64,000 nt of DNA. It comes from Candidatus Omnitrophota bacterium. Lineage in GTDB: Bacteria > Hinthialibacterota > Hinthialibacteria > Hinthialibacterales > JAKPRU01. A model generated the notes under the pieces. The model had not been told where the DNA came from. It ran no database searches and worked only from the letters and a program-made list of their open reading frames with translations. Below, piece by piece: positions 1 to 64,000 of the stretch (positions within the stretch are counted from its first letter, which is position 1; every line of letters begins with the position of its first letter). A program made the position numbers and the translations under genes. The stretch lies in assembly GCA_029570205.1 (NCBI GenBank), contig JAKQSI010000058.1:1-64000 (forward strand), read 5' to 3'.

Positions 1-194
1 GTTTCTTGAAGAGATGAGACCATGCAAGTCAGGATGAACAGAGAAACCCGCACCCCAAAAGGGCCGGATGGGGCTTCCGGGAGAGAGCAACAGACAGACC
101 TCGGCTCTGAAGGGGGCCTTGAATGGGACAAACGGGAAGGAGCGGATGGCACTCCCACGACGGCGAAAATAAGGGGATGGCTTTCAGATTCGCA

Positions 195-415
195 TACGCT
201 GCAGCAAAAAGAGCCTGCAACACCGGATGGCTTCGCAATGCCTCATGATCGTTCAGATCCTCATCCCCCAACCCGATCGCGTACACCCATCGAATAACGT
301 TTCTGTACACTCTGTTTTCATAAGGTCACCTGGTTGGCATACAATAAGTTCTTATCACAACTCTATTTATGCCATAAAAGGTGGCTTTAAACATGGCTAC
401 CGTGAGAAATCCGGG
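195..415 (-). mobile_element. IS1380-family transposon remnant (one end plus broken transposase)
   Basis: On the minus strand this begins with the 14-base terminal sequence CCCGGATTTCTCAC (402-415). The following ~110 bases are almost identical to those of the element at 61111-61354, including the transposase start (ATG at 321, MKTECT). After about 11 codons the reading frame jumps: another frame reads WVYAIGLGDEDLNDHEALR, which resembles the conserved YAI-LGYEDLNDH-LR block of IS1380-family transposases that normally lies some 40 residues further on. An internal deletion with frame loss is therefore inferred. Family homology fades near 195 and no matching second end was found towards base 1. 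The 194 bases before it and 416-545 after it hold nothing I recognise. Confidence 0.75.
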
Positions 416-559
416 CTACTCCCATTTGCCCGATTTGTCATCCGATACCCCCACCCTCCCCTCCTCTCGCTCCCGATTTCCGATGCAATGCCCATCAGAA
501 TGTCTTAGAATACCTTCACACCCAGAGACGAATTCTCATATCAAGAAAGGACGCCTTCC

Positions 560-1531
560 ATGAGGATTGCCTTGTCACACTTTATGATCCTCGTTATCGG
601 CATAACCGCACACGCTACCGAGCCGACTGCGGACTCGTCATACCAAATTGCCTTCGCAACTCCTGCCTGGGTGCAGGTGGTCGAAAAGGCCGCCTTCAGT
701 CCGAGAGATACCGCCGAGGACATTGTTTACCAGGACAAAATGTGGCTCAGCAACGGTTATTACCACGGTAATATCCTCACACGGGATCTCTGGTCTTCTT
801 CTGACGGCATCGAATGGACCCTGGTCAACGACAGCACTCCTTATGACGGATACAGCGAAATGGCGGTTTGTGGCGGGAAGATGTGGGCGATCAAAGGGAG
901 TGTCTGGAGCTCCACCGATGGGGTGGAATGGTCCTGTGTCCTGGAAAAAACCCCGTTCGGTACGCCGGGGTACAATGAGGTGGTTATCTTTCAGGATCGG
1001 ATGTGGCAGCTTGGTTGCGGGAAAGAGGTCTGGTACACCACCGACGGGAAAGACTGGATACTGGCACAAGGCAATGCTCCCTATGGGGACCGGGCCACGT
1101 CTGCAATTGTCGTTTTCGACAATAAGATCTGGCTGATGGGCGGGCGACTTGTGCAACCCAATGATCCTCCGGAAAAAGGATACCCGGAATTCACAACATT
1201 GAACGATGTGTGGTGCTCCTCGGACGGGATGGAATGGAAGAAAGTCCTGGATCAGGCTCCCTGGACACCCCGCATGTGGTTTCCCGCCAGGGTGTATCGT
1301 GATCGAATGTGGGTGATCGGGGGCTATGACAACCGCAATCGCCAGAATCTGGGGGACATCTGGTATACCCGGGACGGCGTCCACTGGCAGGAATTCGTTT
1401 CGGAGAACCGCTTTTCGCCCCGTCATGAACCCAGTTGCTATGTTTTCAGAGACAGCCTCTGGGTGATCGCAGGCAATTCCTGGCCCGTGCTGAATGATGT
1501 GTGGAGATTGACCCTCCCCGTATCGCCATGA
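560..1531 (+). CDS. Secreted Kelch-like beta-propeller protein
   Basis: A 323-residue protein with a signal peptide (about residues 1-20). The mature part is built of about six repeats in which a Met/Leu-Trp strand (MW or IW) follows an Asp and is then followed by a D-[VIL]-W-x-[ST]-x-DG-x-x-W motif, as in WSSSDGIEW, WSSTDGVEW, WYTTDGKDW, WCSSDGMEW and WYTRDGVHW. This is the spacing of galactose-oxidase/Kelch-type propeller blades, and the regular Trp pattern supports a closed propeller. No catalytic residues are evident, so a binding or extracytoplasmic scaffold role is more likely than an enzyme. The start has a good ribosome site (AAGAAAGG). It stands alone upstream of the efflux operon. 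Confidence 0.7.
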   Translation: MRIALSHFMILVIGITAHATEPTADSSYQIAFATPAWVQVVEKAAFSPRDTAEDIVYQDKMWLSNGYYHGNILTRDLWSSSDGIEWTLVNDSTPYDGYSEMAVCGGKMWAIKGSVWSSTDGVEWSCVLEKTPFGTPGYNEVVIFQDRMWQLGCGKEVWYTTDGKDWILAQGNAPYGDRATSAIVVFDNKIWLMGGRLVQPNDPPEKGYPEFTTLNDVWCSSDGMEWKKVLDQAPWTPRMWFPARVYRDRMWVIGGYDNRNRQNLGDIWYTRDGVHWQEFVSENRFSPRHEPSCYVFRDSLWVIAGNSWPVLNDVWRLTLPVSP

Positions 1532-1576
1532 ATCGGTTTTCACCTGGAATCGAGGAGTGATTATTTCCTGTTTCCC

Positions 1577-1605
1577 TTGCGGACGGACTCGTCAGTCCAT
1601 ATACT
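1577..1605 (+). promoter_or_regulatory. Promoter with TetR-type operator ahead of the efflux operon
   Basis: A -35-like TTGCGG (1577-1582) and a -10-like TATACT (1600-1605) are separated by 17 bases. The spacer contains the imperfect dyad GGACGGACTCGTCAGTCC (1581-1598), whose core GGACT-CGTC-AGTCC is a perfect inverted repeat. Operators of AcrR/TetR-type repressors often have this form and sit inside their own promoter, so autoregulation by the TetR gene 49 bases downstream is inferred. Confidence 0.5.
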
Positions 1606-1653
1606 TTTTTTCGCAGAATCCTCCTTCCCGGATCCAGAAAGCAGGGCAAGGCG

Positions 1654-2352
1654 ATGATCTCAAAGAACACCGACCTGAAGGCACGTCGTCGCGAAGAAAT
1701 CCTGAACATGGCAACCCCGATTTTTGCCGAGCGCGGGTATCAGAGAACGGACTTGCAGGTGGTGGCCGACCGCCTGAAAGTCGGTAAAGGAACGCTGTAC
1801 CGGTATTTCCCAACGAAACGCGCCCTGTTCCTTGCCGCCGTGCGCCGGGGAATGCATTGTCTTACCGCATATGTGGATGGCGCTGTCAAGGATCTGTCGG
1901 ATCCCCTGGAACAGATCGCGGGAGGCATTCGTGCCTACCTGGAGTTTTTTCAAACCAATCCTTCTTTGGTGGAGCTGATTATCCAGGAACGCGCCGAATT
2001 CAATGACCGGAGCAGACCCACTTATTTCGAACACCGGGATGCCAACATGGGGCGATGGAAAGACTTGATTCGCCGGATGATCGCCGCCAAGCAAGTTCGA
2101 GATATCCCGGTGGAACGAGTGAGTGAGGTTATCGGGAATCTTCTGTACGGAACGATGTTCACGAATTACTTTCTCGGTGCGACAAAATCTCATGACATGC
2201 AGACCGAGGACATTCTGGATATTGTCTTGCACGGTATTCTGAATCCGGAATCCGGGGGAAGCGAAGCCGTGACAAAACGGAAATCAACGAAAAGACCAAT
2301 TTCTTCGGGTCGTAAGATCAAAGAGAAAATGCGAGGCCTGTCTCTAGAATGA
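1654..2352 (+). CDS. TetR/AcrR family transcriptional regulator
   Basis: A 232-residue one-component repressor. The N-terminal helix-turn-helix lies at about residues 8-55, with the family signature VGKGTLYRYFPTKRALF at its end. The rest is the variable ligand-binding helical domain. The C-terminal 25 residues are Lys/Arg/Ser-rich and probably disordered. Its stop overlaps the start of the adaptor gene (ATGA), so the two are translationally coupled and the regulator is the first gene of the efflux operon. That argues for local repression of the pump, relieved by a pump substrate. The ligand is unknown. Confidence 0.88.
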   Translation: MISKNTDLKARRREEILNMATPIFAERGYQRTDLQVVADRLKVGKGTLYRYFPTKRALFLAAVRRGMHCLTAYVDGAVKDLSDPLEQIAGGIRAYLEFFQTNPSLVELIIQERAEFNDRSRPTYFEHRDANMGRWKDLIRRMIAAKQVRDIPVERVSEVIGNLLYGTMFTNYFLGATKSHDMQTEDILDIVLHGILNPESGGSEAVTKRKSTKRPISSGRKIKEKMRGLSLE

Positions 2353-3683
2353 AAACGATTTCTTTTTTGGCCATTTTGGTGATTGTCGCGGGCGCGATCT
2401 TCTACGTTACTCATGGTGGCCTTGACGGTGGCGGAGAGTCATCCAAAGAGGAGCAGGCTCCCCCGCCTGAGGTCACCTTTGTGGTTGTGCAGCCGGAGGC
2501 TGTGACCCTCACCACGGAGTTGCCGGGACGAATTTCGGCTTACCTTGTTGCCGAAGTGCGGCCCCAAGTGAATGGAATCATCCAGGAACGCCTGTTCACG
2601 GAAGGTTCCGATGTCGAGGAAGGCCAGATTCTCTATCAGATTGATCCGGCCCTCTTTGAAGCCTCAGCGCACAACGCGGAGGCGAACCTGGTGGGCGCAC
2701 AGAAAGCGGTGAAAGAAGCACGTGCCGCCCTGGAAGCCAGTATTGCCTATGTCAAACAGCAGCAGGCCACACTCGATCTTGCCCTGAAGAACCGACATCG
2801 ATTCGAGACGCTGGCCGCGAACGGTACGGTTCCGCTCAGCGAGCGGGATCGGGCTGTCGCGGAAGCCGAGGTGGCGGAGGCCGCTCTCAAATCCGCCGAG
2901 GCACAGGTCAGACGCAACGAGGAAGGCATTCCGCAGGCAGAGGCCGCTGTCAAACAGGCGGAAGCTGCCCTGGAAACGGCCCGGATCAACCTGGCCTATA
3001 CGAGAATTACCGCGCCGATTTCCGGACGCATCGGAATATCCAATGTGACAGTCGGTGCGTTGGTGACAGCCCACCAGCCCCTCGCCCTGACCACCATCCA
3101 ACAACTGGACCCGATTTATGTGGATGTGACCCAATCGACCAAGGATCTGCTGCGTTTGCGGCACCGTCTGGAGGAAGGGCAAATCGCCCGTGAGGAGACG
3201 AACATCAACAAGGCACAACTCATTCTTGAGGATGGCTCCACTTATTCCCACGAAGGAACCATGCAGTTCCAGGATGTCACGGTGAATGAATCAACCGGCT
3301 CCGTGATCGTTCGAATTGTTTTCCCGAATCCCGATCGGATTCTACTACCCGGCATGTTTGTCCGGGCTGCGTTGATCGAAGGCACCAACGAACAGGCCAT
3401 CCTGATCCCACAGCAGGCTGTCTCGCGGGACACGAAGGGGAATCCGCTGGCCATGGTTGTGGATCAGGACGAGAAAACCGAACAGCGTCAACTCACCGTC
3501 GACCGGGCTATCGGCAACCGATGGCTTGTTACCTCCGGTCTTAAGGCAGGGGATCGAGTCATTGTTGAAGGTTTGCAGATGGTCCGCCCCCGCACGGCTG
3601 TGAAAGCGGCTCCCTTTGAGGCCGACCAGCCGGGCGATGCGACATCTGGAATCACGACCGAACCGGCTTCGGAATCGAACTGA
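2349..3683 (+). CDS. RND efflux periplasmic adaptor subunit (MFP, AcrA/MexA type)
   Basis: A 444-residue membrane fusion protein bridging an inner-membrane RND pump and an outer-membrane channel. An N-terminal hydrophobic segment (about residues 4-20) lacks a lipobox Cys, so it is anchored by a membrane helix rather than lipid. Barrel-sandwich halves flank a long Ala/Glu-rich alpha-helical hairpin (about residues 100-205), followed by a beta-barrel containing ITAPISGRIG and a membrane-proximal domain. The last ~20 residues are polar and probably disordered. It overlaps the upstream tetR stop by four bases and ends 13 bases before the pump start. Confidence 0.92.
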   Translation: MKTISFLAILVIVAGAIFYVTHGGLDGGGESSKEEQAPPPEVTFVVVQPEAVTLTTELPGRISAYLVAEVRPQVNGIIQERLFTEGSDVEEGQILYQIDPALFEASAHNAEANLVGAQKAVKEARAALEASIAYVKQQQATLDLALKNRHRFETLAANGTVPLSERDRAVAEAEVAEAALKSAEAQVRRNEEGIPQAEAAVKQAEAALETARINLAYTRITAPISGRIGISNVTVGALVTAHQPLALTTIQQLDPIYVDVTQSTKDLLRLRHRLEEGQIAREETNINKAQLILEDGSTYSHEGTMQFQDVTVNESTGSVIVRIVFPNPDRILLPGMFVRAALIEGTNEQAILIPQQAVSRDTKGNPLAMVVDQDEKTEQRQLTVDRAIGNRWLVTSGLKAGDRVIVEGLQMVRPRTAVKAAPFEADQPGDATSGITTEPASESN

Positions 3684-3696
3684 GGGGAGACGCGCC

Positions 3697-6600
3697 ATGC
3701 TATCGAGATTTTTTCTGGATCGGCCGGTCTTCGCGTGGGTGATCGCCATTGTTCTGATGGTGGTCGGCTGTCTGGCCATCTACACATTGCCCATCTCGCA
3801 ATATCCGCCTATCGCCCCTCCGTCCATTGCCATTACCGCCTTCTATCCGGGAGCCTCGGCGGAAACGGTCGAAAACAGCGTCACCCAGATCATTGAGCAG
3901 AAAATGACGGGATTCGACAAAATGCTGTACCTGTCGGCAACCAGCGACTCGGCCGGTCAATCCCGCGTGGAACTGACCTTTGCCCCGGGAACCGATCCCG
4001 ATCTTGCCTGGGCGCAAGTGCAAAACAAGCTTCAACTCGCCATGGCCAGTCTGCCGGATGTGGTGCAACGAGGCGGAGTGAAAGTCAGCAAATCCACGCG
4101 AAACTACCTGTTGATCGTGGGCCTGGTCTCCGAAGACGGCAGCATGAATGGAGATGACCTGCGGGATTATGCGCAATCGAACCTGGAAAAGGTGCTTTCA
4201 CGCGTACCGGGTGTGGGCGAAGTGGAAACCTTTGGAACCCAGTACGCCATGCGGATCTGGCTCAATCCTGACAGATTGACGGATTACCAGATGACGATCC
4301 AGGATGTCATTGCGGCTCTCCAGGCTTACAATGTGGAGGTTTCTGCCGGGCAATTCGGCGGTTCACCGGCAGTGGAAGGCCAACGACTCAACGCGGCTAT
4401 TATCGTTCAGAGCCTGCTCAAAACCCCCGAAGAGTTCGCCGACATTCCTATCCGCACAAACCGGGATGGCAGCGTTGTACGCATCAAAGACGTGGGCCGA
4501 ACGGAGCTCGGGACCGAGCAATATGACATCGAGGCTTTTTGTAACGGCAAACCCTCGTCTGCGCTGGCGATCCGGCAGGCCGCCGGTGCAAACGCGCTGG
4601 ATACCGCCGATGGGGTTAAGACGCGACTCGAAGAGATGAGCCGGTACTTTCCGTCCGGAATGAAGGTTGTCTATCCCTACGATACGACTCCCTTCACGCG
4701 GGTATCTATTGAAGAGGTAGTCAAGACACTCTTCGAGGCGGTCGTCCTGGTTTTTCTGGTCATGTGGCTGTTCATGGGCAATATGCGAGCGACCCTGATT
4801 CCGACGATTGCGGTGCCGGTGGTCATCCTGGGAACGTTCGCCGTGTTGGGTTTCTTCGGTTTCTCGATCAATATGCTGACCATGTTCGGCATGGTGCTGG
4901 CCATCGGACTATTAGTCGATGACGCCATTGTTGTGGTGGAAAACGTGGAACGGATCATGTCCGAGGAAGGCCTTCCGCCACGCGAGGCAACCGCCAAATC
5001 CATGGATCAGATTACCAGCGCTCTGATCGGCATCGGCCTGGTGCTTTCGGCCGTCTTCGGTCCGATGGCGTTTTTCGGTGGGTCCACGGGAGTTATATAT
5101 CGCCAGTTCTCTGTGACCATCATCTCCTCCATGCTCCTTTCGGTTGTGGTCGCCTTGATCCTCACACCGGTTCTCTGTTCTTTTCTGCTCAAACCGGTGG
5201 CAAAAGGCCATGAGCCGGCGGAGAACGCTATTTGGATTTTACGTCCCTTTTTCAGATGGTTTGACCGCACCTTTTTTCGAACCAGGGACCTTTATCTTCG
5301 TGTGGTCAATCGTGCCCTTTCCAAGAAACTGCGGTATCTCTTTCTATATGTGGTGATTGTCGGCGCAATGGGATATCTGTTCTGGAAGATGCCCACGGCT
5401 TATCTCCCGGATGAAGACCAGGGCATTCTGATGGTACAAGCCCTGCTTCCGGCAAACTCCACCCTGGAGCAGACCAAGGCGGTCATGAATCGAGTGAAAG
5501 ACTATTTACTGGAGCATGAGAAAGACACGGTGGACACCTGCATGACCATTTCCGGCGTCAACTTCGCCGGACGAGGACAAAATGCCGGAATGTCTTTTGT
5601 TAAACTCAAAGACTGGAAACTCCGCAACCGGTCCGATCTGAGGGTTACGGCTATAGCCGGACGAGCCATGAAAGAATTCTCCAAGATTCGAAATGCCATG
5701 GTGTTCGCTTTTTCCCCTCCGGCTGTCATCGAACTGGGCATGTCGAAGGGATTCGACTTCCAGTTATTGGATCGGGGCGGCTTGGGTCATGCCGACCTGA
5801 TGGCGGCCCGTAATGAACTTCTCGGCCTGGCTGGACAGGACGAAGTATTAAACAAGGTGCGGCCGAACGGCCTGGAGGATGTGCCTCAGTATCGTATTGA
5901 CGTGGATTGGGAGACATCCGGCGCGCTGGGAATACCCATCACCAGTATCCATAACACCATCTCGGCTGCTTTCGGCAGCGCGTATGTCAATGATTTCATC
6001 CAGGGCGGGCGTGTAAAGAGGGTATATGTCCAGGCCGATGCCCCCTATCGCATGTTGCCCGCCGATCTGGAAAGACTTTACATACGCAACAATCAAGGCA
6101 AGATGGTTCCCTTTTCCGCCTTTGGGTCCGGGCATTGGACATCCGGTTCTCCGAAGCTGGAGCGATTCAACGGTTTTCCATCCATCAATATCGTGGGTGA
6201 GGCGGCTCCGGGCAGAAGCTCCGGTGAGGCGATGCAGGCCATGGAGGGATTTGTCAAGAAGCTGCCGCAGGGAATCGGCTTTGACTGGACCGGGCTTTCC
6301 TACCAGGAGCGGATAGCGACAGCCCAGGGACCGATTCTCTACGCTTTCTCTATTCTGGTAATCTTCCTCTGCGTGGCGGCCCTGTACGAAAGCTGGACCA
6401 TCCCCTTTGTAAACCTTTTGATGCTTCCGCTGGGTGTGCTGGGCGCTCTGGTGGCTACGTTCCTGCGGGACCTGCACAACGATGTCTATTTCCAGATCGG
6501 ATTCCTGACAACAATGGGGCTTTCGACCAAGAACGCCATTTTGATCATTCAGTTCATCAAAGAGCAGATGCGGCAGGGACTCGGACTGGTTGAGGCCACC

Positions 6601-6858
6601 CTTGCGGCGGTACGAATCCGGTTCCGTCCCGTCATGATGACCTCGCTGGCATTCTTCTTCGGTACTCTGCCGCTGGCTGTTGCCACCGGAGCCGGCGCGG
6701 GAGCCATGACGGCGATCGGAACGGCCGTGACCGGTGGAATGGTCTCGGCCACATTTATCGACCTGATCTTTATCCCGATGTTCTTTGTCCTGGTCTTTCG
6801 CTTCTTCGGCAGGAAACAGAGAGCGGTTGACGTTCAGGATTCCGTGAACGTCGCATAA
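3697..6858 (+). CDS. RND multidrug efflux pump (AcrB/MexB, HAE1 type)
   Basis: A 1053-residue inner-membrane proton-driven exporter, the usual length for AcrB-like pumps. The start MLSRFFLDRPVFAWVIAI was chosen because it matches the family N-terminus and has GAGGGGAG upstream; an in-frame start 27 codons earlier lies inside the adaptor gene. The proton-relay pair is present as VDDA (Asp408-Asp409), with the partner Lys at residue 945 (STKNAIL). The permease end with SATFIDLIFIPMFFV is intact. No TolC-type outer-membrane factor follows, so the pump must borrow one encoded elsewhere. A strong hairpin follows in the convergent gap with accA. Confidence 0.95.
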   Translation: MLSRFFLDRPVFAWVIAIVLMVVGCLAIYTLPISQYPPIAPPSIAITAFYPGASAETVENSVTQIIEQKMTGFDKMLYLSATSDSAGQSRVELTFAPGTDPDLAWAQVQNKLQLAMASLPDVVQRGGVKVSKSTRNYLLIVGLVSEDGSMNGDDLRDYAQSNLEKVLSRVPGVGEVETFGTQYAMRIWLNPDRLTDYQMTIQDVIAALQAYNVEVSAGQFGGSPAVEGQRLNAAIIVQSLLKTPEEFADIPIRTNRDGSVVRIKDVGRTELGTEQYDIEAFCNGKPSSALAIRQAAGANALDTADGVKTRLEEMSRYFPSGMKVVYPYDTTPFTRVSIEEVVKTLFEAVVLVFLVMWLFMGNMRATLIPTIAVPVVILGTFAVLGFFGFSINMLTMFGMVLAIGLLVDDAIVVVENVERIMSEEGLPPREATAKSMDQITSALIGIGLVLSAVFGPMAFFGGSTGVIYRQFSVTIISSMLLSVVVALILTPVLCSFLLKPVAKGHEPAENAIWILRPFFRWFDRTFFRTRDLYLRVVNRALSKKLRYLFLYVVIVGAMGYLFWKMPTAYLPDEDQGILMVQALLPANSTLEQTKAVMNRVKDYLLEHEKDTVDTCMTISGVNFAGRGQNAGMSFVKLKDWKLRNRSDLRVTAIAGRAMKEFSKIRNAMVFAFSPPAVIELGMSKGFDFQLLDRGGLGHADLMAARNELLGLAGQDEVLNKVRPNGLEDVPQYRIDVDWETSGALGIPITSIHNTISAAFGSAYVNDFIQGGRVKRVYVQADAPYRMLPADLERLYIRNNQGKMVPFSAFGSGHWTSGSPKLERFNGFPSINIVGEAAPGRSSGEAMQAMEGFVKKLPQGIGFDWTGLSYQERIATAQGPILYAFSILVIFLCVAALYESWTIPFVNLLMLPLGVLGALVATFLRDLHNDVYFQIGFLTTMGLSTKNAILIIQFIKEQMRQGLGLVEATLAAVRIRFRPVMMTSLAFFFGTLPLAVATGAGAGAMTAIGTAVTGGMVSATFIDLIFIPMFFVLVFRFFGRKQRAVDVQDSVNVA

Positions 6859-6905
6859 CCGCTTCCACATCCCGATGGAAGCATTCGTTTTCATTTGGTC
6901 GATCT

Positions 6906-6950
6906 CCGTCGCGGCGCGCGATTTTTCCCATTCGATTGTCGCCGCGACGG
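6906..6950. terminator. Long GC-rich hairpin between pump gene and accA
   Basis: A perfect 11-base inverted repeat, CCGTCGCGGCG (6906-6916) and CGCCGCGACGG (6940-6950), encloses a 23-base loop 48 bases after the pump stop. No U-tract follows, so it may act as a bidirectional or factor-assisted terminator or as a 3'-end stabiliser. Confidence 0.45.
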
Positions 6951-7060
6951 ATGCCGCAGATGTCGAGTGACCTGCGGGATGATCGACAAAGCCATGGTAT
7001 GTATGTCAATTTTGCTTGAGATTTGTCCCCGTTGGCTGCGCCCGCTCCTGCGCACATCTC

Positions 7061-7081
7061 ACCCTTTCAGCGTGAAAGGGT
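7061..7081. terminator. Hairpin downstream of accA
   Basis: ACCCTTTCA and TGAAAGGGT pair perfectly over 9 bases around a GCG loop. It lies about 50 bases beyond the accA stop on the minus strand. No clear U-run follows. The position in a convergent intergenic gap suggests termination. The remainder of 6859-7130 shows nothing else. Confidence 0.4.
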
Positions 7082-7130
7082 TACCGTTTGCCTCCCCCAA
7101 AACCGCTCTTTCCCTCACGTTCTTGAATTT

Positions 7131-8099
7131 TTAATTCCCCTCCACAGGATTCTCTACAAACTGTCCCATCCCGCGAAATCGCCGATACCGCTGCTCGATC
7201 AGTTCCTGGGGTGACAACAGGGAGAGATCGTCCAGATGACGCAAAATAGCGTGTTTGACATTCTGTGCCGCTTCTTTGGGATTGCGGTGGGCCGCGCCGA
7301 ACGGTTCAGGAATGATTTCCTCTACCAGTCCAAGACGCAGCAAATCGGGAGCGATAATGCGCATATTTCCGGCCACATCTTTGGCGAGTGTTCGATCCTT
7401 GTAAATGATTGCGGCGCAAGCTTCTGGAGTGCATACCGCATAATAGGCGTATTCCAGAATCAACACACGGTTCCCAATCCCGATAGCCAGCGCCCCCCCG
7501 CTGCCGCCTTCTCCGGTCACCACGCAAATGATCGGCGCCGGCAGCTCCGACATCACCAACAGGTTTCGCGCAATGGCTTCATGTTGCCCGCGCTCTTCCG
7601 CTCCGATTCCCGGATACGCTCCCGCGGAGTCGATAAACGTGATCACCGGAATCCCCTCACGTCCGGCGAGTTCCATAATCCGCATCGCCTTGCGGAATCC
7701 CTCCGGATGCGCCATACCGAAATTGCGACGCAGGTTCTCTTCCGTGTCACGTCCTTTTTGATGCCCAATCACTGCAACCGAGCGTCCGTCAATCGCGCAA
7801 AGCCCCGTGACAATCGCCTGGTCGTCCGCAAAGTTCCGGTCGCCGTGCAACTCGATAAAATCCGTCGCGATCATTTTCATATAATCCAGGAAATACGGAC
7901 GATCCGGGTGACGAGCCAACTGAATGCGCTGCCACGGTGTCAAGTTCTGAAAGATTTCCTTCAGCAACTCCTCGGCGCGCCGTTTCAGGGAACCGATTTC
8001 CTCGGACAAGTCGATCTCCCGTGACCGGGCGTACATCTCCAGCTCCTCGATCTTCGTCTCGATTTCCCGTAAAGGCTGTTCGAAATCCAGGTATCGCAT
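7131..8099 (-). CDS. accA: Acetyl-CoA carboxylase carboxyltransferase subunit alpha
   Basis: A 322-residue cytoplasmic protein that with AccD forms the carboxyltransferase making malonyl-CoA for fatty acid synthesis. The length matches the family (about 320). An N-terminal helical region is followed by the crotonase-like carboxyltransferase fold with RHPDRPYFLDY, the GHQKGRD segment, FIDSAGAYPGIGAEERGQ and the oxyanion-forming GEGGSGGALAIG. It lies 84 bases downstream of alaS on the same strand and is probably cotranscribed with it. accD is not in the window. Confidence 0.96.
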   Translation of the reverse strand: MRYLDFEQPLREIETKIEELEMYARSREIDLSEEIGSLKRRAEELLKEIFQNLTPWQRIQLARHPDRPYFLDYMKMIATDFIELHGDRNFADDQAIVTGLCAIDGRSVAVIGHQKGRDTEENLRRNFGMAHPEGFRKAMRIMELAGREGIPVITFIDSAGAYPGIGAEERGQHEAIARNLLVMSELPAPIICVVTGEGGSGGALAIGIGNRVLILEYAYYAVCTPEACAAIIYKDRTLAKDVAGNMRIIAPDLLRLGLVEEIIPEPFGAAHRNPKEAAQNVKHAILRHLDDLSLLSPQELIEQRYRRFRGMGQFVENPVEGN

Positions 8100-8183
8100 C
8101 GTCTCTTTTCCCGGTTACAGAATCACTTGCTGTTCACGCCTGCCTCCCCCTGCCATCTCCACCCCGTCCCCTCTTTCTTTATT

Positions 8184-10808
8184 TCATCCTTCACAATTCA
8201 TCACTTTCTTCCGCACCGCCTCAAAGACATCCGGTATTTTCGATGGGTCTTTCCCGCCTGCCTGGGCGCGGTCCGCCCGACCTCCCCCGCCCCCACCGAC
8301 TATCTTCGCCAATTCTTTCGCCAGTGTGGAAGCCGGTAATTTTGCTTTCAGGTCTTCGGTCACGCCGCAAACCAGGGTCACCTTATCCGGTTCGGCGGCA
8401 GCAAACACCACCACACCCGATTTCATCTTCGGCAGCACCTGATCCACCGCCGCCTGAAGCCCATTTTTCCCTTCCGCCTCAAAGGCCCGCATGACCACCG
8501 TGATTCCATTGATCTCTTCCGCGCCATCCAGCAGATTCACGGCCTCCCCGCGCAGCAATTTCTCTCGAAGTTCCTTGACCTCTTTTTCCAGGGCACGGTT
8601 CTGCTCAAACAGTTTTTCGATCCTCGCCGGAGCCTGCTCCGCGCCGACTTTCAATATCTGGGCAATGGCATATAAGATCCTCTCGCGACTGAGAGTATAA
8701 TCGATAGCCACAGGTCCCGCCACGGCTTCGATACGTCGGTTTCCGGCGCTGATCGCGCTCTCCGCAATGATCCGCACGGGGCCGATTGCCCCAGTCGCGC
8801 TCACATGAGTCCCGCCGCACAGTTCAATGCTCACCGGCTCTCCATCCCCGCCGATCTCTATCATCCGTACCTCATCTCCGTATTTCTCCCCAAACAGCGC
8901 CATCGCACCCCGTTCTTTCGCTTTCTCCATGGGAACAATCGACCATCGAACCGGATGATTCTCCCACACCCACCGATTCACTATCGCCTCGATTTCATAC
9001 AGTTGCTCCTTTGTCACAGCGGCATAGTGCGTGAAATCGAACCGCAGCGCGTCCGGCCCCACCGATGAACCCGACTGCTTGACATGTGTCCCAAGCACTT
9101 TCCGCAGAGCGGCCTGCAAAAGATGCGTGGCTGTGTGGTGGCTCATTGTCGGAAGACGTGTTGCCGAATCCACCGTTGCGGTCACTTCCGAGTCGACCGC
9201 CACCGTGCCTTTCAGAACCCGTCCGAAATGAAGATACACCTGGTTCGCCGTCTTGCGCACCGTATCGATTTGAATCTGCAAGGCATTCCCCTGAGAAATC
9301 ATCCCCCGGTCACCGACCTGACCGCCCGATTCCGCGTAGAACGGCGTCTTGTCCAAAACCACCTCTACGAGGTCCCCCTCGGTTCCCGACTCGATGGATT
9401 TTCCATCCCGAAACAGCCCCTGAACCGTGGCCTTTTCTTGCAGCGATTCGTAGCCGGTGAACAGGGTCGCAGGCAAATCCCGGTCGATTTCCGTCTTGAC
9501 TTCGCCGGAGCCTCTCCAGGCCGCCTGGGCGCGACGGCGCTGATCTTCCATAGCCTGCTCAAATGAAGGTTCATCATACGACAGTCCCGATTCCCGCAGA
9601 ATCTCTTGTGTCAAATCCGCCGGAAAACCGTAGGTGTCGTACAATTTGAACGCTTCCCGACCGTCCAATACCGTCCGCCCGGACTCTTTCATCTGCCGCA
9701 CGGTCTCATCCAGCATGGTCAGCCCGCGTTCCAGTGTGGTCCGAAATGTCTGCTCCTCGGCCTCCGCCACTTTCCGTGTGAAATCGAGATTCTCTACCAG
9801 GTCGGGATACTGATTCCGCATTACTTCGGCGGCGATTTCCATTTCAGGAACCAGCAAATTCCGGTCAATCCCCAGAACCAGGCCGTACCGAATCGCGCGA
9901 CGCATAATCCGTCGAAGCACATATCCCCGGCCCGTATTAGAGGGAGTAACATTATCGGTCAGCACAAACACCGTTGCCCGGGCATGGTCCGCAATCACAC
10001 GGAATGCAATGTCCTTTTTCGGATCAGCCCCGAACTTCTCACCGGTACGTTCTTCCAGATGGGCAATGGAGGCAGAGAGCATATCATTCTCGAAATTGGA
10101 AAACTTCCCCTGAACAATAGCGGCGATCCGGTCCAGTCCCGCCCCTGTGTCGATATTCTTCCGGGCCAACGGTTTAAGTGAACCGTCCGGCTGCGTATCG
10201 TATTGCGTGAAAACCAGGTTCCAGTATTCCAAATAGCGGTTGTTGTCATCGCTCGGTCCGGTGTCCGGACCATATTGCGCGCCCATGTCGTAATACAGTT
10301 CGGAGCAGGGGCCGCTTGGCCCTGGAATCCCCGGTCCCGGCCACCAGTTATCTTCCACCCCGAAACGGACAATTCGCCCACGGGGAAATCCCGCCTCCTT
10401 TTCCCACAACTCGGCCGCCTCTTCATCATCCTTGTAAATGGACACCCAGATTCGGTTGGGATCGAGTTTTAATTCTTCCAGGGAAAACTCCCACGCCCAC
10501 CGAATGGCCTCCCGCTTGAAATAATCGCCAAACGAGAAATTGCCCAGCATTTCAAAGAAAGTATGGTGGCGATGAGTGAAACCGACATTTTCAATATCCG
10601 AGGTGCGGAAACATTTCTGGCAGGTTGTGGCCCGTTTCAGCGCATCGCCCATCTCGCCGCGAAAATAGGGCTTGAATTGCACCATCCCCGCGCTCGTAAA
10701 CAGAAGAGTGGGGTCATTGCGCGGCACAAGAGAGTCGCTCGGAAGAGCCTTATGCCCGCGCCGTACAAAAAAATCGCGATATCGTTCACGAACTTCCTGA
10801 CTATCCAT
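8184..10808 (-). CDS. alaS: Alanyl-tRNA synthetase
   Basis: About 874 residues, the usual size. It charges tRNA-Ala and hydrolyses mischarged Ser/Gly-tRNA. Class II catalytic motifs occur at the N-terminus (LFTSAGMVQFKPYF, then TSDIENVG and HHTFFEMLGNFSFGDYFK). The editing domain retains HHTATHLLQ and the zinc ligand motif CGGTH. The C-terminal DHHA1 domain ends with the Gly-rich VGGGGGGR stretch. I chose the start MDSQEVRERYRDFF because it aligns with family N-termini; an upstream in-frame ATG at 10841 would add 11 residues and cannot be excluded. It lies between the microcompartment genes and accA, all on the minus strand. Confidence 0.96.
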   Translation of the reverse strand: MDSQEVRERYRDFFVRRGHKALPSDSLVPRNDPTLLFTSAGMVQFKPYFRGEMGDALKRATTCQKCFRTSDIENVGFTHRHHTFFEMLGNFSFGDYFKREAIRWAWEFSLEELKLDPNRIWVSIYKDDEEAAELWEKEAGFPRGRIVRFGVEDNWWPGPGIPGPSGPCSELYYDMGAQYGPDTGPSDDNNRYLEYWNLVFTQYDTQPDGSLKPLARKNIDTGAGLDRIAAIVQGKFSNFENDMLSASIAHLEERTGEKFGADPKKDIAFRVIADHARATVFVLTDNVTPSNTGRGYVLRRIMRRAIRYGLVLGIDRNLLVPEMEIAAEVMRNQYPDLVENLDFTRKVAEAEEQTFRTTLERGLTMLDETVRQMKESGRTVLDGREAFKLYDTYGFPADLTQEILRESGLSYDEPSFEQAMEDQRRRAQAAWRGSGEVKTEIDRDLPATLFTGYESLQEKATVQGLFRDGKSIESGTEGDLVEVVLDKTPFYAESGGQVGDRGMISQGNALQIQIDTVRKTANQVYLHFGRVLKGTVAVDSEVTATVDSATRLPTMSHHTATHLLQAALRKVLGTHVKQSGSSVGPDALRFDFTHYAAVTKEQLYEIEAIVNRWVWENHPVRWSIVPMEKAKERGAMALFGEKYGDEVRMIEIGGDGEPVSIELCGGTHVSATGAIGPVRIIAESAISAGNRRIEAVAGPVAIDYTLSRERILYAIAQILKVGAEQAPARIEKLFEQNRALEKEVKELREKLLRGEAVNLLDGAEEINGITVVMRAFEAEGKNGLQAAVDQVLPKMKSGVVVFAAAEPDKVTLVCGVTEDLKAKLPASTLAKELAKIVGGGGGGRADRAQAGGKDPSKIPDVFEAVRKKVMNCEG

Positions 10809-10979
10809 AACAAAACCACATTCCTGGTGAATTTCCGGCATTATCCCCCCCAGTCCCTTCTATTCCTCTCCCACATCTTCTCTCTCTCCCTCTGGGACAG
10901 GGTTGGGGATGAAGCAAATTCCGGGCGAGAGAAATTCCGGGTGAGAGGTTCGTTGGAACCGGGATTTTGCCGGTGATTC

Positions 10980-12449
10980 TCACAACACCCGCAATGACCC
11001 CGGCAAGGCCACTCGACGACGGGTACTGAATGTTCGCGGTCTGCACGCGCCTTCCCCTGTCGGCCCGGCAATGGTCATTGCCGAATACCCTTCGGCGTCG
11101 GTTCCGAGCGCGGCCCCACATGGCCCGTTTGCCACAAACAGATTCACCCGAATCCGCTTCGCAAAATCCGTGATCCGGTCGATCCGGGCGGTATGGATAA
11201 TCGCCGTGTGACGGAAGCTGTGCTCCGCCCGAATCGCCGCTTCCACCGCCGCGTTGTAATCCGAAACCCGAACAATCGCCAGGATCGGCATCAAGAGTTC
11301 CTCCTGCACAAACGGGTGTTCCTCCACCGTTTCGCAGATCACCAGATCGATGTTTGCGGGTACGCTGAGTCCGATTGCATTCAACAAAACTTGCGGACTC
11401 TTCCCGACATAATCCCGATTGGGATGCCCGTCCTCTGTGATAAGAATCTTCGTGAGCGAATCCACGTGCTGACGGTTAATCAGATACGCACCGGCGTGCT
11501 GCATCTCCAGAATCAACCGGTCGGCCACAGACTGGACCACAAAACATTCCTTCTCGCAGATACACGGCATGTTGTTGTCGAAACTGGCCCCCGCAACGAT
11601 GTCTCTGGCCGCCTTCGGCAAATCGGCTGTCTCATCGACAATCACCGGCGGATTGCCCGGTCCGGCGGCGATCGCTCGTTTGCCGCTGGTCATCGCGGCT
11701 TTCACCACGCTTGTCCCACCGGTCGCCACCAGCAGGTTCACTTTCGGGTGAGTCATCAGAATCTTCGCCGTTCGAAGGGTCGGCTCCGCAATACTGGTCA
11801 GCAGGTTTGGCGGTCCGCCCGCGCGGACAATAGCGCGATTCAACACTCGGATCGCTTCCAGCGTCGATTGAATCGCCGCCGGGTGGGGACCAAACACCAC
11901 GCTGTTCCCCGCCGAGATCATGGCGATCCCGTGGTTGATAATCGTAGATGTCGGGTTCGTGCATGGAGTAAGGGACCCGATCACCCCGAATGGGGCGTAG
12001 TCCACAAAGGTCATGCCGTGGTCCCCCGTAAAACATTCCGGTTCAAGGTCTTCCGGACCGGGGGTCCTATTCGTGGCCAGATCGTTCTTGGCCTGTTTGT
12101 GATCCGCACGACCCATCCCGGTATCGGCCACAGCCAACTCCGCAAGTCGCCTGCTTTCGGCAAGGGCCGTCTGACGAATGGCGGCGACTATCGTCTTACG
12201 CATATCCATCCCCATTGCTGTCAGCTGGACCTGGGCCGCAACCGAGGCATTGATTGCATCTTCGATATCGCCAAAAATCCCGTCGTTCCCGCCGGAAGGG
12301 ACACCTGCGGTAACCGGAGAAGATGCAAGAGGCATCGCGGGAGACCTCTGTGGAACAGGCGCACCGGCCACCTTCGCCACCGTTCCGCCCCCTGCCTGAA
12401 ACTCTGCCAAAACCTGCCGGACTATTTCGGATATTCGTGCTTCGTCCAT
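10980..12449 (-). CDS. CoA-acylating aldehyde dehydrogenase, microcompartment type (PduP/EutE-like)
   Basis: A 489-residue enzyme converting an aldehyde plus CoA and NAD+ to acyl-CoA inside a microcompartment. The first ~18 residues (MDEARISEIVRQVLAEF) form a short amphipathic helix of the encapsulation-peptide type, joined to the body by a ~40-residue Ala/Pro/Ser/Gly linker. The dehydrogenase domain starts near residue 60. NNMPCICEKE carries the catalytic Cys near residue 296, and TPCTNP and GPGNPP are family motifs. The start at 12449 was preferred over an upstream in-frame start because it places the targeting helix first and has AAGGGG upstream. The substrate cannot be told from the sequence. 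Confidence 0.92.
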   Translation of the reverse strand: MDEARISEIVRQVLAEFQAGGGTVAKVAGAPVPQRSPAMPLASSPVTAGVPSGGNDGIFGDIEDAINASVAAQVQLTAMGMDMRKTIVAAIRQTALAESRRLAELAVADTGMGRADHKQAKNDLATNRTPGPEDLEPECFTGDHGMTFVDYAPFGVIGSLTPCTNPTSTIINHGIAMISAGNSVVFGPHPAAIQSTLEAIRVLNRAIVRAGGPPNLLTSIAEPTLRTAKILMTHPKVNLLVATGGTSVVKAAMTSGKRAIAAGPGNPPVIVDETADLPKAARDIVAGASFDNNMPCICEKECFVVQSVADRLILEMQHAGAYLINRQHVDSLTKILITEDGHPNRDYVGKSPQVLLNAIGLSVPANIDLVICETVEEHPFVQEELLMPILAIVRVSDYNAAVEAAIRAEHSFRHTAIIHTARIDRITDFAKRIRVNLFVANGPCGAALGTDAEGYSAMTIAGPTGEGACRPRTFSTRRRVALPGSLRVL

Positions 12450-12544
12450 GTTCGATCGCCCCTTCGCTGATCGGAGTGTAAGATTGATAACTCGGAAAAC
12501 TGCCTGAACTGTCTCAAGATACCAGAATGTACCTGTAACCTTCT

Positions 12545-12561
12545 CCCCCAAAGATTGGGGG
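12545..12561. repeat. GC-rich hairpin in the flavoprotein/aldehyde dehydrogenase gap
   Basis: CCCCCAA and TTGGGGG pair over 7 bases around AGA. It lies in the 218-base gap 12450-12667 between two microcompartment genes on the same strand and belongs to the class of short C-run/G-run hairpins scattered through this window. It could attenuate or divide the operon transcript. Nothing else was recognised in the gap. Confidence 0.4.
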
Positions 12562-12667
12562 ACACAGAGGGGGGTAAATTGAATAAACCTGCAACCCCCG
12601 CTCTAATCCCCAACCGCCCTGGACACATCCCTCCTCCTCTTTTCTTCCCTTTTTAATTCTTAATTCT

Positions 12668-13525
12668 TCATTCTTTTCCCCCCACAATCTCAATCTCAAT
12701 TCCCCTCTCCGCCAGCAACTCACGCGCTGTTGGTGTCACCAACCCGCCCCGCTCCACACGAATCACCGGACCGGGAAGGTTCTTCGCGTCCTCCGCCGTA
12801 ATCAAATGGCCGATCACTTCCCCTGAGTTGGGAATCGCAATCTTCGCGGTGTGGACCACACGCGACAGCATTTCCTTCATGGGAACCACGGCTATCCCCA
12901 TTCGCTCCAGATCGGCGCGATATCCGGCGATTTTGTCCGCCATTCCAGGAAGGTTGTTTCCATGTGTTGTTTGTGAATTGGGAAGCAGCCGTTCTCGCGC
13001 CGCCAGTACCGGCACACGATAAAACAACGCTGAAAAAACAATCTCAATCAAATCCTCATCCGCGATCCCCAGTGCGACTTTCGCCGCCAGGGTCCGATCC
13101 AGACTGGGAAGAATCACTGCCCGGCAGGATTTGATTTTCTCGTTCCTGGTTCCCAACTCGGAAAGCGCGGTTATCACTCGAACTCCCCGCTTCTCCAACG
13201 CTTTCCGGTCCACGGAATGCCCGATAAAGGATTCCACCGAAATCCCATCTTGAGTCCATCGACCAAGAGCCGCAAAGAATTCGCGCTCCTCCTCAATCTC
13301 ACCGTGAATCAGGCACAGCACCTTCTGTGTTGCCGCCGGAACAGGCTGTTGTACGAATGGATCGCCAACTGACTGCGGAGGCGAGACCCGATTCCCCCCA
13401 TCCTGCACAGTTCCGCCACTGACCGCCGGAGAGGGACAGGCACAGGCCGGAGCGGATGGCCCGCTCTCGGCCAGGTACTTTCGAACCTCCTCGGTAATCA
13501 CCTCTGTAAGACGGTCGATATCCAT
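12668..13525 (-). CDS. Microcompartment-associated flavoprotein (PF02441-like), with encapsulation-type N-terminus
   Basis: A 285-residue protein starting with an amphipathic helix, MDIDRLTEVITEEVRKYLAE, like those of its two neighbours. A Cys/Pro-rich linker (about residues 20-65, with PACACPSP) follows, then a Rossmann-like domain resembling flavin-binding phosphopantothenoylcysteine-decarboxylase-type proteins (LPSLDRTLAAKVALGIADEDL, RERLLPNSQTTHGNN). The C-terminus ends with VTPTARELLAERGIEIEIV. Its start lies two bases after the pduL stop, so the genes are coupled. Family membership rests on pattern only. A role in NAD/flavin redox balance inside the compartment is inference. Confidence 0.65.
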   Translation of the reverse strand: MDIDRLTEVITEEVRKYLAESGPSAPACACPSPAVSGGTVQDGGNRVSPPQSVGDPFVQQPVPAATQKVLCLIHGEIEEEREFFAALGRWTQDGISVESFIGHSVDRKALEKRGVRVITALSELGTRNEKIKSCRAVILPSLDRTLAAKVALGIADEDLIEIVFSALFYRVPVLAARERLLPNSQTTHGNNLPGMADKIAGYRADLERMGIAVVPMKEMLSRVVHTAKIAIPNSGEVIGHLITAEDAKNLPGPVIRVERGGLVTPTARELLAERGIEIEIVGGKE

Positions 13526-13527
13526 CT

Positions 13528-14199
13528 TCAGTCCAGTATCTCCGCAAAATCTCCCGTGGACACGCTGCACGCATTTGCATCATCGGTATCCACATGCATT
13601 TCCGCCCGGAAACTGTCCCGCACACGGACCTGGACACCTTCCAGGATTGTGCTCTTGTGGACATTCGCAATTCGAACCCGAACCGTATCGTTGTCCTTCA
13701 GTCCCCATCGTTGGGCGTCGGAGGTGTGGATGTGTATATGACGGTTGGCGCGGATCACTCCCCGTTTCAGGTGAATAACTCCGACCGGCCCCACCACAAT
13801 GACCCCGCCGGTTCCCTCATGATTACCGGAAGGGCGAACCGGGGGATCGATCCCCAGAAAAATCGCATCCGTGCGGGATACCTCCACCTGGCTTTGGTCC
13901 CGTGTGGGACCAAGAACCCGAACCTGGTCCATGCACCGCATTCGTGGTCCAACCAGGGTCACCACCGATGTGCTGGCGTATTCATCCTTTTGATAGAGCT
14001 CATTCCGTGGTTCCAGGTGATACCCTTGCCCAAACAGAATCTCCACATGCTCCTGGCACAGGTGAAGGTGACGAACCGAGACCCCAATCCGCACCGCCTT
14101 CCGATTCGGATCGGTTGGCGGTTCTTCTCGGACCAGACGGTCCATGACACGCCGAACAATCTCCTCTATCGCGCGGGGATCGACTTCATCCACCATCAT
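13528..14199 (-). CDS. pduL: Phosphate propanoyltransferase (PduL-type phosphotransacylase)
   Basis: A 223-residue microcompartment phosphotransacylase that converts acyl-CoA plus phosphate to acyl-phosphate and frees CoA for the aldehyde dehydrogenase. The two PduL beta-barrel halves show the metal-binding His sets: SVRHLHL (His44 and His46) and NRHIHIH (His154, His156 and His158). The N-terminal ~25 residues (DPRAIEEIVRRVMDRLVREE) form an amphipathic helix of the encapsulation type, which marks this as a compartment-targeted PduL. It is followed after two bases by the flavoprotein gene and preceded by 342 bases to the shell gene. Confidence 0.93.
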   Translation of the reverse strand: MMVDEVDPRAIEEIVRRVMDRLVREEPPTDPNRKAVRIGVSVRHLHLCQEHVEILFGQGYHLEPRNELYQKDEYASTSVVTLVGPRMRCMDQVRVLGPTRDQSQVEVSRTDAIFLGIDPPVRPSGNHEGTGGVIVVGPVGVIHLKRGVIRANRHIHIHTSDAQRWGLKDNDTVRVRIANVHKSTILEGVQVRVRDSFRAEMHVDTDDANACSVSTGDFAEILD

Positions 14200-14541
14200 C
14201 TATTCCCTGCCAAAAATCCCTGAATCTACCGTTCCTTAACCAATGAATCCTTCAAGAGCCTTCTCGCCCACTGCTTGCCCCACTCCGCCTTCTTCCCCCT
14301 CTCCCTCCGGGAGAGGGTTGGGGTGAGGTTCTTTTAGTTAGTCCCTCGACTCATGCGCATCAGTCCCATTGGCCCCAATTCGACCCCTGCTCTTCTCCCT
14401 TTCCCCCCGGGAAAAGTCGCGGTGAAGGTCCAAACTCACGCCCAAAACAACACACCGGCAACCCAGCGGCCGCCGTTTGTCAGTTCGGGCGTCCCCAAGT
14501 CACCGGTGATCCGACTCGTTCTTCCGCAAAGGTCCGTCTTG
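14200..14541. other. 342-base gap between shell gene and pduL, with one hairpin
   Basis: No credible gene was found here, and in particular no pentameric shell gene. A perfect hairpin CCCTCTCCC-TCC-GGGAGAGGG lies at 14297-14317, followed by TTGGGGTGAGG. This is one of a dispersed family in the window. The rest is unremarkable C-rich sequence. Confidence 0.5.
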
Positions 14542-14823
14542 TCAGCCCTGTTTCGGCAGAATATTCTCGAGTTCGGAGTGCGGACGCGGAATGACATGCA
14601 CGGAAACAACCTCTCCGACTTTGCGTGCCGCTGCCGCGCCGGCATCCGTGGCCGCTTTAACCGCGCCGACATCGCCGCGTACCATGACGGTCACAAATCC
14701 GCCCCCGACTTTTTCCTTGCCGATCAATGTGACACTGGCGGCTTTTACCATCGCGTCCGCGGCTTCGATCGAGCCGACCAGACCGCGAGTTTCTATGAGG
14801 CCCAAAGCCTTGCCTTCCACCAT
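14542..14823 (-). CDS. Bacterial microcompartment hexameric shell protein (BMC-H)
   Basis: A 93-residue single-BMC-domain protein of the PduA/EutM/CsoS1 type, whose hexamers tile the shell facets. The N-terminal strand [18 protein letters not shown] and the pore-side segment [21 protein letters not shown] are classical. The C-terminus with [16 protein letters not shown] is also typical. The start was placed at MVEGKALG, which has GAGGAGGAAACAG just upstream; a longer in-frame reading would add 31 unrelated residues. It is the first gene of the minus-strand microcompartment operon. It is the only shell protein in the window, and no BMC-P vertex or BMC-T protein was found. Confidence 0.95.
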
Positions 14824-14925
14824 CTCTGTTTCCTCCTCGGGGGAGACTCGTATTGTCATTCTCCCGAAAATATCGTTCGTTTCCTGGTTTTCTCGCAGAA
14901 AAACCTGCGATCTCAAGGAAGTTAA

Positions 14926-14954
14926 ACGCTACTGGATTCCCCTATTTGTGTCAA
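14926..14954 (-). promoter_or_regulatory. Candidate promoter for the microcompartment operon
   Basis: Reading the minus strand, TTGACA (14954-14949) is followed after 17 bases by TAGCGT (14931-14926), about 100 bases upstream of the BMC-H start. The -35 is perfect and the -10 is poor, which would suit a promoter needing an activator. The rest of the 401-base divergent gap 14824-15224 holds a CCCTCCC/GGGAGAGGG-type repeat near 15094-15126 and a hairpin ACAGGCT-TCC-AGCCTGT at 15187-15203. Confidence 0.35.
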
Positions 14955-15186
14955 GGAGAATGGTATACCGGCGGTCTTTCCCCGATCGCTCCCCATCCGA
15001 ACCCCGTCGGGTCGGTGTGAGGAGAACGGTACAAAATGTCCTTTATATGATAATCTATTTCATTATGGCAAGGTCCGATGCCTGCACGAGAACCCTCATC
15101 CCAACCCCCTCCCGGAGGGAGAGGGGAAAGAAGCGGTCTTGAAGAAGGCGCAGGGGAAACTCATGGATTGCCCCCGAATGGGTGGC

Positions 15187-15203
15187 ACAGGCTTCCAGCC
15201 TGT
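15187..15203. repeat. Short hairpin ACAGGCT/AGCCTGT
   Basis: A perfect 7-base stem around TCC, inside the context GGTGGCACAGGCTTCCAG. It lies 22 bases before the lytic transglycosylase start. A degraded relative (GTGGCACAGGCGTCCCTG) occurs near 54074-54095, so this is a dispersed intergenic element rather than a gene-specific site. Confidence 0.4.
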
Positions 15204-15224
15204 CGGATTTCGCTGAGGTAACTT

Positions 15225-16352
15225 ATGGTCAAATACCATACATTGCGCCGCAAACGTCCCAGCATCCAGCTGTCTCCCACCGTGGCGGCCATTCTCCTTT
15301 TCCTATTCCTCAGCTACGTCGTCGGCTCCTACTTCATCATCGCCCAGAAAGATGCACAACTCAAAGAACAGCAACTGAATGCGCTCGAAATAAAAAAGGA
15401 ACTGGATGGCGCCCAGGAGAAAATCCGTCAACAGGCTGAGAAATTCGATCTGGAGCGGGCGGACCTCAACCGAAGGATCGCGGAACTGGAGGAACGACTC
15501 AAAGTCCTCGATGTAATCAAAGACTTCAGCGAAGGCGCTATGAACGAGAACGATCAGGCAAAACTGGCCGACGCTGTTTTCAATGAAAGCCGACGGTTCG
15601 GGTATGATCCGCTGATGATTGTCGCCATCATCATTACGGAATCCGCCTTTCACCCGGATGCCAAATCCGAGGTGGGCGCTACCGGCCTGATGCAATTGAT
15701 GCCGTTCGTCGGAAAAGACCTTGCCGAGCAAGTCGTCGATAAATCCCCCAATCTCTGGGACAATGATCGGCCCATGGAATGGACCGGCCAGAAAACATTG
15801 CTCGATCCGATCCAGAATGTCCGGCTCGGAGTCCTGCACCTCTCTACGCTGATCCTGCAATTCGGAAATGTCCGGGACGGTATCCGTGCATACAACAGCG
15901 GCCCCACCCGCGTCAAAAACCGCATCAGCGCCGGACAGCAGCCTCCCAAGGACTATATGCAACGAGTGCTGGAACTCTACAACGAACTCCGAAAAAAATA
16001 CGGGCCGCGTCCCGATATCCTTCAGGCCGAAGAAACGGATTTCGCCGAGCTCGACTATTTCATTGCGGATGCCTCCCCGGAAATCGCACCCGGAATCGTC
16101 GGGGATATCACTTCCGCTGTCTCTCCCAGATCGTTCACAGTCTCCCCGAAGTTGTCCTCTGCCTCTCCGGGCCTCGCCACCGCCTCTCGAAACCTGATCT
16201 CCGCTTCCCCAAGTCTCTCCACTGCCTCCCCAATCTCTGATTCGCTGTCGCTATCGGGAATGGCAACCTCTGTTTCTCCGGAAACGGTCGTGGCCATGCA
16301 GGCAAATACAACCGGCAGCGCCACTAACGAAGCCTTTTCTCCTCCCAAGTAA
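15225..16352 (+). CDS. Membrane-anchored lytic transglycosylase (SLT domain) with heptapeptide-repeat tail
   Basis: A 375-residue peptidoglycan lyase. A cytoplasmic stub is followed by one membrane helix (residues 22-40) and a coiled coil (about 42-100). The lysozyme-like SLT domain (about 112-255) has the catalytic Glu139 in ITESAFHPDAKS, then GATGLMQLMP and AYNSGPTRV. It should cleave muramyl-GlcNAc linkages from the periplasmic face. Residues 299-340 are six tandem seven-residue units of the form [AV]SPxL[AS][TS], encoded by 21-base DNA repeats (16119-16244). The tail could be a wall-spanning or disordered linker. The gene stands alone and converges with cysM. Confidence 0.88.
   Translation: MVKYHTLRRKRPSIQLSPTVAAILLFLFLSYVVGSYFIIAQKDAQLKEQQLNALEIKKELDGAQEKIRQQAEKFDLERADLNRRIAELEERLKVLDVIKDFSEGAMNENDQAKLADAVFNESRRFGYDPLMIVAIIITESAFHPDAKSEVGATGLMQLMPFVGKDLAEQVVDKSPNLWDNDRPMEWTGQKTLLDPIQNVRLGVLHLSTLILQFGNVRDGIRAYNSGPTRVKNRISAGQQPPKDYMQRVLELYNELRKKYGPRPDILQAEETDFAELDYFIADASPEIAPGIVGDITSAVSPRSFTVSPKLSSASPGLATASRNLISASPSLSTASPISDSLSLSGMATSVSPETVVAMQANTTGSATNEAFSPPK
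16119..16244 (+). repeat. Six 21-base tandem repeats inside the lytic transglycosylase gene
   Basis: Units start at 16119, 16140, 16161, 16182, 16203 and 16224. They encode VSPRSFT, VSPKLSS, ASPGLAT, ASRNLIS, ASPSLST and ASPISDS. The DNA units are diverged but keep a GYCTCYCC-type opening, which is consistent with an old minisatellite expansion kept in frame. Confidence 0.7.
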
Positions 16353-16428
16353 GACCGGCTTCCCCCCGCTTTGCCTACTCCCTCCACCCCATTCGTGTTC
16401 TTCAATTTTTCAATTTTAATTCTCCCCC

Positions 16429-17337
16429 TTACGGTGGGCATTTCGCACATGTGGACCGAAACAGAACTGTGCTGAGGTATCGGTCTCCCCGGTCCGGGAG
16501 TAACACCACGATCGTGCCGCTGCTCATCTCCCGTGCAACACGCCATGCCCCCGCGTATGCTGCCCCGCTTGACATGCCCACAAAGATCCCCTGCTTGATG
16601 GCGAGCCACCGGGCCGCGTTATAGGCTTCCTCATCATCCACTGTGATTTTGCCGTCCAGCATCTTCTCATTGTAAATCTTCGGAACGATGGCCTCACGCA
16701 TGTTCTTGAGACCCTGGATTTTGTGCCCTTCCACCGGCTCGATGCCGATGGTTCTCGCTCCCGGCTTCTTTTCCCGGAGAAACCGACTCACTCCCATCAG
16801 AGTTCCGGTGGTTCCCATCCCCGCGACAAAAACATCCACCTCCCCCCGGCTCTGCCTGAAAATTTCCGGCGCCGTGGTCAGATAGTGCGAAAGCGGATTT
16901 GCCGGATTCTCGAATTGGTTCGGCATGAAATACTTGTCGGGGTGAGATTCCAGAATCTGGTGCGCCCGGCGAATGGCTCCATCTGTCCCGGCGAGCGGGT
17001 CTGTAATTTCCAGTTCCGCCCCGAATGCCTCAAGCGTCGCCTGACGTTCCGTGCTTACACATCCCGGAAGGACCAGCTTCACCCGATATCCTTTCGCCGC
17101 GCCCACCATCGCCAGACCGATCCCGGTATTTCCCGAAGTGGGTTCCAGAATGATCTTATCCCGTGTCAATCGGCCGGTCTGTTCCGCATCCTCGACCATA
17201 AAATGCGCCGGACGGTCCTTTACGGACCCACCCGGATTGGAGCCTTCCAGCTTTGCCAGAATACGGACCCGTGGAGACAACTCCCCATTCCGAATTTCCA
17301 CAAGAGGCGTTTCCCCGATGGAATTCAAAACGCTCAT
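16429..17337 (-). CDS. cysM: O-acetylserine sulfhydrylase B (cysteine synthase, CysM type)
   Basis: A 302-residue PLP enzyme making cysteine (or S-sulfocysteine) from O-acetylserine. The PLP lysine is in NPGGSVKDRPA, the substrate loop is EPTSGNTGIGLA, and the phosphate-binding glycine loop is GMGTTGTLMG. The C-terminus LPDRGDRYLST and the overall length favour CysM-like over CysK-like enzymes. It ends with CAKCPP, a Cys pair that could be redox or metal active. The start has GCAGGAG upstream. It is 77 bases from the aldo/keto reductase gene upstream on the same strand. Confidence 0.92.
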   Translation of the reverse strand: MSVLNSIGETPLVEIRNGELSPRVRILAKLEGSNPGGSVKDRPAHFMVEDAEQTGRLTRDKIILEPTSGNTGIGLAMVGAAKGYRVKLVLPGCVSTERQATLEAFGAELEITDPLAGTDGAIRRAHQILESHPDKYFMPNQFENPANPLSHYLTTAPEIFRQSRGEVDVFVAGMGTTGTLMGVSRFLREKKPGARTIGIEPVEGHKIQGLKNMREAIVPKIYNEKMLDGKITVDDEEAYNAARWLAIKQGIFVGMSSGAAYAGAWRVAREMSSGTIVVLLPDRGDRYLSTVLFRSTCAKCPP

Positions 17338-17414
17338 ACGTTTTTACTCCTGCCGGCACATACCTTAATTTCCGGTTTGTGGTCTCTGGTCTCCGGTCTT
17401 TAATTCCTGATTCT

Positions 17415-18404
17415 TTAACCCGCTTCCCCCAATCGAGTTCCCCAATCCGCCGCCATCTGTTTCCCTTTCTCTTCGATGGACTTCTTTTCTTCGGCCGTCA
17501 TCGGTGTGAACTCCTTTGCCCACCCGGCATTCTGCACAATCTCCTGACCGTTATAGACTCCGGTCAGCGCCACATTCACATCCTCCAGGCTTAACACATA
17601 TCGCAAAGCATCCGGAAGGAGATCCTTCGGCATCTGGGAGGAACCGGGGCGAGGGTATTGCCCCCATGGGGCCGAAGTACCCTCAACGTTCCTTCCACCG
17701 AATACCTTCATGGCAACAATCGCCGTGCCGTGTTTCTTCGCCAATGGGAACACTGCGCTGCGGAAGTCGTACAAGTGACAGTCTACAAAGTTCTGAACCA
17801 CCATCATCACATCAATTTCCCCCGTGTTCAAAACGTCGGGGAAAAACGAGATTTTGAAATGTCCTGTGACTCCAACAAACCGGGTTAATCCTTTCTCCTT
17901 CGCATGAATCAGATACGCCAGGCTGCCCTTTTCCGCAAGGACCTTTTTCGGATCCAACGCGCCGATATTGTGAATATGGCACAAATCCACATGGTCGGTC
18001 GCGAGTATTTTGAGCGATGAGGTCAGACTTTTCTCGGCCTCTTCCCATGTATTTGCCCAGGTTTTCGTAATGAGGAACATCTCATCGCGGCGGGTGGGTG
18101 TCACTTTGCCCACATAGGCTTGCGCATCGTCATAAATCAGCGCCGAGTCGATATAGTTGACCCCCTGGTCAAGAGCCGCATGGATCGCCGGAACCGCGAT
18201 TTCCTCCCCGACATACGCATGACCCATAGGCGCCGTTCCCAAGCCCAACATAGAGACTTCCTGTTTTGTTCGGCCCAGCGCCCGTCTCGGCATGGGTTTC
18301 AAGGCAACTTGTTCCGCTGCCCTCACCCATGGCGCTATCCACAGTGTCCCGGACAGCCCTGTCATTCCAACAAAAAACGTTCGGCGATCTATTAACGATT
18401 TCAT
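17415..18404 (-). CDS. Tat-exported aldo/keto reductase
   Basis: A 329-residue NADPH-type oxidoreductase fold with an N-terminal twin-arginine signal (IDRRTFFVGMTG, then a hydrophobic stretch ending at about residue 29). The TIM-barrel begins at RALGRTKQEVSMLGLGT. YIDSALIYDD carries the catalytic Asp/Tyr pair, KTWA carries the Lys, and LCHIHNI carries the His. The C-terminal ~25 residues are a charged helix. Export of an apparently NADP-dependent enzyme is odd but common for Tat-tagged family members in PVC-like genomes. The substrate is unknown. It is 107 bases downstream of the secreted glycosidase-like gene, so coexpression is plausible. Confidence 0.85.
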   Translation of the reverse strand: MKSLIDRRTFFVGMTGLSGTLWIAPWVRAAEQVALKPMPRRALGRTKQEVSMLGLGTAPMGHAYVGEEIAVPAIHAALDQGVNYIDSALIYDDAQAYVGKVTPTRRDEMFLITKTWANTWEEAEKSLTSSLKILATDHVDLCHIHNIGALDPKKVLAEKGSLAYLIHAKEKGLTRFVGVTGHFKISFFPDVLNTGEIDVMMVVQNFVDCHLYDFRSAVFPLAKKHGTAIVAMKVFGGRNVEGTSAPWGQYPRPGSSQMPKDLLPDALRYVLSLEDVNVALTGVYNGQEIVQNAGWAKEFTPMTAEEKKSIEEKGKQMAADWGTRLGEAG

Positions 18405-18511
18405 TCACACCTCTCCGTCAAAGCGCTATCTCTCTCCGGGAGTTCTAATCGGTCCTATTGGTCCTATTCGTCCCATCGCTTTCGTAGAAGCCCCTCCTCT
18501 CATCCTTCATC

Positions 18512-19891
18512 CTACGGCCTCGTCACCAGCGCCGATGCACCTCGCCCCGGCAGTCCATAGGTTACACGCCCGTTCTTGACAACAAGGCTTTCCCCTTCAT
18601 TTAAAACCTCCAATTCCCTGCCGTTCAGCTTCTCCAGCCCGCACAGATCGAACTGGGTCGCCTCATCCGCTTCGTTGACAACAATAAACGCCCACCGGCC
18701 GTCTCGTTCCTTCGCCATGAAAACGACAAGCCGCTCATCGGACCTGGATGATGGATACTCCACCAGGCTATATCCATCGTTCCGCTCGGGCGCCGAAAGA
18801 AACGGCTGTAGAGAATCCAGTTCTGAAACCACTTTCTTGATATCGGACCACAATTCCGAATCGCGCTCAATGGCATGGGTTCCCCAGTATAGAATCCCTC
18901 TCGCCCCGTAGACGATGGCGTCGTAGGCCATAAACCGCGTTTGGCTGTACGTCGGTCGTGCCGTGGAGCCTCCTCCGCCGATATCCTTCCAGCCGAATCC
19001 CTGCAATACCATCCACACCGGTTTTCCCGGTGCGGACTTGGCCATGCGCCGCGTATACGCTCCGACACTCGTGATTGTTTTGTCAATCAGGTCGCTGTGG
19101 CCGTTCGAGGAGTCCGGCGGCACAGGGTAGATATCACATCCGACAATATCCGCAACAGTCCCGAACCGGGTGAGGTCCTCCATGGAGTTTCGTGGCGCAT
19201 GGTTGAACCACAGCACATGCTGTGGGTCGGTTTTTCGGATGATATCCGTTCCGCGCTCGAGTTGCTCATAAAGCGGGTTCACGTAGTTGCGCCATTCGCT
19301 GAGACGTTCATTGGCCGGGGGCATTTCGAGGGTTTTCCGCAGATCCTCCTCAACCCCTTCAGCAAGCTCAAACCGTCCGGTCCGGCAGTATCGCAGCCAT
19401 TGAGCATGAAGCGCATCCGGATTCCCGGGCGAGGAATGCGTCTCTTTGTACTTCTTGAAAGCCTGCTCCACTTCGTTCCAGCGTTTCTCCGCGTTCATCC
19501 AGCGCGAATACCAGACATTCCACAGAATCTCATCCGGCCCTTCCCAGACTGCCAGCGCGGGGTGGTTTTTCCATGAGTCCACAATCGATTTCAGCTGCTC
19601 TGCGTCTTTGTCACTGGAGACGGCCACTCCGCCCAGGGGAATCCACGCTTCAAGACCATGCGCCTGCGCCCGATCCAGCTCTTCTTTCGAGGAGCCGCAA
19701 CGGATGAGATTGAATCCCGCCTCCGCCACCTCCGCCGCCCAGGTATCGTCCTTTGCCTGCTGATAGAGGCCCAGGATAAATACCCGCTCCCCGTTCACCT
19801 TCAACATGCCGTCCTTATCAATCGAGGTGGGATGGGTCCATCCGCAGAACGCCACACAGGTCGCGAAAAGCAGGAGGAACACGGTTCTCAT
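18512..19891 (-). CDS. Secreted TIM-barrel glycoside hydrolase-like protein
   Basis: A 459-residue protein with a signal peptide (residues 1-19). The mature part resembles clan-A (beta/alpha)8 glycosidases: an opening small beta domain (GMLKVNGERVFILGLYQ), repeated barrel strands (FNLIRCG, LEAWIPLG, LAVWEGPDE), then VWMVLQGFGW and ARGILYWGTHA. EGPDE after strand 4 would supply the acid/base Glu. A C-terminal beta-sandwich follows (about residues 370-459). The exact family and substrate cannot be assigned by eye. The start has GGAAAGGAAAG upstream. It probably shares a transcript with the aldo/keto reductase. Confidence 0.7.
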   Translation of the reverse strand: MRTVFLLLFATCVAFCGWTHPTSIDKDGMLKVNGERVFILGLYQQAKDDTWAAEVAEAGFNLIRCGSSKEELDRAQAHGLEAWIPLGGVAVSSDKDAEQLKSIVDSWKNHPALAVWEGPDEILWNVWYSRWMNAEKRWNEVEQAFKKYKETHSSPGNPDALHAQWLRYCRTGRFELAEGVEEDLRKTLEMPPANERLSEWRNYVNPLYEQLERGTDIIRKTDPQHVLWFNHAPRNSMEDLTRFGTVADIVGCDIYPVPPDSSNGHSDLIDKTITSVGAYTRRMAKSAPGKPVWMVLQGFGWKDIGGGGSTARPTYSQTRFMAYDAIVYGARGILYWGTHAIERDSELWSDIKKVVSELDSLQPFLSAPERNDGYSLVEYPSSRSDERLVVFMAKERDGRWAFIVVNEADEATQFDLCGLEKLNGRELEVLNEGESLVVKNGRVTYGLPGRGASALVTRP

Positions 19892-19924
19892 TTCTTTCTT
19901 CCTTTCCTTTCCATTGATGATGAA

Positions 19925-20626
19925 TCAATTCGTCTTACCGAAGCGGATCCGCAGAAGCTCCAGCAGCATCGCCGGGCCGTCCCTGTGCATTCTCAAACGG
20001 GACCCGGAATTATCGCGCCAGACAAGCGGCACTTCAACCACCCGCGCGCCTCGCTGACAGAGAGTCCAGATCAGATGCACATCGAACGCCCACCCGGAGG
20101 ACATGGGGCGGTCCAAAATCGGCTTGAGCGCCGTCATCCGAAACGCCTTTGCGCCGCATTGAGTATCCTTGTATGGAAGTCCGAACAGGATGCGGACAAT
20201 CAAATTAAAAATCCGGCTGGCGATCCGACGCGAGAGAGGTTGTGGGATTTCCTGAAAACTGTCCGGCAGCCAGCGTGACCCCAGGGCCACATCTGCGCCC
20301 CTCCGCACCGCGTCGATCACACGGTCCAACTGCGCGGGGACCGTGGAGTTGTCCGCGTCGGTGAACGCGATAATCTCGCCCCGCGCCAATTGAAATCCCC
20401 GGTAAATTGCTCCTCCCTTGCCGAGCTTCTCCGGGGTTTCCCAGGCACGCACATTCGGCAACTCGGATTCCAGGGCGCGTGCAATCTCGCCGGTCTTGTC
20501 GCTGGAGCCATTCACAATAATCAGGATTTCCGCGTCTCGTTCCGCATAATAGGAAGCGTATTCCCGAACCGTCTGTTCGAGACGCGCCGCCTCATTATAT
20601 GCTGGAATCAGAACCGTCAGTTCCAT
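19925..20626 (-). CDS. Glycosyltransferase family 2, polyprenyl-phosphate sugar synthase type
   Basis: A 233-residue GT-A enzyme like dolichyl-phosphate glucosyl/mannosyltransferases, using an NDP-sugar to make polyprenyl-phosphate-sugar at the inner membrane. The N-terminus MELTVLIPAYNEAARL is characteristic. The DXD metal motif is FTDADNST, and ALGSRWL and YKDTQCGAKAFR complete the family pattern. There are no membrane helices after the catalytic domain. The start at 20626 has GGTGG at good spacing; a much longer in-frame reading runs back over the adjacent tRNA and is rejected. The neighbouring 197-base gap to tRNA-Ser shows nothing recognisable. Confidence 0.88.
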   Translation of the reverse strand: MELTVLIPAYNEAARLEQTVREYASYYAERDAEILIIVNGSSDKTGEIARALESELPNVRAWETPEKLGKGGAIYRGFQLARGEIIAFTDADNSTVPAQLDRVIDAVRRGADVALGSRWLPDSFQEIPQPLSRRIASRIFNLIVRILFGLPYKDTQCGAKAFRMTALKPILDRPMSSGWAFDVHLIWTLCQRGARVVEVPLVWRDNSGSRLRMHRDGPAMLLELLRIRFGKTN

Positions 20627-20823
20627 CGTCATCCACCATCGATTTGAAAATCCAAAGTAACAAAAGCCGCTCGGAAGACGTAGGGACCCGGCGGGCAGGT
20701 TCGCTGGACTTCCGGCAGCCGTTCTTGACTTTGATGGGACCGGATGGTAGCAGAATATGCCTTGTTCACCGACAGCTCGGCTGTTGTTGAATCGACGATC
20801 AGGCGATACAATAATGAAAGACT

Positions 20824-20909
20824 GGTGGGGTGGCAGAGTTGGCTGAATGCACCGGTCTTGAAAATCGGCGTACGCTTGCGTACCGTGGGTTCGAATCCCA
20901 CCCCCACCG
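20824..20909 (+). tRNA. tRNA-Ser (TGA)
   Basis: 86 bases. The acceptor stem is GGTGGGG with CCCCACC, the anticodon loop CTTGAAA gives TGA, the long variable arm TACGCTTGCGTA is typical of Ser, and the T arm is GTGGG-TTCGAAT-CCCAC. It has discriminator G, and CCA is not encoded. Confidence 0.97.
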
Positions 20910-21030
20910 CGTGAATGTGTCCGGTGGGGTAACAAGGAACTGACCCGGAAATTCAATAGGGATGTCGGAAATTCCGATCCAAACGATGCGATAGATTATT
21001 TTCACATAGAAGAATGAATCAGCCTTTATC

Positions 21031-21119
21031 GGAGGGGTGGCCGAGAGGCTGAAGGCACCGGTTTGCTAAACCGGCGTGCGGATCAAACTGCACCCAGGGT
21101 TCGAACCCCTGCCCCTCCG
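21031..21119 (+). tRNA. tRNA-Ser (GCT)
   Basis: 89 bases. The acceptor stem is GGAGGGG with CCCCTCC, the anticodon loop TTGCTAA gives GCT, the long variable arm is GTGCGGATCAAACTGCAC, and the T arm is CAGGG-TTCGAAC-CCCTG. It lies 121 bases after tRNA-Ser(TGA). CCA is not encoded. The 234 bases to the next gene contain nothing I recognise. Confidence 0.97.
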
Positions 21120-21353
21120 CTCAAATCACTCAAAGATCAAAAGTTGCAGACAGTTCCCCGAAAGTACCTGACTGTCTGAATGTTGATTCATCCGATTAAA
21201 GGAATCCCATGGCTTTTTCTTCATCCTGCTCATCCTATGATCATGCGAATCATGGCTCAGACTTCCTGCCTCCGCTCCCCCCCTTCCCCCAGCTCTTGCC
21301 GTTCCCGCCCGTTTGCGTTCTGAGAATCCCATCTTGATAAGCGAGGACAAAAA

Positions 21354-22844
21354 ATGAAAATCCGCACAATCTCGCTTCTCCTGATCCTTCTGCTGACCGC
21401 TTATACCGCGAGTGCAGATGAGAACTCGTCCGCGTCAGCGCACCGCGAGGATCGCTCTGTCATCTACCGACCGGATGAAGGCATCCCCGGACACGCGCCC
21501 GACATTGATCTCCCCATACCCGCACAGCCAGGTCCCCATCTCTTGATTGATGACTACCTCATCGCGCAAAGCACGAATATCGAGCGCGTCGTCATTCAGC
21601 CCCAGCGGGACACCGCCATCCCCAACCCCATTGTCACCGGCCCCGAAGACCGCTGCTTCCAGCCTTACCTCAGCGTGATCCGCGATCCGCAGACGGGACG
21701 ATACCGAATCTGGTATGGCGCGTGGCGCGATGACAAAAACACCGGTCGCTCACATCTGGCCACCATGGAATCGGAGGAGGGCATTCACTTTATTCGACCG
21801 CCCCAACTCTGCGAAACACCGGAAATCCAGTTCGGTTCCTCCGTCCTCGATCGCGGACCGAAACATCCCGATCCTTCCGCGCGATATGTCTACAGCTACT
21901 GGCTCGATGGCGGCTTTCGTCTACTGATCTCCGCCGATGGAATTCGTTGGCGCCCGCTTACCGAGGGCGTTATTATACCGCACGATCATGACATCACCGG
22001 TCTCTCCTGGGACCCCATTCGCCAAGTCTATGTCGCGACCATCTCTACTTACATCACCGGCGCGCATTGGAGCGGGCAGCGACGCACAACGATGATGAGT
22101 TTCAGTAACGATCTCCTGCATTGGGAGAAGCCCTGGTTTGTGCTGACCCCCAGTGACCGATGGGATGACGGCCAAACCCAGTTCTACGCGATGGATGGAT
22201 ACCTGGCTCGTGGCCCCCTGCGCATCGGCATGGTCAAAATCCTCCGCGACGATCTCCGCGCCACCGGGACCGAGGAAGGCCGTTTCGGACGCGCACACAC
22301 TTCCCTTGCCTGGAGCCGCGACGGGCGCACCTGGGTGAGGGACCGAACCGAGTTCTTTGAGCCGGATGATAATCCCGCCGCCTGGGATCATGCCCACGCA
22401 TGGATTGACGACCAGCTGATCGTCCGCGATGAAGTCTATCTCTATTACGGCGGATATCAACAAGGCCACAAAATGAACCGCTTTGACGAACGGCAGATCG
22501 GCCTGGTCAAAATGCCTCTGGACCGTTACGTTGCCCGACGCGCAGTCGGTACAGAATCCGGTACACTGAAAACCGTCCTGATTGCGTTGACTGGACCCGT
22601 TAACACGTTACGGGTAAATGTCAATGCATCCGGCGGACAATTACGGGCACAGATAATCAATGCCGACACCGGCCAAGCCCTTCCGGGCCTGACCTTTTCG
22701 GATTGCGAACCGATTACCGTGGACTCTTTACACGCTCCGGTTCACTGGCGCAAAGGCGATCTCTCCGCCGCGGCCGGTAAACACATCCAGGTTGAATTTG
22801 AAATAATGAAAGCCGACTTATTCGCCTTCGAATTCATTCAATAG
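21354..22844 (+). CDS. Large secreted protein, five-bladed-propeller glycosidase-like
   Basis: A 496-residue protein with a signal peptide (residues 1-21). Repeated blade signatures such as YLSVIRDPQTGRYRIWYGAW, LLISADGIRWRPL, MSFSNDLLHWEKPW and LAWSRDGRTWVRD suggest a GH32/43/62-like or sialidase-like propeller (about residues 60-395). A C-terminal beta-sandwich begins near residue 400. The opening PHLLIDDYLIAQSTNI is common to a set of secreted planctomycete-like hypothetical proteins. No catalytic triad can be fixed by eye, so the activity is open. A single-gene unit with GCGAGGAC before the start. Confidence 0.65.
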   Translation: MKIRTISLLLILLLTAYTASADENSSASAHREDRSVIYRPDEGIPGHAPDIDLPIPAQPGPHLLIDDYLIAQSTNIERVVIQPQRDTAIPNPIVTGPEDRCFQPYLSVIRDPQTGRYRIWYGAWRDDKNTGRSHLATMESEEGIHFIRPPQLCETPEIQFGSSVLDRGPKHPDPSARYVYSYWLDGGFRLLISADGIRWRPLTEGVIIPHDHDITGLSWDPIRQVYVATISTYITGAHWSGQRRTTMMSFSNDLLHWEKPWFVLTPSDRWDDGQTQFYAMDGYLARGPLRIGMVKILRDDLRATGTEEGRFGRAHTSLAWSRDGRTWVRDRTEFFEPDDNPAAWDHAHAWIDDQLIVRDEVYLYYGGYQQGHKMNRFDERQIGLVKMPLDRYVARRAVGTESGTLKTVLIALTGPVNTLRVNVNASGGQLRAQIINADTGQALPGLTFSDCEPITVDSLHAPVHWRKGDLSAAAGKHIQVEFEIMKADLFAFEFIQ

Positions 22845-22939
22845 TATTGTGTAATTGATCTGATCATGATCCGGCAAGGAAGGTATGTTCTTTCCATTCA
22901 GCACACGTACAATCTCTCCGTCACTTTGACCACAGGCTG

Positions 22940-25459
22940 CTATGGCTTTCCTCTCCCGACGGCCTCAAGCGGATGCACGGGCCGGTACTGTTTTCTATAG
23001 TCGGGAGGCAGTATGGGGAACAGAGGTTCTTCCGATTCCGGAAGATGGATTTCCGGCGGCGCGGGAAGCGTGGAGCAAATCCAGGAACCGATTTGATTTT
23101 GATCGCCTGCCGACAACTCAATCCTGATCTGGTTTGCTCCGGCCACTAAAGGAACCTGAAACCATGCTTCCTCCCGCTCCGTTCTTGACCGTGAACGAAT
23201 TGTAGTGGAAGTTTCCTCTCCGTTAATAGTCGCCTTAATCCCATAGCGTATTGTTGATGACGGACGGAGATAGACGAGCAGATTACTGCTCGTGTGAGAC
23301 TCTGGAATATCCACCATTGCTGCCACGGTGATCTTGCCGGATTGCAGGGAAGGTCGTGATACCTGTACTCCGGGTTCTGTGAGAGGGCTTTCCACAAGAT
23401 CGGGAAACGGTCCCGGCGAGACAGGTTCCCGGCGAATGTCCAGGAGGATTACCTCGTAGCCATAAATCGGAAATGCAACGCTCTCATTCCATGCCGCATC
23501 GGCTACATGATACCGATGAGGATAGATCATATTAACAACAAACGGTTTCCCTGTGTGTTTCAGATCCAGCTCAGAATTGATTTCCAGAGACACTTCGCGT
23601 GTTTCAATTGAAGGGTTATGAATCGCGACCAGAGAACGGTTATCCCGATTGCCATGGGCGTATCCGCACACCTCGGCCTTATTGGGATCGCCGAGTACCC
23701 AGCGCGTGTGGCGGTAGATTTCACGATTGTGACAGACCCAGCGATGGACATCCGCGAGGAATCGCATGCCGGTTGGGGTGGTTCCCAGGAGCGGAAGATC
23801 CGAGCAGGCAATGAAACTGGTAATGGTTCCGCGTCCCGCAAGCCCGAGGACGTACTCGTTTTCCCATTTTTCCGTGTAGTCTTCGTTGACTGCCGTGACG
23901 CCGTCGATGAGATGGTCTTTTCGGACTTGGAATCCATATAGATCCTCGGCCCAGAGCGGGAACGGCCTTCGCTGATTCCGATGCAGTTCGAAACACTGGA
24001 TATCGCGCGCGGTAATCAATTCATCGCGGAGAGCCGGGGAAATGATGTGCGTACCGACGGTGTCTCCGGGAACGCTGTGGACTCCATCCACGACGGTCAG
24101 CCACCAGGGGCTGACCCACTCCCCGCAGACAAAGAAGTCGATATCGATGTCCGGCTGAATCTGTCTTATTGCATGGAAAATGTCTAACTCGGCGTTGACT
24201 ACCGCCTCGGTTCCGTATTTGCCCGCATCCGGCCCGTCGGAAACCCAATGGCCGTGGCCGGGCGTATTACAGCCGTAACCCTGTCCCAGATACATTCCGT
24301 CGAAGGAAATGACACGCATATCGTATTTCCGGACAATTTCCAGCAGGCGCGCTTTCGCGGCGCCATGGTAAATCGGCTCTGCCAGGCAGTAGGCTTTCGG
24401 GTGGTGCAGACCGAAGCCCTGAGTCTTTCCCCAATCATGTGTGCTTGTGTCGAACACGCAGGAAAACGACGCCCAGAATCCCAGGCCGGTCGGACTGCCT
24501 TTCAATACACGAAGGGTTTCATCCCATATATTTTCCTCAGTGGGAACCCACAGCCCCTCGGGGCGATACATGTCGAATCCGGCATCATAACTGAAAGCAT
24601 CAAAAACCTTCCCATACGGTTTCTCCAATTTGTCTACGAGATATTGGGCCATGGCAAGACCCTGCGAGAGACGGTCAGGCGGTTTGATTACACGAAATCC
24701 GTTCCACCAGAAAAATACTCTCGGTGGGCCGGAGTAGTATTTTATTACATGTTCTACATAAGTCTCGAAGGCGTCCCTTGCTTCGCCGCGGGCGGCCGCC
24801 CCCATGACCGCCGGGTAGGATGTATAGGATTGTCCCGGTTTCAGCTCAATGCCTGGATGTTGGCGCAGGAAAAGAGTACCCGATTGATCGACCGCGGTGT
24901 TTGCGGCGGGATGCTCAAGGCCGGTCCAGACGGAATCGTAGAGAACAGGTTGACCGTAGTCCGTAAGAGATGGGAATTGCGGATTTGCGGAGTAATCTAA
25001 CGGCTCACCGCCAAGGGTAAGATGCTCGACTTCCAACCGGCGGAGGACACGAGTGTGATTCGAATTGTTTGTGATTGTAACTGTTTTCCGCAGGTATGGC
25101 GTGCTCGTTTCAGGATTGTATGAAATTGTTGCCGAAAGAAGGCAGGCATCACACATCAATCCCACCCAACCGCTGAGTACACCATGGGGTCCTGCGGAGA
25201 TGGCTGCGGCTCCCATGGGATTCCAGTGGAAGTCAGAGGATTTCAGTTCGGGAAGGCCGGCAATTGAAAGAACGAATTCCTCGCCGGTAACGGGGATAAC
25301 ACGGTCGGCAATGAGATTCCTGATAGCGGTTGTTCGGATAATTCCCCGGTCGATAACGATGTCCCTTTGGAGGAAATTGTTTCCGACCGGGCAGACTTCC
25401 GCATAGCCCATCCCGATGATATGGAACAATACAGGAAACAGAATGAGTCGTGTTCTCAT
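22940..25459 (-). CDS. Secreted alpha-galactosidase-like (clan GH-D type) protein
   Basis: An 839-residue protein with a signal peptide (residues 1-20). An N-terminal beta-supersandwich domain (about 25-240) precedes a TIM barrel (about 250-560), where PPRVFFWWNGF, FDAFSYDAGFDMY and GFWASFSC follow the order seen in GH36/GH27-type enzymes. VISFDGMYLGQGYG would be another active-site strand. A C-terminal beta domain (about 600-690) and a final carbohydrate-binding-like sandwich end the protein. The enzyme family is tentative. The start has GGAGG upstream. This gene and the next upstream one are less GC-rich than the flanks. Confidence 0.6.
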   Translation of the reverse strand: MRTRLILFPVLFHIIGMGYAEVCPVGNNFLQRDIVIDRGIIRTTAIRNLIADRVIPVTGEEFVLSIAGLPELKSSDFHWNPMGAAAISAGPHGVLSGWVGLMCDACLLSATISYNPETSTPYLRKTVTITNNSNHTRVLRRLEVEHLTLGGEPLDYSANPQFPSLTDYGQPVLYDSVWTGLEHPAANTAVDQSGTLFLRQHPGIELKPGQSYTSYPAVMGAAARGEARDAFETYVEHVIKYYSGPPRVFFWWNGFRVIKPPDRLSQGLAMAQYLVDKLEKPYGKVFDAFSYDAGFDMYRPEGLWVPTEENIWDETLRVLKGSPTGLGFWASFSCVFDTSTHDWGKTQGFGLHHPKAYCLAEPIYHGAAKARLLEIVRKYDMRVISFDGMYLGQGYGCNTPGHGHWVSDGPDAGKYGTEAVVNAELDIFHAIRQIQPDIDIDFFVCGEWVSPWWLTVVDGVHSVPGDTVGTHIISPALRDELITARDIQCFELHRNQRRPFPLWAEDLYGFQVRKDHLIDGVTAVNEDYTEKWENEYVLGLAGRGTITSFIACSDLPLLGTTPTGMRFLADVHRWVCHNREIYRHTRWVLGDPNKAEVCGYAHGNRDNRSLVAIHNPSIETREVSLEINSELDLKHTGKPFVVNMIYPHRYHVADAAWNESVAFPIYGYEVILLDIRREPVSPGPFPDLVESPLTEPGVQVSRPSLQSGKITVAAMVDIPESHTSSNLLVYLRPSSTIRYGIKATINGEETSTTIRSRSRTEREEAWFQVPLVAGANQIRIELSAGDQNQIGSWICSTLPAPPEIHLPESEEPLFPILPPDYRKQYRPVHPLEAVGRGKP

Positions 25460-25662
25460 AATGTACGGTCCTCCGACGGATGTTATGTAACCGAATCGTG
25501 TCGGCGACTCAGTGACCTCGAAAAGTCACAGGTAAGATACCGATGCTATGCGAAGACACCCTCAACTCGATCGTCTCCTCGAAGCGTGATGGCGAAGAGT
25601 GACGCATGGAATTCGGGTCCACGGAAAGTCATTATACATATTTGAGCCTGTGCGTACCAGCG

Positions 25663-28600
25663 CTATTTCGGAGCGATCAACACACAGCCGATTCCATGCG
25701 GTTCCAGTGACCCGTGAATGACAGCCTCCTCACCCTCTTCGGTGACTTTCGGCGGCGTATCATTCCATAGATCAACGATTTTTCGATTTTCTTCGCCAGG
25801 CACGGCAATTAAAGAGCCGTCCACGGAGCAATAGCCGGCATTGTATAGAGTATAAATTACTCGATCCCCATCACGGAAGCGATTGGAATAAACGTTATCG
25901 GCCATAGTGGGAACGAGGGGTGAGCAGTCATCTGAAGCAAATATCGCGGAATATGTTTTTTGAATGATGTGGGATTTGCGGACGAAGGCCCGAAACGCAG
26001 CGCTGTACCAGGATGCGGCCCGTCCTTTCAACCAGATCGCGTGACCATGGAAGAAGGCCAGTTTGGCATCTTCTTCCCCGGCAGCGCGCGGGTAGATTCC
26101 GGGAACAAACAGCTCGATGATTTTCAATTCAGGAAATACATAACGCGCCAGGTTAATTTTTGTGGGGTGACTATTCTCGCCGGAGGAGTGCATCCCATAA
26201 CAGAATGCGGCGTCAACCCATTGAGAGGTCAGATCGCACGGAACCTCTTCGGTATAAATAGCCGTTTCCGGATGGGACCGGTCGAAAGCCCGGCGGATTG
26301 CCCGGAGCATGGCATCCTCACCGATCAGGGGTGACTGACCGGGAGGGTGGCCGTGCTGTGTGTTGTAGCAGGCCTTGCTGCGGTCCGCAAATCCGAATTC
26401 ATCGACATAGAGTGCATGAGCGCCTGTTTCTTCGGCTACTCGTTGATATGTCCGGCTGAACAGCTCCTGCCATTCAGGGACAGCGGGGCAGAAGAACATT
26501 TCGCGGTTGCCGGTCCAGAACGCCGGTTGACCGTCGGCGCGAGTAATTTGCCAGCGGTTACCCACCTGTTGCGCCAGGCGACTTCTTTCATCTACCAGGT
26601 ATCCCTCCAGGTAGAGGCCGGTATAAATACCGTGTTTGTGGGCGGAAAGGATTGCGGAACGCAAGCTCTCTTTACCGCCCAGTTCGGTGCAATCGTAGTC
26701 GCCGACTCGACCAGATCGTTCGGAATACGCCCAGCCGGAAATATCGATGAGGTCGATCCCGCCGAAACATTCTTGCGCTTCTTCGACCAGATCGGAAAAG
26801 GTGTATTGATTCCGTGTCTCATCAAATAGATATCCGGTTCCGCCTAACGGGTAATCCCGTCGGCAAATCCAGATGTTCCGCATCCACGCGTGGGACTCCG
26901 GCTGCGAAATTCGCCAACTGTGTGCCCAGTCGGAATAGAAGTCCAGGGCATCATGCCAATCTCCCGGATGTCCACGAAGCACAGTCGGCGGCGACACCCA
27001 TCGCTCGTGTGGATTGAGTGCGATCGGAACGGACTTCCCATATTCAATTCCAATGTCGATCCCGACCGGATTCTTAGTCAAATGATATGTTTTCTCGTTC
27101 AGCTCTCGATCCTGGGTATATACGCATAGCCCGCCTTTCTGTGGAGAATACATGTCCAGAAATTGCAGCGGAAAGCAGCCGCCATAATCTTGGTCGATAT
27201 TGACGGGTTGCATGGAGATCATGGAAGAGCGGCCGGGAAAGCAGTAGCAATTCTCATTTAAGGACTCGGAAATCTTTAGAGCGCGCAAGTCGGGAAACAC
27301 TACTCGAATGTCCCGGCTGCTGTCTGACTTGTTCTCGATCTCCAAGTGCATTGTAATTCCCGTGTCGGCTCCAGATGAACAGACAAGGACGACGGAAAAG
27401 GTCTTTGTTTCAGCGCGAAGAGGAATTGGGCTTGAATCCGGCCGGTCCGGATCGCTCAGGTCCGAGACAAGGAATTCACTGGAAGGTATTTCCATAGTTC
27501 CGTCGTAAATGGTAAAGAGTCTTCGGTCTGTAGCGTGTTGTATTATAGAACGGGCGGTGTGTTGCAGGGTTAAATCGACTAATGTCAGCGCTCCATAGAG
27601 GGGCAATCGCAGTTGCAGGAATTTGTCCTTCAGAATGGCGACGGGCCTTGAATCTTCGACGGGAGGGGGGCGGAGGTCCGTGTCCTGTAGTGAAATGATC
27701 GCGTGAATAGACGGGGAGGTGTTTCGATTTACCGAAATCCACGGCAGGAATATCTGACCATAAGACATCTCCTCGGAAATCCGGAGACCCCGCAGCTCCT
27801 TCTCCGCATCGGATGGAATCCGGTACGTATGCAGACCTTCGTAGACAACGTATTCCTGCGAGTCGGCGTGTTGTGGGAACGCGGAGGATGTGGAGCCATC
27901 CGTATAGTCAATACGGACCAGGAGGCGTTCCGGCTCGCGGATTTCCGAGCGGGGAACAAATTGCCATGGGTTGTCTGTGCCGAAAAGTCGGCATCCGAGC
28001 AGGAAGGCGATTTCACTCGCTTTCCCCGACAGGGGAATCTCAATTGCTCCCGGATTCTGTAGTGATGTGGCCGGGATATTTTCAGGGCAATCGGATCCCG
28101 GGAATCTATATTCACCGACCTGGAAAAATGAATTCGGACTTGTTGGAAACGGCCAACGGAATATTCTATCAAACATGTCCCGCGATAGCGTACCATGTGG
28201 TATCGGAATAACTTCCCACTCATTTCCGATGAGACATTTGTCGATCTTTTGTGGAATAACGGTTGATGAAATGCGTTCGATATCGGGATGTTCGAATTGA
28301 AGATATTGTAAAGCGAATGTGCATTCTGTACCGGAGGGGATGCGGACACAAATCTGATCGACTTGATGTGTATCGAGAACGACGGACAGGTCTATCGATA
28401 TCTCATGCTGTTCACCGTCGGTGAGAATATCCTTACCGGAGAGCAGGGCAGCCTCTCCGCGAACGGCAAGGGGATTCTCCGGGTTTTTTGCACCGGGGGT
28501 GACCGGACCGGTTGCGCCGGAGCGGAGAAAAAGCACGGGAGTATCGGCATTCCATGATCCTGACGCCGAATAAGCGAAGCGGCAGATAGAAAAGGAATCA

Positions 28601-28881
28601 ATCCAGATCGGTTCGACGGTCAGGGTCCATAAGCCACCGGAAGACTTGGAATTGAATCGGGCCTGGTACGGCGAGGAGAGGATTTCAAGATTCGCCGTCT
28701 CGGACGTCCCTCTGAATTTCCACAGGGCAGAGCATTCCTGTAAAGTCCAGCCGATATCGGAAGCCTGTTCACCGGCGGGAGTATCTGAAAATGCGGGAGA
28801 GACGAGACCGAAAGAGAGGATAAGCAAATAGACGAGAAAGACAGGCGGACGGTAAGAACTGCGGTGAAAGAGGTGATTCAT
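25663..28881 (-). CDS. Very large secreted TIM-barrel protein (DUF6259-like)
   Basis: A 1072-residue protein with a signal peptide (about residues 5-34). The start at 28881 is the first ATG; an upstream TTG would add 11 residues before the signal. The N-terminal 600 residues are beta-rich, with a galactose-binding-like segment near 60-190. The C-terminal half has barrel motifs: GIYTGLYLEGYLVDE, GAHALYVDEFGFADRS and TAIYTEEVPCD. This layout resembles DUF6259-type glycosidase relatives, with the Asp/Glu of YVDEFG and YTEEV as possible catalytic residues. The function is unproven. It lies 203 bases upstream of the previous gene on the same strand. Confidence 0.55.
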   Translation of the reverse strand: MNHLFHRSSYRPPVFLVYLLILSFGLVSPAFSDTPAGEQASDIGWTLQECSALWKFRGTSETANLEILSSPYQARFNSKSSGGLWTLTVEPIWIDSFSICRFAYSASGSWNADTPVLFLRSGATGPVTPGAKNPENPLAVRGEAALLSGKDILTDGEQHEISIDLSVVLDTHQVDQICVRIPSGTECTFALQYLQFEHPDIERISSTVIPQKIDKCLIGNEWEVIPIPHGTLSRDMFDRIFRWPFPTSPNSFFQVGEYRFPGSDCPENIPATSLQNPGAIEIPLSGKASEIAFLLGCRLFGTDNPWQFVPRSEIREPERLLVRIDYTDGSTSSAFPQHADSQEYVVYEGLHTYRIPSDAEKELRGLRISEEMSYGQIFLPWISVNRNTSPSIHAIISLQDTDLRPPPVEDSRPVAILKDKFLQLRLPLYGALTLVDLTLQHTARSIIQHATDRRLFTIYDGTMEIPSSEFLVSDLSDPDRPDSSPIPLRAETKTFSVVLVCSSGADTGITMHLEIENKSDSSRDIRVVFPDLRALKISESLNENCYCFPGRSSMISMQPVNIDQDYGGCFPLQFLDMYSPQKGGLCVYTQDRELNEKTYHLTKNPVGIDIGIEYGKSVPIALNPHERWVSPPTVLRGHPGDWHDALDFYSDWAHSWRISQPESHAWMRNIWICRRDYPLGGTGYLFDETRNQYTFSDLVEEAQECFGGIDLIDISGWAYSERSGRVGDYDCTELGGKESLRSAILSAHKHGIYTGLYLEGYLVDERSRLAQQVGNRWQITRADGQPAFWTGNREMFFCPAVPEWQELFSRTYQRVAEETGAHALYVDEFGFADRSKACYNTQHGHPPGQSPLIGEDAMLRAIRRAFDRSHPETAIYTEEVPCDLTSQWVDAAFCYGMHSSGENSHPTKINLARYVFPELKIIELFVPGIYPRAAGEEDAKLAFFHGHAIWLKGRAASWYSAAFRAFVRKSHIIQKTYSAIFASDDCSPLVPTMADNVYSNRFRDGDRVIYTLYNAGYCSVDGSLIAVPGEENRKIVDLWNDTPPKVTEEGEEAVIHGSLEPHGIGCVLIAPK

Positions 28882-28930
28882 GGTTTTATCCGTACATATA
28901 CTCAAATTCTTCAAAAATGTTCCGGCGATA

Positions 28931-29084
28931 CCCCTTCCCGGATATCTTCCTGCCCCAAGGCTAAAGATCGCAAGGGGTGGTGAAGCGGCGGCCAGGCGGG
29001 ACCGGCGACATTTGGCGTTTCTGTGCAGAGATCCTGGCTGGGACGGACTGCAAAAGCAAGGCTTTTCTTTTGCAGGGTGCCGGT
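28931..29084 (+). ncRNA. Structured leader ahead of the ion transporter (riboswitch-like)
   Basis: Four perfect inverted repeats occur within 154 bases: CCCCTT/AAGGGG (28931-28936 with 28972-28977), GCCAGG/CCTGGC (28991-28996 with 29033-29038), ACCGGC/GCCGGT (29001-29006 with 29079-29084) and CTGCAAAAG/CTTTTGCAG (29048-29056 with 29067-29075). The second and third cross, so they would form a pseudoknot or be mutually exclusive. The last stem sits 78 bases before the transporter start. I do not recognise a named riboswitch. A cis-acting leader sensing an ion is an inference from position. Confidence 0.4.
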
Positions 29085-29152
29085 TTAGGCTATATGTCCG
29101 TGTGTTCGCGGCGTCTCTGTACCCCTATCCCTCTATTTGACGAGGTGTCGTG

Positions 29153-30616
29153 ATGGACCTATTGATGGTATTTCCCTTCGTGGCCATGCTGTTGTGTATT
29201 GCACTCATTCCATTGTGGTTTCCCCACTGGTGGGAAAGCAACCTGAATAAGCTGAAAATCTCTTTAATTTTGTCTATACCGGTCGCGATTATTTATGCGA
29301 CAGGTTTGGATGAACGAATACTCGTGATACCGGAGCAGGCGGCGGCCAGGGAAGAGATTTCCATACCGGAGGCCGAATCTCCTACTGCTGCCCCCCAATC
29401 GGCGCCGACCCCCTCTCCGGAAGGGCAGAATCAATCCACGGAGGGTGCGCCACCATCAGGGCAATCTGGAGCGCATTCGGATCCGCCCGGTCACGCAGAG
29501 AGCGGACAGGAGATCCATCGAGGATTTATTGCCATACTGTATTCTTTGCATGAATATATTTCCTTTATCTGTATGTTGGGTGCCCTGTTTGTGATTTCCG
29601 GCGGTATTCATTTGCGTGGGAAGTTGGCCGGAACGCCGGCGGCGAACTGCGGGATTCTGGCAATCGGTTCGATTTTGGCGAGTTTCATTGGGACAACGGG
29701 AGCCTCGATGATTTTGATTCGTCCGTTTCTTAAAAGCATTCTCTGGCGGAAACGGCCGTATGTTCCGGTAATCTTTTTTATTTTTCTGGTATCCAACATC
29801 GGAGGGCTACTGACACCCCTGGGCGATCCACCACTCTTTCTGGGCTTTCTGCGCGGGGTCCCGTTTTTGTGGACATTGCGCCTGATACCGGAATGGTCCT
29901 TTATGGTCGGTCTCGTTCTTGCTACCTATTTTGTGATTGATTCACGCTTTTACAAGGAGGAAAAAGCGAATCGCCCCGTTGCAGGGTCCGGCGACGAGAG
30001 CGGCACGCTGGGTATTGAGGGAACGTTGAATTTCCTGTGGCTGGCGTGCATTGTGGCGACGACCGCTTTTGTCAGCGAATCTCCATATCGAGAAATCGCC
30101 TACATTGTCATCACACTCATTGCTTTGAACACTACACCTGCCAGGGTCCGTGAGCAGAACGCCTTCACATTTCATCCGATTATCGAGGTTGCGGTTCTGT
30201 TTTTCGGCATCTTTGTGACCATGGTTCCGTCTCTTCAGCTTCTCCAGATCCATGGCCCGAACATGGGAATTACAAAGCCCTGGCAATTTTTCTGGGTGAC
30301 CGGATCATTGTCCTCGTTCCTGGACAATGCGCCGACCTACGTGACGTTCTTTGTGCTGGCGCAGTCTCTTCATGCGGTTGCCGGGCCGGGGACTACGCTG
30401 ATCGCTCACGTTCCCGAAGACCTGTTGGCGGCGATTTCCTGCGGGGCCGTGTTCATGGGAGCGAACTCCTATATCGGGAACGGGCCGAATTTCATGGTGA
30501 AAGCCATCGCGGAGGAATGGAAAGTGCAGATGCCTTCATTCTTCGGGTACATGGCCTGGTCGGTCGGGATTCTGATCCCCTTGTTCTTTATCGTGACGCT
30601 GGTTTTCATGATTTGA
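29153..30616 (+). CDS. Sodium:proton antiporter / citrate-type ion transporter (NhaD/CitMHS_2-like)
   Basis: A 487-residue polytopic membrane protein of the ion transporter superfamily. TM helices occur at about 5-22 and 35-55, then a long hydrophilic Pro/Ser/Gln/Glu insertion (about 60-122), then a core of ten or so helices. Core motifs include FIGTTGASMILIRPFL, LLTPLGDPPLFLGF and SSFLDNAPTYVTFF, the two-fold re-entrant hairpins expected for NhaD/ArsB-like carriers, and GANSYIGNGPNFMVKA. Na+/H+ exchange is the likeliest role, but organic anion transport is possible. I start at the ATG directly after a GTG that the longest reading would use; CGAGGTG lies upstream. Confidence 0.85.
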   Translation: MDLLMVFPFVAMLLCIALIPLWFPHWWESNLNKLKISLILSIPVAIIYATGLDERILVIPEQAAAREEISIPEAESPTAAPQSAPTPSPEGQNQSTEGAPPSGQSGAHSDPPGHAESGQEIHRGFIAILYSLHEYISFICMLGALFVISGGIHLRGKLAGTPAANCGILAIGSILASFIGTTGASMILIRPFLKSILWRKRPYVPVIFFIFLVSNIGGLLTPLGDPPLFLGFLRGVPFLWTLRLIPEWSFMVGLVLATYFVIDSRFYKEEKANRPVAGSGDESGTLGIEGTLNFLWLACIVATTAFVSESPYREIAYIVITLIALNTTPARVREQNAFTFHPIIEVAVLFFGIFVTMVPSLQLLQIHGPNMGITKPWQFFWVTGSLSSFLDNAPTYVTFFVLAQSLHAVAGPGTTLIAHVPEDLLAAISCGAVFMGANSYIGNGPNFMVKAIAEEWKVQMPSFFGYMAWSVGILIPLFFIVTLVFMI

Positions 30617-30831
30617 GAAACAGGAACCTGTGGTAGACCAGTTTTGGGGCTGTCAGGACAAGCCGCCTGCATGACAACCCTTGCCCGAACCCCGGGATGG
30701 TATGAAAAAGGCCCGGCGAAAACCGGAGAAGGAGACACAACTATTGAATGCGGCTGTGGAACAATTCTCTTCCGAGATGGCCGCGCGATCGAAAGGTTAC
30801 AATGACACGACAGGATGAAAGGAACAGATGA

Positions 30832-31710
30832 ATGGATGACCCGTCTTTTCCCCGACGTAGTTTTCTGGCTACCGCAGGCAGCATGGCCGCATTTTCCACA
30901 AGCAATCCCTGTCTGGCGCTCGCCGCTTCGGGAGTGATGCGTAAAGGGCGAATTCGCCAATCCGTGTCCCGCTGGTGTTATGACAGCGTGTTGGATTGGG
31001 AGCCTTTCGCGAAGGCGTGCGCGGAAATGGGGCTGGTCGGGATCGACCTGGTGGAACAGAAGTACTGGCCGATTGTCAAGAAATACGGACTGATCTCTAC
31101 CATGGTTCCCGGAGCCGGCAACATTTCGGACGGCACAAACGATCCGGCTAACCACGCCCGACTACTCGAACAATTTCAAGCGAATATCAAAGCGGCCGCC
31201 AATAACGGTCTTCCGAACGTCATTACATTTTCGGGAAATCGTCGCGGCAAGAGCGATGAGGAAGGACTCGCGAACAGCGTTCCTGTTCTCAAGCAGGCCG
31301 CCGCGATTGCCGAAGATCACAATGTGACGATTTGCATGGAACTTCTCAACAGCAAAATCGATCACAAAGATTACCAGTGCGACCACACCGCCTGGGGCGT
31401 GGAACTGTGCAAACGTGTGGGATCTCCACGATTCAAGCTTCTTTACGATATTTACCATATACAGATTATGGAAGGCGACGTGATCCGGACGATCCGCGAA
31501 CATATCGACTTTATCGGGCATTTCCACACGGGTGGGAATCCTGGACGGATGGACCTGGACGACACCCAGGAACTCAACTACAAAGCGATCATGGAGGCCA
31601 TCGCCGCGCTGACGGAGGAAGGAAAGTTCAACGGCTATGTAGCGCATGAATTTGTCCCGAAGAACAAAATGGATTCCCTCCGCGCCGCCGTGGAATTGTG
31701 CGATGTGTGA
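30832..31710 (+). CDS. Tat-exported hydroxypyruvate isomerase / sugar isomerase-like TIM-barrel protein
   Basis: A 292-residue xylose-isomerase-like TIM barrel with a twin-arginine signal at the N-terminus (PRRSFLATAGSMAAF). Core motifs match the Hyi/IolI family: MGLVGIDLVE, NVITFSGNR, ITICMELLNSK-like Glu strand, KLLYDIYHIQIMEGD (metal Asp/His), IGHFHTGGNPGR and GYVAHEFVP (final Glu). Metal-binding residues therefore appear intact. The substrate is unknown. AAAGGAACAG supports the start. The next gene begins six bases after the stop, so the two form an operon. Confidence 0.82.
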   Translation: MDDPSFPRRSFLATAGSMAAFSTSNPCLALAASGVMRKGRIRQSVSRWCYDSVLDWEPFAKACAEMGLVGIDLVEQKYWPIVKKYGLISTMVPGAGNISDGTNDPANHARLLEQFQANIKAAANNGLPNVITFSGNRRGKSDEEGLANSVPVLKQAAAIAEDHNVTICMELLNSKIDHKDYQCDHTAWGVELCKRVGSPRFKLLYDIYHIQIMEGDVIRTIREHIDFIGHFHTGGNPGRMDLDDTQELNYKAIMEAIAALTEEGKFNGYVAHEFVPKNKMDSLRAAVELCDV

Positions 31711-31716
31711 TTACCG

Positions 31717-32604
31717 ATGACTCCTACAAGCCGAATTATGGTCGTTTTATTGATGTGGCTGATTTTGAATCCGATTCACGCCGACCCGGAATCTCTGACT
31801 ATGAAAAAGGAACCTTTCCCGTCCCGAATCGATCTTTACGATCCTGCCTGGCTGGAAGCGCATCGGCCGTTTCTGATCGCCCACCGGGGAGGAGTCATTA
31901 CCGAGGATACTCCGGAATGCTCGCTGGGCGCTATTCGCCTTGCTCGGGAGCATGGATATTGCATGGTGGAACTGGATATCCGCGAAGCGAAAGACCATGT
32001 GCCTGTGGTGTTTCACGAGTCGAATCTTAAGAACAGTTGCGGCATCGATAAGACGATCTCGGCTCTGACATCTACCGAGGCGGTTTCAATTCGAATGTAC
32101 AAAACCGGCAACAACATGGCGAGTAATGAGCGAATTCCGACCTTTGAACGGGCCGCGTCTCTTTGTAGTGAACTGAACCTTGGGATCATGATGGACATCA
32201 AAGATAAAGGTGGAAGTGAAGAGTTTTTCCGTCAGATTGTCGGGATTATCCGGAGACACGATCTTAGCCGATGCGCGATCTGTATATCCCGCATCCCTCG
32301 GGCGGAGTCCATGTGGGGAGAGGCGGTCATGTTTCGGTTACTTGATAAAGAATGGTCAAATCTTGCCGAAACAGGGAAGGATTCCTTCAGGAATCGTTTC
32401 TGGTTCGGCGTACCGAAGGACATCACGGATGAATCCATCCGGGCGCTCCGGGAGAGGGGCGCCCTGGTCATTCCTGCGATCAATACGTTCCGTTATCATG
32501 CGGCCTCTCATCTTGAAGAGGCCGCGCAGGATATCCGGCGAATGAAGGCTGTCGGGGTGGATGCCTTTCAGATCGATTCCGTATACGAAGGCTATTTCAA
32601 ATAG
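31717..32604 (+). CDS. Secreted glycerophosphodiester phosphodiesterase family protein
   Basis: A 295-residue protein with a signal peptide (residues 1-22). The GDPD catalytic set is visible: FLIAHRGGVITEDTPE (His/Arg/Glu), CMVELDIRE (Glu/Asp metal ligands) and VVFHESNLKN (second His). LGIMMDIKD and the terminal AFQIDSVYEG also fit. It would cleave glycerophosphodiesters in the periplasm, possibly recycling phospholipid headgroups or phosphate. It follows the exported isomerase after six bases. Its last 13 bases overlap the end of the convergent activase gene. Confidence 0.87.
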   Translation: MTPTSRIMVVLLMWLILNPIHADPESLTMKKEPFPSRIDLYDPAWLEAHRPFLIAHRGGVITEDTPECSLGAIRLAREHGYCMVELDIREAKDHVPVVFHESNLKNSCGIDKTISALTSTEAVSIRMYKTGNNMASNERIPTFERAASLCSELNLGIMMDIKDKGGSEEFFRQIVGIIRRHDLSRCAICISRIPRAESMWGEAVMFRLLDKEWSNLAETGKDSFRNRFWFGVPKDITDESIRALRERGALVIPAINTFRYHAASHLEEAAQDIRRMKAVGVDAFQIDSVYEGYFK

Positions 32605-35600
32605 GTTCGGCGAGTTTCACATGCTTTCATTCGTTTGTGTACCCGCATGGCTTGCAGGCAGAATGTGTTTAATTTCGCTTCGGTAATATGCGACATGCTT
32701 CTTCCATCCGTCTCGATGGCCAGCGCGGGCAGGTGAGTCATTCCGCTTTCGGCGAACAGTGTATGATTTCCGTGCGAAAGAATCTTCTTGGATTCGACAT
32801 TCATACAAAACTCAAACACGGCTTCGGTTACTCGTGACGGAAGGCAGCCGAACGGCCCGATGGAAATGACGCCGCATACCTCGTCCAGAATCTCATGTAT
32901 TCCGAGACCTACGCTCAGCATCGTTTCATAGACAATGTACGGATTCAGGAAATGAGAGGCATCCTTCATCAGGTGTCGGACACTCGGATGTGCGGGGGGG
33001 AGAAGATTCGAACGGGACAGGATTCTGCGGATTTTCGATTCAATCCATTGCTTGAAGAGAATGCGGAGCAGAGGATACACTCGCGGCTCGTTGCCCAGCG
33101 GATTGGAAGAATATCCGAATAACCTTATGTAATCACAGAAATAAATATATTCCGCGAGGGGAGCGACGGTGACTACAAATCCGCGATCGGCTAATTTTTG
33201 GACGAGTCCGCGTCGCGAGAACGAGTTGCCCCGTGCAAAGACCTCTCCCAGGAGACGGATTTTCGGGGCTTCCTCCGGGGACATGGTCAGCGGAACGGAT
33301 CGAAGCCTGTTAGCGGTTTGTTCCAGGGCTGCATCCAGCCCCGCGCAGGCCCCGGATGCAATACATTCTTGAATCCGGCGGAATTCATCGTGAAGAATAC
33401 CGACTGCGGATTGGCGGTCGACGGCAATAGCAAGAAACAGGTTTCGAATATCCTCAAAGAGATCGGTGGTCAGCAGCACCCGCCAGACGAGGCGAACAAA
33501 CTCGGTACCGAGTTCCTCGAATCCCTGGTTGTCATCCAGGGACAGGATAGCGACATCCCGGAGACGGCGTTTTTGTATGTAATGATCCAGGGCGACCGTG
33601 TATTGGCCTTGTCGGCATGGACCGTGGGATTTCGGCATGAAGAAAAGAAGCACCTCATCCGGCTGACGTGTTTCCAGTTCGGAGAGAAGGGAGCCGGTTG
33701 TGAGTTGATAGGGGAGACATTCCTTACAGGTTCCGCACTCTCTTCCTTTTCTGTGTTCCCGGATTCCGATACGGGCCATGGTAGCGCGAATACCGAATCC
33801 GCGGAGCGAGGCGGCCAGGCCCGCGGAATTGAACTCTCCCATTTCAGGAACGACGACGCGAACCCGTGGGTGCGTAATGGAAAGAGTTTCTCCGCTCGAT
33901 GTGCGGATTTTCGGGGTTTTGCCGTCCATAATAATCGAGGCGGGTCGATACGAATCGGTTTCGGGTACACGTACGGGACGGCCGTGAATCCGGCGGTAGC
34001 CGTTCACAATATCCAGGAACGCCTCGATTCGTGTATCAATACCGACATCCGCCGTATGGCTGTCCAGTTCCAGGGTCAGGGAGGGTTTGTCGCCCATGAT
34101 GTCACGGAAATAGCCGAGAATGAAAGCGTCCGGTCCGCAACTGAAGTTGGTAATAAATACGCCGAACAGCTGGGGGTGTCGACAGACAACATTCGCGGCC
34201 TGAAGAATGTCGTGAGCGATACCCCAATAGATCTCGGAGACAGAAGGTTCATCCCGGCAGGGCAGGGAATCGAAGGGGATGACATGAATCCCCTGCGAAG
34301 CGAGCCGGTGAGGGATTCCCATATTCAGGAGGGGGGTAAAGGCGTTATACGGTCTTCCAAAGAGGACGACGGCGAACTGGGAGGGATCCGATTCCACCTC
34401 CGCAAGAGCAGCAGCGCCGGATTCGACGAGAGCATTCGAGTAGGATTCCTGGGCGGCAAGAGCCTCTCGGAAAGCGCGTCGGGCCGTCCTTTTGTCTACC
34501 CCGAGTTTCTTTGCCACAGCAAGTAGAGGATCTTCTGCCGCCGACAGGCCATGGGACAGATCCAGTGTCGGACGGAGAATGCGATCCCTGGGGAGACGAT
34601 CCGCAAACGTGCCCGGCAGGACGGAAGATTCCGACTGGACAAATACACAGGTATTGGCGCGTGTTCCATTATTGCGATAGGGTAACAGCCTTATCATCGG
34701 AAGGAAATAGAAATTCGGGTTTCGGTCGATCAGGTTGCCGAATGTGCCGTGGGCAGCTTCCATGGGGTAGCAGAATGCGGCGCCGCGTCGGGCCGCGCTT
34801 TCCGGATCGACCGAATCGGGCAGAATGACCTCCATGCCGAGTGAAGTAAAGAAGGTAGAGAACAGCGGGAAATACGTGTGCATGAGAAAGGAATTGTTGA
34901 TTCCGATCTGCAAGGGGGAAGGATTCGAGGCGAAACCGGCGGCAGGCCGGATATGGAATAGAGTATTTGTGCGACCGGTTACATGATCGTACCGGGTGGA
35001 ATCGTACCGCTGCCTTAACCGGAGATTTTCATACTTTCTACAGGAACCGCCGAAGGGATAGGTTTTGCCTTCTATTTCGATGCGGGCGATTTCGCATTTT
35101 CGGTCGCATTGATCTTTACCGCCCCGGCAGATAAAGGGGGCTTTCTGTTTCAGTTCGCGGGCAGCCAGTGTGTTCAAGGAGAAGGAGTCTCTCTCGAGAA
35201 GCCCCAGTTCCAGGCGTTTCTTTACTTCGAGGGCGACGCCGAACGCGCCCATGAGGCCGGGTTCGGGCGGGACGATAATGTGTTGTCCGGTGAGTCCGGC
35301 CATGGCGAGAGGAACAGAGCGGTTGTAGCAGACACCGCCCTGCATGAGGATTGTTCTGCCCGCCGGGCGATTTTGTTTGACACGATTGAGATAGTTCATA
35401 CAGATCGAATAGACAATGCCTGCAAGGATGTCCTCCCTCGCGAATCCCTCGTGGATGGCCGTATTGATGTCGCTTGCGATAAAGGCAGCGCATTCATCGC
35501 TGAAATTGAGAGGCTGTGTGGCTCGAAGCGCCAGCGGTGCGATTTCATCGACCGGGATCTTGAGATGCTCGCCTGCGGCCTCCTCCAGGAAGGAGCCGGT

Positions 35601-36926
35601 TCCCGCGGAGCAGGCTTCGTTCATGGCATAGTCCGTGGCAACTCCATTAACCAGGTAGGTGTACTTGGCATCCTGGCCGCCGATTTCAAAGACCGTTTCG
35701 ACATCCGTGTCGATGAACCGCGCCGCAGTAGCATGTGCGGTGATTTCGTTGATGACCGAAGGAGTCAGAGCGTGAAGACCCGCGATGTAACGTCCCGACC
35801 CGGTTGTCCCCAGGCCGACGATGGAATGCGGCACGGAGCCGACCTGATGGGCCAGTTCCGCATAACACTTGCGGGATGCCTCGACGGGATCGCCATCGGT
35901 GCGCAGGTATACGGCAGCGACAATGGCATTGTCCTTTATGCGGAGCAGCACGGCTTTGGTAGTAGTCGAACCGACATCCAGTCCGAGGATACATTCGTCA
36001 TCGGCACGAAGTTCCCCGCGCTGCGACTGCAGGAATGTCACAAGGGAGGTGTGCTGCGACAATGGCGGAAGCAGTTCGAACGAGGATACCTGATATGGAA
36101 AGACGTGATCGGGATGAATGTCCGGTGTGGAACCATTTCGGGAAGCATACAACGCCGCGCCGAGAGCCTCGAACCACGGGGCCTCGTCGGGCACAATCAT
36201 CTGTGGAAATTCCCTGTGCAGCATTTCAACGACGGCGCGATTCCGCGCAACACCGCCTACCAGCATGGGGCGTCGGCACCCGCTTTGTTTAAGAAGGTCC
36301 ACGATCTTTCCGGCCATCATTTCGCACAAACCTGCCACAACCCGCTGTTTGGATGCGCCCTTGTTCAATGCATGGGTGCAGTCACTTTTGCAGAACACGG
36401 AACAACGACCGGAAACCTTATAGGGAGACGGTTCCGAAACGGCGAGGTCGGTTGCTTCGTCCACTGAAAGGTTCATTCGTCGTATCTGCTGCAGGAAGAA
36501 CTCCCCGGTGCCGGATGCGCACTTGTTGCCGGAAAACACCCGTGCGATATGCCCGGTCCGGTCCAGGCGGTACACAAAGAAAACCTCTCCGCCTGCCGAA
36601 ACGATTGCATCGCACTCAGAGCCGCTTGCGGCGACGTATTCATAAGCGTATTCGAGGGCCTCCGGTTCGGTAAGAATCGGGATGCTCCCATTTGAAACGG
36701 AGGTCCGTCGAACCACAGCGAATCCTGCAACGGTCTGATTGGAATCGCCGGACAGCAGGGATGCCAGGCAGCCTTTCGGGTCCCCGTGGTGAGGTTTGCA
36801 GCAGCTCGAAAGGACATGGATCCGCCCGTTGTCGCTTCCGATCCGCACACAGGAGACAGTGGACGAACCGATGCAGATTCCCAGATATGATTTAGCAGGT
36901 TGGTCCAATGCGCAGTCTTGCTTCAT
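32592..36926 (-). CDS. 2-hydroxyacyl-CoA dehydratase activase-type giant fusion protein (HgdC/BadF ATPase, DUF2229, D-component-like)
   Basis: About 1444 residues. Two ASKHA ATPase domains stand in tandem (about 20-270 and 320-590). The first keeps CASGTGEFFLQQ and GRCSVFCKSDCTHA, and the second keeps CSAGTGSFLEEAAGE and SDECAAFIASDIN, so both retain the Cys pair that bridges a [4Fe-4S] cluster in HgdC dimers. A DUF2229-like segment follows (about 630-860) with Cys-containing KDQCDRKCE. The C-terminal ~550 residues resemble the D-component of acyl-CoA dehydratases. Such activases inject electrons by ATP hydrolysis. No dehydratase subunit genes are nearby, so the target is unknown. The start is uncertain by eight codons. 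Confidence 0.82.
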   Translation of the reverse strand: MKQDCALDQPAKSYLGICIGSSTVSCVRIGSDNGRIHVLSSCCKPHHGDPKGCLASLLSGDSNQTVAGFAVVRRTSVSNGSIPILTEPEALEYAYEYVAASGSECDAIVSAGGEVFFVYRLDRTGHIARVFSGNKCASGTGEFFLQQIRRMNLSVDEATDLAVSEPSPYKVSGRCSVFCKSDCTHALNKGASKQRVVAGLCEMMAGKIVDLLKQSGCRRPMLVGGVARNRAVVEMLHREFPQMIVPDEAPWFEALGAALYASRNGSTPDIHPDHVFPYQVSSFELLPPLSQHTSLVTFLQSQRGELRADDECILGLDVGSTTTKAVLLRIKDNAIVAAVYLRTDGDPVEASRKCYAELAHQVGSVPHSIVGLGTTGSGRYIAGLHALTPSVINEITAHATAARFIDTDVETVFEIGGQDAKYTYLVNGVATDYAMNEACSAGTGSFLEEAAGEHLKIPVDEIAPLALRATQPLNFSDECAAFIASDINTAIHEGFAREDILAGIVYSICMNYLNRVKQNRPAGRTILMQGGVCYNRSVPLAMAGLTGQHIIVPPEPGLMGAFGVALEVKKRLELGLLERDSFSLNTLAARELKQKAPFICRGGKDQCDRKCEIARIEIEGKTYPFGGSCRKYENLRLRQRYDSTRYDHVTGRTNTLFHIRPAAGFASNPSPLQIGINNSFLMHTYFPLFSTFFTSLGMEVILPDSVDPESAARRGAAFCYPMEAAHGTFGNLIDRNPNFYFLPMIRLLPYRNNGTRANTCVFVQSESSVLPGTFADRLPRDRILRPTLDLSHGLSAAEDPLLAVAKKLGVDKRTARRAFREALAAQESYSNALVESGAAALAEVESDPSQFAVVLFGRPYNAFTPLLNMGIPHRLASQGIHVIPFDSLPCRDEPSVSEIYWGIAHDILQAANVVCRHPQLFGVFITNFSCGPDAFILGYFRDIMGDKPSLTLELDSHTADVGIDTRIEAFLDIVNGYRRIHGRPVRVPETDSYRPASIIMDGKTPKIRTSSGETLSITHPRVRVVVPEMGEFNSAGLAASLRGFGIRATMARIGIREHRKGRECGTCKECLPYQLTTGSLLSELETRQPDEVLLFFMPKSHGPCRQGQYTVALDHYIQKRRLRDVAILSLDDNQGFEELGTEFVRLVWRVLLTTDLFEDIRNLFLAIAVDRQSAVGILHDEFRRIQECIASGACAGLDAALEQTANRLRSVPLTMSPEEAPKIRLLGEVFARGNSFSRRGLVQKLADRGFVVTVAPLAEYIYFCDYIRLFGYSSNPLGNEPRVYPLLRILFKQWIESKIRRILSRSNLLPPAHPSVRHLMKDASHFLNPYIVYETMLSVGLGIHEILDEVCGVISIGPFGCLPSRVTEAVFEFCMNVESKKILSHGNHTLFAESGMTHLPALAIETDGRSMSHITEAKLNTFCLQAMRVHKRMKACETRRTYLK

Positions 36927-37263
36927 CTCTGCAATGCCCTTTACATTCACATTAGACTGGCTATTTCTTTTATATTATACCTCTGCAATAATTCGCAATG
37001 CCATGGCGCAAATGTCCGGTCCTGGACAGAAGTCCCGGAAAGGGAGACGATCTGCCGACGGAGAAGAAGAACCGGCGAGGCGCTGGTGAGAATGGAAAAC
37101 CTTCACCCCAATGATCTGCCGGAGGGAGAGGGGGAAAGGGCCGGTATAAGTTTCCGGTTTCTTGCCGAGAAACAAGCGAGTTTCTTGCCGGGAAACAAGG
37201 CGAATAGAAATCATTCTAAAGATATTTTAAGTTATACAAGACCAGCGGCAGGGAAGTCAGACA
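36927..37263. other. Divergent intergenic region with tandem dyad repeats
   Basis: This 337-base region separates the activase gene from the metal transporter gene. Near 37113-37140 it carries a CCGGAGGGAGAGGGGG repeat of the dispersed family. At 37157-37199 it carries two copies of a 20-base unit, listed separately. The 64 bases before the transporter start are AT-rich and probably contain its promoter. Confidence 0.5.
37157..37199 (+). promoter_or_regulatory. Two 20-base operator-like direct repeats, 23-base period
   Basis: GTTTCTTGCCGAGAAACAAG (37157-37176) and a copy differing at one position (37180-37199) are spaced by CGA. Each contains the dyad GTTTC-N7-GAAAC. A period of 23 bases puts both copies on nearly the same helix face, as cooperative repressor sites often are. 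They lie 65 bases upstream of the NicO-type transporter start, so metal-responsive control is a reasonable guess. Confidence 0.45.
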
Positions 37264-39165
37264 ATGTCTACCGTATTCCGTATTTTCTGGATGGGATTCT
37301 GGGCCGGATGGGCTGTGCTTGCGGTCTCGGCACACCCGCTGAGCCAGTTTTCCATCAATCATTTCAATACCCTGGAGTTTCGTCCGGGTTCGGTCCGCAT
37401 TCATACGCTGATCGACATTGCGGAGATGCCGTGTTTTGCCGAATTGGGGCAGATCGATACAAATAATGATTCGCAACTGAGTCGGGAGGAGATAGCCGCT
37501 TATCTGGAGAAGAGAATCGAGACCATTCGGTTCGCCGTTTCGTTGACCGTTGACGGGCAGGAAATCCCGTTGCGGGTGGATCATCGGGATATTCGTTTTT
37601 ATCCGGGATTGGCGAAAGTCACCTGCTGCCAGATTCTTGTTCAATTTTCGGCGGATTTTCCGTCCGCCGGCAATGCCGTTCAGGTAATCTTTCGAGACAG
37701 GAGTTTCCCGGAGAACAACAAAAACTTCGGCCAATTGCGTCTGAGGTTTCTGGATGGCGCAACTATTCCGCTCGACTCCATTCGAAGCGCATTCACCGGG
37801 ACATTTGAGGTGATTCCGGAAACGGCGGATACCTGGCTGCTGCCCCCGGCGGATGTCGAATGCAGTGTTGTGCCGGGAACCGCGCAGGCACGGACGGAAT
37901 CGGGAATGGGATTTCCATACGTGGACACGCTGGTTTCGGCCACGATTATCCCCGTGGAGTTGCTCCAGGAAAACGAAGCGGGTGTGATTCCGATTTTCCG
38001 CTCCAATCAGAGCCAGAAACTGCCGGAACAGACTGCGCCGGTACTGAAACCCCGGAAGGTGCAATCGTTTCCGGAACCGCCCGGCTCGGTTGCGCCGGGC
38101 CGTGCCTCCGAACGTCCTGAGGAGACCCTGGCCCAAAAAAGCGAACGGCAGATGGGGGAGCTCATCCACGAGAAAAACCTGAGTCCGACGTTTGTCCTGT
38201 TCGCGCTTCTGCTCGCTGCCTTTTACGGTGCTGGACACGCGCTCTCTCCGGGGCACGGCAAGACCATCGTTGCGGCCTACCTGGTCGGATCACGCGGGAC
38301 GATCTGGCACGCTTTCTACCTGGGATTGATTGTCACAATCACCCACATGGGTAGCGTGTTTATCGTTGGAATCATCGCACTCAACTTGCAGTCCTCTCTG
38401 GTAGACCAGGGAGATCTCGTCGTGATTCTGGAGGTTGTATCCGGTCTGCTGGTGCTGGGGATCGGCTTTTATATATTCCTTTCCCGATACCACGAATGGG
38501 TACGCGCGCGCGTGTATGCCTCGGTAGGGATTCCCTACCAGCCCTATGTCCATCATCACCATGAGCATGTTGTGCCTTCTCCTCATCATCATCACGATGA
38601 GGAAGACGAGGAAGATCATCACCATGGGGACCATTCGCATGAGCATCCACACGAGCATGAGCATGAGGACCACCATTTCCACGATGAGGATCGGCGCGTG
38701 GAGAGTCTTGCGCACTCTTATATACACCCTCACGATCATTTCCATTCTCACGAGCATGAAGCAAGCCACGCTCATGCCGGGCACACGCACGACCACGGCC
38801 ATCATCATGGGCACAGTCATGAGATTCCCGCAAATGCAAGCCTTTGGGATTTGCTGCTTCTCGGCATCAGTGGTGGAATGGTCCCCTGTCCGACAGCGAT
38901 TATCGTGTTGATTGTGGCGATTGGGATCGGACGGACGGCGTTCGGGTTGATGCTGATTGCCGCATTCAGCGTGGGGCTGGCGGTGGTGCTGATCACGATT
39001 GGAGTTTTAATGGTGAGTGCGAAACATGTTCTTGACCGGTTTTCCTATTCCGGACCGGTGATTCAGATATTGCCGGTGTTTTCGGGTGCGCTGATTACCC
39101 TGATTGGGATATGGCTGACGCTGTATGCGTTGCAGCGCGGGGGGTGGCTGGTGATTAACTGGTAG
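37264..39165 (+). CDS. Nickel/cobalt transporter of the NicO/RcnA type with EF-hand loop and His-rich segment
   Basis: A 633-residue protein. After a signal/anchor (residues 1-22), an extracytoplasmic domain (about 23-300) follows that contains a canonical EF-hand loop starting at Asp65 (DTNNDSQLSREE; ligands at 65, 67, 69, 71, 73 and 76). The permease half begins near residue 318 with FYGAGHALSPGHGKTIVAAYLVG, the NicO signature, and VTITHMGSVFIV. A loop of about 100 residues (about 425-525) is extremely rich in His, Asp and Glu and should bind metal. The last helices carry GGMVPCPTAIIVL. Ni2+ or Co2+ transport fits; direction cannot be told. Confidence 0.88.
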   Translation: MSTVFRIFWMGFWAGWAVLAVSAHPLSQFSINHFNTLEFRPGSVRIHTLIDIAEMPCFAELGQIDTNNDSQLSREEIAAYLEKRIETIRFAVSLTVDGQEIPLRVDHRDIRFYPGLAKVTCCQILVQFSADFPSAGNAVQVIFRDRSFPENNKNFGQLRLRFLDGATIPLDSIRSAFTGTFEVIPETADTWLLPPADVECSVVPGTAQARTESGMGFPYVDTLVSATIIPVELLQENEAGVIPIFRSNQSQKLPEQTAPVLKPRKVQSFPEPPGSVAPGRASERPEETLAQKSERQMGELIHEKNLSPTFVLFALLLAAFYGAGHALSPGHGKTIVAAYLVGSRGTIWHAFYLGLIVTITHMGSVFIVGIIALNLQSSLVDQGDLVVILEVVSGLLVLGIGFYIFLSRYHEWVRARVYASVGIPYQPYVHHHHEHVVPSPHHHHDEEDEEDHHHGDHSHEHPHEHEHEDHHFHDEDRRVESLAHSYIHPHDHFHSHEHEASHAHAGHTHDHGHHHGHSHEIPANASLWDLLLLGISGGMVPCPTAIIVLIVAIGIGRTAFGLMLIAAFSVGLAVVLITIGVLMVSAKHVLDRFSYSGPVIQILPVFSGALITLIGIWLTLYALQRGGWLVINW

Positions 39166-39167
39166 AA

Positions 39168-39833
39168 TCACATATTCAATTGGTCGCTTAATTCCTGGTA
39201 CGCTCTGACCGGATCGGGGGTTCCATAGATTGCATTGCCTGCCACAATTTCCTCAACACCGAGGTCCAAAACGGTTCGGATGGTTTGAGCATTGATGCCG
39301 CCATCGACCTGGATGAGGAAATCTGCGCCGGTCCGTTCTCTCAGCTCGTATAACTCACGGATTTTCCGGCCTGCTTCGGGCAGGTATTTCTGCCCGCCGA
39401 ATCCCGGATTCACGGTCATCACGAGGACAAGATCAAGAACCGGAAGGACGTATTTCAGGCAGTCAACCGGTGTGGCAGGATTCAGGGAGACTCCTGCCAG
39501 GCGGTTTTCCGCGCGAATTTTCATCAGCAGGGCGTGGAGGTGCGGGGTTGCCTCGGCGTGAATGGTAATGCTTCGCACACGGTCCAACAGGAACCACGGG
39601 AAAACGGTTTCAGGATTGGCGACCATGAGATGCACGTCGAATTCCGATTTGCAATGCGGCAAGAGCGATCGGATGATCAGCGGTCCGATGGTCAGATTCG
39701 GCACAAAATGGCCGTCCATTACATCGTAGTGAAAAAGATGACATCCCGCCCGCTCCAAGGCCCGAATGGATTCGCCGAGACGGTCGAACGGGGCGGAGAG
39801 GAGGGAGGGAAGGATTTTCTTTCGTGGATTCAC
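39168..39833 (-). CDS. rpe: Ribulose-phosphate 3-epimerase
   Basis: A 221-residue TIM-barrel enzyme interconverting ribulose-5-phosphate and xylulose-5-phosphate. Its metal and catalytic residues occur in HYDVMDGHFVPN (His, Asp), FDVHLMV (His) and IQVDGGIN (Asp), with the phosphate loop VAGNAIY. MTVNPGFGGQ is diagnostic. The start is GTG, which overlaps the stop of the PASTA protein gene by four bases (GTGA), so translation is coupled. It is the third gene of rsmB-PASTA-rpe. It ends two bases from the convergent NicO gene with no terminator between them. Confidence 0.95.
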   Translation of the reverse strand: MNPRKKILPSLLSAPFDRLGESIRALERAGCHLFHYDVMDGHFVPNLTIGPLIIRSLLPHCKSEFDVHLMVANPETVFPWFLLDRVRSITIHAEATPHLHALLMKIRAENRLAGVSLNPATPVDCLKYVLPVLDLVLVMTVNPGFGGQKYLPEAGRKIRELYELRERTGADFLIQVDGGINAQTIRTVLDLGVEEIVAGNAIYGTPDPVRAYQELSDQLNM

Positions 39834-40915
39834 TGTGGATTCTCCTGTATGGAAGGGGTGTCCTGCACCGGCTCGGGCGGCAAGTTTTCCGTGGATTCGG
39901 GGCGATTGAAATCCGAGGCATTCAGTGTTGTCTTATAGATCAGTTTGCCGCTTTCCGCTGCGCCGTCATAGACCTCAATACTCACCTGTTTTCGGCAGGG
40001 AACCGGCACAGAGATCTCGGACCCCGGGCCTTCGATGGGGACCTTGATCGTCTGTGGAGCGGCGTTCTTGTCACCGGACAGTTCGGTGATTGACAGGATT
40101 ACATATTCACCGCCGACCGTATTCGGCAAGAGATAGCGGAACGGCAGCCAGGAGATTCCTTCTTCCGCATCGCTTTTGGAACCGACGGTAAGAGTAACCT
40201 CGCTTCCCTCGGTGAGTTTTGAGCCGGGAGCAGGAAAGTGGTCCAGGACACGATCCCAGTTCTCTGATGACTCCACTTTTTCCCAATCTACTGTGACCCG
40301 GAACCCCATTTGTTCAAGCAGGCGTTGAGTCTCCTGGACGGTTGTCCCGATACGATCCGGCATGACATAGGACTTGGGCCTTGGACCGAGACTGACCAGG
40401 ATGGCGACATCTTTACCGTAATGGAGGGCCTCGCCGGGGGCCGGTTGCTGTGCGATCACTATGCCGGGTTCGATCTGCGGATGATAAATGGCCGCCTGTT
40501 GTCCGACAGCCAGGTCCCAATGCTGAAGAACAGGGAAGATTTCTTCTTCGCGGCTTCCGACAAGATTAGGAATCTGAATACGTCTTGCCCCTTTGCTGAC
40601 AGTCAGGCGGACCTTGCGGCCTTCTTTTACCCGGATGCCGCTTCGGGGACTCTGTTCGATCACAGTCCCCTCGATGTACTGATCGCTTTCCTGGTACTCA
40701 ATGGGAACCTCAATGGAAAGACCGGCGGCGGCAAGGGTCTTGATGGCCTCGGTTTCGTTCTTGCCGTACACAGAGGGCACAGTGACCTCCGGTGTGCGGA
40801 CAATGGCCGAAAGGATGCCATATCCGCCCATAAAAGCGAGCGCCCCCAGGAGGCCGACCGCCACGAGGCAGCCTGCGCTCCAAGTCAACATACGAACAAA
40901 AAAACCACGAGCCAC
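39830..40915 (-). CDS. Membrane-anchored PASTA-repeat protein
   Basis: A 361-residue protein with one N-terminal membrane helix (about residues 10-36) and three PASTA repeats (about 42-107, 110-178 and 182-247), each with VPSVYG/IPNLVG/MPDRIG openings and QSPRSG/QQPAPG/HFPAPG loops. A C-terminal beta domain (about 260-335) and a Pro/Glu-rich tail follow. PASTA modules usually bind uncrosslinked peptidoglycan or lipid II and occur on Ser/Thr kinases or PBPs, but no kinase or transpeptidase domain is attached here. The start is GTG ten bases after the rsmB stop. It probably senses or localises to the cell wall. Confidence 0.88.
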   Translation of the reverse strand: MARGFFVRMLTWSAGCLVAVGLLGALAFMGGYGILSAIVRTPEVTVPSVYGKNETEAIKTLAAAGLSIEVPIEYQESDQYIEGTVIEQSPRSGIRVKEGRKVRLTVSKGARRIQIPNLVGSREEEIFPVLQHWDLAVGQQAAIYHPQIEPGIVIAQQPAPGEALHYGKDVAILVSLGPRPKSYVMPDRIGTTVQETQRLLEQMGFRVTVDWEKVESSENWDRVLDHFPAPGSKLTEGSEVTLTVGSKSDAEEGISWLPFRYLLPNTVGGEYVILSITELSGDKNAAPQTIKVPIEGPGSEISVPVPCRKQVSIEVYDGAAESGKLIYKTTLNASDFNRPESTENLPPEPVQDTPSIQENPQ

Positions 40916-40925
40916 GGAATCGGCC

Positions 40926-42278
40926 TCACGCTGAAGATTCGTTTCGCAATCGCGCCGCGAACATGCCGTCGATTTGCGCCTGTGGGGGAAAGATCGATAT
41001 CCAACCTTCCGGGGCCGGCATGGAACGAAACGGCTGGGGAAGCAGGGAAGTCACTGTTTCCAGTCGCCAGTTCGGCCGAGATTGCAGGAAACGACGGATC
41101 ACGTCTTGATTCTCCCGACAACTGAGAGTGCAGGTAGCGTACACAAGAACGCCGCCCGGACGCAAAAACCGACAAACGGATTCTAGCAAACTGTAGGACA
41201 AATCGCCCAGTCTCTGCGGGTCCGAGGGGGAGAGGCGCCACCGAAGGTCCGGGTGTCTGCGCAATGTGCCCCAGCCCGTACAGGGAGAGTCCAACAAGAT
41301 TGCGTCAAATGGTCGCGAATCTCTCTCCCAGGGCGGATGCAGACCATCCGCACAGACAATATCGATGGAATTGAACAAATCCCGGAACGAGCGAAAACGT
41401 GCGAGAGAAATATCGGATGCCACAACCTGACCGGTGTCTCCGAGAATCTCGGCACAATGAGTGGCTTTGCCGCCCGGAGCGGCACAGACATCCCAGACTC
41501 GCATCCCCGGCTTGAGCGACAGAAGGGGCGGAACCAGCATGGCGGCGGGGTCTTGAATGGTCACATATCCTTCGGAAACGAGCCGGGACTGCGTTGGGGA
41601 AGCCTTCAGGTTGAGGCGTACACAATTCGGGATACCGAGATCCGTCGGTTCGATTTCATCTTGAAGATCCGACGGAATCTCTTTGAGCGGATTGAGCCTG
41701 GCGTAGAGAGGCGCGGGCATATTGTTGAATCGGCAGAACTCATGCACCTCTTCGGGGGACCAGAGTTCCAGCCACGATTCCACCAGATGCCTGGGGTGAG
41801 AATGCACAATCTCCAGATGACCTGCCGGGTCCGATTGCCAGTCGGGAAAAACAACCTTCCGTTCTTCCCGCACAATGCCTCGAAGGACCGCATTCACAAG
41901 CTTCGATAGATGAGAATTCCCCGTGACTCGCGCCAACTCCACGGCGTCGTGAATACAGGCATGGGCGGGAATTTTTGTGAGATGAAGAATCTGATAAACA
42001 GCAGTTCGAAGAATTTGCCTGACAGTTTCCGGCAGAGATTGGACCCCTTTGGCCAGGTAGGCGTTCAAAATATAGTCCAATTTGGCACGGAAGCGGGTGG
42101 AGCCGTAAGCAATTTCCATTGCCAGTCGCCGGTCGCGTGAGTCCAATCTGTGAAAGGATGCCGCCTCTTCCATTGCCTCGTCCAGGAAAACCCCTTTGGA
42201 GGCGCATCGGACAAGAGCATCCAGAGCAGCGCGGCGGGCAGGGGCAATCGGAACAGGTGTTTTCTTTGTGCGAGACAT
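40926..42278 (-). CDS. rsmB: 16S rRNA m5C967 methyltransferase
   Basis: A 450-residue SAM-dependent enzyme with an N-terminal NusB-like RNA-binding domain (about residues 8-145) and a C-terminal RsmB/Nop2-type methyltransferase domain. The SAM site is VWDVCAAPGGKATH, and the two catalytic cysteines are in DSPCTGWGTLRRHPD and YATCTLSCRENQ. The family fusion of NusB to the methyltransferase is complete, and the length is typical. It heads the minus-strand operon with the PASTA protein and rpe, an arrangement also seen next to fmt/def in other bacteria, though those genes are not here. Confidence 0.95.
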   Translation of the reverse strand: MSRTKKTPVPIAPARRAALDALVRCASKGVFLDEAMEEAASFHRLDSRDRRLAMEIAYGSTRFRAKLDYILNAYLAKGVQSLPETVRQILRTAVYQILHLTKIPAHACIHDAVELARVTGNSHLSKLVNAVLRGIVREERKVVFPDWQSDPAGHLEIVHSHPRHLVESWLELWSPEEVHEFCRFNNMPAPLYARLNPLKEIPSDLQDEIEPTDLGIPNCVRLNLKASPTQSRLVSEGYVTIQDPAAMLVPPLLSLKPGMRVWDVCAAPGGKATHCAEILGDTGQVVASDISLARFRSFRDLFNSIDIVCADGLHPPWERDSRPFDAILLDSPCTGWGTLRRHPDLRWRLSPSDPQRLGDLSYSLLESVCRFLRPGGVLVYATCTLSCRENQDVIRRFLQSRPNWRLETVTSLLPQPFRSMPAPEGWISIFPPQAQIDGMFAARLRNESSA

Positions 42279-42360
42279 GAGATATGAAAAGGGCCGGGAT
42301 CGGCATCCCAGCCCTCAACCTTATCATCCGAATTATGAGGGCATTTCGGAAGAAACGGGA

Positions 42361-43062
42361 TTATTCATCGTTGCCGCGCAAACCGAGCAGGTACAGGAGC
42401 GTCATAACCGCCGACAACGCTACCGCAACATAAGTCAGCGCGGCTGCATCGAGGACCTGTTTCGCTCCCTCACTTTCGTCCATGGTGATGAGGCCCTTTT
42501 CTGTCAACACCGCCATGGCCCGTTTGCTGGCATTGAACTCCACCGGCAGGGTGACAATGCTGAACACTACCGCTGCTGCGTAGCCCAGGATTCCCAATGT
42601 AAACATGCCTTTACCCAAGTTAAACCCAGCCAGAGCGACACCGAAGATGATGAACCAGATTCCCAAGTTGGTTCCGAGATTGGCAACAGGGTACAGGTTA
42701 TTCCGAAAAGCGAGCGGAATATATCCGGTATCGTGCTGTATGGCATGGCCGCACTCATGAGCGGCTATTCCCAGCGCTGCCACGGAGGGGCTGTTGTACA
42801 CGGCATCGGAAAGGCGCAGGACCTTGGACCTCGGATCGTAGTGATCCGTCAGCTGTCCCGGCACACGCTCGATGGCGACACCTTGAAGCCCGGCGCTGTC
42901 CAACAGGTACCGGGCGGCCTGTGCGCCGGTCAATCCGCGCCGACTTGGCACACGGCTGTATTTCGCATAGGTACTTTGCACCCTTCCCTGGGCATAGAGT
43001 CCCAAGATAATGGCCGGCAAAATATAAATAAGGTAATTAATGTCAAAATAGAACATTTTCAT
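42361..43062 (-). CDS. Membrane zinc metallopeptidase (YugP family)
   Basis: A 233-residue integral membrane peptidase. An N-terminal helix (about 7-24) is followed by a cytoplasmic or periplasmic zincin domain with LGIAAHECGHAIQHDTGY (HExxH-like AHECGH motif) and three more helices (about 120-165 and 205-228). NASKRAMAVL is a family signature. The start at 43062 has a very strong AGGAGGTG just upstream; a second ATG two codons later is also possible. The substrate is unknown in most bacteria. Confidence 0.9.
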   Translation of the reverse strand: MKMFYFDINYLIYILPAIILGLYAQGRVQSTYAKYSRVPSRRGLTGAQAARYLLDSAGLQGVAIERVPGQLTDHYDPRSKVLRLSDAVYNSPSVAALGIAAHECGHAIQHDTGYIPLAFRNNLYPVANLGTNLGIWFIIFGVALAGFNLGKGMFTLGILGYAAAVVFSIVTLPVEFNASKRAMAVLTEKGLITMDESEGAKQVLDAAALTYVAVALSAVMTLLYLLGLRGNDE

Positions 43063-43427
43063 TTCACCTCCTTTAGGTTTCAGTATAACGAACCGGAGAA
43101 CGGACAGCAACGCCGCAGTTTCATCAGTCGTCTTGGCGGTGTTCTACGCAAATTCGGTTCCAATTATTTTTCCGGGTTCAGGTTTGTGGGGGGAGGAGGA
43201 GTCTCAACCGTGATTTGCCTGATTGTCTGAGTCATGATTCACTTGATTATAGGATTAATATGATTGGGAGTTGCGGTTGGGTTATCCGGGACTTCGGGTT
43301 GCAGTGGAGTGGCCCTGTGCCCTATGTCATTTTCCAAACTTGTGTACAATGGTGCAAATAAAGACGGACTAATTTAGTCAAGAATACCGAGTGGCCTTAA
43401 ATGGCCTGATGGAACGGAGTTACGCAG
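43063..43427. other. Divergent gap between YugP-type peptidase and flavodoxin genes
   Basis: 365 bases without a credible gene. The right-hand third is AT-rich (for example TTGATTATAGGATTAATATG near 43244-43263) and should hold promoters, but I could not single out a convincing -35/-10 pair. No strong hairpin or repeat was seen. Confidence 0.4.
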
Positions 43428-43904
43428 ATGCCGAAAGTGTTGATCACCTATTTCTCACATAGCGGACATACGGAAAGGCTGGCAAATTGCATTGCCGAGG
43501 GCGTGCGCGATGGGGGCATTGAGGTCACGGTGAAGCCGGTAAACCAGGCGGAGGCCGTCGAACTGCTTCAATACGATGGAATTATCATCGGTTCCCCGGC
43601 CTATTACGGGACCATGGCGGCCCCGGTAAAACGGTTTCTGGACGACACGGCGCAGCTTCATGGCCGACTGGACGGCAAAGTAGGGTCGGCATTTGCGAGT
43701 TCGGCGAACCTGGGGGCCGGTGCGGAGTTGACGGTGACCGGGATTCTTCATGCCTTTCTGGCGCATGGGATGATTATTCAGGGGGATCCGAGAGGTAATC
43801 ATTTCGGGTCGGCCTCTCTGGAGCAGATCACTCCTCGTGAGGAGGATGCTGCTCGACGGCAAGGGCAGCGGTTCGCCGACTTGGTGACACGGCTTGCCAG
43901 GTAG
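43428..43904 (+). CDS. Flavodoxin / WrbA-like FMN protein
   Basis: A 158-residue flavodoxin-fold protein. The FMN phosphate loop is YFSHSGHTERLA (residues 8-19), followed by DGIIIGSPAYYGTMAAPVK with the flavin-stacking Tyr pair and an SSANLGAGAELT segment like WrbA-type NAD(P)H:quinone reductases. It is shorter than WrbA (about 198). It may serve as an electron carrier, for instance to an acyl-CoA dehydratase activase, but no link is shown. The start has GGAACGGAG upstream. tRNA-Gly follows 78 bases later. Confidence 0.85.
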   Translation: MPKVLITYFSHSGHTERLANCIAEGVRDGGIEVTVKPVNQAEAVELLQYDGIIIGSPAYYGTMAAPVKRFLDDTAQLHGRLDGKVGSAFASSANLGAGAELTVTGILHAFLAHGMIIQGDPRGNHFGSASLEQITPREEDAARRQGQRFADLVTRLAR

Positions 43905-43982
43905 GCGGACAAAACAGGTGGGCTTTCCGATGTGGACGGTCTTGACAGCATTCGTTGCCGCCGATACAAATAAGCGGTCGAT

Positions 43983-44055
43983 GCAGGAGTAGCTCAGTTG
44001 GCAGAGCTTCACGTTGCCAACGTGACTGTCGCGGGTTCGAGTCCCGTCTCCTGCT
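43983..44055 (+). tRNA. tRNA-Gly (GCC)
   Basis: 73 bases. The acceptor stem is GCAGGAG with CTCCTGC, the D arm includes AGCTCAGTTGGCAGAGC, the anticodon loop TTGCCAA gives GCC, and the T arm is GCGGG-TTCGAGT-CCCGT. CCA is not encoded. Confidence 0.97.
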
Positions 44056-44111
44056 TTCTTATTTTTGCATCCCCCTTTTTCAAACAAGCGTCTCCCCAAA
44101 AATGTCCGGCT

Positions 44112-44441
44112 TTATTCTTCGGGCACGATTTCCTCCAGCGAGCTGTAAATGTGGAGTTTCCCCTGTGGATCGAAATGGTGGATGCAGGTCCGGCAAGATT
44201 CCTCCGTGCAAACCACGTAGAGCTTGCGGTTCTGTTTCTGAAGATCCCGGAAACCGGCGAAAAGCGTTCCCAGGCAATAACTATTGAGTATCTTTGTTTT
44301 AATCAGGATCAGGATCTTGAGGTTCTCCTTAGCCACCGCTTCCTTCATAGTTTGTCCGAACACCAGATTGTCATCCATGGTGAAACGGTCTTCGAGGGAG
44401 ATAATGAACCGGTCACCTTGTTCGTGCGTGCGGATGGGCAT
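44112..44441 (-). CDS. STAS-domain protein (anti-sigma-factor antagonist-like)
   Basis: A 109-residue single STAS domain. It opens with the beta strand DRFIISLEDRFTMDDN and has the typical ILILIKTKILNSYCLGTLFAG helix/strand where SpoIIAA-type proteins carry the phosphorylatable Ser; here an NSY-C context supplies a candidate Ser. KLYVVCTEESC follows. The Cys content (Cys near residues 62, 78, 83 and 86) is unusual. The start was set at the ATG preceded by GCAGGAGGAATC, not the longer reading. No partner kinase or sigma factor lies nearby. Confidence 0.75.
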   Translation of the reverse strand: MPIRTHEQGDRFIISLEDRFTMDDNLVFGQTMKEAVAKENLKILILIKTKILNSYCLGTLFAGFRDLQKQNRKLYVVCTEESCRTCIHHFDPQGKLHIYSSLEEIVPEE

Positions 44442-44485
44442 GATTCCTCCTGCAATCCCTGTTGTTTTATCCCCCAGGGCCGGTA

Positions 44486-44508
44486 GGGGCGCGTTGCAAC
44501 GTGCCCTC
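44486..44508. repeat. REP-like hairpin GGGGCGCGTTG/CAACGTGCCC
   Basis: Within GGTAGGGGCGCGTTGCAACG the arms GGGCGCGTTG and CAACGTGCCC pair with one mismatch and no loop. The GTAGGGGC context matches a hairpin class common in bacterial intergenic DNA. It lies between the STAS gene and the convergently or tandemly read fucose-isomerase-like gene on the minus strand. Confidence 0.45.
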
Positions 44509-44513
44509 ACGGA

Positions 44514-45959
44514 TCACACCTCCGCGACACACTCCACTTTCTGATATCGGCAGAACCGTTTGAGATCCTTAGCGATGTCGCCGTAGCAGGTGACCCTGTG
44601 CAGTCCGTGGGTCCAATTTTTCCAGAGTTCCTCGGCATCTCCATCCACCTGCACGGTGATTTTGGTTCGGCAACCCCGTTCCGGTTCAGGAACATCGATG
44701 ATTGTGCCGGTGAAATAGAGAAGTTGATTCGGATCCACCAGAATGGCTTGGGTGACTTTTTCGCCGACCCGCATTTTGACCTGCGGAACAGCGCCTTCCT
44801 GGCGCTCCATGATGGTGCGCAGCTTGTACGGTGCCAACCCGCCCCCCGGACCGTCCATCCGCCTGGTACCAAGGCAGTGCGCAAGAATCGCCGCGTTCTT
44901 GGAAACATCCATAGTGGGATCACTGATAAATCCGGGTTTTCCCACAAGTCCCTGGAAAAGGATGAAAGTCATCGCGCTTCGCAAGTCCGATTCGCAGATT
45001 CCCGCCAGCCCCATATCGTTCAATCGAGTAAATCCGATACACGGAAAAGCGGGCAACTTCCGGTACATAGAACCGTAGCAATCTACGGTAATTACCGTCG
45101 CCTCTTCCTCATCGAGAAGATTCTCGAATGCCAGCGCGAGCTTGCAGGAACGGAAGATTTCATCCTCATCCGGTTCCACAACCTGGACCGCCCGCTCGAT
45201 CCACTGTTTCGCCTCCGCACGGGCATCGTTGTCGGACACGGCTTCATAAGCGGCAAGAACACGGTCGCGGTCGACACGGACGACCTCTGTCGCAAATTTT
45301 GACTTGACGGCATCCACATACTCCTGCTGAAGTTTGTTCTCGGTCACATTGAGAATCTTTGCCTCGCGGAGATGGTGGATCGCTCGAAACGGGCGGATTG
45401 CCACGGCCAGTTGGTCATAGTCGGACGTCAGGAAGAATTCGGTCAATTCCCCGGCTTCCTGTTTCTGCAACGCGCCGAACCCCACCCATTCATGCCCCGA
45501 ATAGGGGACCGCAAACAACGCGGTCGGCTTTCGTCTTGCCAGGATTTCATCCAGCAGATCTCGTGTTTGCATGGAGAGTTGAATAGCCAGAATCCCGTCC
45601 GCGCTGTCCAACGCGGGCTGAATCTTTTTGACATCGTCAACGGAACCCACCAGTTGATCCGTGACGAATTCCACATCGGCAAACTCTTTCTCCATCCGCT
45701 TGAACTCCTGATCGTAAGCCTGGACCTCTTTTTCCAGGTCCAGGGTGGGTGTGGGCCAAAGCGCTTTGGGCTTCCCCATGTAGATCTTGGCGACTTTGAC
45801 TTTGCTTTTGCGGCATCCCGGGCTGATAAGGGCGGGATGCTTTGCCCAGCCGACATCTGCAAACACGCCGGTTGCTGCGAGTGAAAGACCGCCGAGAAAG
45901 ACCGCGCCGGTTGAGAGGGTCAACTGAATAAATTCGCGTCGTTCGATTTGAGGGGACAT
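44514..45959 (-). CDS. Tat-exported L-fucose/L-arabinose isomerase-like protein
   Basis: A 481-residue protein. The N-terminus MSPQIERREFIQLTLSTG followed by a hydrophobic stretch is a Tat-like signal ending near residue 32. The body resembles the COG2407 sugar-isomerase-like family: VDCYGSMYRKLPAFPCIGF, GLAGICESDLRSAMT (metal Glu/Asp) and the C-terminal FISDPTMDVSKNAAILAHC with RMDGPGGG. Cytoplasmic FucI/AraA would not need export, so this may be an exported paralogue with a changed role. GGAGAAAGAAATC precedes the chosen start. It is divergent from the DUF4838-type gene. Confidence 0.78.
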   Translation of the reverse strand: MSPQIERREFIQLTLSTGAVFLGGLSLAATGVFADVGWAKHPALISPGCRKSKVKVAKIYMGKPKALWPTPTLDLEKEVQAYDQEFKRMEKEFADVEFVTDQLVGSVDDVKKIQPALDSADGILAIQLSMQTRDLLDEILARRKPTALFAVPYSGHEWVGFGALQKQEAGELTEFFLTSDYDQLAVAIRPFRAIHHLREAKILNVTENKLQQEYVDAVKSKFATEVVRVDRDRVLAAYEAVSDNDARAEAKQWIERAVQVVEPDEDEIFRSCKLALAFENLLDEEEATVITVDCYGSMYRKLPAFPCIGFTRLNDMGLAGICESDLRSAMTFILFQGLVGKPGFISDPTMDVSKNAAILAHCLGTRRMDGPGGGLAPYKLRTIMERQEGAVPQVKMRVGEKVTQAILVDPNQLLYFTGTIIDVPEPERGCRTKITVQVDGDAEELWKNWTHGLHRVTCYGDIAKDLKRFCRYQKVECVAEV

Positions 45960-46172
45960 GATTTCTTTCTCCTGTGGGTTTGCGGGATCAATCCTTAAGA
46001 TACTCTCCACCTTTCTGTGGGGATTGTTGCACAAATTGTGGCGTGAGTGCAATCCGGGTGTAGATTTCTCACAGTCAGGACGCCCATGACATGGGGGGTA
46101 TTCGGGGTGTGCGTATATCCCTGTCTATGCTATTTTCCCGACACAAAATGGAACTATTGGAAAGGAAACCCG

Positions 46173-48521
46173 ATGAAGTATTCAGCCGGTTTGCGTATTC
46201 CCGTTCTGATGCTCCTTCTGGCATTTGTTCCCGGCTCCTTTGCCGAACCGCTGGCGCTGGTGGAAGACGACAAGGCGCAGGCGAGCATTGTGATTGGATC
46301 CGAGGCAAGCGATCAGGCGAAAGAAGCGGCCCAGATCCTGCAAGAGAACATCGAGAAGATCACCGGCGTGGTTCTGCCGATTGCCCATGAAAATGAGAAT
46401 GTCATGGGGACTCGAATTCTGGTCGGCAGAAGCAAGGCGGTGGCGGACCTCGGAGTGGAGGTTCCATCGGGATTTACCTATCAGATGAACGAAGAGGGGT
46501 TTGTTTTCAAAACCGTTGGGAAAAACCTGGTTCTCGCCGGAAATGAGGACAGGCACTACCGGGGGACCATTTACGCGGTGTATGACTTCCTGGAAGAACT
46601 CGGCTGCCGGTGGTTTTTCCCCGGACCTTATGGAGAGGTCATTCCGCACCTGGACCGCATGGCTATCGGTTCCACAGACAGGCTGGAGCGACCGGATTTC
46701 CGGATTCGAAACATCTGGTATTCCGGCTGGTTCCCGGTGGATGAGCAGGACCAGAAATGGCTGCAAACCTGGTATGACCGGAATAAAATGTCATCCCTGT
46801 CATTCTTGAGCCTGCCGGGAGACGGCAGCATTATTCGATTGGCCCCGCCGGAAAAATACTTCGAGAGCCATCCTGAGATTTACGCTCTTGACGAAAACGG
46901 CAACCGGGTCAAAGACATGTTATGCCTGTCGAACCCCGAGACGATAAAAATCGCCGTCGAGACGATCCGGGAGACATTTCGGGAGAACCCGGATCAGGTG
47001 AGTTTCGGATTTGCCCCGCCGGATGGATTCCCGATGTGCCACTGCAAGAACTGTCAGGCGGAGATTCTGGGATTTGAGGGCAAGGGATACGGCGACCCCA
47101 GCTTGAGCGATGTCTGGTTCCGATTTGCCAACCAGATTGCCGGGGAAATCTACAAGGAATTCCCGGACCGCTGGCTTTTTACGAACGGGTATGCCAACCG
47201 GGTTCGACCGCCGGAAGGAATCGAATCGTTCAGCCCGAATCTCGGGATTCAGTCGGCAATCATCTCGGCCTGTTCCATTCACCGGATCGGCGACCCGAAG
47301 TGCTGGCAACGGATTCTGTACAAGCAAATCCTCGACCGATGGACCAGAGATTTGAATTGTGTGTTCATCTACGATTACGATCCGGGGACATCCCTCATCA
47401 ACCTGCCGTTTCCCTCACTTCACAATCTGAGATATGACATTCCCTATCTCAAAGAGCGGGGTGTATGGGGATTCTGGACCGAGGGAAACAACAACTGGAT
47501 GGTCACGCACCTGAATTATTATGTGCGTTCGAAACTGATGTGGGACAGCAAGACAGATGTAGATGCGCTGGTGCGCGATTACTGCGAGAAGTTTTACGGC
47601 GACGCCGGGAATGCCGTGGAGAAATATATCCGGACACTTGAGAAAGCAATTGAGGATACAACCCTGCATGAGACTTGGGGCCGTCTGATGCAATGGAAAG
47701 TGGTCTTGCCGCCGGTGCAACCGAAACTGGATCGCCTGATGGAACAGGCGGAGAAGCGTGCAAATACTCCCGAAATCAAGCAGCGGGTTCATGTTTTGAG
47801 ACTGGTTCATGACCATACGAACGCTTATGTTGCCATGGAGCAGGCGGTGGCGCGCGGCGAATTTCAGGAGGGCGCAAACTGGGCGGATACGATGGCGGCG
47901 CTGCGCGACCAGGTTGGGGAAGTTCAATCCGGCCTTCTGCCGCATTCGCCCGATTGGGTCCGCACTTTCCGCACAAGCCTGGAATGGCACAAAAACATTT
48001 ACCAGGACATCGCGAATCGGATCAACGGCGTTTCCGGGGAGCTGGTGGTGATGCTGCCGCAGGAATGGGAATTCAAGACTGATCCCAAGGACATCGGGGT
48101 TCTATACCAGTGGTATTTGCCGAACACCGGGGGCCGTTGGGACAGCATCGACACGACACTCTATTGGGAAGCGCAAGGCTATCAGGACAAACAGGGGTGG
48201 GGATATTGGGGGAAAGCCTGGTATCGAACGGGCTTCACCGTTCCAAAGGAAGTGGAGGGCAAACCGCTTCGTCTGACCCTGGGGGCAGTCTACAACGAAG
48301 GAGTCTGGATTTGGGTCAATGGGATGTTTCGGCGGTATGAGAAGACGCATTTAACGAAAAGCGGCTACCCGGATGAGCGGTCGCCGATTGATGTCGATGT
48401 GACGGATCTGATTCGTCCGGGGGAGGTCAATACGGTGGCGGTCCTGGTGAACACCCCCATGCCGGGGCGAAATGCGCGCGGCGGGTTGCACAGAAGGGTT
48501 TTTCTGTGGATGCCGAAATAG
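46173..48521 (+). CDS. Secreted DUF4838-type carbohydrate-active protein
   Basis: A 782-residue protein with a signal peptide (residues 1-24). An alpha-glucuronidase/GH20-like N-terminal beta-alpha domain (about 28-150) has ASIVIGSEASDQAKEAAQIL and GRGTIYAVYDFLEELGCRWF-like segments (written here in family form; the seen text is YRGTIYAVYDFLEELGCRWF). A long TIM-barrel-like DUF4838 region (about 175-480) includes SFGFAPPDGFPMCHCKNC. A C-terminal galactose-binding-like domain (about 640-780) has WYRTGFTVPKEVEGKPLRL and VWIWVNGMF. A role in polysaccharide breakdown is likely; the activity is unknown. The start has GGAAAGGAAACCCG upstream. Confidence 0.75.
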   Translation: MKYSAGLRIPVLMLLLAFVPGSFAEPLALVEDDKAQASIVIGSEASDQAKEAAQILQENIEKITGVVLPIAHENENVMGTRILVGRSKAVADLGVEVPSGFTYQMNEEGFVFKTVGKNLVLAGNEDRHYRGTIYAVYDFLEELGCRWFFPGPYGEVIPHLDRMAIGSTDRLERPDFRIRNIWYSGWFPVDEQDQKWLQTWYDRNKMSSLSFLSLPGDGSIIRLAPPEKYFESHPEIYALDENGNRVKDMLCLSNPETIKIAVETIRETFRENPDQVSFGFAPPDGFPMCHCKNCQAEILGFEGKGYGDPSLSDVWFRFANQIAGEIYKEFPDRWLFTNGYANRVRPPEGIESFSPNLGIQSAIISACSIHRIGDPKCWQRILYKQILDRWTRDLNCVFIYDYDPGTSLINLPFPSLHNLRYDIPYLKERGVWGFWTEGNNNWMVTHLNYYVRSKLMWDSKTDVDALVRDYCEKFYGDAGNAVEKYIRTLEKAIEDTTLHETWGRLMQWKVVLPPVQPKLDRLMEQAEKRANTPEIKQRVHVLRLVHDHTNAYVAMEQAVARGEFQEGANWADTMAALRDQVGEVQSGLLPHSPDWVRTFRTSLEWHKNIYQDIANRINGVSGELVVMLPQEWEFKTDPKDIGVLYQWYLPNTGGRWDSIDTTLYWEAQGYQDKQGWGYWGKAWYRTGFTVPKEVEGKPLRLTLGAVYNEGVWIWVNGMFRRYEKTHLTKSGYPDERSPIDVDVTDLIRPGEVNTVAVLVNTPMPGRNARGGLHRRVFLWMPK

Positions 48522-48531
48522 GCGGGTGGGG

Positions 48532-49173
48532 TTACCCGTTCCGACTTTGCATTTGTAAACGCCATGCAATGGCGGGAGGGATGTTCATCCAGACTACTTT
48601 CTTTGTGGCACTCTGAGACCCGCAGAAGCCGGAGAGGACGCGCTCGATTTCCCGGAGGCGGAGGCGTTCCTCCCGGCAGGCGAAGCGCATCTTGATGTCG
48701 CGGACAGCGAGATATTCAAAGAATCGCAGTGTCCCACCGGGCAGCAGTCTCATCCGGTAGGTCTCCAGGATCTCCTCAACGAGCGATGGCGGAAAATTAT
48801 TGAATGGCAGCCCGGAGACAATATGGTGAACACGCAGATCGCCATCCAGTTCCTGTACCGGGCAATGATGGTAGACAATCCGTTTCTGTTGAGCGGCAGG
48901 ATCGGATTCCATTTCTTTCCGGAGATAGTCCAATAATTCGCCGTTGATCTCACACAGGTGCAGTTCATCTTTCGGGCCGAGTTTCGACAGGATATGCCGG
49001 GTGAACGCACCTGTGCCCGGCCCGACTTCCAAAAGAACACGCGGCCGATCGGTTGACTCAAGGCCCTCGGTCATTGCCCGAGCCAGAGCGCGGGAACTGG
49101 GGGTCACCGCTCCGGTATCATAAAAGCGCTTTCGGAAATTGGACAAAAACAGAAGCCGCTCGTGTATGGACAT
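48532..49173 (-). CDS. SAM-dependent methyltransferase (phospholipid N-methyltransferase/KsgA-like)
   Basis: A 213-residue class I methyltransferase. The SAM loop is VLLEVGPGTGAFTRHIL (about residues 46-62), the acidic strand is LHLCEINGEL, and VSGLPFNNFPPSLVEEIL corresponds to the PFNxF motif of bacterial phosphatidylethanolamine N-methyltransferases (PmtA), which share their fold with KsgA. The opening NFRKRFYDTGAVTPSSRALA also matches that group. Lipid methylation is the best guess. The start is nine bases after the glycosyltransferase stop, so the two are cotranscribed. Confidence 0.82.
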   Translation of the reverse strand: MSIHERLLFLSNFRKRFYDTGAVTPSSRALARAMTEGLESTDRPRVLLEVGPGTGAFTRHILSKLGPKDELHLCEINGELLDYLRKEMESDPAAQQKRIVYHHCPVQELDGDLRVHHIVSGLPFNNFPPSLVEEILETYRMRLLPGGTLRFFEYLAVRDIKMRFACREERLRLREIERVLSGFCGSQSATKKVVWMNIPPAIAWRLQMQSRNG

Positions 49174-49182
49174 TTTGTCATC

Positions 49183-50430
49183 TCAAGAGGACTCGCTTCG
49201 ATGTGGGGTGTTGCTCGACTTCCATTGCTCGAGCCATTCCCGATATCGGGATTCCTGCTCTCGGATCACAACGTCCCAATCATACTTTTCCTCGATGCGA
49301 TGTCTCGCCTGCCTCACCAGCTGAATCCGCAGTTCTCGATTTGTAAGCAGGTGTACTACATGCCGGGCGAGGTCAACCGGCTCTTCCGCGATCAGCAGAT
49401 GCGTCCCATTTTCCACCTCCAGTCCCTCGCAACCGATGGGTGTGCTGACCACGGCCCTGCCGGAAGCCATCGCTTCCAGAATCTTCAGACGAATCCCTCC
49501 AGCCACCCATAATGGAACCAGGAACACGTGGGCCTGCCGGAAATACGGGCCGATCTCCGGCACGGAGCCGGTTACCGTGACCCCGTCCTTTCCATTCCAT
49601 GCCTGGAGTTTCTCCGGCGGGGCATGGCCCACGATAAGCAGGCGCGCATTTTGTACTGTGGACCGCACACAAGGCCAGCCATCGCGCAGAAATCGAAGAA
49701 TCCCATTGTAATTCGGATGATAGGACATGGTTCCGGTAAAGAGGACCGTGGGGGGGTGTTCCGATTCAATCCTCTCTGTGTCTCCCCCATCCAACAGGGG
49801 ATATCGTTCCAGGTCAACTCCGGCGCGTTGATAGGAGACGGATAAGTCCGGTTCCATTTCCTGCAATCGGGCCGCATCCAGCGGGGAGATGGACAGGACC
49901 CGATGAAATTTCCGCGCGCCCAACCGCTCATATCGCAGGGTCCGCCGGGATTCCCATCGCGCCAGAGGTGACAACAGGGGATGGTTGAGCGAATCGGCGT
50001 AGCGGTCCAATAGAAGTCCCTCAATGTTTTCCTTGTAATGAATGCGCAAACACGGTTCCCGCCCGGTTACATAAGCCGTGGTGTAGAAATTCTGGGCGTG
50101 AATGATCTCGATTTGCTCGCGCCGGATCAGCCGGGAGACATATCCCGCCATGTCGGAGTTAAAGAAGCGATGCGCTTTGTATGGGTAACGCGAGAAACAG
50201 GATCGTAACAGGGTTAAAAAATCCCATTTTGCGTGAGCGGGGAACGCTGCCACCTCGCGGCACCAGGATTTGACCGTATCCAAATGCTTTAATTCATTGG
50301 GGTGGTGGTAAAGGCAACCGACAAAGACGTCATTGGATTGTGCGAATCGCCGGACTGTGTTGGACGTCACAATTCTCCCGCCGCTTTCAGGCGGCCAGGG
50401 AATTTGCGGAAGGAGGAACAGAATGCGCAT
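49183..50430 (-). CDS. Glycosyltransferase family 4/1 (GT-B fold)
   Basis: A 415-residue sugar transferase. The N-terminal domain opens with MRILFLLPQIPWPPESGGRI, typical of GT4-like enzymes. The nucleotide-sugar domain has VLFTGTMSYHPNYNGILRFL, ARLLIVGHAPPE and VFLVPLWVAGGIRLKILEAM with the EAM Glu that contacts the donor, then RAVVSTPIGCEGLEV. These match PslH/sugar-transferase proteins of exopolysaccharide clusters. It is followed by the methyltransferase gene. It is divergent from a GT2 gene and a polymerase-like gene, so a surface glycan cluster is likely. Confidence 0.88.
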   Translation of the reverse strand: MRILFLLPQIPWPPESGGRIVTSNTVRRFAQSNDVFVGCLYHHPNELKHLDTVKSWCREVAAFPAHAKWDFLTLLRSCFSRYPYKAHRFFNSDMAGYVSRLIRREQIEIIHAQNFYTTAYVTGREPCLRIHYKENIEGLLLDRYADSLNHPLLSPLARWESRRTLRYERLGARKFHRVLSISPLDAARLQEMEPDLSVSYQRAGVDLERYPLLDGGDTERIESEHPPTVLFTGTMSYHPNYNGILRFLRDGWPCVRSTVQNARLLIVGHAPPEKLQAWNGKDGVTVTGSVPEIGPYFRQAHVFLVPLWVAGGIRLKILEAMASGRAVVSTPIGCEGLEVENGTHLLIAEEPVDLARHVVHLLTNRELRIQLVRQARHRIEEKYDWDVVIREQESRYREWLEQWKSSNTPHRSESS

Positions 50431-50599
50431 TGGGAATGCGGCCTTTGTCTCTGTTTGGGGTCAATGGCGTTGGATAGACGTGGGCAACGTCCCTCACTTC
50501 AAACCCTCTCCTGGAGGGAAAGGGGGCGATTGTGCGATTTCTTAGACAGCCCTCAGAGTTTTACCTGTTCGAGCCGGACTGGCAAGGTTCACACCTTCC

Positions 50600-51789
50600 A
50601 TGGACTTCGGTTTCTTCAAACCGCAATATCATGCCATGGTATGGGACATTTTATTCTGGTTTTGTATCGGTTGGCTCGTTTATGTGTACCTCGGCTACCC
50701 ATTGGCGCTGGCGGTTCTGGCTTTGCTGACCCGCCGGACCTATCGTTCCGATCCCGATTACCAGCCGGCGGTCAGTATTCTATTTTCGGCGAAGGATGAG
50801 ATTTCTGCCTTGCCGGAGAAGCTGGCGAACCTGCGCGCGTTGGATTATCCGAAAGAGAAAATCCAAATCCTGGCTGCCTCGGACGGGTCGCGGGACGGTA
50901 CATCGGAATACCTGAGAGCGCAAAAAGATATTCACGTATTGATTCTGGACGAGTCCATCGGCAAGAACGCCGCGCTCAACCGGCTCTTGCCCAGTGCGAC
51001 CGGCGAGATACTGTTTTTCACGGATGCGAACACCCAGTTTGATCGGTCGGCGATACGGGCGGCGGTGGCGCTTTTTGCCGATCCTCGTGTGGGATGTGTT
51101 ACCGGCGAACTGCGGTTTTCGAGCCGGGGGAGTCTCGATTCGGTCGGGCGTGGAACCGGGTTGTATTGGCGGTATGAGAATGCAATCAAACGTCTGGAAA
51201 GCGCGGTCGGATCGGTTCTGGTTGCCGCGGGGTCGTTGCTTGCGGTGAGGCGGGAACGGTGTACCGAGCTGTTTCCCGATGTGGCGAATGATTTCCAGTT
51301 GCCCATGATGATCGGTTCCAGCGGGGATGCGGTGCTGTATTCCGGCGCTTTTTTGGGAAAAGAGCGGGCCGCGAGCGATCTGAAGGATGAGTTTGAGCGC
51401 ACAGTGAGGATCGTGGCACGTGGTATCTGCGGATGCCGCCGCCTGTGGCCTGCCCTTCTGGCTCGCCCCTTCCGCCTGTGGCAGCTCCTTTCTCACAAGG
51501 TAATGCGCTGGCTGGTCGGCCCGATCCTGTTGCTTCTCATGCTCTCGACCGTTGTTTTGATGGCTGGACCTTTTTCGTGGATCTACTGGGCGGCGTCGGT
51601 TGGACAGTTGATCTTCTACGGCGCGGCATTTTTGGGAGGGGCAATTCATGCGGCGGGATATTCCGCCGGGCTGTTGTATGTCCCCTATCATTTTCTGGTG
51701 TTGAATATGGCGGCCCTGGTGGGAGTGATTCGCGGTGTGTTTCATGGTGCGCCCTCCGTGTGGGAGAAGCCGGTTTCTGCGCGGGATTG
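50600..51789 (+). CDS. Membrane glycosyltransferase family 2
   Basis: A 396-residue processive-type GT2. One membrane helix (about residues 14-42) precedes the GT-A domain: VSILFSAKDE, LAASDGSRDGTSEYL (first Asp), FTDANTQFDRS (DXD-like) and VCVTGEL-like acceptor region (seen as GCVTGELRF). Further helices occur at about 300-320, 325-350 and 355-380. The cytosolic QxxRW position reads RTVRIVARG, so it may be a non-processive relative. The stop codon TGA overlaps the next start by one base, coupling it to the polymerase-like gene. Upstream, 50431-50599 has only a CCTCTCCTGGAGGGAAAGG repeat. Confidence 0.86.
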
Positions 51790-54006
51790 ATGGTTATGGG
51801 AAGATTCCTGGAACGAATCGACAAGAATCTACGACGAATCGGTGATCTGCTGATCGCCTCGCTTCTGATTACTGTTCCCCTTCTTGTGGACCTGGATACG
51901 GTCTATCCCACCGGCCCGGCCAGCAAGAACTTTCTGCTGGTGTACGGAGTATTTTCCGCCCTTCTGTTTCTGGGCATTCGCATGATTTTCTTTGCGCGTC
52001 GAATTGAGATGACTCTCGCGCAGGGGGCGCTGATTGTTTTCGCTTTGTATTTGATTGCCCGGGCGGTCTGGGACAGTCAGCGTGACTATGCACTGGGATT
52101 TGCTGCGCCGCACATTGCCTCGGTTACGCTGGCTTTGATGATTTCCTATCTGTACTGCGCTCGGACCCAGCTTGCGCCGCATTTTATTGCGCTCACTCTG
52201 GCGACCGCGCTCGCGGTGCTGTACGCCGTCTCGCAGATTTTCGAGTATGACCTGCTGTTCCGACTGGTTTTTGGAAGAGAGGGCACATGGTCCAATCCGC
52301 TGTTCGAGGAGGAACGGGCCGTTGTATTCTCGACCTTCGGCAACCCGAACTATTTTGCGCATTTTCTGGGACCGGCCATCCTTCTGGGAGTGGCCGGGGC
52401 GTTCGCAGCACGAAGAAAAACCGTGCGGATTGTATGGTGGATGTCGCTGGCGATCAGCTTGATTGTGCTGTTTCGGACCTACAATCGCGGGATTGTGTTG
52501 GGGGTATTCACCGGCGCATGTGTCTGGGGGGGCGCACTGCTCGGTCGCCGGTTTTTTTGGAAGAAAGAAGAATGTTCCTGGCGGAGTTTCGTTAAGGCCC
52601 GATGGATTTTTGCCGGTGTTGCCACCCTGGTGGTCCTTTTTGCGGCGATTGCCTGGCTGCCTGTATTCGAGCCGATGGTCCGGCGGTTCCGTACCGGGAT
52701 TCTTCTGCGCGACACCAGTGTGCGGTCGCGGCTGCTGTTCTGGTTTGTGGCGCTGCTAATGTGGAAATCCAATCCATGGATTGGTATCGGGATGGGGCGA
52801 TACGATCCGCGTTTTTTCGACTACCTGCTGGACCTGGCGAGAGGACCCTATGGGGAGACGCTTCGGAATCTCACGCAGAAAATGGTTTCTTTGCGGGCAG
52901 TGTATGCGCATTGCGACTATATGCAATTCCTTGCGGAATGGGGAGGCGTGGGGTTAGGGCTGTTTTTGCTGGTTGCGGTTCTTGTGCTGGTGACCGCTAT
53001 CCGGGTGGTGCGGCGGGATGGGGGGGACAATTCGTGCAGCGCCTTTACGGGCATCGGATTACTGGCCGCCTACAGCTCGTTCCTGGTTCAATTGCTCTAT
53101 GATTTTCCGTTGTTCCTTCCGTCCTCGGAGATGCTGTTCTTTTTTGTGATCGGTTGTATTCTCGTGCTCGAGAAGGAATCGGGAGAGGAGATCGGGCGGC
53201 GGCAACGGCCGCACCGCTGGCTGTGTGTACCGATCGGGCTTTTGCTTCTTGCGCCGTTTGCCTGGTCGCTGGACCGGATCACGGCGAAGTTTTCGGCTTC
53301 TCATCACTTATATCACGGCATGAATAATATGCGAGTCGGGAAATACCTGATCGGCGACCGGGAATTTGAAATGGCCGCGCGGCTCGATCCGCAGAATGGA
53401 GAGATCATTTTCTACCGTGCCCTCAATTATGCCGCACCCGGGCGTGAGGATAAGTTCGTACTCCAGGCGATAGAGCAGTTCCCGCGATCATTGGAGACAT
53501 ATCAGAGCTCCTATTATTACTTCCATGTGGGAATGGCTCACCTGGCTGCAAAAAGCTATGGCCGGGCGCGGGAAGCGCTGGAGAAATTGATAGTCATTCA
53601 TCCGACATTGAAGGGGGCAAATTATGCGTTGGGGCTTTGCTATTTCCAGAATCCTTACGGTACCGACTATCGCAAAGCGGCGGAGTATTTCCAGCGGGAG
53701 GTTCAGAAATACCCGGATGATATTCAAAGCTGGCTGTACCTGGGAGACTGTAAAATGCGTTTGAAAGACCTTTACGGTGCGCGAGATGCATTCCATAAGG
53801 TGATCCAACTGCATGACCGCAATATCACGGCCAATGAGAGCCTGGGAAACATTTACAGCACACCGGGAGAGTTATTCCATCTTGAATTGGCTTTGGAGTA
53901 CTACCAGAGAGCGTTTATCATCGCCGGCGAACTGGGCGATGCACGTAAGGTAGCGGAATTGCGGAATCGGATTGAGGAAATCCGTCCGGCAGTTTCGGGG
54001 CGTTAG
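51790..54006 (+). CDS. O-antigen ligase/polymerase-like membrane protein fused to TPR domain
   Basis: A 738-residue protein. About 12 membrane helices (about 18-470) include the Wzy_C core with FRTYNRGIVLGVFTGAC and the periplasmic loop of DTSVRSRLLFWFVALLM then WIGIGMGRYDPRF, as in O-antigen ligases (WaaL) and polymerases. From about residue 500 to the end are tetratricopeptide-type helices: FEMAARLDPQNGEII, AREALEKLIVIHPTLKGANY and VQKYPDDIQSWLYLGDC. The TPR part likely recruits partners in the periplasm. ATG overlaps the previous stop (TGATG). An upstream in-frame start within the previous gene is rejected. Confidence 0.85.
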   Translation: MVMGRFLERIDKNLRRIGDLLIASLLITVPLLVDLDTVYPTGPASKNFLLVYGVFSALLFLGIRMIFFARRIEMTLAQGALIVFALYLIARAVWDSQRDYALGFAAPHIASVTLALMISYLYCARTQLAPHFIALTLATALAVLYAVSQIFEYDLLFRLVFGREGTWSNPLFEEERAVVFSTFGNPNYFAHFLGPAILLGVAGAFAARRKTVRIVWWMSLAISLIVLFRTYNRGIVLGVFTGACVWGGALLGRRFFWKKEECSWRSFVKARWIFAGVATLVVLFAAIAWLPVFEPMVRRFRTGILLRDTSVRSRLLFWFVALLMWKSNPWIGIGMGRYDPRFFDYLLDLARGPYGETLRNLTQKMVSLRAVYAHCDYMQFLAEWGGVGLGLFLLVAVLVLVTAIRVVRRDGGDNSCSAFTGIGLLAAYSSFLVQLLYDFPLFLPSSEMLFFFVIGCILVLEKESGEEIGRRQRPHRWLCVPIGLLLLAPFAWSLDRITAKFSASHHLYHGMNNMRVGKYLIGDREFEMAARLDPQNGEIIFYRALNYAAPGREDKFVLQAIEQFPRSLETYQSSYYYFHVGMAHLAAKSYGRAREALEKLIVIHPTLKGANYALGLCYFQNPYGTDYRKAAEYFQREVQKYPDDIQSWLYLGDCKMRLKDLYGARDAFHKVIQLHDRNITANESLGNIYSTPGELFHLELALEYYQRAFIIAGELGDARKVAELRNRIEEIRPAVSGR

Positions 54007-54377
54007 AAGGGCTTCTTGTGGACGGGGTAGAAATCCCCCCACCCCCCGAGGATTTGCCGGAGTGAGAGGGACTTGTGGCACAGGCGTCCCTGTCTGTGGC
54101 ACAGAAGGACTGTGGATCACTGTGAAGACATCTCCATTGGGATCTTCAGACCCGGGGCTGATTTGTAAATGAAAACGTGGCGTCTCGCGCGACAGACAAA
54201 AGAAGGTAAGATACGTACAACCTCCTCTGTGCCTCTCCGAAACCCTGGGGGAGAGGTTCCTCCCCCGAAGGTCGGGGGAGGATCAGGTGGGGGTTGACCG
54301 GATCTCGCAAGACTTGTCGGCAATGGTTGAGTGTTGCCTTTCAAAGACCACTTTCTACGGAGACGGGGTAAAAGCCG
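54007..54377. other. 371-base gap with C-run/G-run hairpin and degraded repeats
   Basis: A perfect hairpin CCTCCCCCG-AAGGT-CGGGGGAGG lies at 54259-54281. TGTGGCACAG occurs twice (near 54075 and 54095) around a degraded ACAGGC hairpin. No protein-coding candidate is convincing. The space separates the polysaccharide polymerase-like gene from the TPR/transglutaminase gene. Confidence 0.5.
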
Positions 54378-57300
54378 ATGAAAACATCGCTCTGCCGAAT
54401 CATTTCTGGTGTTGTCATTCTGCTCGGTTTGCTGACCGGCTCGGTTGCCGCGCAGAATCCGAATGGAATGGAAACCTGGCATTCCTGCCTGGCGGGCAAG
54501 GACCCCGATGAGGTTTACAACCAATTTCTCGATGTTTTAAGGAGCAATCCCAATGATGCCTACGCTCTGGCGGGGGCGGGATTTTATGAATACTCGCGGT
54601 ATCGTCTCAAAGAGGCATCCGATCACTGGATCAAAGCCGCCGAGGCGTTTGGGGATGATCCGGTTGCGGAACTTTTTTTATACCTGTGTTTCAATGTGGC
54701 CAACGAGAGGACGGAGTGGATGGATTTCAGCGGACTCTGCGAGCGGCTGGAATCCGGCGGAAACCATCTTCCGTCGTTGCTTGCCAGGGCACGGTTTCTT
54801 CATTCGGCTGTTCTGAGACGTCGGGGAGAGGTGGAGCAGGCAAAGGAACTGGTGAAGACATTCGATTTCATCCAGGACTTCCTGGTGTGCGGCCCGTTCG
54901 ACAATGCGGAGAAGCGTGGACACACCCGGGTCTATGGCCCGGAAGAGATGTTCGATCCGAAAGGGGAGTACAGCGGGCGAAATCGTCCGGTGCGTTGGGA
55001 ACCGATTCCGGTGCGTTCCCCGTGGGGATATGTGGATTTGAAGGCGTATGCCAGACCCGCCCCGGAGAGCACGGTTTACCTGGCAGCGGTGATCGAAGCG
55101 GACGGGCAGACTCGTGCGCGTCTGAGCGCCGGGCACGCGGGTGCGCTGAAAGTCTGGGTGAATGGGACGCCGGCGATTGATGCCAACCGATACCACGGCC
55201 CGACTCCCGACCAGGTCGGCAATCAAATCGAACTGCAACAGGGGAAGAATCTTTTGCTGGTAAAATCCAGTTCCGGCAAGCAGGGAGAGTATGGCCTGTG
55301 GATTCGTCTTTCGCCGTTAGAGAAAGCGAAATCGAATTGGCGAATCCTGCCGGTGGGGGAAGGGTGGAACGATCTGCCGCCGTCATCCCGAAAAACGCTG
55401 GGATCGGAAGTCCCCGCGTTCGATGAAGAACCGCCTGCGATCACCGCCATGCGGAATGTGGGACCGCAGGAACCTGCCGATTCCCCGCGACATTTCTTCT
55501 ATGCGTTGCTGTTGGACAAACTGGATGTTGTGGATGAGGCGGACCAGAGCAAGTTGTTGACACTCACGCGTTGCATGGAAACGTACCCGGAGAGCGCACT
55601 GCTTCGGTTTTATGCAGGCCAGGCGGACCGTGAACCGAATCGTCGCCGCAATGCGTTTCAAGGATGTGTGGACCGCGATCCGGGATTTTTGCGGGCACGA
55701 GCGGCGGTGATCGATAGCTATTATGGGACTCCGTATTTCGACCGCCGACGGCTACTGATTGATGATGCGCTGCATGTGGCGCGTGACGAGGCGCGATTTG
55801 TGGTTCGCATGGCTGAATTGATGACGGATCTGGGGCTTCCGGATGTGGCGCTTGGCCGGGCACGCCAGGCCGTGGCGCTCAATCCCGATATTCAGGATAC
55901 CCAATGGTGCCTGGCGGAAACGGGTATTCATCTGCTCCCGCGTGAGGAACGACGGACAATTTACGAGCGTCTGGCTCAGCGGAATGCTTACAATCTCCAG
56001 GCCATGCAGCGCCTGGTAGAACTGGCTCTTCGAGATGACGATCTTACCGCTGCACAAGCCTGGACAGAGAAGATCCGCACCATGAACCCGTATGACACGG
56101 ATGCCCTGAGGCAAACGGCGGAGTATTACATGGCCGACGGGACATTTGAGAAGGCGATTGTGACGGCGAAAGAAGGGCTGAACGTCTCGCCCCACGACCC
56201 CGGAATGCACAAAATCCTGGCAATGGCCTATCACCGGGCAGGAGAAGAGGAGAAAGCCTCAGAGCATCTCGGCAGGGTCCTCGCGGCGGCCCCCTCCGAC
56301 CCGTGGGCGCTCGACTACAAGAAGCATCTCTCGCCGACAACCGGCGACTATTACATGCCGTTCCGGCGCGATATGAAAGATTTACCTGCGCCCGACCCGT
56401 CGCTGACCGAACGCGCCAATTACATTTCCCTGTTGCACCAGGAAGTTAAGCGGGTCCATCCGAACGGAAACTCCAGCGAAACCGTGCATGATGTTGTTAA
56501 GGTATTGACGGACTCGGGCTTGAATGCCCTGCGTTCGCGAGGCATTTATTATGAACCGGCTACCGAGGAGGTTCGCATTCTCCGCGCCCGGGTCTGGAAA
56601 AAAGACGGAACCTTTGTGGATTCTCCCGCGCCTCAGTATCGAAGCGCCGCCAATGTCGGGGATGCAGCGGCACGGCTGTATGGCGACTATAATGTAGCTA
56701 TTCTCTCTTTCCCCGGACTGGAGAAAGAAGCCACCGTGGAACTCGAATACCAAATGGAAAAGAAAGGTGAGAATATCTATGCCGACTATTTCGGTGATAT
56801 TTTTATTGTGGGAGAATATGAACCGACAATTCTGACGGAATATGTGCTGATCTCTCCTTTAGCGCGTGACTTTTACTATTCTTATATTCCGCCCAAATAT
56901 CCGCCGTCCGTCCCCATGGAGAAAGCGGTTCTCGCCGAGAAACCGGATGAGCAGGTGGAAGGGCCTGACCGCATTCAACGATGGGTGTTCCAAAATCTTC
57001 CGCTGATCCCGCGTGAACCGCTGATGCCCTCCTATACGGAGATTCTTCCGTATCTGAAGATATCCACGTTCCGGGAGTGGAAAGAAATGACTGCCTGGTG
57101 GTGGAACCTCAGTAAGGATCAATTGATCCCCGGACCGACGGTCAAACAGAAGGTACAGGAGATTGTCGATCGATATCGGAAAGACAAGAGGTTGGGGCCG
57201 GACGATCCGATCGGCCATTTTGAAAAAGTCCGAATCGTGAACCATTATGTGAACACCGATGTGCGCTACCTGGGACTGGAGTTCGGCCTCCACGGCTACA

Positions 57301-58280
57301 AACCGCATCGGGTAGACGAAATCTGTCATGCGCAGTACGGCGACTGCAAGGACAAAGCCGCTCTCGCGGTTGCCATGTTGCAGGAGCTGGGAGTGGAAGC
57401 CTATCCGGTAATTCTGCGCACAACAGACCGGGGGGAAATCGACTACGAGTTGCCGTCTCTCAGCCTGTTTAACCATGCCATTTTCTATGTACCGAATGCG
57501 GACGGGCAGGAACGATGGATCGACGGCACGGCGCAGTTTTTCGATGCCACCGAATTGCCGCCCAGCGATGAGGGATCGAACAGCCTGATTGTGAAACCGG
57601 GCGGGGAATCGTTTTTCAAGCGGATCCCTACCAGCCCCGCCTCGGCGAACGGGACCCGATATACCACGCGTATTACTCTTGCCGCCGACGGCCACGCTGT
57701 CGGGGAACGCTATGCCGAATACAGCGGTCTGTATAATCCCATTGTTCGGAGCAATTATGAGAATCGAGCAAAAGCCAGGGATACGGTCGAGGATCAGCTG
57801 GTCGCTCAGTATCCCGGCGGGAAATGTTTAACGGTGGAGTTATCGAACCTGGAAGACTATTCCGATGCGGAGACGCTGAAATACTCGTTCGACATTCCCA
57901 ATTTCGGAACCCCTCAGGGAAATCAGCTGAGCATCCCCACCGTGTTTTTCCCACAGGATCTCTCCCGCAAGTATGCCGGTCTGTCCAAACGCGAGTACGA
58001 CTTGGTATTGCCGTACCGCTGGTCGCGAGAGTTGACACTGATTGTGACGATTCCGGATGGGTGGAAAGTAACGGAACTGCCCGATCCGGTGACAGAGGAG
58101 ACTCCGTTCGGCAAGTTCCACTGGTCCGCCACCGTGTCCGGGAATGAACTGCGCATCGAGGCCGGAACCGAATTGGCCTCTCTTCGGGTCAAGCCGGAGG
58201 AATACCAGGCGTTCCGATCATTCTGCCAGCTGATCGACAACTACGAGTCGCGTCGGATTCTGCTTCAACCGGGGGGATAG
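54378..58280 (+). CDS. Giant periplasmic TPR - DUF3857 - transglutaminase-like protein
   Basis: A 1300-residue protein with a signal peptide (residues 1-25). TPR-like helices occur around residues 35-115 and 375-660. A beta insertion at about 170-310 resembles a galactose-binding domain (LRRRGEVEQAK, then FLVCGPFDN). DUF3857 covers about 690-880. A transglutaminase-like Cys protease fold follows, with Cys990 (YGDCKDKAAL), His1033 (FNHAIFY) and Asp1049 (WIDGTA), a complete triad. A beta tail ends the protein. Such proteins occur near polysaccharide genes in PVC/Bacteroidetes-like genomes; crosslinking, protease or scaffold roles are all possible. The start has ACGGGGTAAAAG before it. Confidence 0.85.
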   Translation: MKTSLCRIISGVVILLGLLTGSVAAQNPNGMETWHSCLAGKDPDEVYNQFLDVLRSNPNDAYALAGAGFYEYSRYRLKEASDHWIKAAEAFGDDPVAELFLYLCFNVANERTEWMDFSGLCERLESGGNHLPSLLARARFLHSAVLRRRGEVEQAKELVKTFDFIQDFLVCGPFDNAEKRGHTRVYGPEEMFDPKGEYSGRNRPVRWEPIPVRSPWGYVDLKAYARPAPESTVYLAAVIEADGQTRARLSAGHAGALKVWVNGTPAIDANRYHGPTPDQVGNQIELQQGKNLLLVKSSSGKQGEYGLWIRLSPLEKAKSNWRILPVGEGWNDLPPSSRKTLGSEVPAFDEEPPAITAMRNVGPQEPADSPRHFFYALLLDKLDVVDEADQSKLLTLTRCMETYPESALLRFYAGQADREPNRRRNAFQGCVDRDPGFLRARAAVIDSYYGTPYFDRRRLLIDDALHVARDEARFVVRMAELMTDLGLPDVALGRARQAVALNPDIQDTQWCLAETGIHLLPREERRTIYERLAQRNAYNLQAMQRLVELALRDDDLTAAQAWTEKIRTMNPYDTDALRQTAEYYMADGTFEKAIVTAKEGLNVSPHDPGMHKILAMAYHRAGEEEKASEHLGRVLAAAPSDPWALDYKKHLSPTTGDYYMPFRRDMKDLPAPDPSLTERANYISLLHQEVKRVHPNGNSSETVHDVVKVLTDSGLNALRSRGIYYEPATEEVRILRARVWKKDGTFVDSPAPQYRSAANVGDAAARLYGDYNVAILSFPGLEKEATVELEYQMEKKGENIYADYFGDIFIVGEYEPTILTEYVLISPLARDFYYSYIPPKYPPSVPMEKAVLAEKPDEQVEGPDRIQRWVFQNLPLIPREPLMPSYTEILPYLKISTFREWKEMTAWWWNLSKDQLIPGPTVKQKVQEIVDRYRKDKRLGPDDPIGHFEKVRIVNHYVNTDVRYLGLEFGLHGYKPHRVDEICHAQYGDCKDKAALAVAMLQELGVEAYPVILRTTDRGEIDYELPSLSLFNHAIFYVPNADGQERWIDGTAQFFDATELPPSDEGSNSLIVKPGGESFFKRIPTSPASANGTRYTTRITLAADGHAVGERYAEYSGLYNPIVRSNYENRAKARDTVEDQLVAQYPGGKCLTVELSNLEDYSDAETLKYSFDIPNFGTPQGNQLSIPTVFFPQDLSRKYAGLSKREYDLVLPYRWSRELTLIVTIPDGWKVTELPDPVTEETPFGKFHWSATVSGNELRIEAGTELASLRVKPEEYQAFRSFCQLIDNYESRRILLQPGG

Positions 58281-58296
58281 GACTTTCAGTGAACGT

Positions 58297-58596
58297 CTAC
58301 TTGCGGGCTTCCATGTAGGTGCGGAGAACGGCATTGATGAGTGTTTGGTAAGGCTTTTGTTGTGTCTTGAACCACTCCACAATGTCCTTGTCCAGCCGAA
58401 TCGACACGGGTACTTTCTTTTGCGGCCAAACAATTTGCGCTTTCTTGTACCAATCGTCGTTCAACAGTGGGGCAGCGTCCGGGTCTGATCGGATCGCCTC
58501 TTCGATCTCCCGGTCGGTTTGTTTTGAAACGCGCTGCCAGTCGGTCTTTCCGGTTTTGGATTCACCTGAAGATCTCGTGATATTTTTGCCGCTCAT
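58297..58596 (-). CDS. brnA: BrnA-type antitoxin (ribbon-helix-helix)
   Basis: A 99-residue antitoxin. The C-terminal third is the RHH DNA-binding/dimerisation module (KVPVSIRLDKDIVEWFKTQ, then YQTLINAVLRTYM). The N-terminus is charged and probably wraps the toxin. Its start overlaps the toxin stop by 35 bases, and the toxin-first order is the known brnTA arrangement. It should repress the promoter upstream of the toxin. GAAAGG precedes the ATG. Confidence 0.9.
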   Translation of the reverse strand: MSGKNITRSSGESKTGKTDWQRVSKQTDREIEEAIRSDPDAAPLLNDDWYKKAQIVWPQKKVPVSIRLDKDIVEWFKTQQKPYQTLINAVLRTYMEARK

Positions 58597-58834
58597 ATCG
58601 GGTTGCCTTTCGAGCCGAAATGATCCTGATTCGGCCTTTTCTCAACGTGTATACAACAACAATCTCCACAGAATCGATCAATCCCAATGCAATGAATCGC
58701 GGTTCACCGTAGTCGACACGGTCATCCATGTATTCGACCGTCGGCCCATTAAAAACTCGAATGGCGTCGGCAAAGTCAATTCCATGCTTAGCCAGATTCG
58801 ATCTGTTCTTTTGGTCGTCCCATTCACAGTCCAT
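58562..58834 (-). CDS. brnT: BrnT-type ribonuclease toxin
   Basis: A 90-residue toxin starting MDCEWDDQKNRSNLAKHGIDF, the family N-terminus. The RelE-like fold has RFIALGLIDSVEIVVVYT and the conserved basic end RIISARKATRYERQKYHE with the Arg residues needed for mRNA cleavage. A longer in-frame reading from a GTG 28 codons upstream crosses the operator region and is rejected. It is paired with brnA and divergent from the gamma-carbonic anhydrase gene. Confidence 0.92.
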   Translation of the reverse strand: MDCEWDDQKNRSNLAKHGIDFADAIRVFNGPTVEYMDDRVDYGEPRFIALGLIDSVEIVVVYTLRKGRIRIISARKATRYERQKYHEIFR

Positions 58835-58841
58835 TATGGAA

Positions 58842-58862
58842 GTATATACTATTTGTATATAC
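58842..58862 (-). promoter_or_regulatory. brnTA promoter/operator
   Basis: Two perfect 8-base palindromes GTATATAC are separated by five bases just upstream of brnT (positions could shift by one). On the minus strand TTGCGT, a 16-base gap and TATACT form a promoter whose -10 lies in one palindrome. The tandem palindromes are a natural site for cooperative binding by the ribbon-helix-helix antitoxin, so conditional autorepression is inferred. Confidence 0.55.
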
Positions 58863-58953
58863 ACGCAATCCTTCTTGACAGAATGACAGTGATAGGAGAA
58901 TTCCGTGTTACACTCCACTCAACTCGCATTTTCAACCTCAGGACTAACAAGCC

Positions 58954-59463
58954 ATGATCTTTCCGTTTAATGAGAAGACTCCGCTGATGGCGGGAGGGGT
59001 GTTTACGGCCCCGGATGCCGCGGTGATCGGCGATGTGCAAATCGGCGAAGAGAGCAGCATCTGGTTCGGGACAGTGCTGCGTGCGGATATCAACCTAATC
59101 CGGGTCGGCAAACAGACCAATATCCAGGACCGTGCCGTGTTGCACGTGGACCATGATGCGCCCTGTATCATCGGAAATCTCGTATCCATCGGTCACGGAG
59201 CAATTGTTCACGGCGCGGAGATCGGCGATGAATGCCTGATCGGTATGGGGGCGGTGGTTCTTTCGCATTGCCGGGTCGGACCGGGGAGCGTGATCGGCGC
59301 GGCGGCGGTTGTTCGGGAAGGAACGGAAATCCCGCCCCGATCCCTGGTGGTCGGGGTTCCGGGAAGAATTGTGCGCACACTGGAGCCGGAGGAAAACCCC
59401 GGACGACGAATTGCGGAGTCGTACAGGGAATTGGCGGCAAGATATCTTGCTGGGGCATTATAG
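58954..59463 (+). CDS. Gamma-class carbonic anhydrase family protein
   Basis: A 169-residue left-handed beta-helix protein of the YrdA/PaaY/CaiE type. Hexapeptide repeats include VIGDVQIGEESSIWFGTVL, and the zinc ligands fall in LHVDHDAPC, SIGHGAIVHG and LIGMGAVVL with the usual three His positions (DHD, GHG and VHG). Carbonic anhydrase activity is plausible but not certain, since many relatives are inactive or act on other substrates. It ends 120 bases before threonine synthase on the same strand. Confidence 0.9.
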   Translation: MIFPFNEKTPLMAGGVFTAPDAAVIGDVQIGEESSIWFGTVLRADINLIRVGKQTNIQDRAVLHVDHDAPCIIGNLVSIGHGAIVHGAEIGDECLIGMGAVVLSHCRVGPGSVIGAAAVVREGTEIPPRSLVVGVPGRIVRTLEPEENPGRRIAESYRELAARYLAGAL

Positions 59464-59583
59464 GATGCGTTTTCCGAGATGCGGGATTGGAGCATGGAGT
59501 TTTGGAATGCCCCTGACCCACTTCTCTTTCCGGTCGCTCTATGGCAACCTTTTGCATACCCCGGTGATCCAGGAGATCGAAGA

Positions 59584-60918
59584 ATGACCGAATACCGAGC
59601 CTGGTTTGAGTGCATTTCCGGCTGTGGTGTGACCTATCCGCTTGATCGAATCGTGTACCGTTGCGAGACGTGCGGCGGCCTGCTTGAGGTAAACCATGAC
59701 CTGGAGGCGCTCAAAAAGCGCTCATCGGCCGCCTGGATTCGCATGTTTGAGGAACGTCAGTTCAGCACCCGTTACCCGTACGGAAGCGGTGTCTGGAGCA
59801 AGAAAGAGATCGTGAATCCTCTCGTTGCGGATGAGAACGTGGTTTCCATGTTCGAGGGGAACACGAACCTGTTCTGGGCAGAGCGGTTCGGGAAAGAGAT
59901 CGGCGTTCCGAATCTCTGGATCAAGCAGTGCGGGAACAGCCACACGGGATCGTTCAAGGATTTGGGAATGACTGTGCTGGTGTCCCAGGTGAAACAGATG
60001 ATTGCGGACGGGCAGCCGATTCGGGCAGTGGCGTGTGCCTCCACCGGCGACACTTCGGCGGCCCTGGCGGCCTACTGCGCTGCCGCCGGGATACCCGCGA
60101 TTGTGTTCCTGCCGAAAGACAAGGTTTCTCATGCGCAATTGATTCAACCTATTGCCAACGGAGCGATGACGCTTGCTCTGGAGACAGACTTTGACGGGTG
60201 CATGAAAATTGTGCAGGAGGTTACAAAGCGGAAAGATATCTACCTGGCCAATTCCATGAACTCGCTTCGAATCGAGGGGCAGAAAACAATCAGTTTCGAG
60301 ATTGTCCAGCAAGATGACTGGCAGGTTCCAGACTGGGTGATTATTCCGGGCGGGAACCTGGGGAATGTCAGCGCCCTGGGACGTGGATTCGAGAACATGC
60401 GCGACCTGGGCCTGATCTCGAAAATGCCTCGGATTGTTTGCGCCCAATCGGCGCGCGCCAATCCGCTGTATGAGAGTTACCTGAAAGGATTCCAGGAGTT
60501 TAAGCCGATGACCGCCGGGCCGACCGTGGCGAGCGCGATACGAATCGGGAATCCGGTCAGTGTTAACAAAGCGATCCGCATTCTGAAAGCGTTCAACGGG
60601 ATTGTGGAGCAGGCCACCGAGGATGAACTCTCTAATGCCGCTGCCCAAGCGGACCGTTGCGGCCTGTTTAACTGCCCGCATACCGGCGTGGCACTGTCGG
60701 CGCTTCTCAAGCTGGTCGAGCGCGGCACGATCGGCAAAGAGGATCATGTTGTAGTAATATCCACCGCGAATGGCTTAAAATTCCCCGAATTTAAAATCAA
60801 GTATCACGAATCCAAACTGGAAGATGTCACCCCGCGTTTCGCCAATCTTCCGATTCCGCTGGAACCGAATCTGGATAAGGTGCTTAAAACTCTGGATGAG
60901 CGGCTGGGAAAGAACTGA
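59584..60918 (+). CDS. thrC: Threonine synthase
   Basis: A 444-residue PLP enzyme converting O-phosphohomoserine to threonine. The N-terminus has a zinc-ribbon-like Cys arrangement (CISGCG, then CETCGG). The PLP lysine lies in [11 protein letters not shown], with [14 protein letters not shown] as substrate loop and [13 protein letters not shown] as phosphate-binding glycines. It is of the short bacterial ThrC type. The start with CCAGGAG upstream was chosen over a reading 35 codons longer. It is followed after 21 bases by a small Cys/Trp-rich gene that may share its transcript. Confidence 0.95.
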
Positions 60919-60939
60919 TTCGCATCGTGAGGGCTTCGA

Positions 60940-61110
60940 ATGAAAGCGCCGTGTGAGATATGCCCGATCAGGCATGCGGCCGAGCGGCACCCCGATACCT
61001 GGTGGGCCAGGCTGTGGCGCTGGCATACCGGCTGGTGTCCGGGCTGGAAGAAATACCAGAGAGACCTTGCGGCGCGATCTCGGCAGGAAAATGGGTCGGG
61101 GGAGGCCTGA
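60940..61110 (+). CDS. Small Cys/Trp-rich protein (56 residues)
   Basis: ATG at 60940, with GTGAGGG nearby upstream, opens a 56-codon frame beginning MKAPCEICPIRHAAERHPDT. The centre is Trp-rich (WWARLWRWHTGWCPGWKKYQ) with a third Cys, and the tail is polar. The CxxC plus Trp/His content suggests a small metal- or heme-binding or structural protein, and similar short proteins occur in anaerobic genomes to my recollection. The TGA stop abuts the first base of the IS1380 mini-element, so the element may have trimmed or replaced the gene's end. Function unknown. Confidence 0.6.
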   Translation: MKAPCEICPIRHAAERHPDTWWARLWRWHTGWCPGWKKYQRDLAARSRQENGSGEA

Positions 61111-61354
61111 CCCGGATTTCTCACGGTAGCCATTTTTAAAGGTCACCTTTTATGGCATAAATAGAGTTGCGGTAAGAACCTATTGTATGCCAGGAAGGTG
61201 ACCTTATGAAAACAGAGTGTACAGGAACGTTATTCGATTTTCAACCGTTGGAGAAGCGGGAAGTGCCGGCCTCGTTTGACGGAGGAACGATCACGTCGGA
61301 TGCAGGCGGGCTGCTGTTGCGGGAAGTGGAGGAGGGGCTTGTGAGAAATCCGGG
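61111..61354 (+). mobile_element. 244-base IS1380-family mini-element with both terminal repeats
   Basis: CCCGGATTTCTCAC (61111-61124) and GTGAGAAATCCGGG (61341-61354) are perfect 14-base inverted ends. Between them lie an IS1380-type leader (near-identical to 316-402 reversed) and the first 45 or so codons of a transposase (ATG at 61206, MKTECTGTLF, FDGGTITSDAGGLLLREVEE), which runs straight into the right end. The centre of the transposase is deleted, giving a MITE-like derivative that could move only with a helper. No target duplication was seen at the edges. Confidence 0.8.
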
Positions 61355-61394
61355 CCAGGGGCGGATGGCTATCCGCTCTCTCCCGGTGGTGTGA
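61206..61394 (+). pseudogene. Truncated IS1380-family transposase N-terminus
   Basis: A 62-codon frame. Residues 1-45 match the IS1380 transposase start (FQPLEKREVPASFDGG, ITSDAGGLLLREVE). Residues beyond are the translation of the right terminal repeat and flanking DNA. No catalytic DDE residues remain. Confidence 0.75.
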
Positions 61395-61403
61395 ATCCAA
61401 CGT

Positions 61404-61423
61404 GGGCGGACAGCCGTCCGCCC
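61404..61423. repeat. Hairpin GGGCGGAC-AGCC-GTCCGCCC
   Basis: A perfect 8-base stem followed by CCTACGG. It is of the NNGGGGCG-hairpin-CGCCCCTAC type common in intergenic DNA, lying between the IS mini-element and the outer-membrane gene. It may serve as terminator for upstream transcripts. A second one, CACGGGCA-GGA-TGCCCGTG, follows the next gene (near 62595-62613). Confidence 0.45.
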
Positions 61424-61583
61424 CTACGGATTGAGATCAAAGTGTCCTCCCCCCTCCAATTCCTCTCCAAATCCCGCCAAAAAACTGCAAAAAAGGCTTT
61501 ATCTTGCAGGCCGGATGTGCAAGAATCCGCTCCGGTTTCTCAGGATCAAAATCTAAATCAGGGATTTGGAAGGAGATGCGTTG

Positions 61584-62591
61584 ATGAAAAGAGCGATCGG
61601 TTTTCTGGTCTGCGCAGTCCTGCTTGGGACAGCGGCACTTCCCTCCCGGGCGCAGCTTCAACTCGGCGGACTGATGAGGGATGAATACGCCCTGGGCCTT
61701 ACACCTACGATCAAGAGCGCCGGAATGGGTGGCGCCTATGTGGGCGTGGAGGGGACGCAATCCATGAACCCCGCCGCGCTTTCCATGGTGGACTACATGG
61801 AGGCCGTGTTGACATACGGCAATTACAATCATGATGACGGTCCGATGGCCCACCGGGGACGGCTGGATGCGACCCTTCCGGTCCCTTATATCGGCGGCGC
61901 GGCGCGGCTTATGCTGGACCACCTGGAGAGCGAAGATGACGAGAGGACACTTCTCGGCGCTCCCATCGAGTTCGACTCCTCTACCCTGGGACTTCAATAC
62001 GGGCGTAATGTCACCGACTGGTGGGCGCTCGGTATCGGCGGGTATCCTTACGAAAAGGCGAATGTCGATATGATCCTCGGCCCCGGCGCGAGAATCGATG
62101 CCGATGCATTCAGTCAGATCGGCAGCTTCCAGGCCGGTACGTTGTTTCGACCTCACGAAAAGGTCACCATCGGCGGCCAGCTCATCTATATCATCGACGA
62201 ACTCGAAGCCGATGTCCCCGGTGCGGGAGAGTGGAACGATGATTACTATATCAGCTACGTCGCCCTTGGCGCTTCATTCAGGCCATTTAAAGGAACCCTC
62301 CTGGCCGTGGATTATTGGAACGGCGAGATCCGAGGCGATCAGACGCCGGTTCTGGAGCTTAAGGATGACACGGATATCGACCGATGGAACTTTGGTATCC
62401 AGCAGCGCGTCTGCTCGTATTGCGATCTGCGGATCGGCTCGAACAACGGCGGATTCACGACCGGTTTCAGCCTCCATGTCCTGAAGAACCTGGATATCGA
62501 TTATGCTTATGTGAATAAGGCCCTTCGCGACAAGGAAATGGTCTGGGGCGACACGGAATATCACGGGGTTTCCGTGACCTATCGTTTCTGA
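61584..62591 (+). CDS. Outer-membrane beta-barrel protein (OmpP1/PorV-like)
   Basis: A 335-residue protein with a signal peptide (residues 1-24). The region after the signal, SAGMGGAYVGVEGTQSMNPAAL, is typical of FadL/PorV/PorQ-type barrels. It continues as alternating beta strands (AVLTYGNYNH, LGLQYGRNV, WWALGIGGYPY, VTIGGQLIYIID, YYISYVALGASF) and ends with VSVTYRF, whose terminal Phe is the barrel-assembly signal. Function is uncertain: fatty acid uptake, secretion or porin. The start has GGAAGGAGATG upstream. It ends 105 bases before the convergent sialidase-like gene. Confidence 0.82.
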   Translation: MKRAIGFLVCAVLLGTAALPSRAQLQLGGLMRDEYALGLTPTIKSAGMGGAYVGVEGTQSMNPAALSMVDYMEAVLTYGNYNHDDGPMAHRGRLDATLPVPYIGGAARLMLDHLESEDDERTLLGAPIEFDSSTLGLQYGRNVTDWWALGIGGYPYEKANVDMILGPGARIDADAFSQIGSFQAGTLFRPHEKVTIGGQLIYIIDELEADVPGAGEWNDDYYISYVALGASFRPFKGTLLAVDYWNGEIRGDQTPVLELKDDTDIDRWNFGIQQRVCSYCDLRIGSNNGGFTTGFSLHVLKNLDIDYAYVNKALRDKEMVWGDTEYHGVSVTYRF

Positions 62592-62696
62592 GATCACGGG
62601 CAGGATGCCCGTGCCGCCCGTGCTACCGGTGTCACCTCGGCCATCCGGAGGGGAATCCACGAGCGGGATGCCTGCGCCTGCCCGGCGAATTATTAC

Positions 62697-63764
62697 CTAT
62701 TTCACCGGATATTTCAGAATTGCCTCTTCATCAAACACGGCGTGCATAATGTCTACACGCTGGTTAGTCGTATAGACAATGTGGATTTTGCCGTCCCGTG
62801 TCTGGATCGCATACGGATAGGCAAACGAGTTGTTTCCGGTACAGATGTTGCGTTGACAGGGAAATGTCTCGGCATTATCGGTAGAAATGGCTACCCGCAG
62901 GGGAGTCCGGTCGTTCATGTTGTCGTTGTAGACAAGCAGCAAGTGGCCGTTCTTTAATTTGATGAAATCCACGGCCGAGTTCGGGTTGGGAAATTCCGTA
63001 TCTTTCGCATCGGTCCAGGTCCATCCCCCGTCGAAGGACTCGGCGCGGAGAAGGTATCCGGTAGTTGTCGGTTCGTAGTTGCCGCCGCGACGAAGGTAGC
63101 AGATCAGATGCTTGTCGCTGATCTGCGCCACCTGTGCCTGGATGTTGCCGGTCGGGGAGTGAATGCGATTGGTCTCTTTCCAGGTCTTTTCCTTTGGATT
63201 GTAGCGGAAGAAGTAGGAGCAGGAATCCCGGCCGGTCATCTCGGTGTCATGGCCCGTCTCATAGTATACCGGGAGCAGGTAATCACCATCGTTGAGGACA
63301 ATCGGCTGACTTCGCGCCATGCTTCCCAGTTCGAACGCGAACATGAAAGAATCAGACCAGGTTTTTGCGCCATCTTTGGAAATCTTTGCTTTGATGCGCG
63401 AGGTGGACCAGGTGTCACCGTATCGGTTCACATAAAACAGCCACACAATCCCATCCGGGGCTTGCCAGACCACGGGATTACCCTCCGCGCGGTCCGGAGT
63501 GTCCGCCAGGACCACGGGGTCCGACCACCTTTTCTGCCCGGCTTTCAGGCGAGTTCCGTACACGGCGGTGTCTGTGCCGTATTCGCCCGATCCGCCGTAA
63601 TACGCGACCAGCAAATCGCCGTTGTCCAGTTGGGTGATTGAGGCGGGATGCCGGTATGCGCCGGGAAAATCCGGCCTTGTTATTTGTTCGATCGAAACAT
63701 CCTCCCCGGCGGCCCACAGGATCGGCAGCAGAAAAAGAGCGATAACAACGGCAGATCGTTTCAT
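62697..63764 (-). CDS. Secreted sialidase/BNR-repeat protein
   Basis: A 355-residue protein with a signal peptide (residues 1-20). It has a six-bladed BNR/sialidase propeller with Asp-box-like motifs SKDGAKTWSD, SFDGGWTWTD and STDNAETF. Arg/Tyr/Glu positions consistent with the sialidase site include GAYRHPASI near the N-terminus, CYLRRGGNYEPTTT and the YAIQTRDGKIHIVYTT end strand. Exo-sialidase or another exo-glycosidase/glycan-binding role is likely. The start is preceded by GCGGAGG. The window ends 236 bases upstream of it with nothing recognisable. Confidence 0.82.
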   Translation of the reverse strand: MKRSAVVIALFLLPILWAAGEDVSIEQITRPDFPGAYRHPASITQLDNGDLLVAYYGGSGEYGTDTAVYGTRLKAGQKRWSDPVVLADTPDRAEGNPVVWQAPDGIVWLFYVNRYGDTWSTSRIKAKISKDGAKTWSDSFMFAFELGSMARSQPIVLNDGDYLLPVYYETGHDTEMTGRDSCSYFFRYNPKEKTWKETNRIHSPTGNIQAQVAQISDKHLICYLRRGGNYEPTTTGYLLRAESFDGGWTWTDAKDTEFPNPNSAVDFIKLKNGHLLLVYNDNMNDRTPLRVAISTDNAETFPCQRNICTGNNSFAYPYAIQTRDGKIHIVYTTNQRVDIMHAVFDEEAILKYPVK

Positions 63765-64000
63765 GGAAACCTCCGCAATCTCTTGGAAAATGGTTTTTTC
63801 GTTCAAAGAGTATAGCGGATTGGAGACGGGACAAACAGGACAAATGAGAGCGATGGACGGCCTTTCGCCCACATTCTGCACAAAGATGAGAGATTATGCG
63901 ACGAACAGGCAGGTCGACAATCCGAAATCGGTATTATCTGCTGAGGCTGTCGGCGAGTGGGGGATGAGGAGATATAGAAAATCCTAGCGGGGGAGGGACT

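Follow-up and report, generated by a model that had tools for sequence, protein, structure and literature searches.

A cluster of four genes in the window (the whole stretch of 64,000 nucleotides analysed here) encodes a single hexameric shell protein together with an aldehyde-processing core, which raises the question of whether so small a set could build a microcompartment of its own. On a sequence-only reading, the cluster could be either a satellite completed elsewhere in the genome or a minimal compartment type. Our analysis favors the former: with a probability of about 0.85, these four genes form a satellite-like locus that is the metabolic core cassette of a scattered metabolosome of FRAG type, and not a minimal new type. 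The cassette comprises the following features.

10980-12449, minus strand: CoA-acylating aldehyde dehydrogenase (AldDH) of the PduP/EutE subfamily (NCBIfam NF011927, 611 bits against a cut-off of 403)
12668-13525, minus strand: flavoprotein-like protein in the PduM slot (PF02441, TIGR02536 and PduM matches of its relatives, and predicted fold)
13528-14199, minus strand: PduL-type phosphotransacylase (PF06130, 228.8 bits; NCBIfam NF011652, phosphate propanoyltransferase, above its cut-off)
14297-14317, no strand: palindromic repeat CCCTCTCCC...GGGAGAGGG between BMC-H and PduL (pattern scan of the window)
14542-14823, minus strand: BMC-H hexameric shell protein of 93 aa, PduA/PduJ/EutM-like (PF00936, 99.9 bits)

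The genes are transcribed in the order BMC-H, PduL, flavoprotein-like gene, AldDH, and all four stand where the sequence-only reading had placed them, the flavoprotein being recognized through its relatives and predicted fold and the others by family matches. An AGGAGG resembling a Shine-Dalgarno sequence lies shortly 5' of the ATG of BMC-H, whose pore loop reads KVGGG and whose nearest solved chains include PduA and EutM. PduL begins with an N-terminal helix of the type usual for encapsulation peptides. The AldDH carries its catalytic Cys within NNMPC and starts with a helix and linker; its nearest solved chains are 5jfl and 4c3s, labeled simply 'aldehyde dehydrogenase' in the table consulted. 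With 2 bp between PduL and the flavoprotein-like gene, and gaps of about 340 and 220 bp at the other two junctions, the four genes probably form one operon, although this is unproven. The repeat at 14297-14317, either a terminator or a dispersed intergenic repeat, looks like the latter. As had been noticed before, alaS and then accA follow 3' of the cassette, and G+C-rich repeats resembling the one at 14297-14317 are also seen near 15117 and 10900.

Comparison with a genome of the same genus (G001) gives dN/dS values of 0.02 for BMC-H, 0.08 for PduL, 0.11 for the flavoprotein-like gene and 0.085 for the AldDH. Purifying selection of this strength indicates that the four genes are maintained. 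The N-terminal helices were also compared with shuffled sequences by hydrophobic moment, and amphipathicity was significant for PduL (p 0.011) and the flavoprotein-like protein (p 0.021) and marginal for the AldDH (p 0.10). Several relatives and E. coli PduM itself gave no significant result. Since the hydrophobic-moment test reaches significance in part of the sequences only, and not even in E. coli PduM, it is weak; the predicted helix and disordered linker of the flavoprotein-like protein are better evidence.

Inspection of the remaining genome locates the rest of the shell. The assembly is a MAG-like draft of 4.39 Mb in 131 contigs, 93% complete and 4% contaminated. Profile searches across it, as the sequence-only reading had proposed, recovered three BMC-P genes and one class II aldolase on contigs other than that of the cassette. 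In all, the genome holds four PF00936 domains (two BMC-H and one tandem BMC-T) and three PF03319 genes, distributed over five contigs, together with exactly one PduL. The second BMC-H lies on contig C120, the tandem BMC-T on C16, two BMC-P genes on C57 and one on C19. No PF03319 match occurs anywhere on the cassette contig, which extends the earlier statement that the cluster has no EutN-like vertex gene. The other members of a complete shell set, namely a second BMC-H, a BMC-T and three BMC-P, are thus encoded elsewhere in the genome to which the window belongs.

Judged by reading the fetched stretches, the genes around these outlying shell genes appear to be ordinary ones. We take the neighbors of the second BMC-H to be rpoA-like and dnaE-like genes and that of BMC-T to be a rimO-like gene. 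Directly 3' of the BMC-P pair on C57 (L010:12033-17742) lie what are presumably a Cas9-like protein of 1001 aa, a Cas1-like protein and a repeat array. Directly 5' of the first BMC-P on C57 is a gene for an ArgA-like GNAT N-acetyltransferase (L010:10518-11054; NF005840, 187.9 bits, above cut-off), and a gene of this kind holds the same place in L120-L124 (6/6 genomes compared).

To describe how stable this arrangement is, the genome of the window was set beside two genomes of the same genus and six of the same order (families f1 and f2, n=9). Each of the nine contains four PF00936 domains, one PduL, one flavoprotein-like gene and two to four PF03319 matches. BMC-H, PduL and the flavoprotein-like gene are adjacent in all nine, and the AldDH adjoins them wherever the contig continues, so that the full order is seen in 8/9 genomes; in the ninth (G006) the contig ends after the third gene. 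The window and the f2 genomes have different genes flanking the cassette, and the four genes alone form the common part. That is to say, the grouping and order of the four genes are retained across two families while their neighbors change. The BMC-P triplet stands in tandem on another contig in all five f2 genomes fetched, and in the genome of the window it is split 2+1. Those relatives of the cassette that bear a name are for the most part labeled Candidatus Omnitrophota in the NCBI taxonomy.

Among other genomes examined, three of family f4 in the same class contain no shell genes, PduL or flavoprotein-like gene, and no AldDH above the level of a distant paralogue. A tandem BMC-T is the sole shell gene of G011. 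In G009, BMC-H, BMC-T and the BMC-P triplet are present and a partial AldDH lies at the edge of a contig; neither PduL nor the flavoprotein-like gene was found there. A genome from another phylum, G025, consists of a single contig of 3.29 Mb, along which are spread BMC-T at 91 kb, BMC-H beside a flavoprotein-like gene at 586 kb, a second BMC-H at 875 kb, BMC-P genes at 906, 1162 and 2850 kb and the AldDH at 1143 kb. Because shell genes are dispersed in this uninterrupted sequence as well, the scattering is not an effect of assembly.

These observations decide between the two options with which the cluster was introduced. A minimal compartment would consist of one BMC-H with PduL, the flavoprotein and AldDH, assembled into a sheet, a tube or an open structure without vertices, and a cassette contig lacking BMC-P is what such a compartment would show. 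The three BMC-P genes found elsewhere, accompanied by a second BMC-H and a BMC-T, cause this reading to fail, and every relative with the cassette likewise has BMC-P genes; of the earlier alternatives the satellite completed elsewhere therefore stands, and the minimal compartment, set against the genome of the window and eight relatives, is highly improbable. Equally improbable is that the cassette is what remains, in decay, of a pdu/GRM-type locus whose organelle has been lost. BMC-P and a signature enzyme are indeed missing from the places between the genes that they occupy in standard loci, but the catalytic motifs are intact, the whole set is kept in all nine f1/f2 genomes, and dN/dS of 0.02-0.11 rules out a pseudogene. 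The missing vertex gene is accordingly a matter of genome organization and not of new shell architecture.

For the scattered metabolosome, we infer from the genes that the products of the separate loci would assemble into one icosahedral shell. The AldDH would convert aldehyde, CoA and NAD+ to acyl-CoA and NADH, and PduL would turn acyl-CoA into acyl-phosphate, both enzymes being recruited into the shell by their N-terminal encapsulation helices. The flavoprotein-like protein, with an N-terminal helix of its own, would join core to shell.

The source of the aldehyde is less firmly indicated. The sequence-only reading had found no signature enzyme, which holds for the cluster; for the genome as a whole a candidate exists, unlinked and on another contig. 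Exactly one class II aldolase (PF00596) is present in each of the nine f1/f2 genomes and in G025, and that of the window's genome abuts an L-rhamnose isomerase gene (TIGR02635, 570 bits against a cut-off of 531). Such pairing of aldolase and rhamnose isomerase is that of fucose and rhamnose catabolism. The foremost candidate substrate of the organelle would then be L-lactaldehyde, released by the aldolase from rhamnulose- or fuculose-type phosphates, an assignment that we offer tentatively and at somewhat less than even odds. The link is weak: relatives lacking BMCs have the aldolase too, not every BMC-bearing genome has the isomerase, and an encapsulation-type C-terminal helix was not seen on the aldolase. 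The C-terminal helix that the aldolase does have was rejected as an encapsulation signal, being present in BMC-lacking relatives too and not amphipathic. Rhamnose isomerase was not found in G004, G006 or G025 and is represented in G008 by a distant paralogue alone, so it was dismissed as a constant partner.

Propionaldehyde could take the place of lactaldehyde if lactaldehyde were first converted to 1,2-propanediol and then acted upon by a B12-dependent or glycyl-radical dehydratase. Colinearity of the cassette with PDU and GRM3-like loci is consistent with this route, as are the glycyl radical enzymes of three f2 relatives, but a PFL-like glycyl radical enzyme (PF02901) is absent from most relatives and from the window's genome, where it was discarded as signature enzyme, and we regard the route as unlikely. 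No B12-dependent diol dehydratase was recognized in the cluster or its near flanks. The glycyl radical enzymes of the same-order relatives (G005:C17, G006:C114 and G008:C44) score about 765 bits, and the G008 copy reads through one TAA.

The third gene of the cassette was examined for its relation to PduM. Alignment and an AlphaFold model of medium confidence (mean pLDDT 76, pTM 0.58) predict the following parts of the flavoprotein-like protein.

Residues 3-20: N-terminal helix
Residues 22-63: disordered linker
Residues about 66-228: Rossmann-like flavoprotein domain
Residues about 237-281: C-terminal domain

Pfam gives no match for the window protein itself, and its assignment as a flavoprotein derives from relatives and predicted fold. 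PF02441 (Flavoprotein) matches 10 of 15 family members, at best with 2.5e-12, and TIGR02536 matches are also found among them. Foldseek likens the predicted structure to UbiX, PPC decarboxylase and the cysteine decarboxylase TvaF (6jls, TM-score 0.74 by target). A search of PDB sequences with the family profile returned just weak matches to glutamate dehydrogenase.

The position of the gene is that of PduM, since the cassette order, with BMC-P missing, equals the standard pdu/GRM3 order. The E. coli pdu locus (L178) runs pduJ-K-L-M-N-O-P. Members of the flavoprotein-like family lie beside a glycyl radical enzyme in Rhodobacter capsulatus (L085) and rhizobia (Rhizobium, L087) and beside a B12 diol dehydratase in Bacillota, and the standard loci of these bacteria read BMC-H, PduL, (EutJ), flavoprotein, BMC-P, (PduO), AldDH. 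Sequence similarity to PduM is confined to the C-terminal part. PduM is represented by the models NF011957 and TIGR04493; against TIGR04493 the window protein scores 12.2 bits, below the cut-off of 50, and family members reach 5e-4 to 1e-2 with PduM models, all in the C-terminal part and all short of curated cut-offs. In hhalign the last 45 residues align with the C-terminus of E. coli PduM (E 2e-4 for one comparison, probability 46%), and removal of the N-terminal part raises the probability to 55%. The same segment weakly matches the N-terminus of EutQ and is for this reason not specific to PduM; it may be a small domain shared by the flavoprotein-like protein, PduM and EutQ. Homology of the flavoprotein-like protein and PduM over their whole length is not proven by these alignments.

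PduM has been reported to link the enzyme core to the shell (PMC9132943); it is also described as bearing a signal sequence at its N-terminus and as lacking known relatives beyond Pdu (PMC12108088, 2025). By analogy, the flavoprotein-like protein might be a PduM-like core-to-shell linker, possibly one that retains a flavin-binding fold; we put this forward tentatively. A wider version, on which we are more doubtful, would make it the full-length PduM-slot protein of many metabolosomes (B12-PDU, GRM3-like, those of Poribacteria and the window lineage, and that of G025, where the gene lies beside BMC-H), with enterobacterial PduM a reduced descendant that has lost the flavoprotein core and the protein described here a linker in a scattered lactaldehyde metabolosome. 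A role as active flavoenzyme or electron shuttle instead of assembly linker has a comparable claim, well short of even. Axen et al. 2014 (PMC4207490) suggested such a role for the flavoprotein of GRM3 loci, and the decarboxylase-type fold and the PF02441 matches of family members agree with it, whereas the window protein and many relatives have an altered PASANT-like motif (e.g. PSLDRT and PSISRT, replacing N-T), and the PduM slot and the C-terminal segment in common with PduM point toward the linker. A limited literature search returned no mention of a flavoprotein with an encapsulation peptide, and for PduM with flavoprotein unrelated papers alone. Through the connection to the PduM slot, an assembly factor that is poorly understood would become open to testing in a larger family with a recognizable structure.

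Among described systems, FRAG BMCs distribute their shell genes over as many as six sites and have a BMC-P triplet and, occasionally, an AldDH nearby (Sutter et al. 2021, PMC8217296). The system of the window resembles them in its several genome positions (five contigs, and the length of the single 3.29 Mb contig in G025), its three BMC-P genes, an AldDH near a shell gene, as in some FRAG members, the want of an obvious signature enzyme and its occurrence in candidate phyla. By scatter and BMC-P triplet it matches FRAG at the level of the class that comprises the subtypes FRAG1-7. Satellite-like loci with PduL or AldDH were described from Poribacteria and BRC1 (Axen et al. 2014, PMC4207490), and scattered shell genes from Poribacteria (Kamke et al. 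2014, PMC3909097). There as here, PF00936 and PF03319 genes occupy separate regions, some with PduL or AldDH, and the cassette accordingly presents one PF00936 gene with PduL and AldDH while the other shell loci lie elsewhere. Poribacterial contigs L083, L084 and L090 repeat the order BMC-H, PduL, flavoprotein; unlike the cassette, L090 shows no AldDH in the flank examined, nor BMC-P.

The sugar-linked organelles compare less closely. Like the PVM and PVM-like systems (the fucose-rhamnose organelle of Planctomycetes and Verrucomicrobia), the window's genome combines an AldDH core with a class II aldolase, but here the aldolase lies on another contig and the shell genes do not share one locus; with the genome's sole class II aldolase unlinked to the cassette, PVM membership was excluded. 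In 2015 a fucose/rhamnose BMC, with no dehydratase identified, was put forward for Latescibacteria (PMC4454575).

Turning to gene order, no BMC-P lies immediately outside the cluster and no close relative carries it within a standard locus; in distant bacteria the same genes stand in the same order inside standard pdu and GRM3-like loci. The order BMC-H, PduL, PduM or flavoprotein, AldDH is common to the cassette and to PDU and GRM3-like loci, including B12-PDU or GRE loci L085-L093, whereas BMC-P, PduO or EutJ, and the dehydratase are missing from the cassette, which reads as the pdu/GRM3 order minus the BMC-P step. This conserved order connects the pdu/GRM3 layout with scattered metabolosomes, for which it suggests an origin by fission or from an ancestral core. 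The window adds one more lineage, with relatives labeled Candidatus Omnitrophota at NCBI, to those with a scattered organelle. In contrast to FRAG loci as described, PduL and a PduM-slot flavoprotein here join BMC-H and AldDH as a conserved cassette, and it is this pdu-like order, together with the connection of PduM to a family of flavoprotein fold, that may be new.
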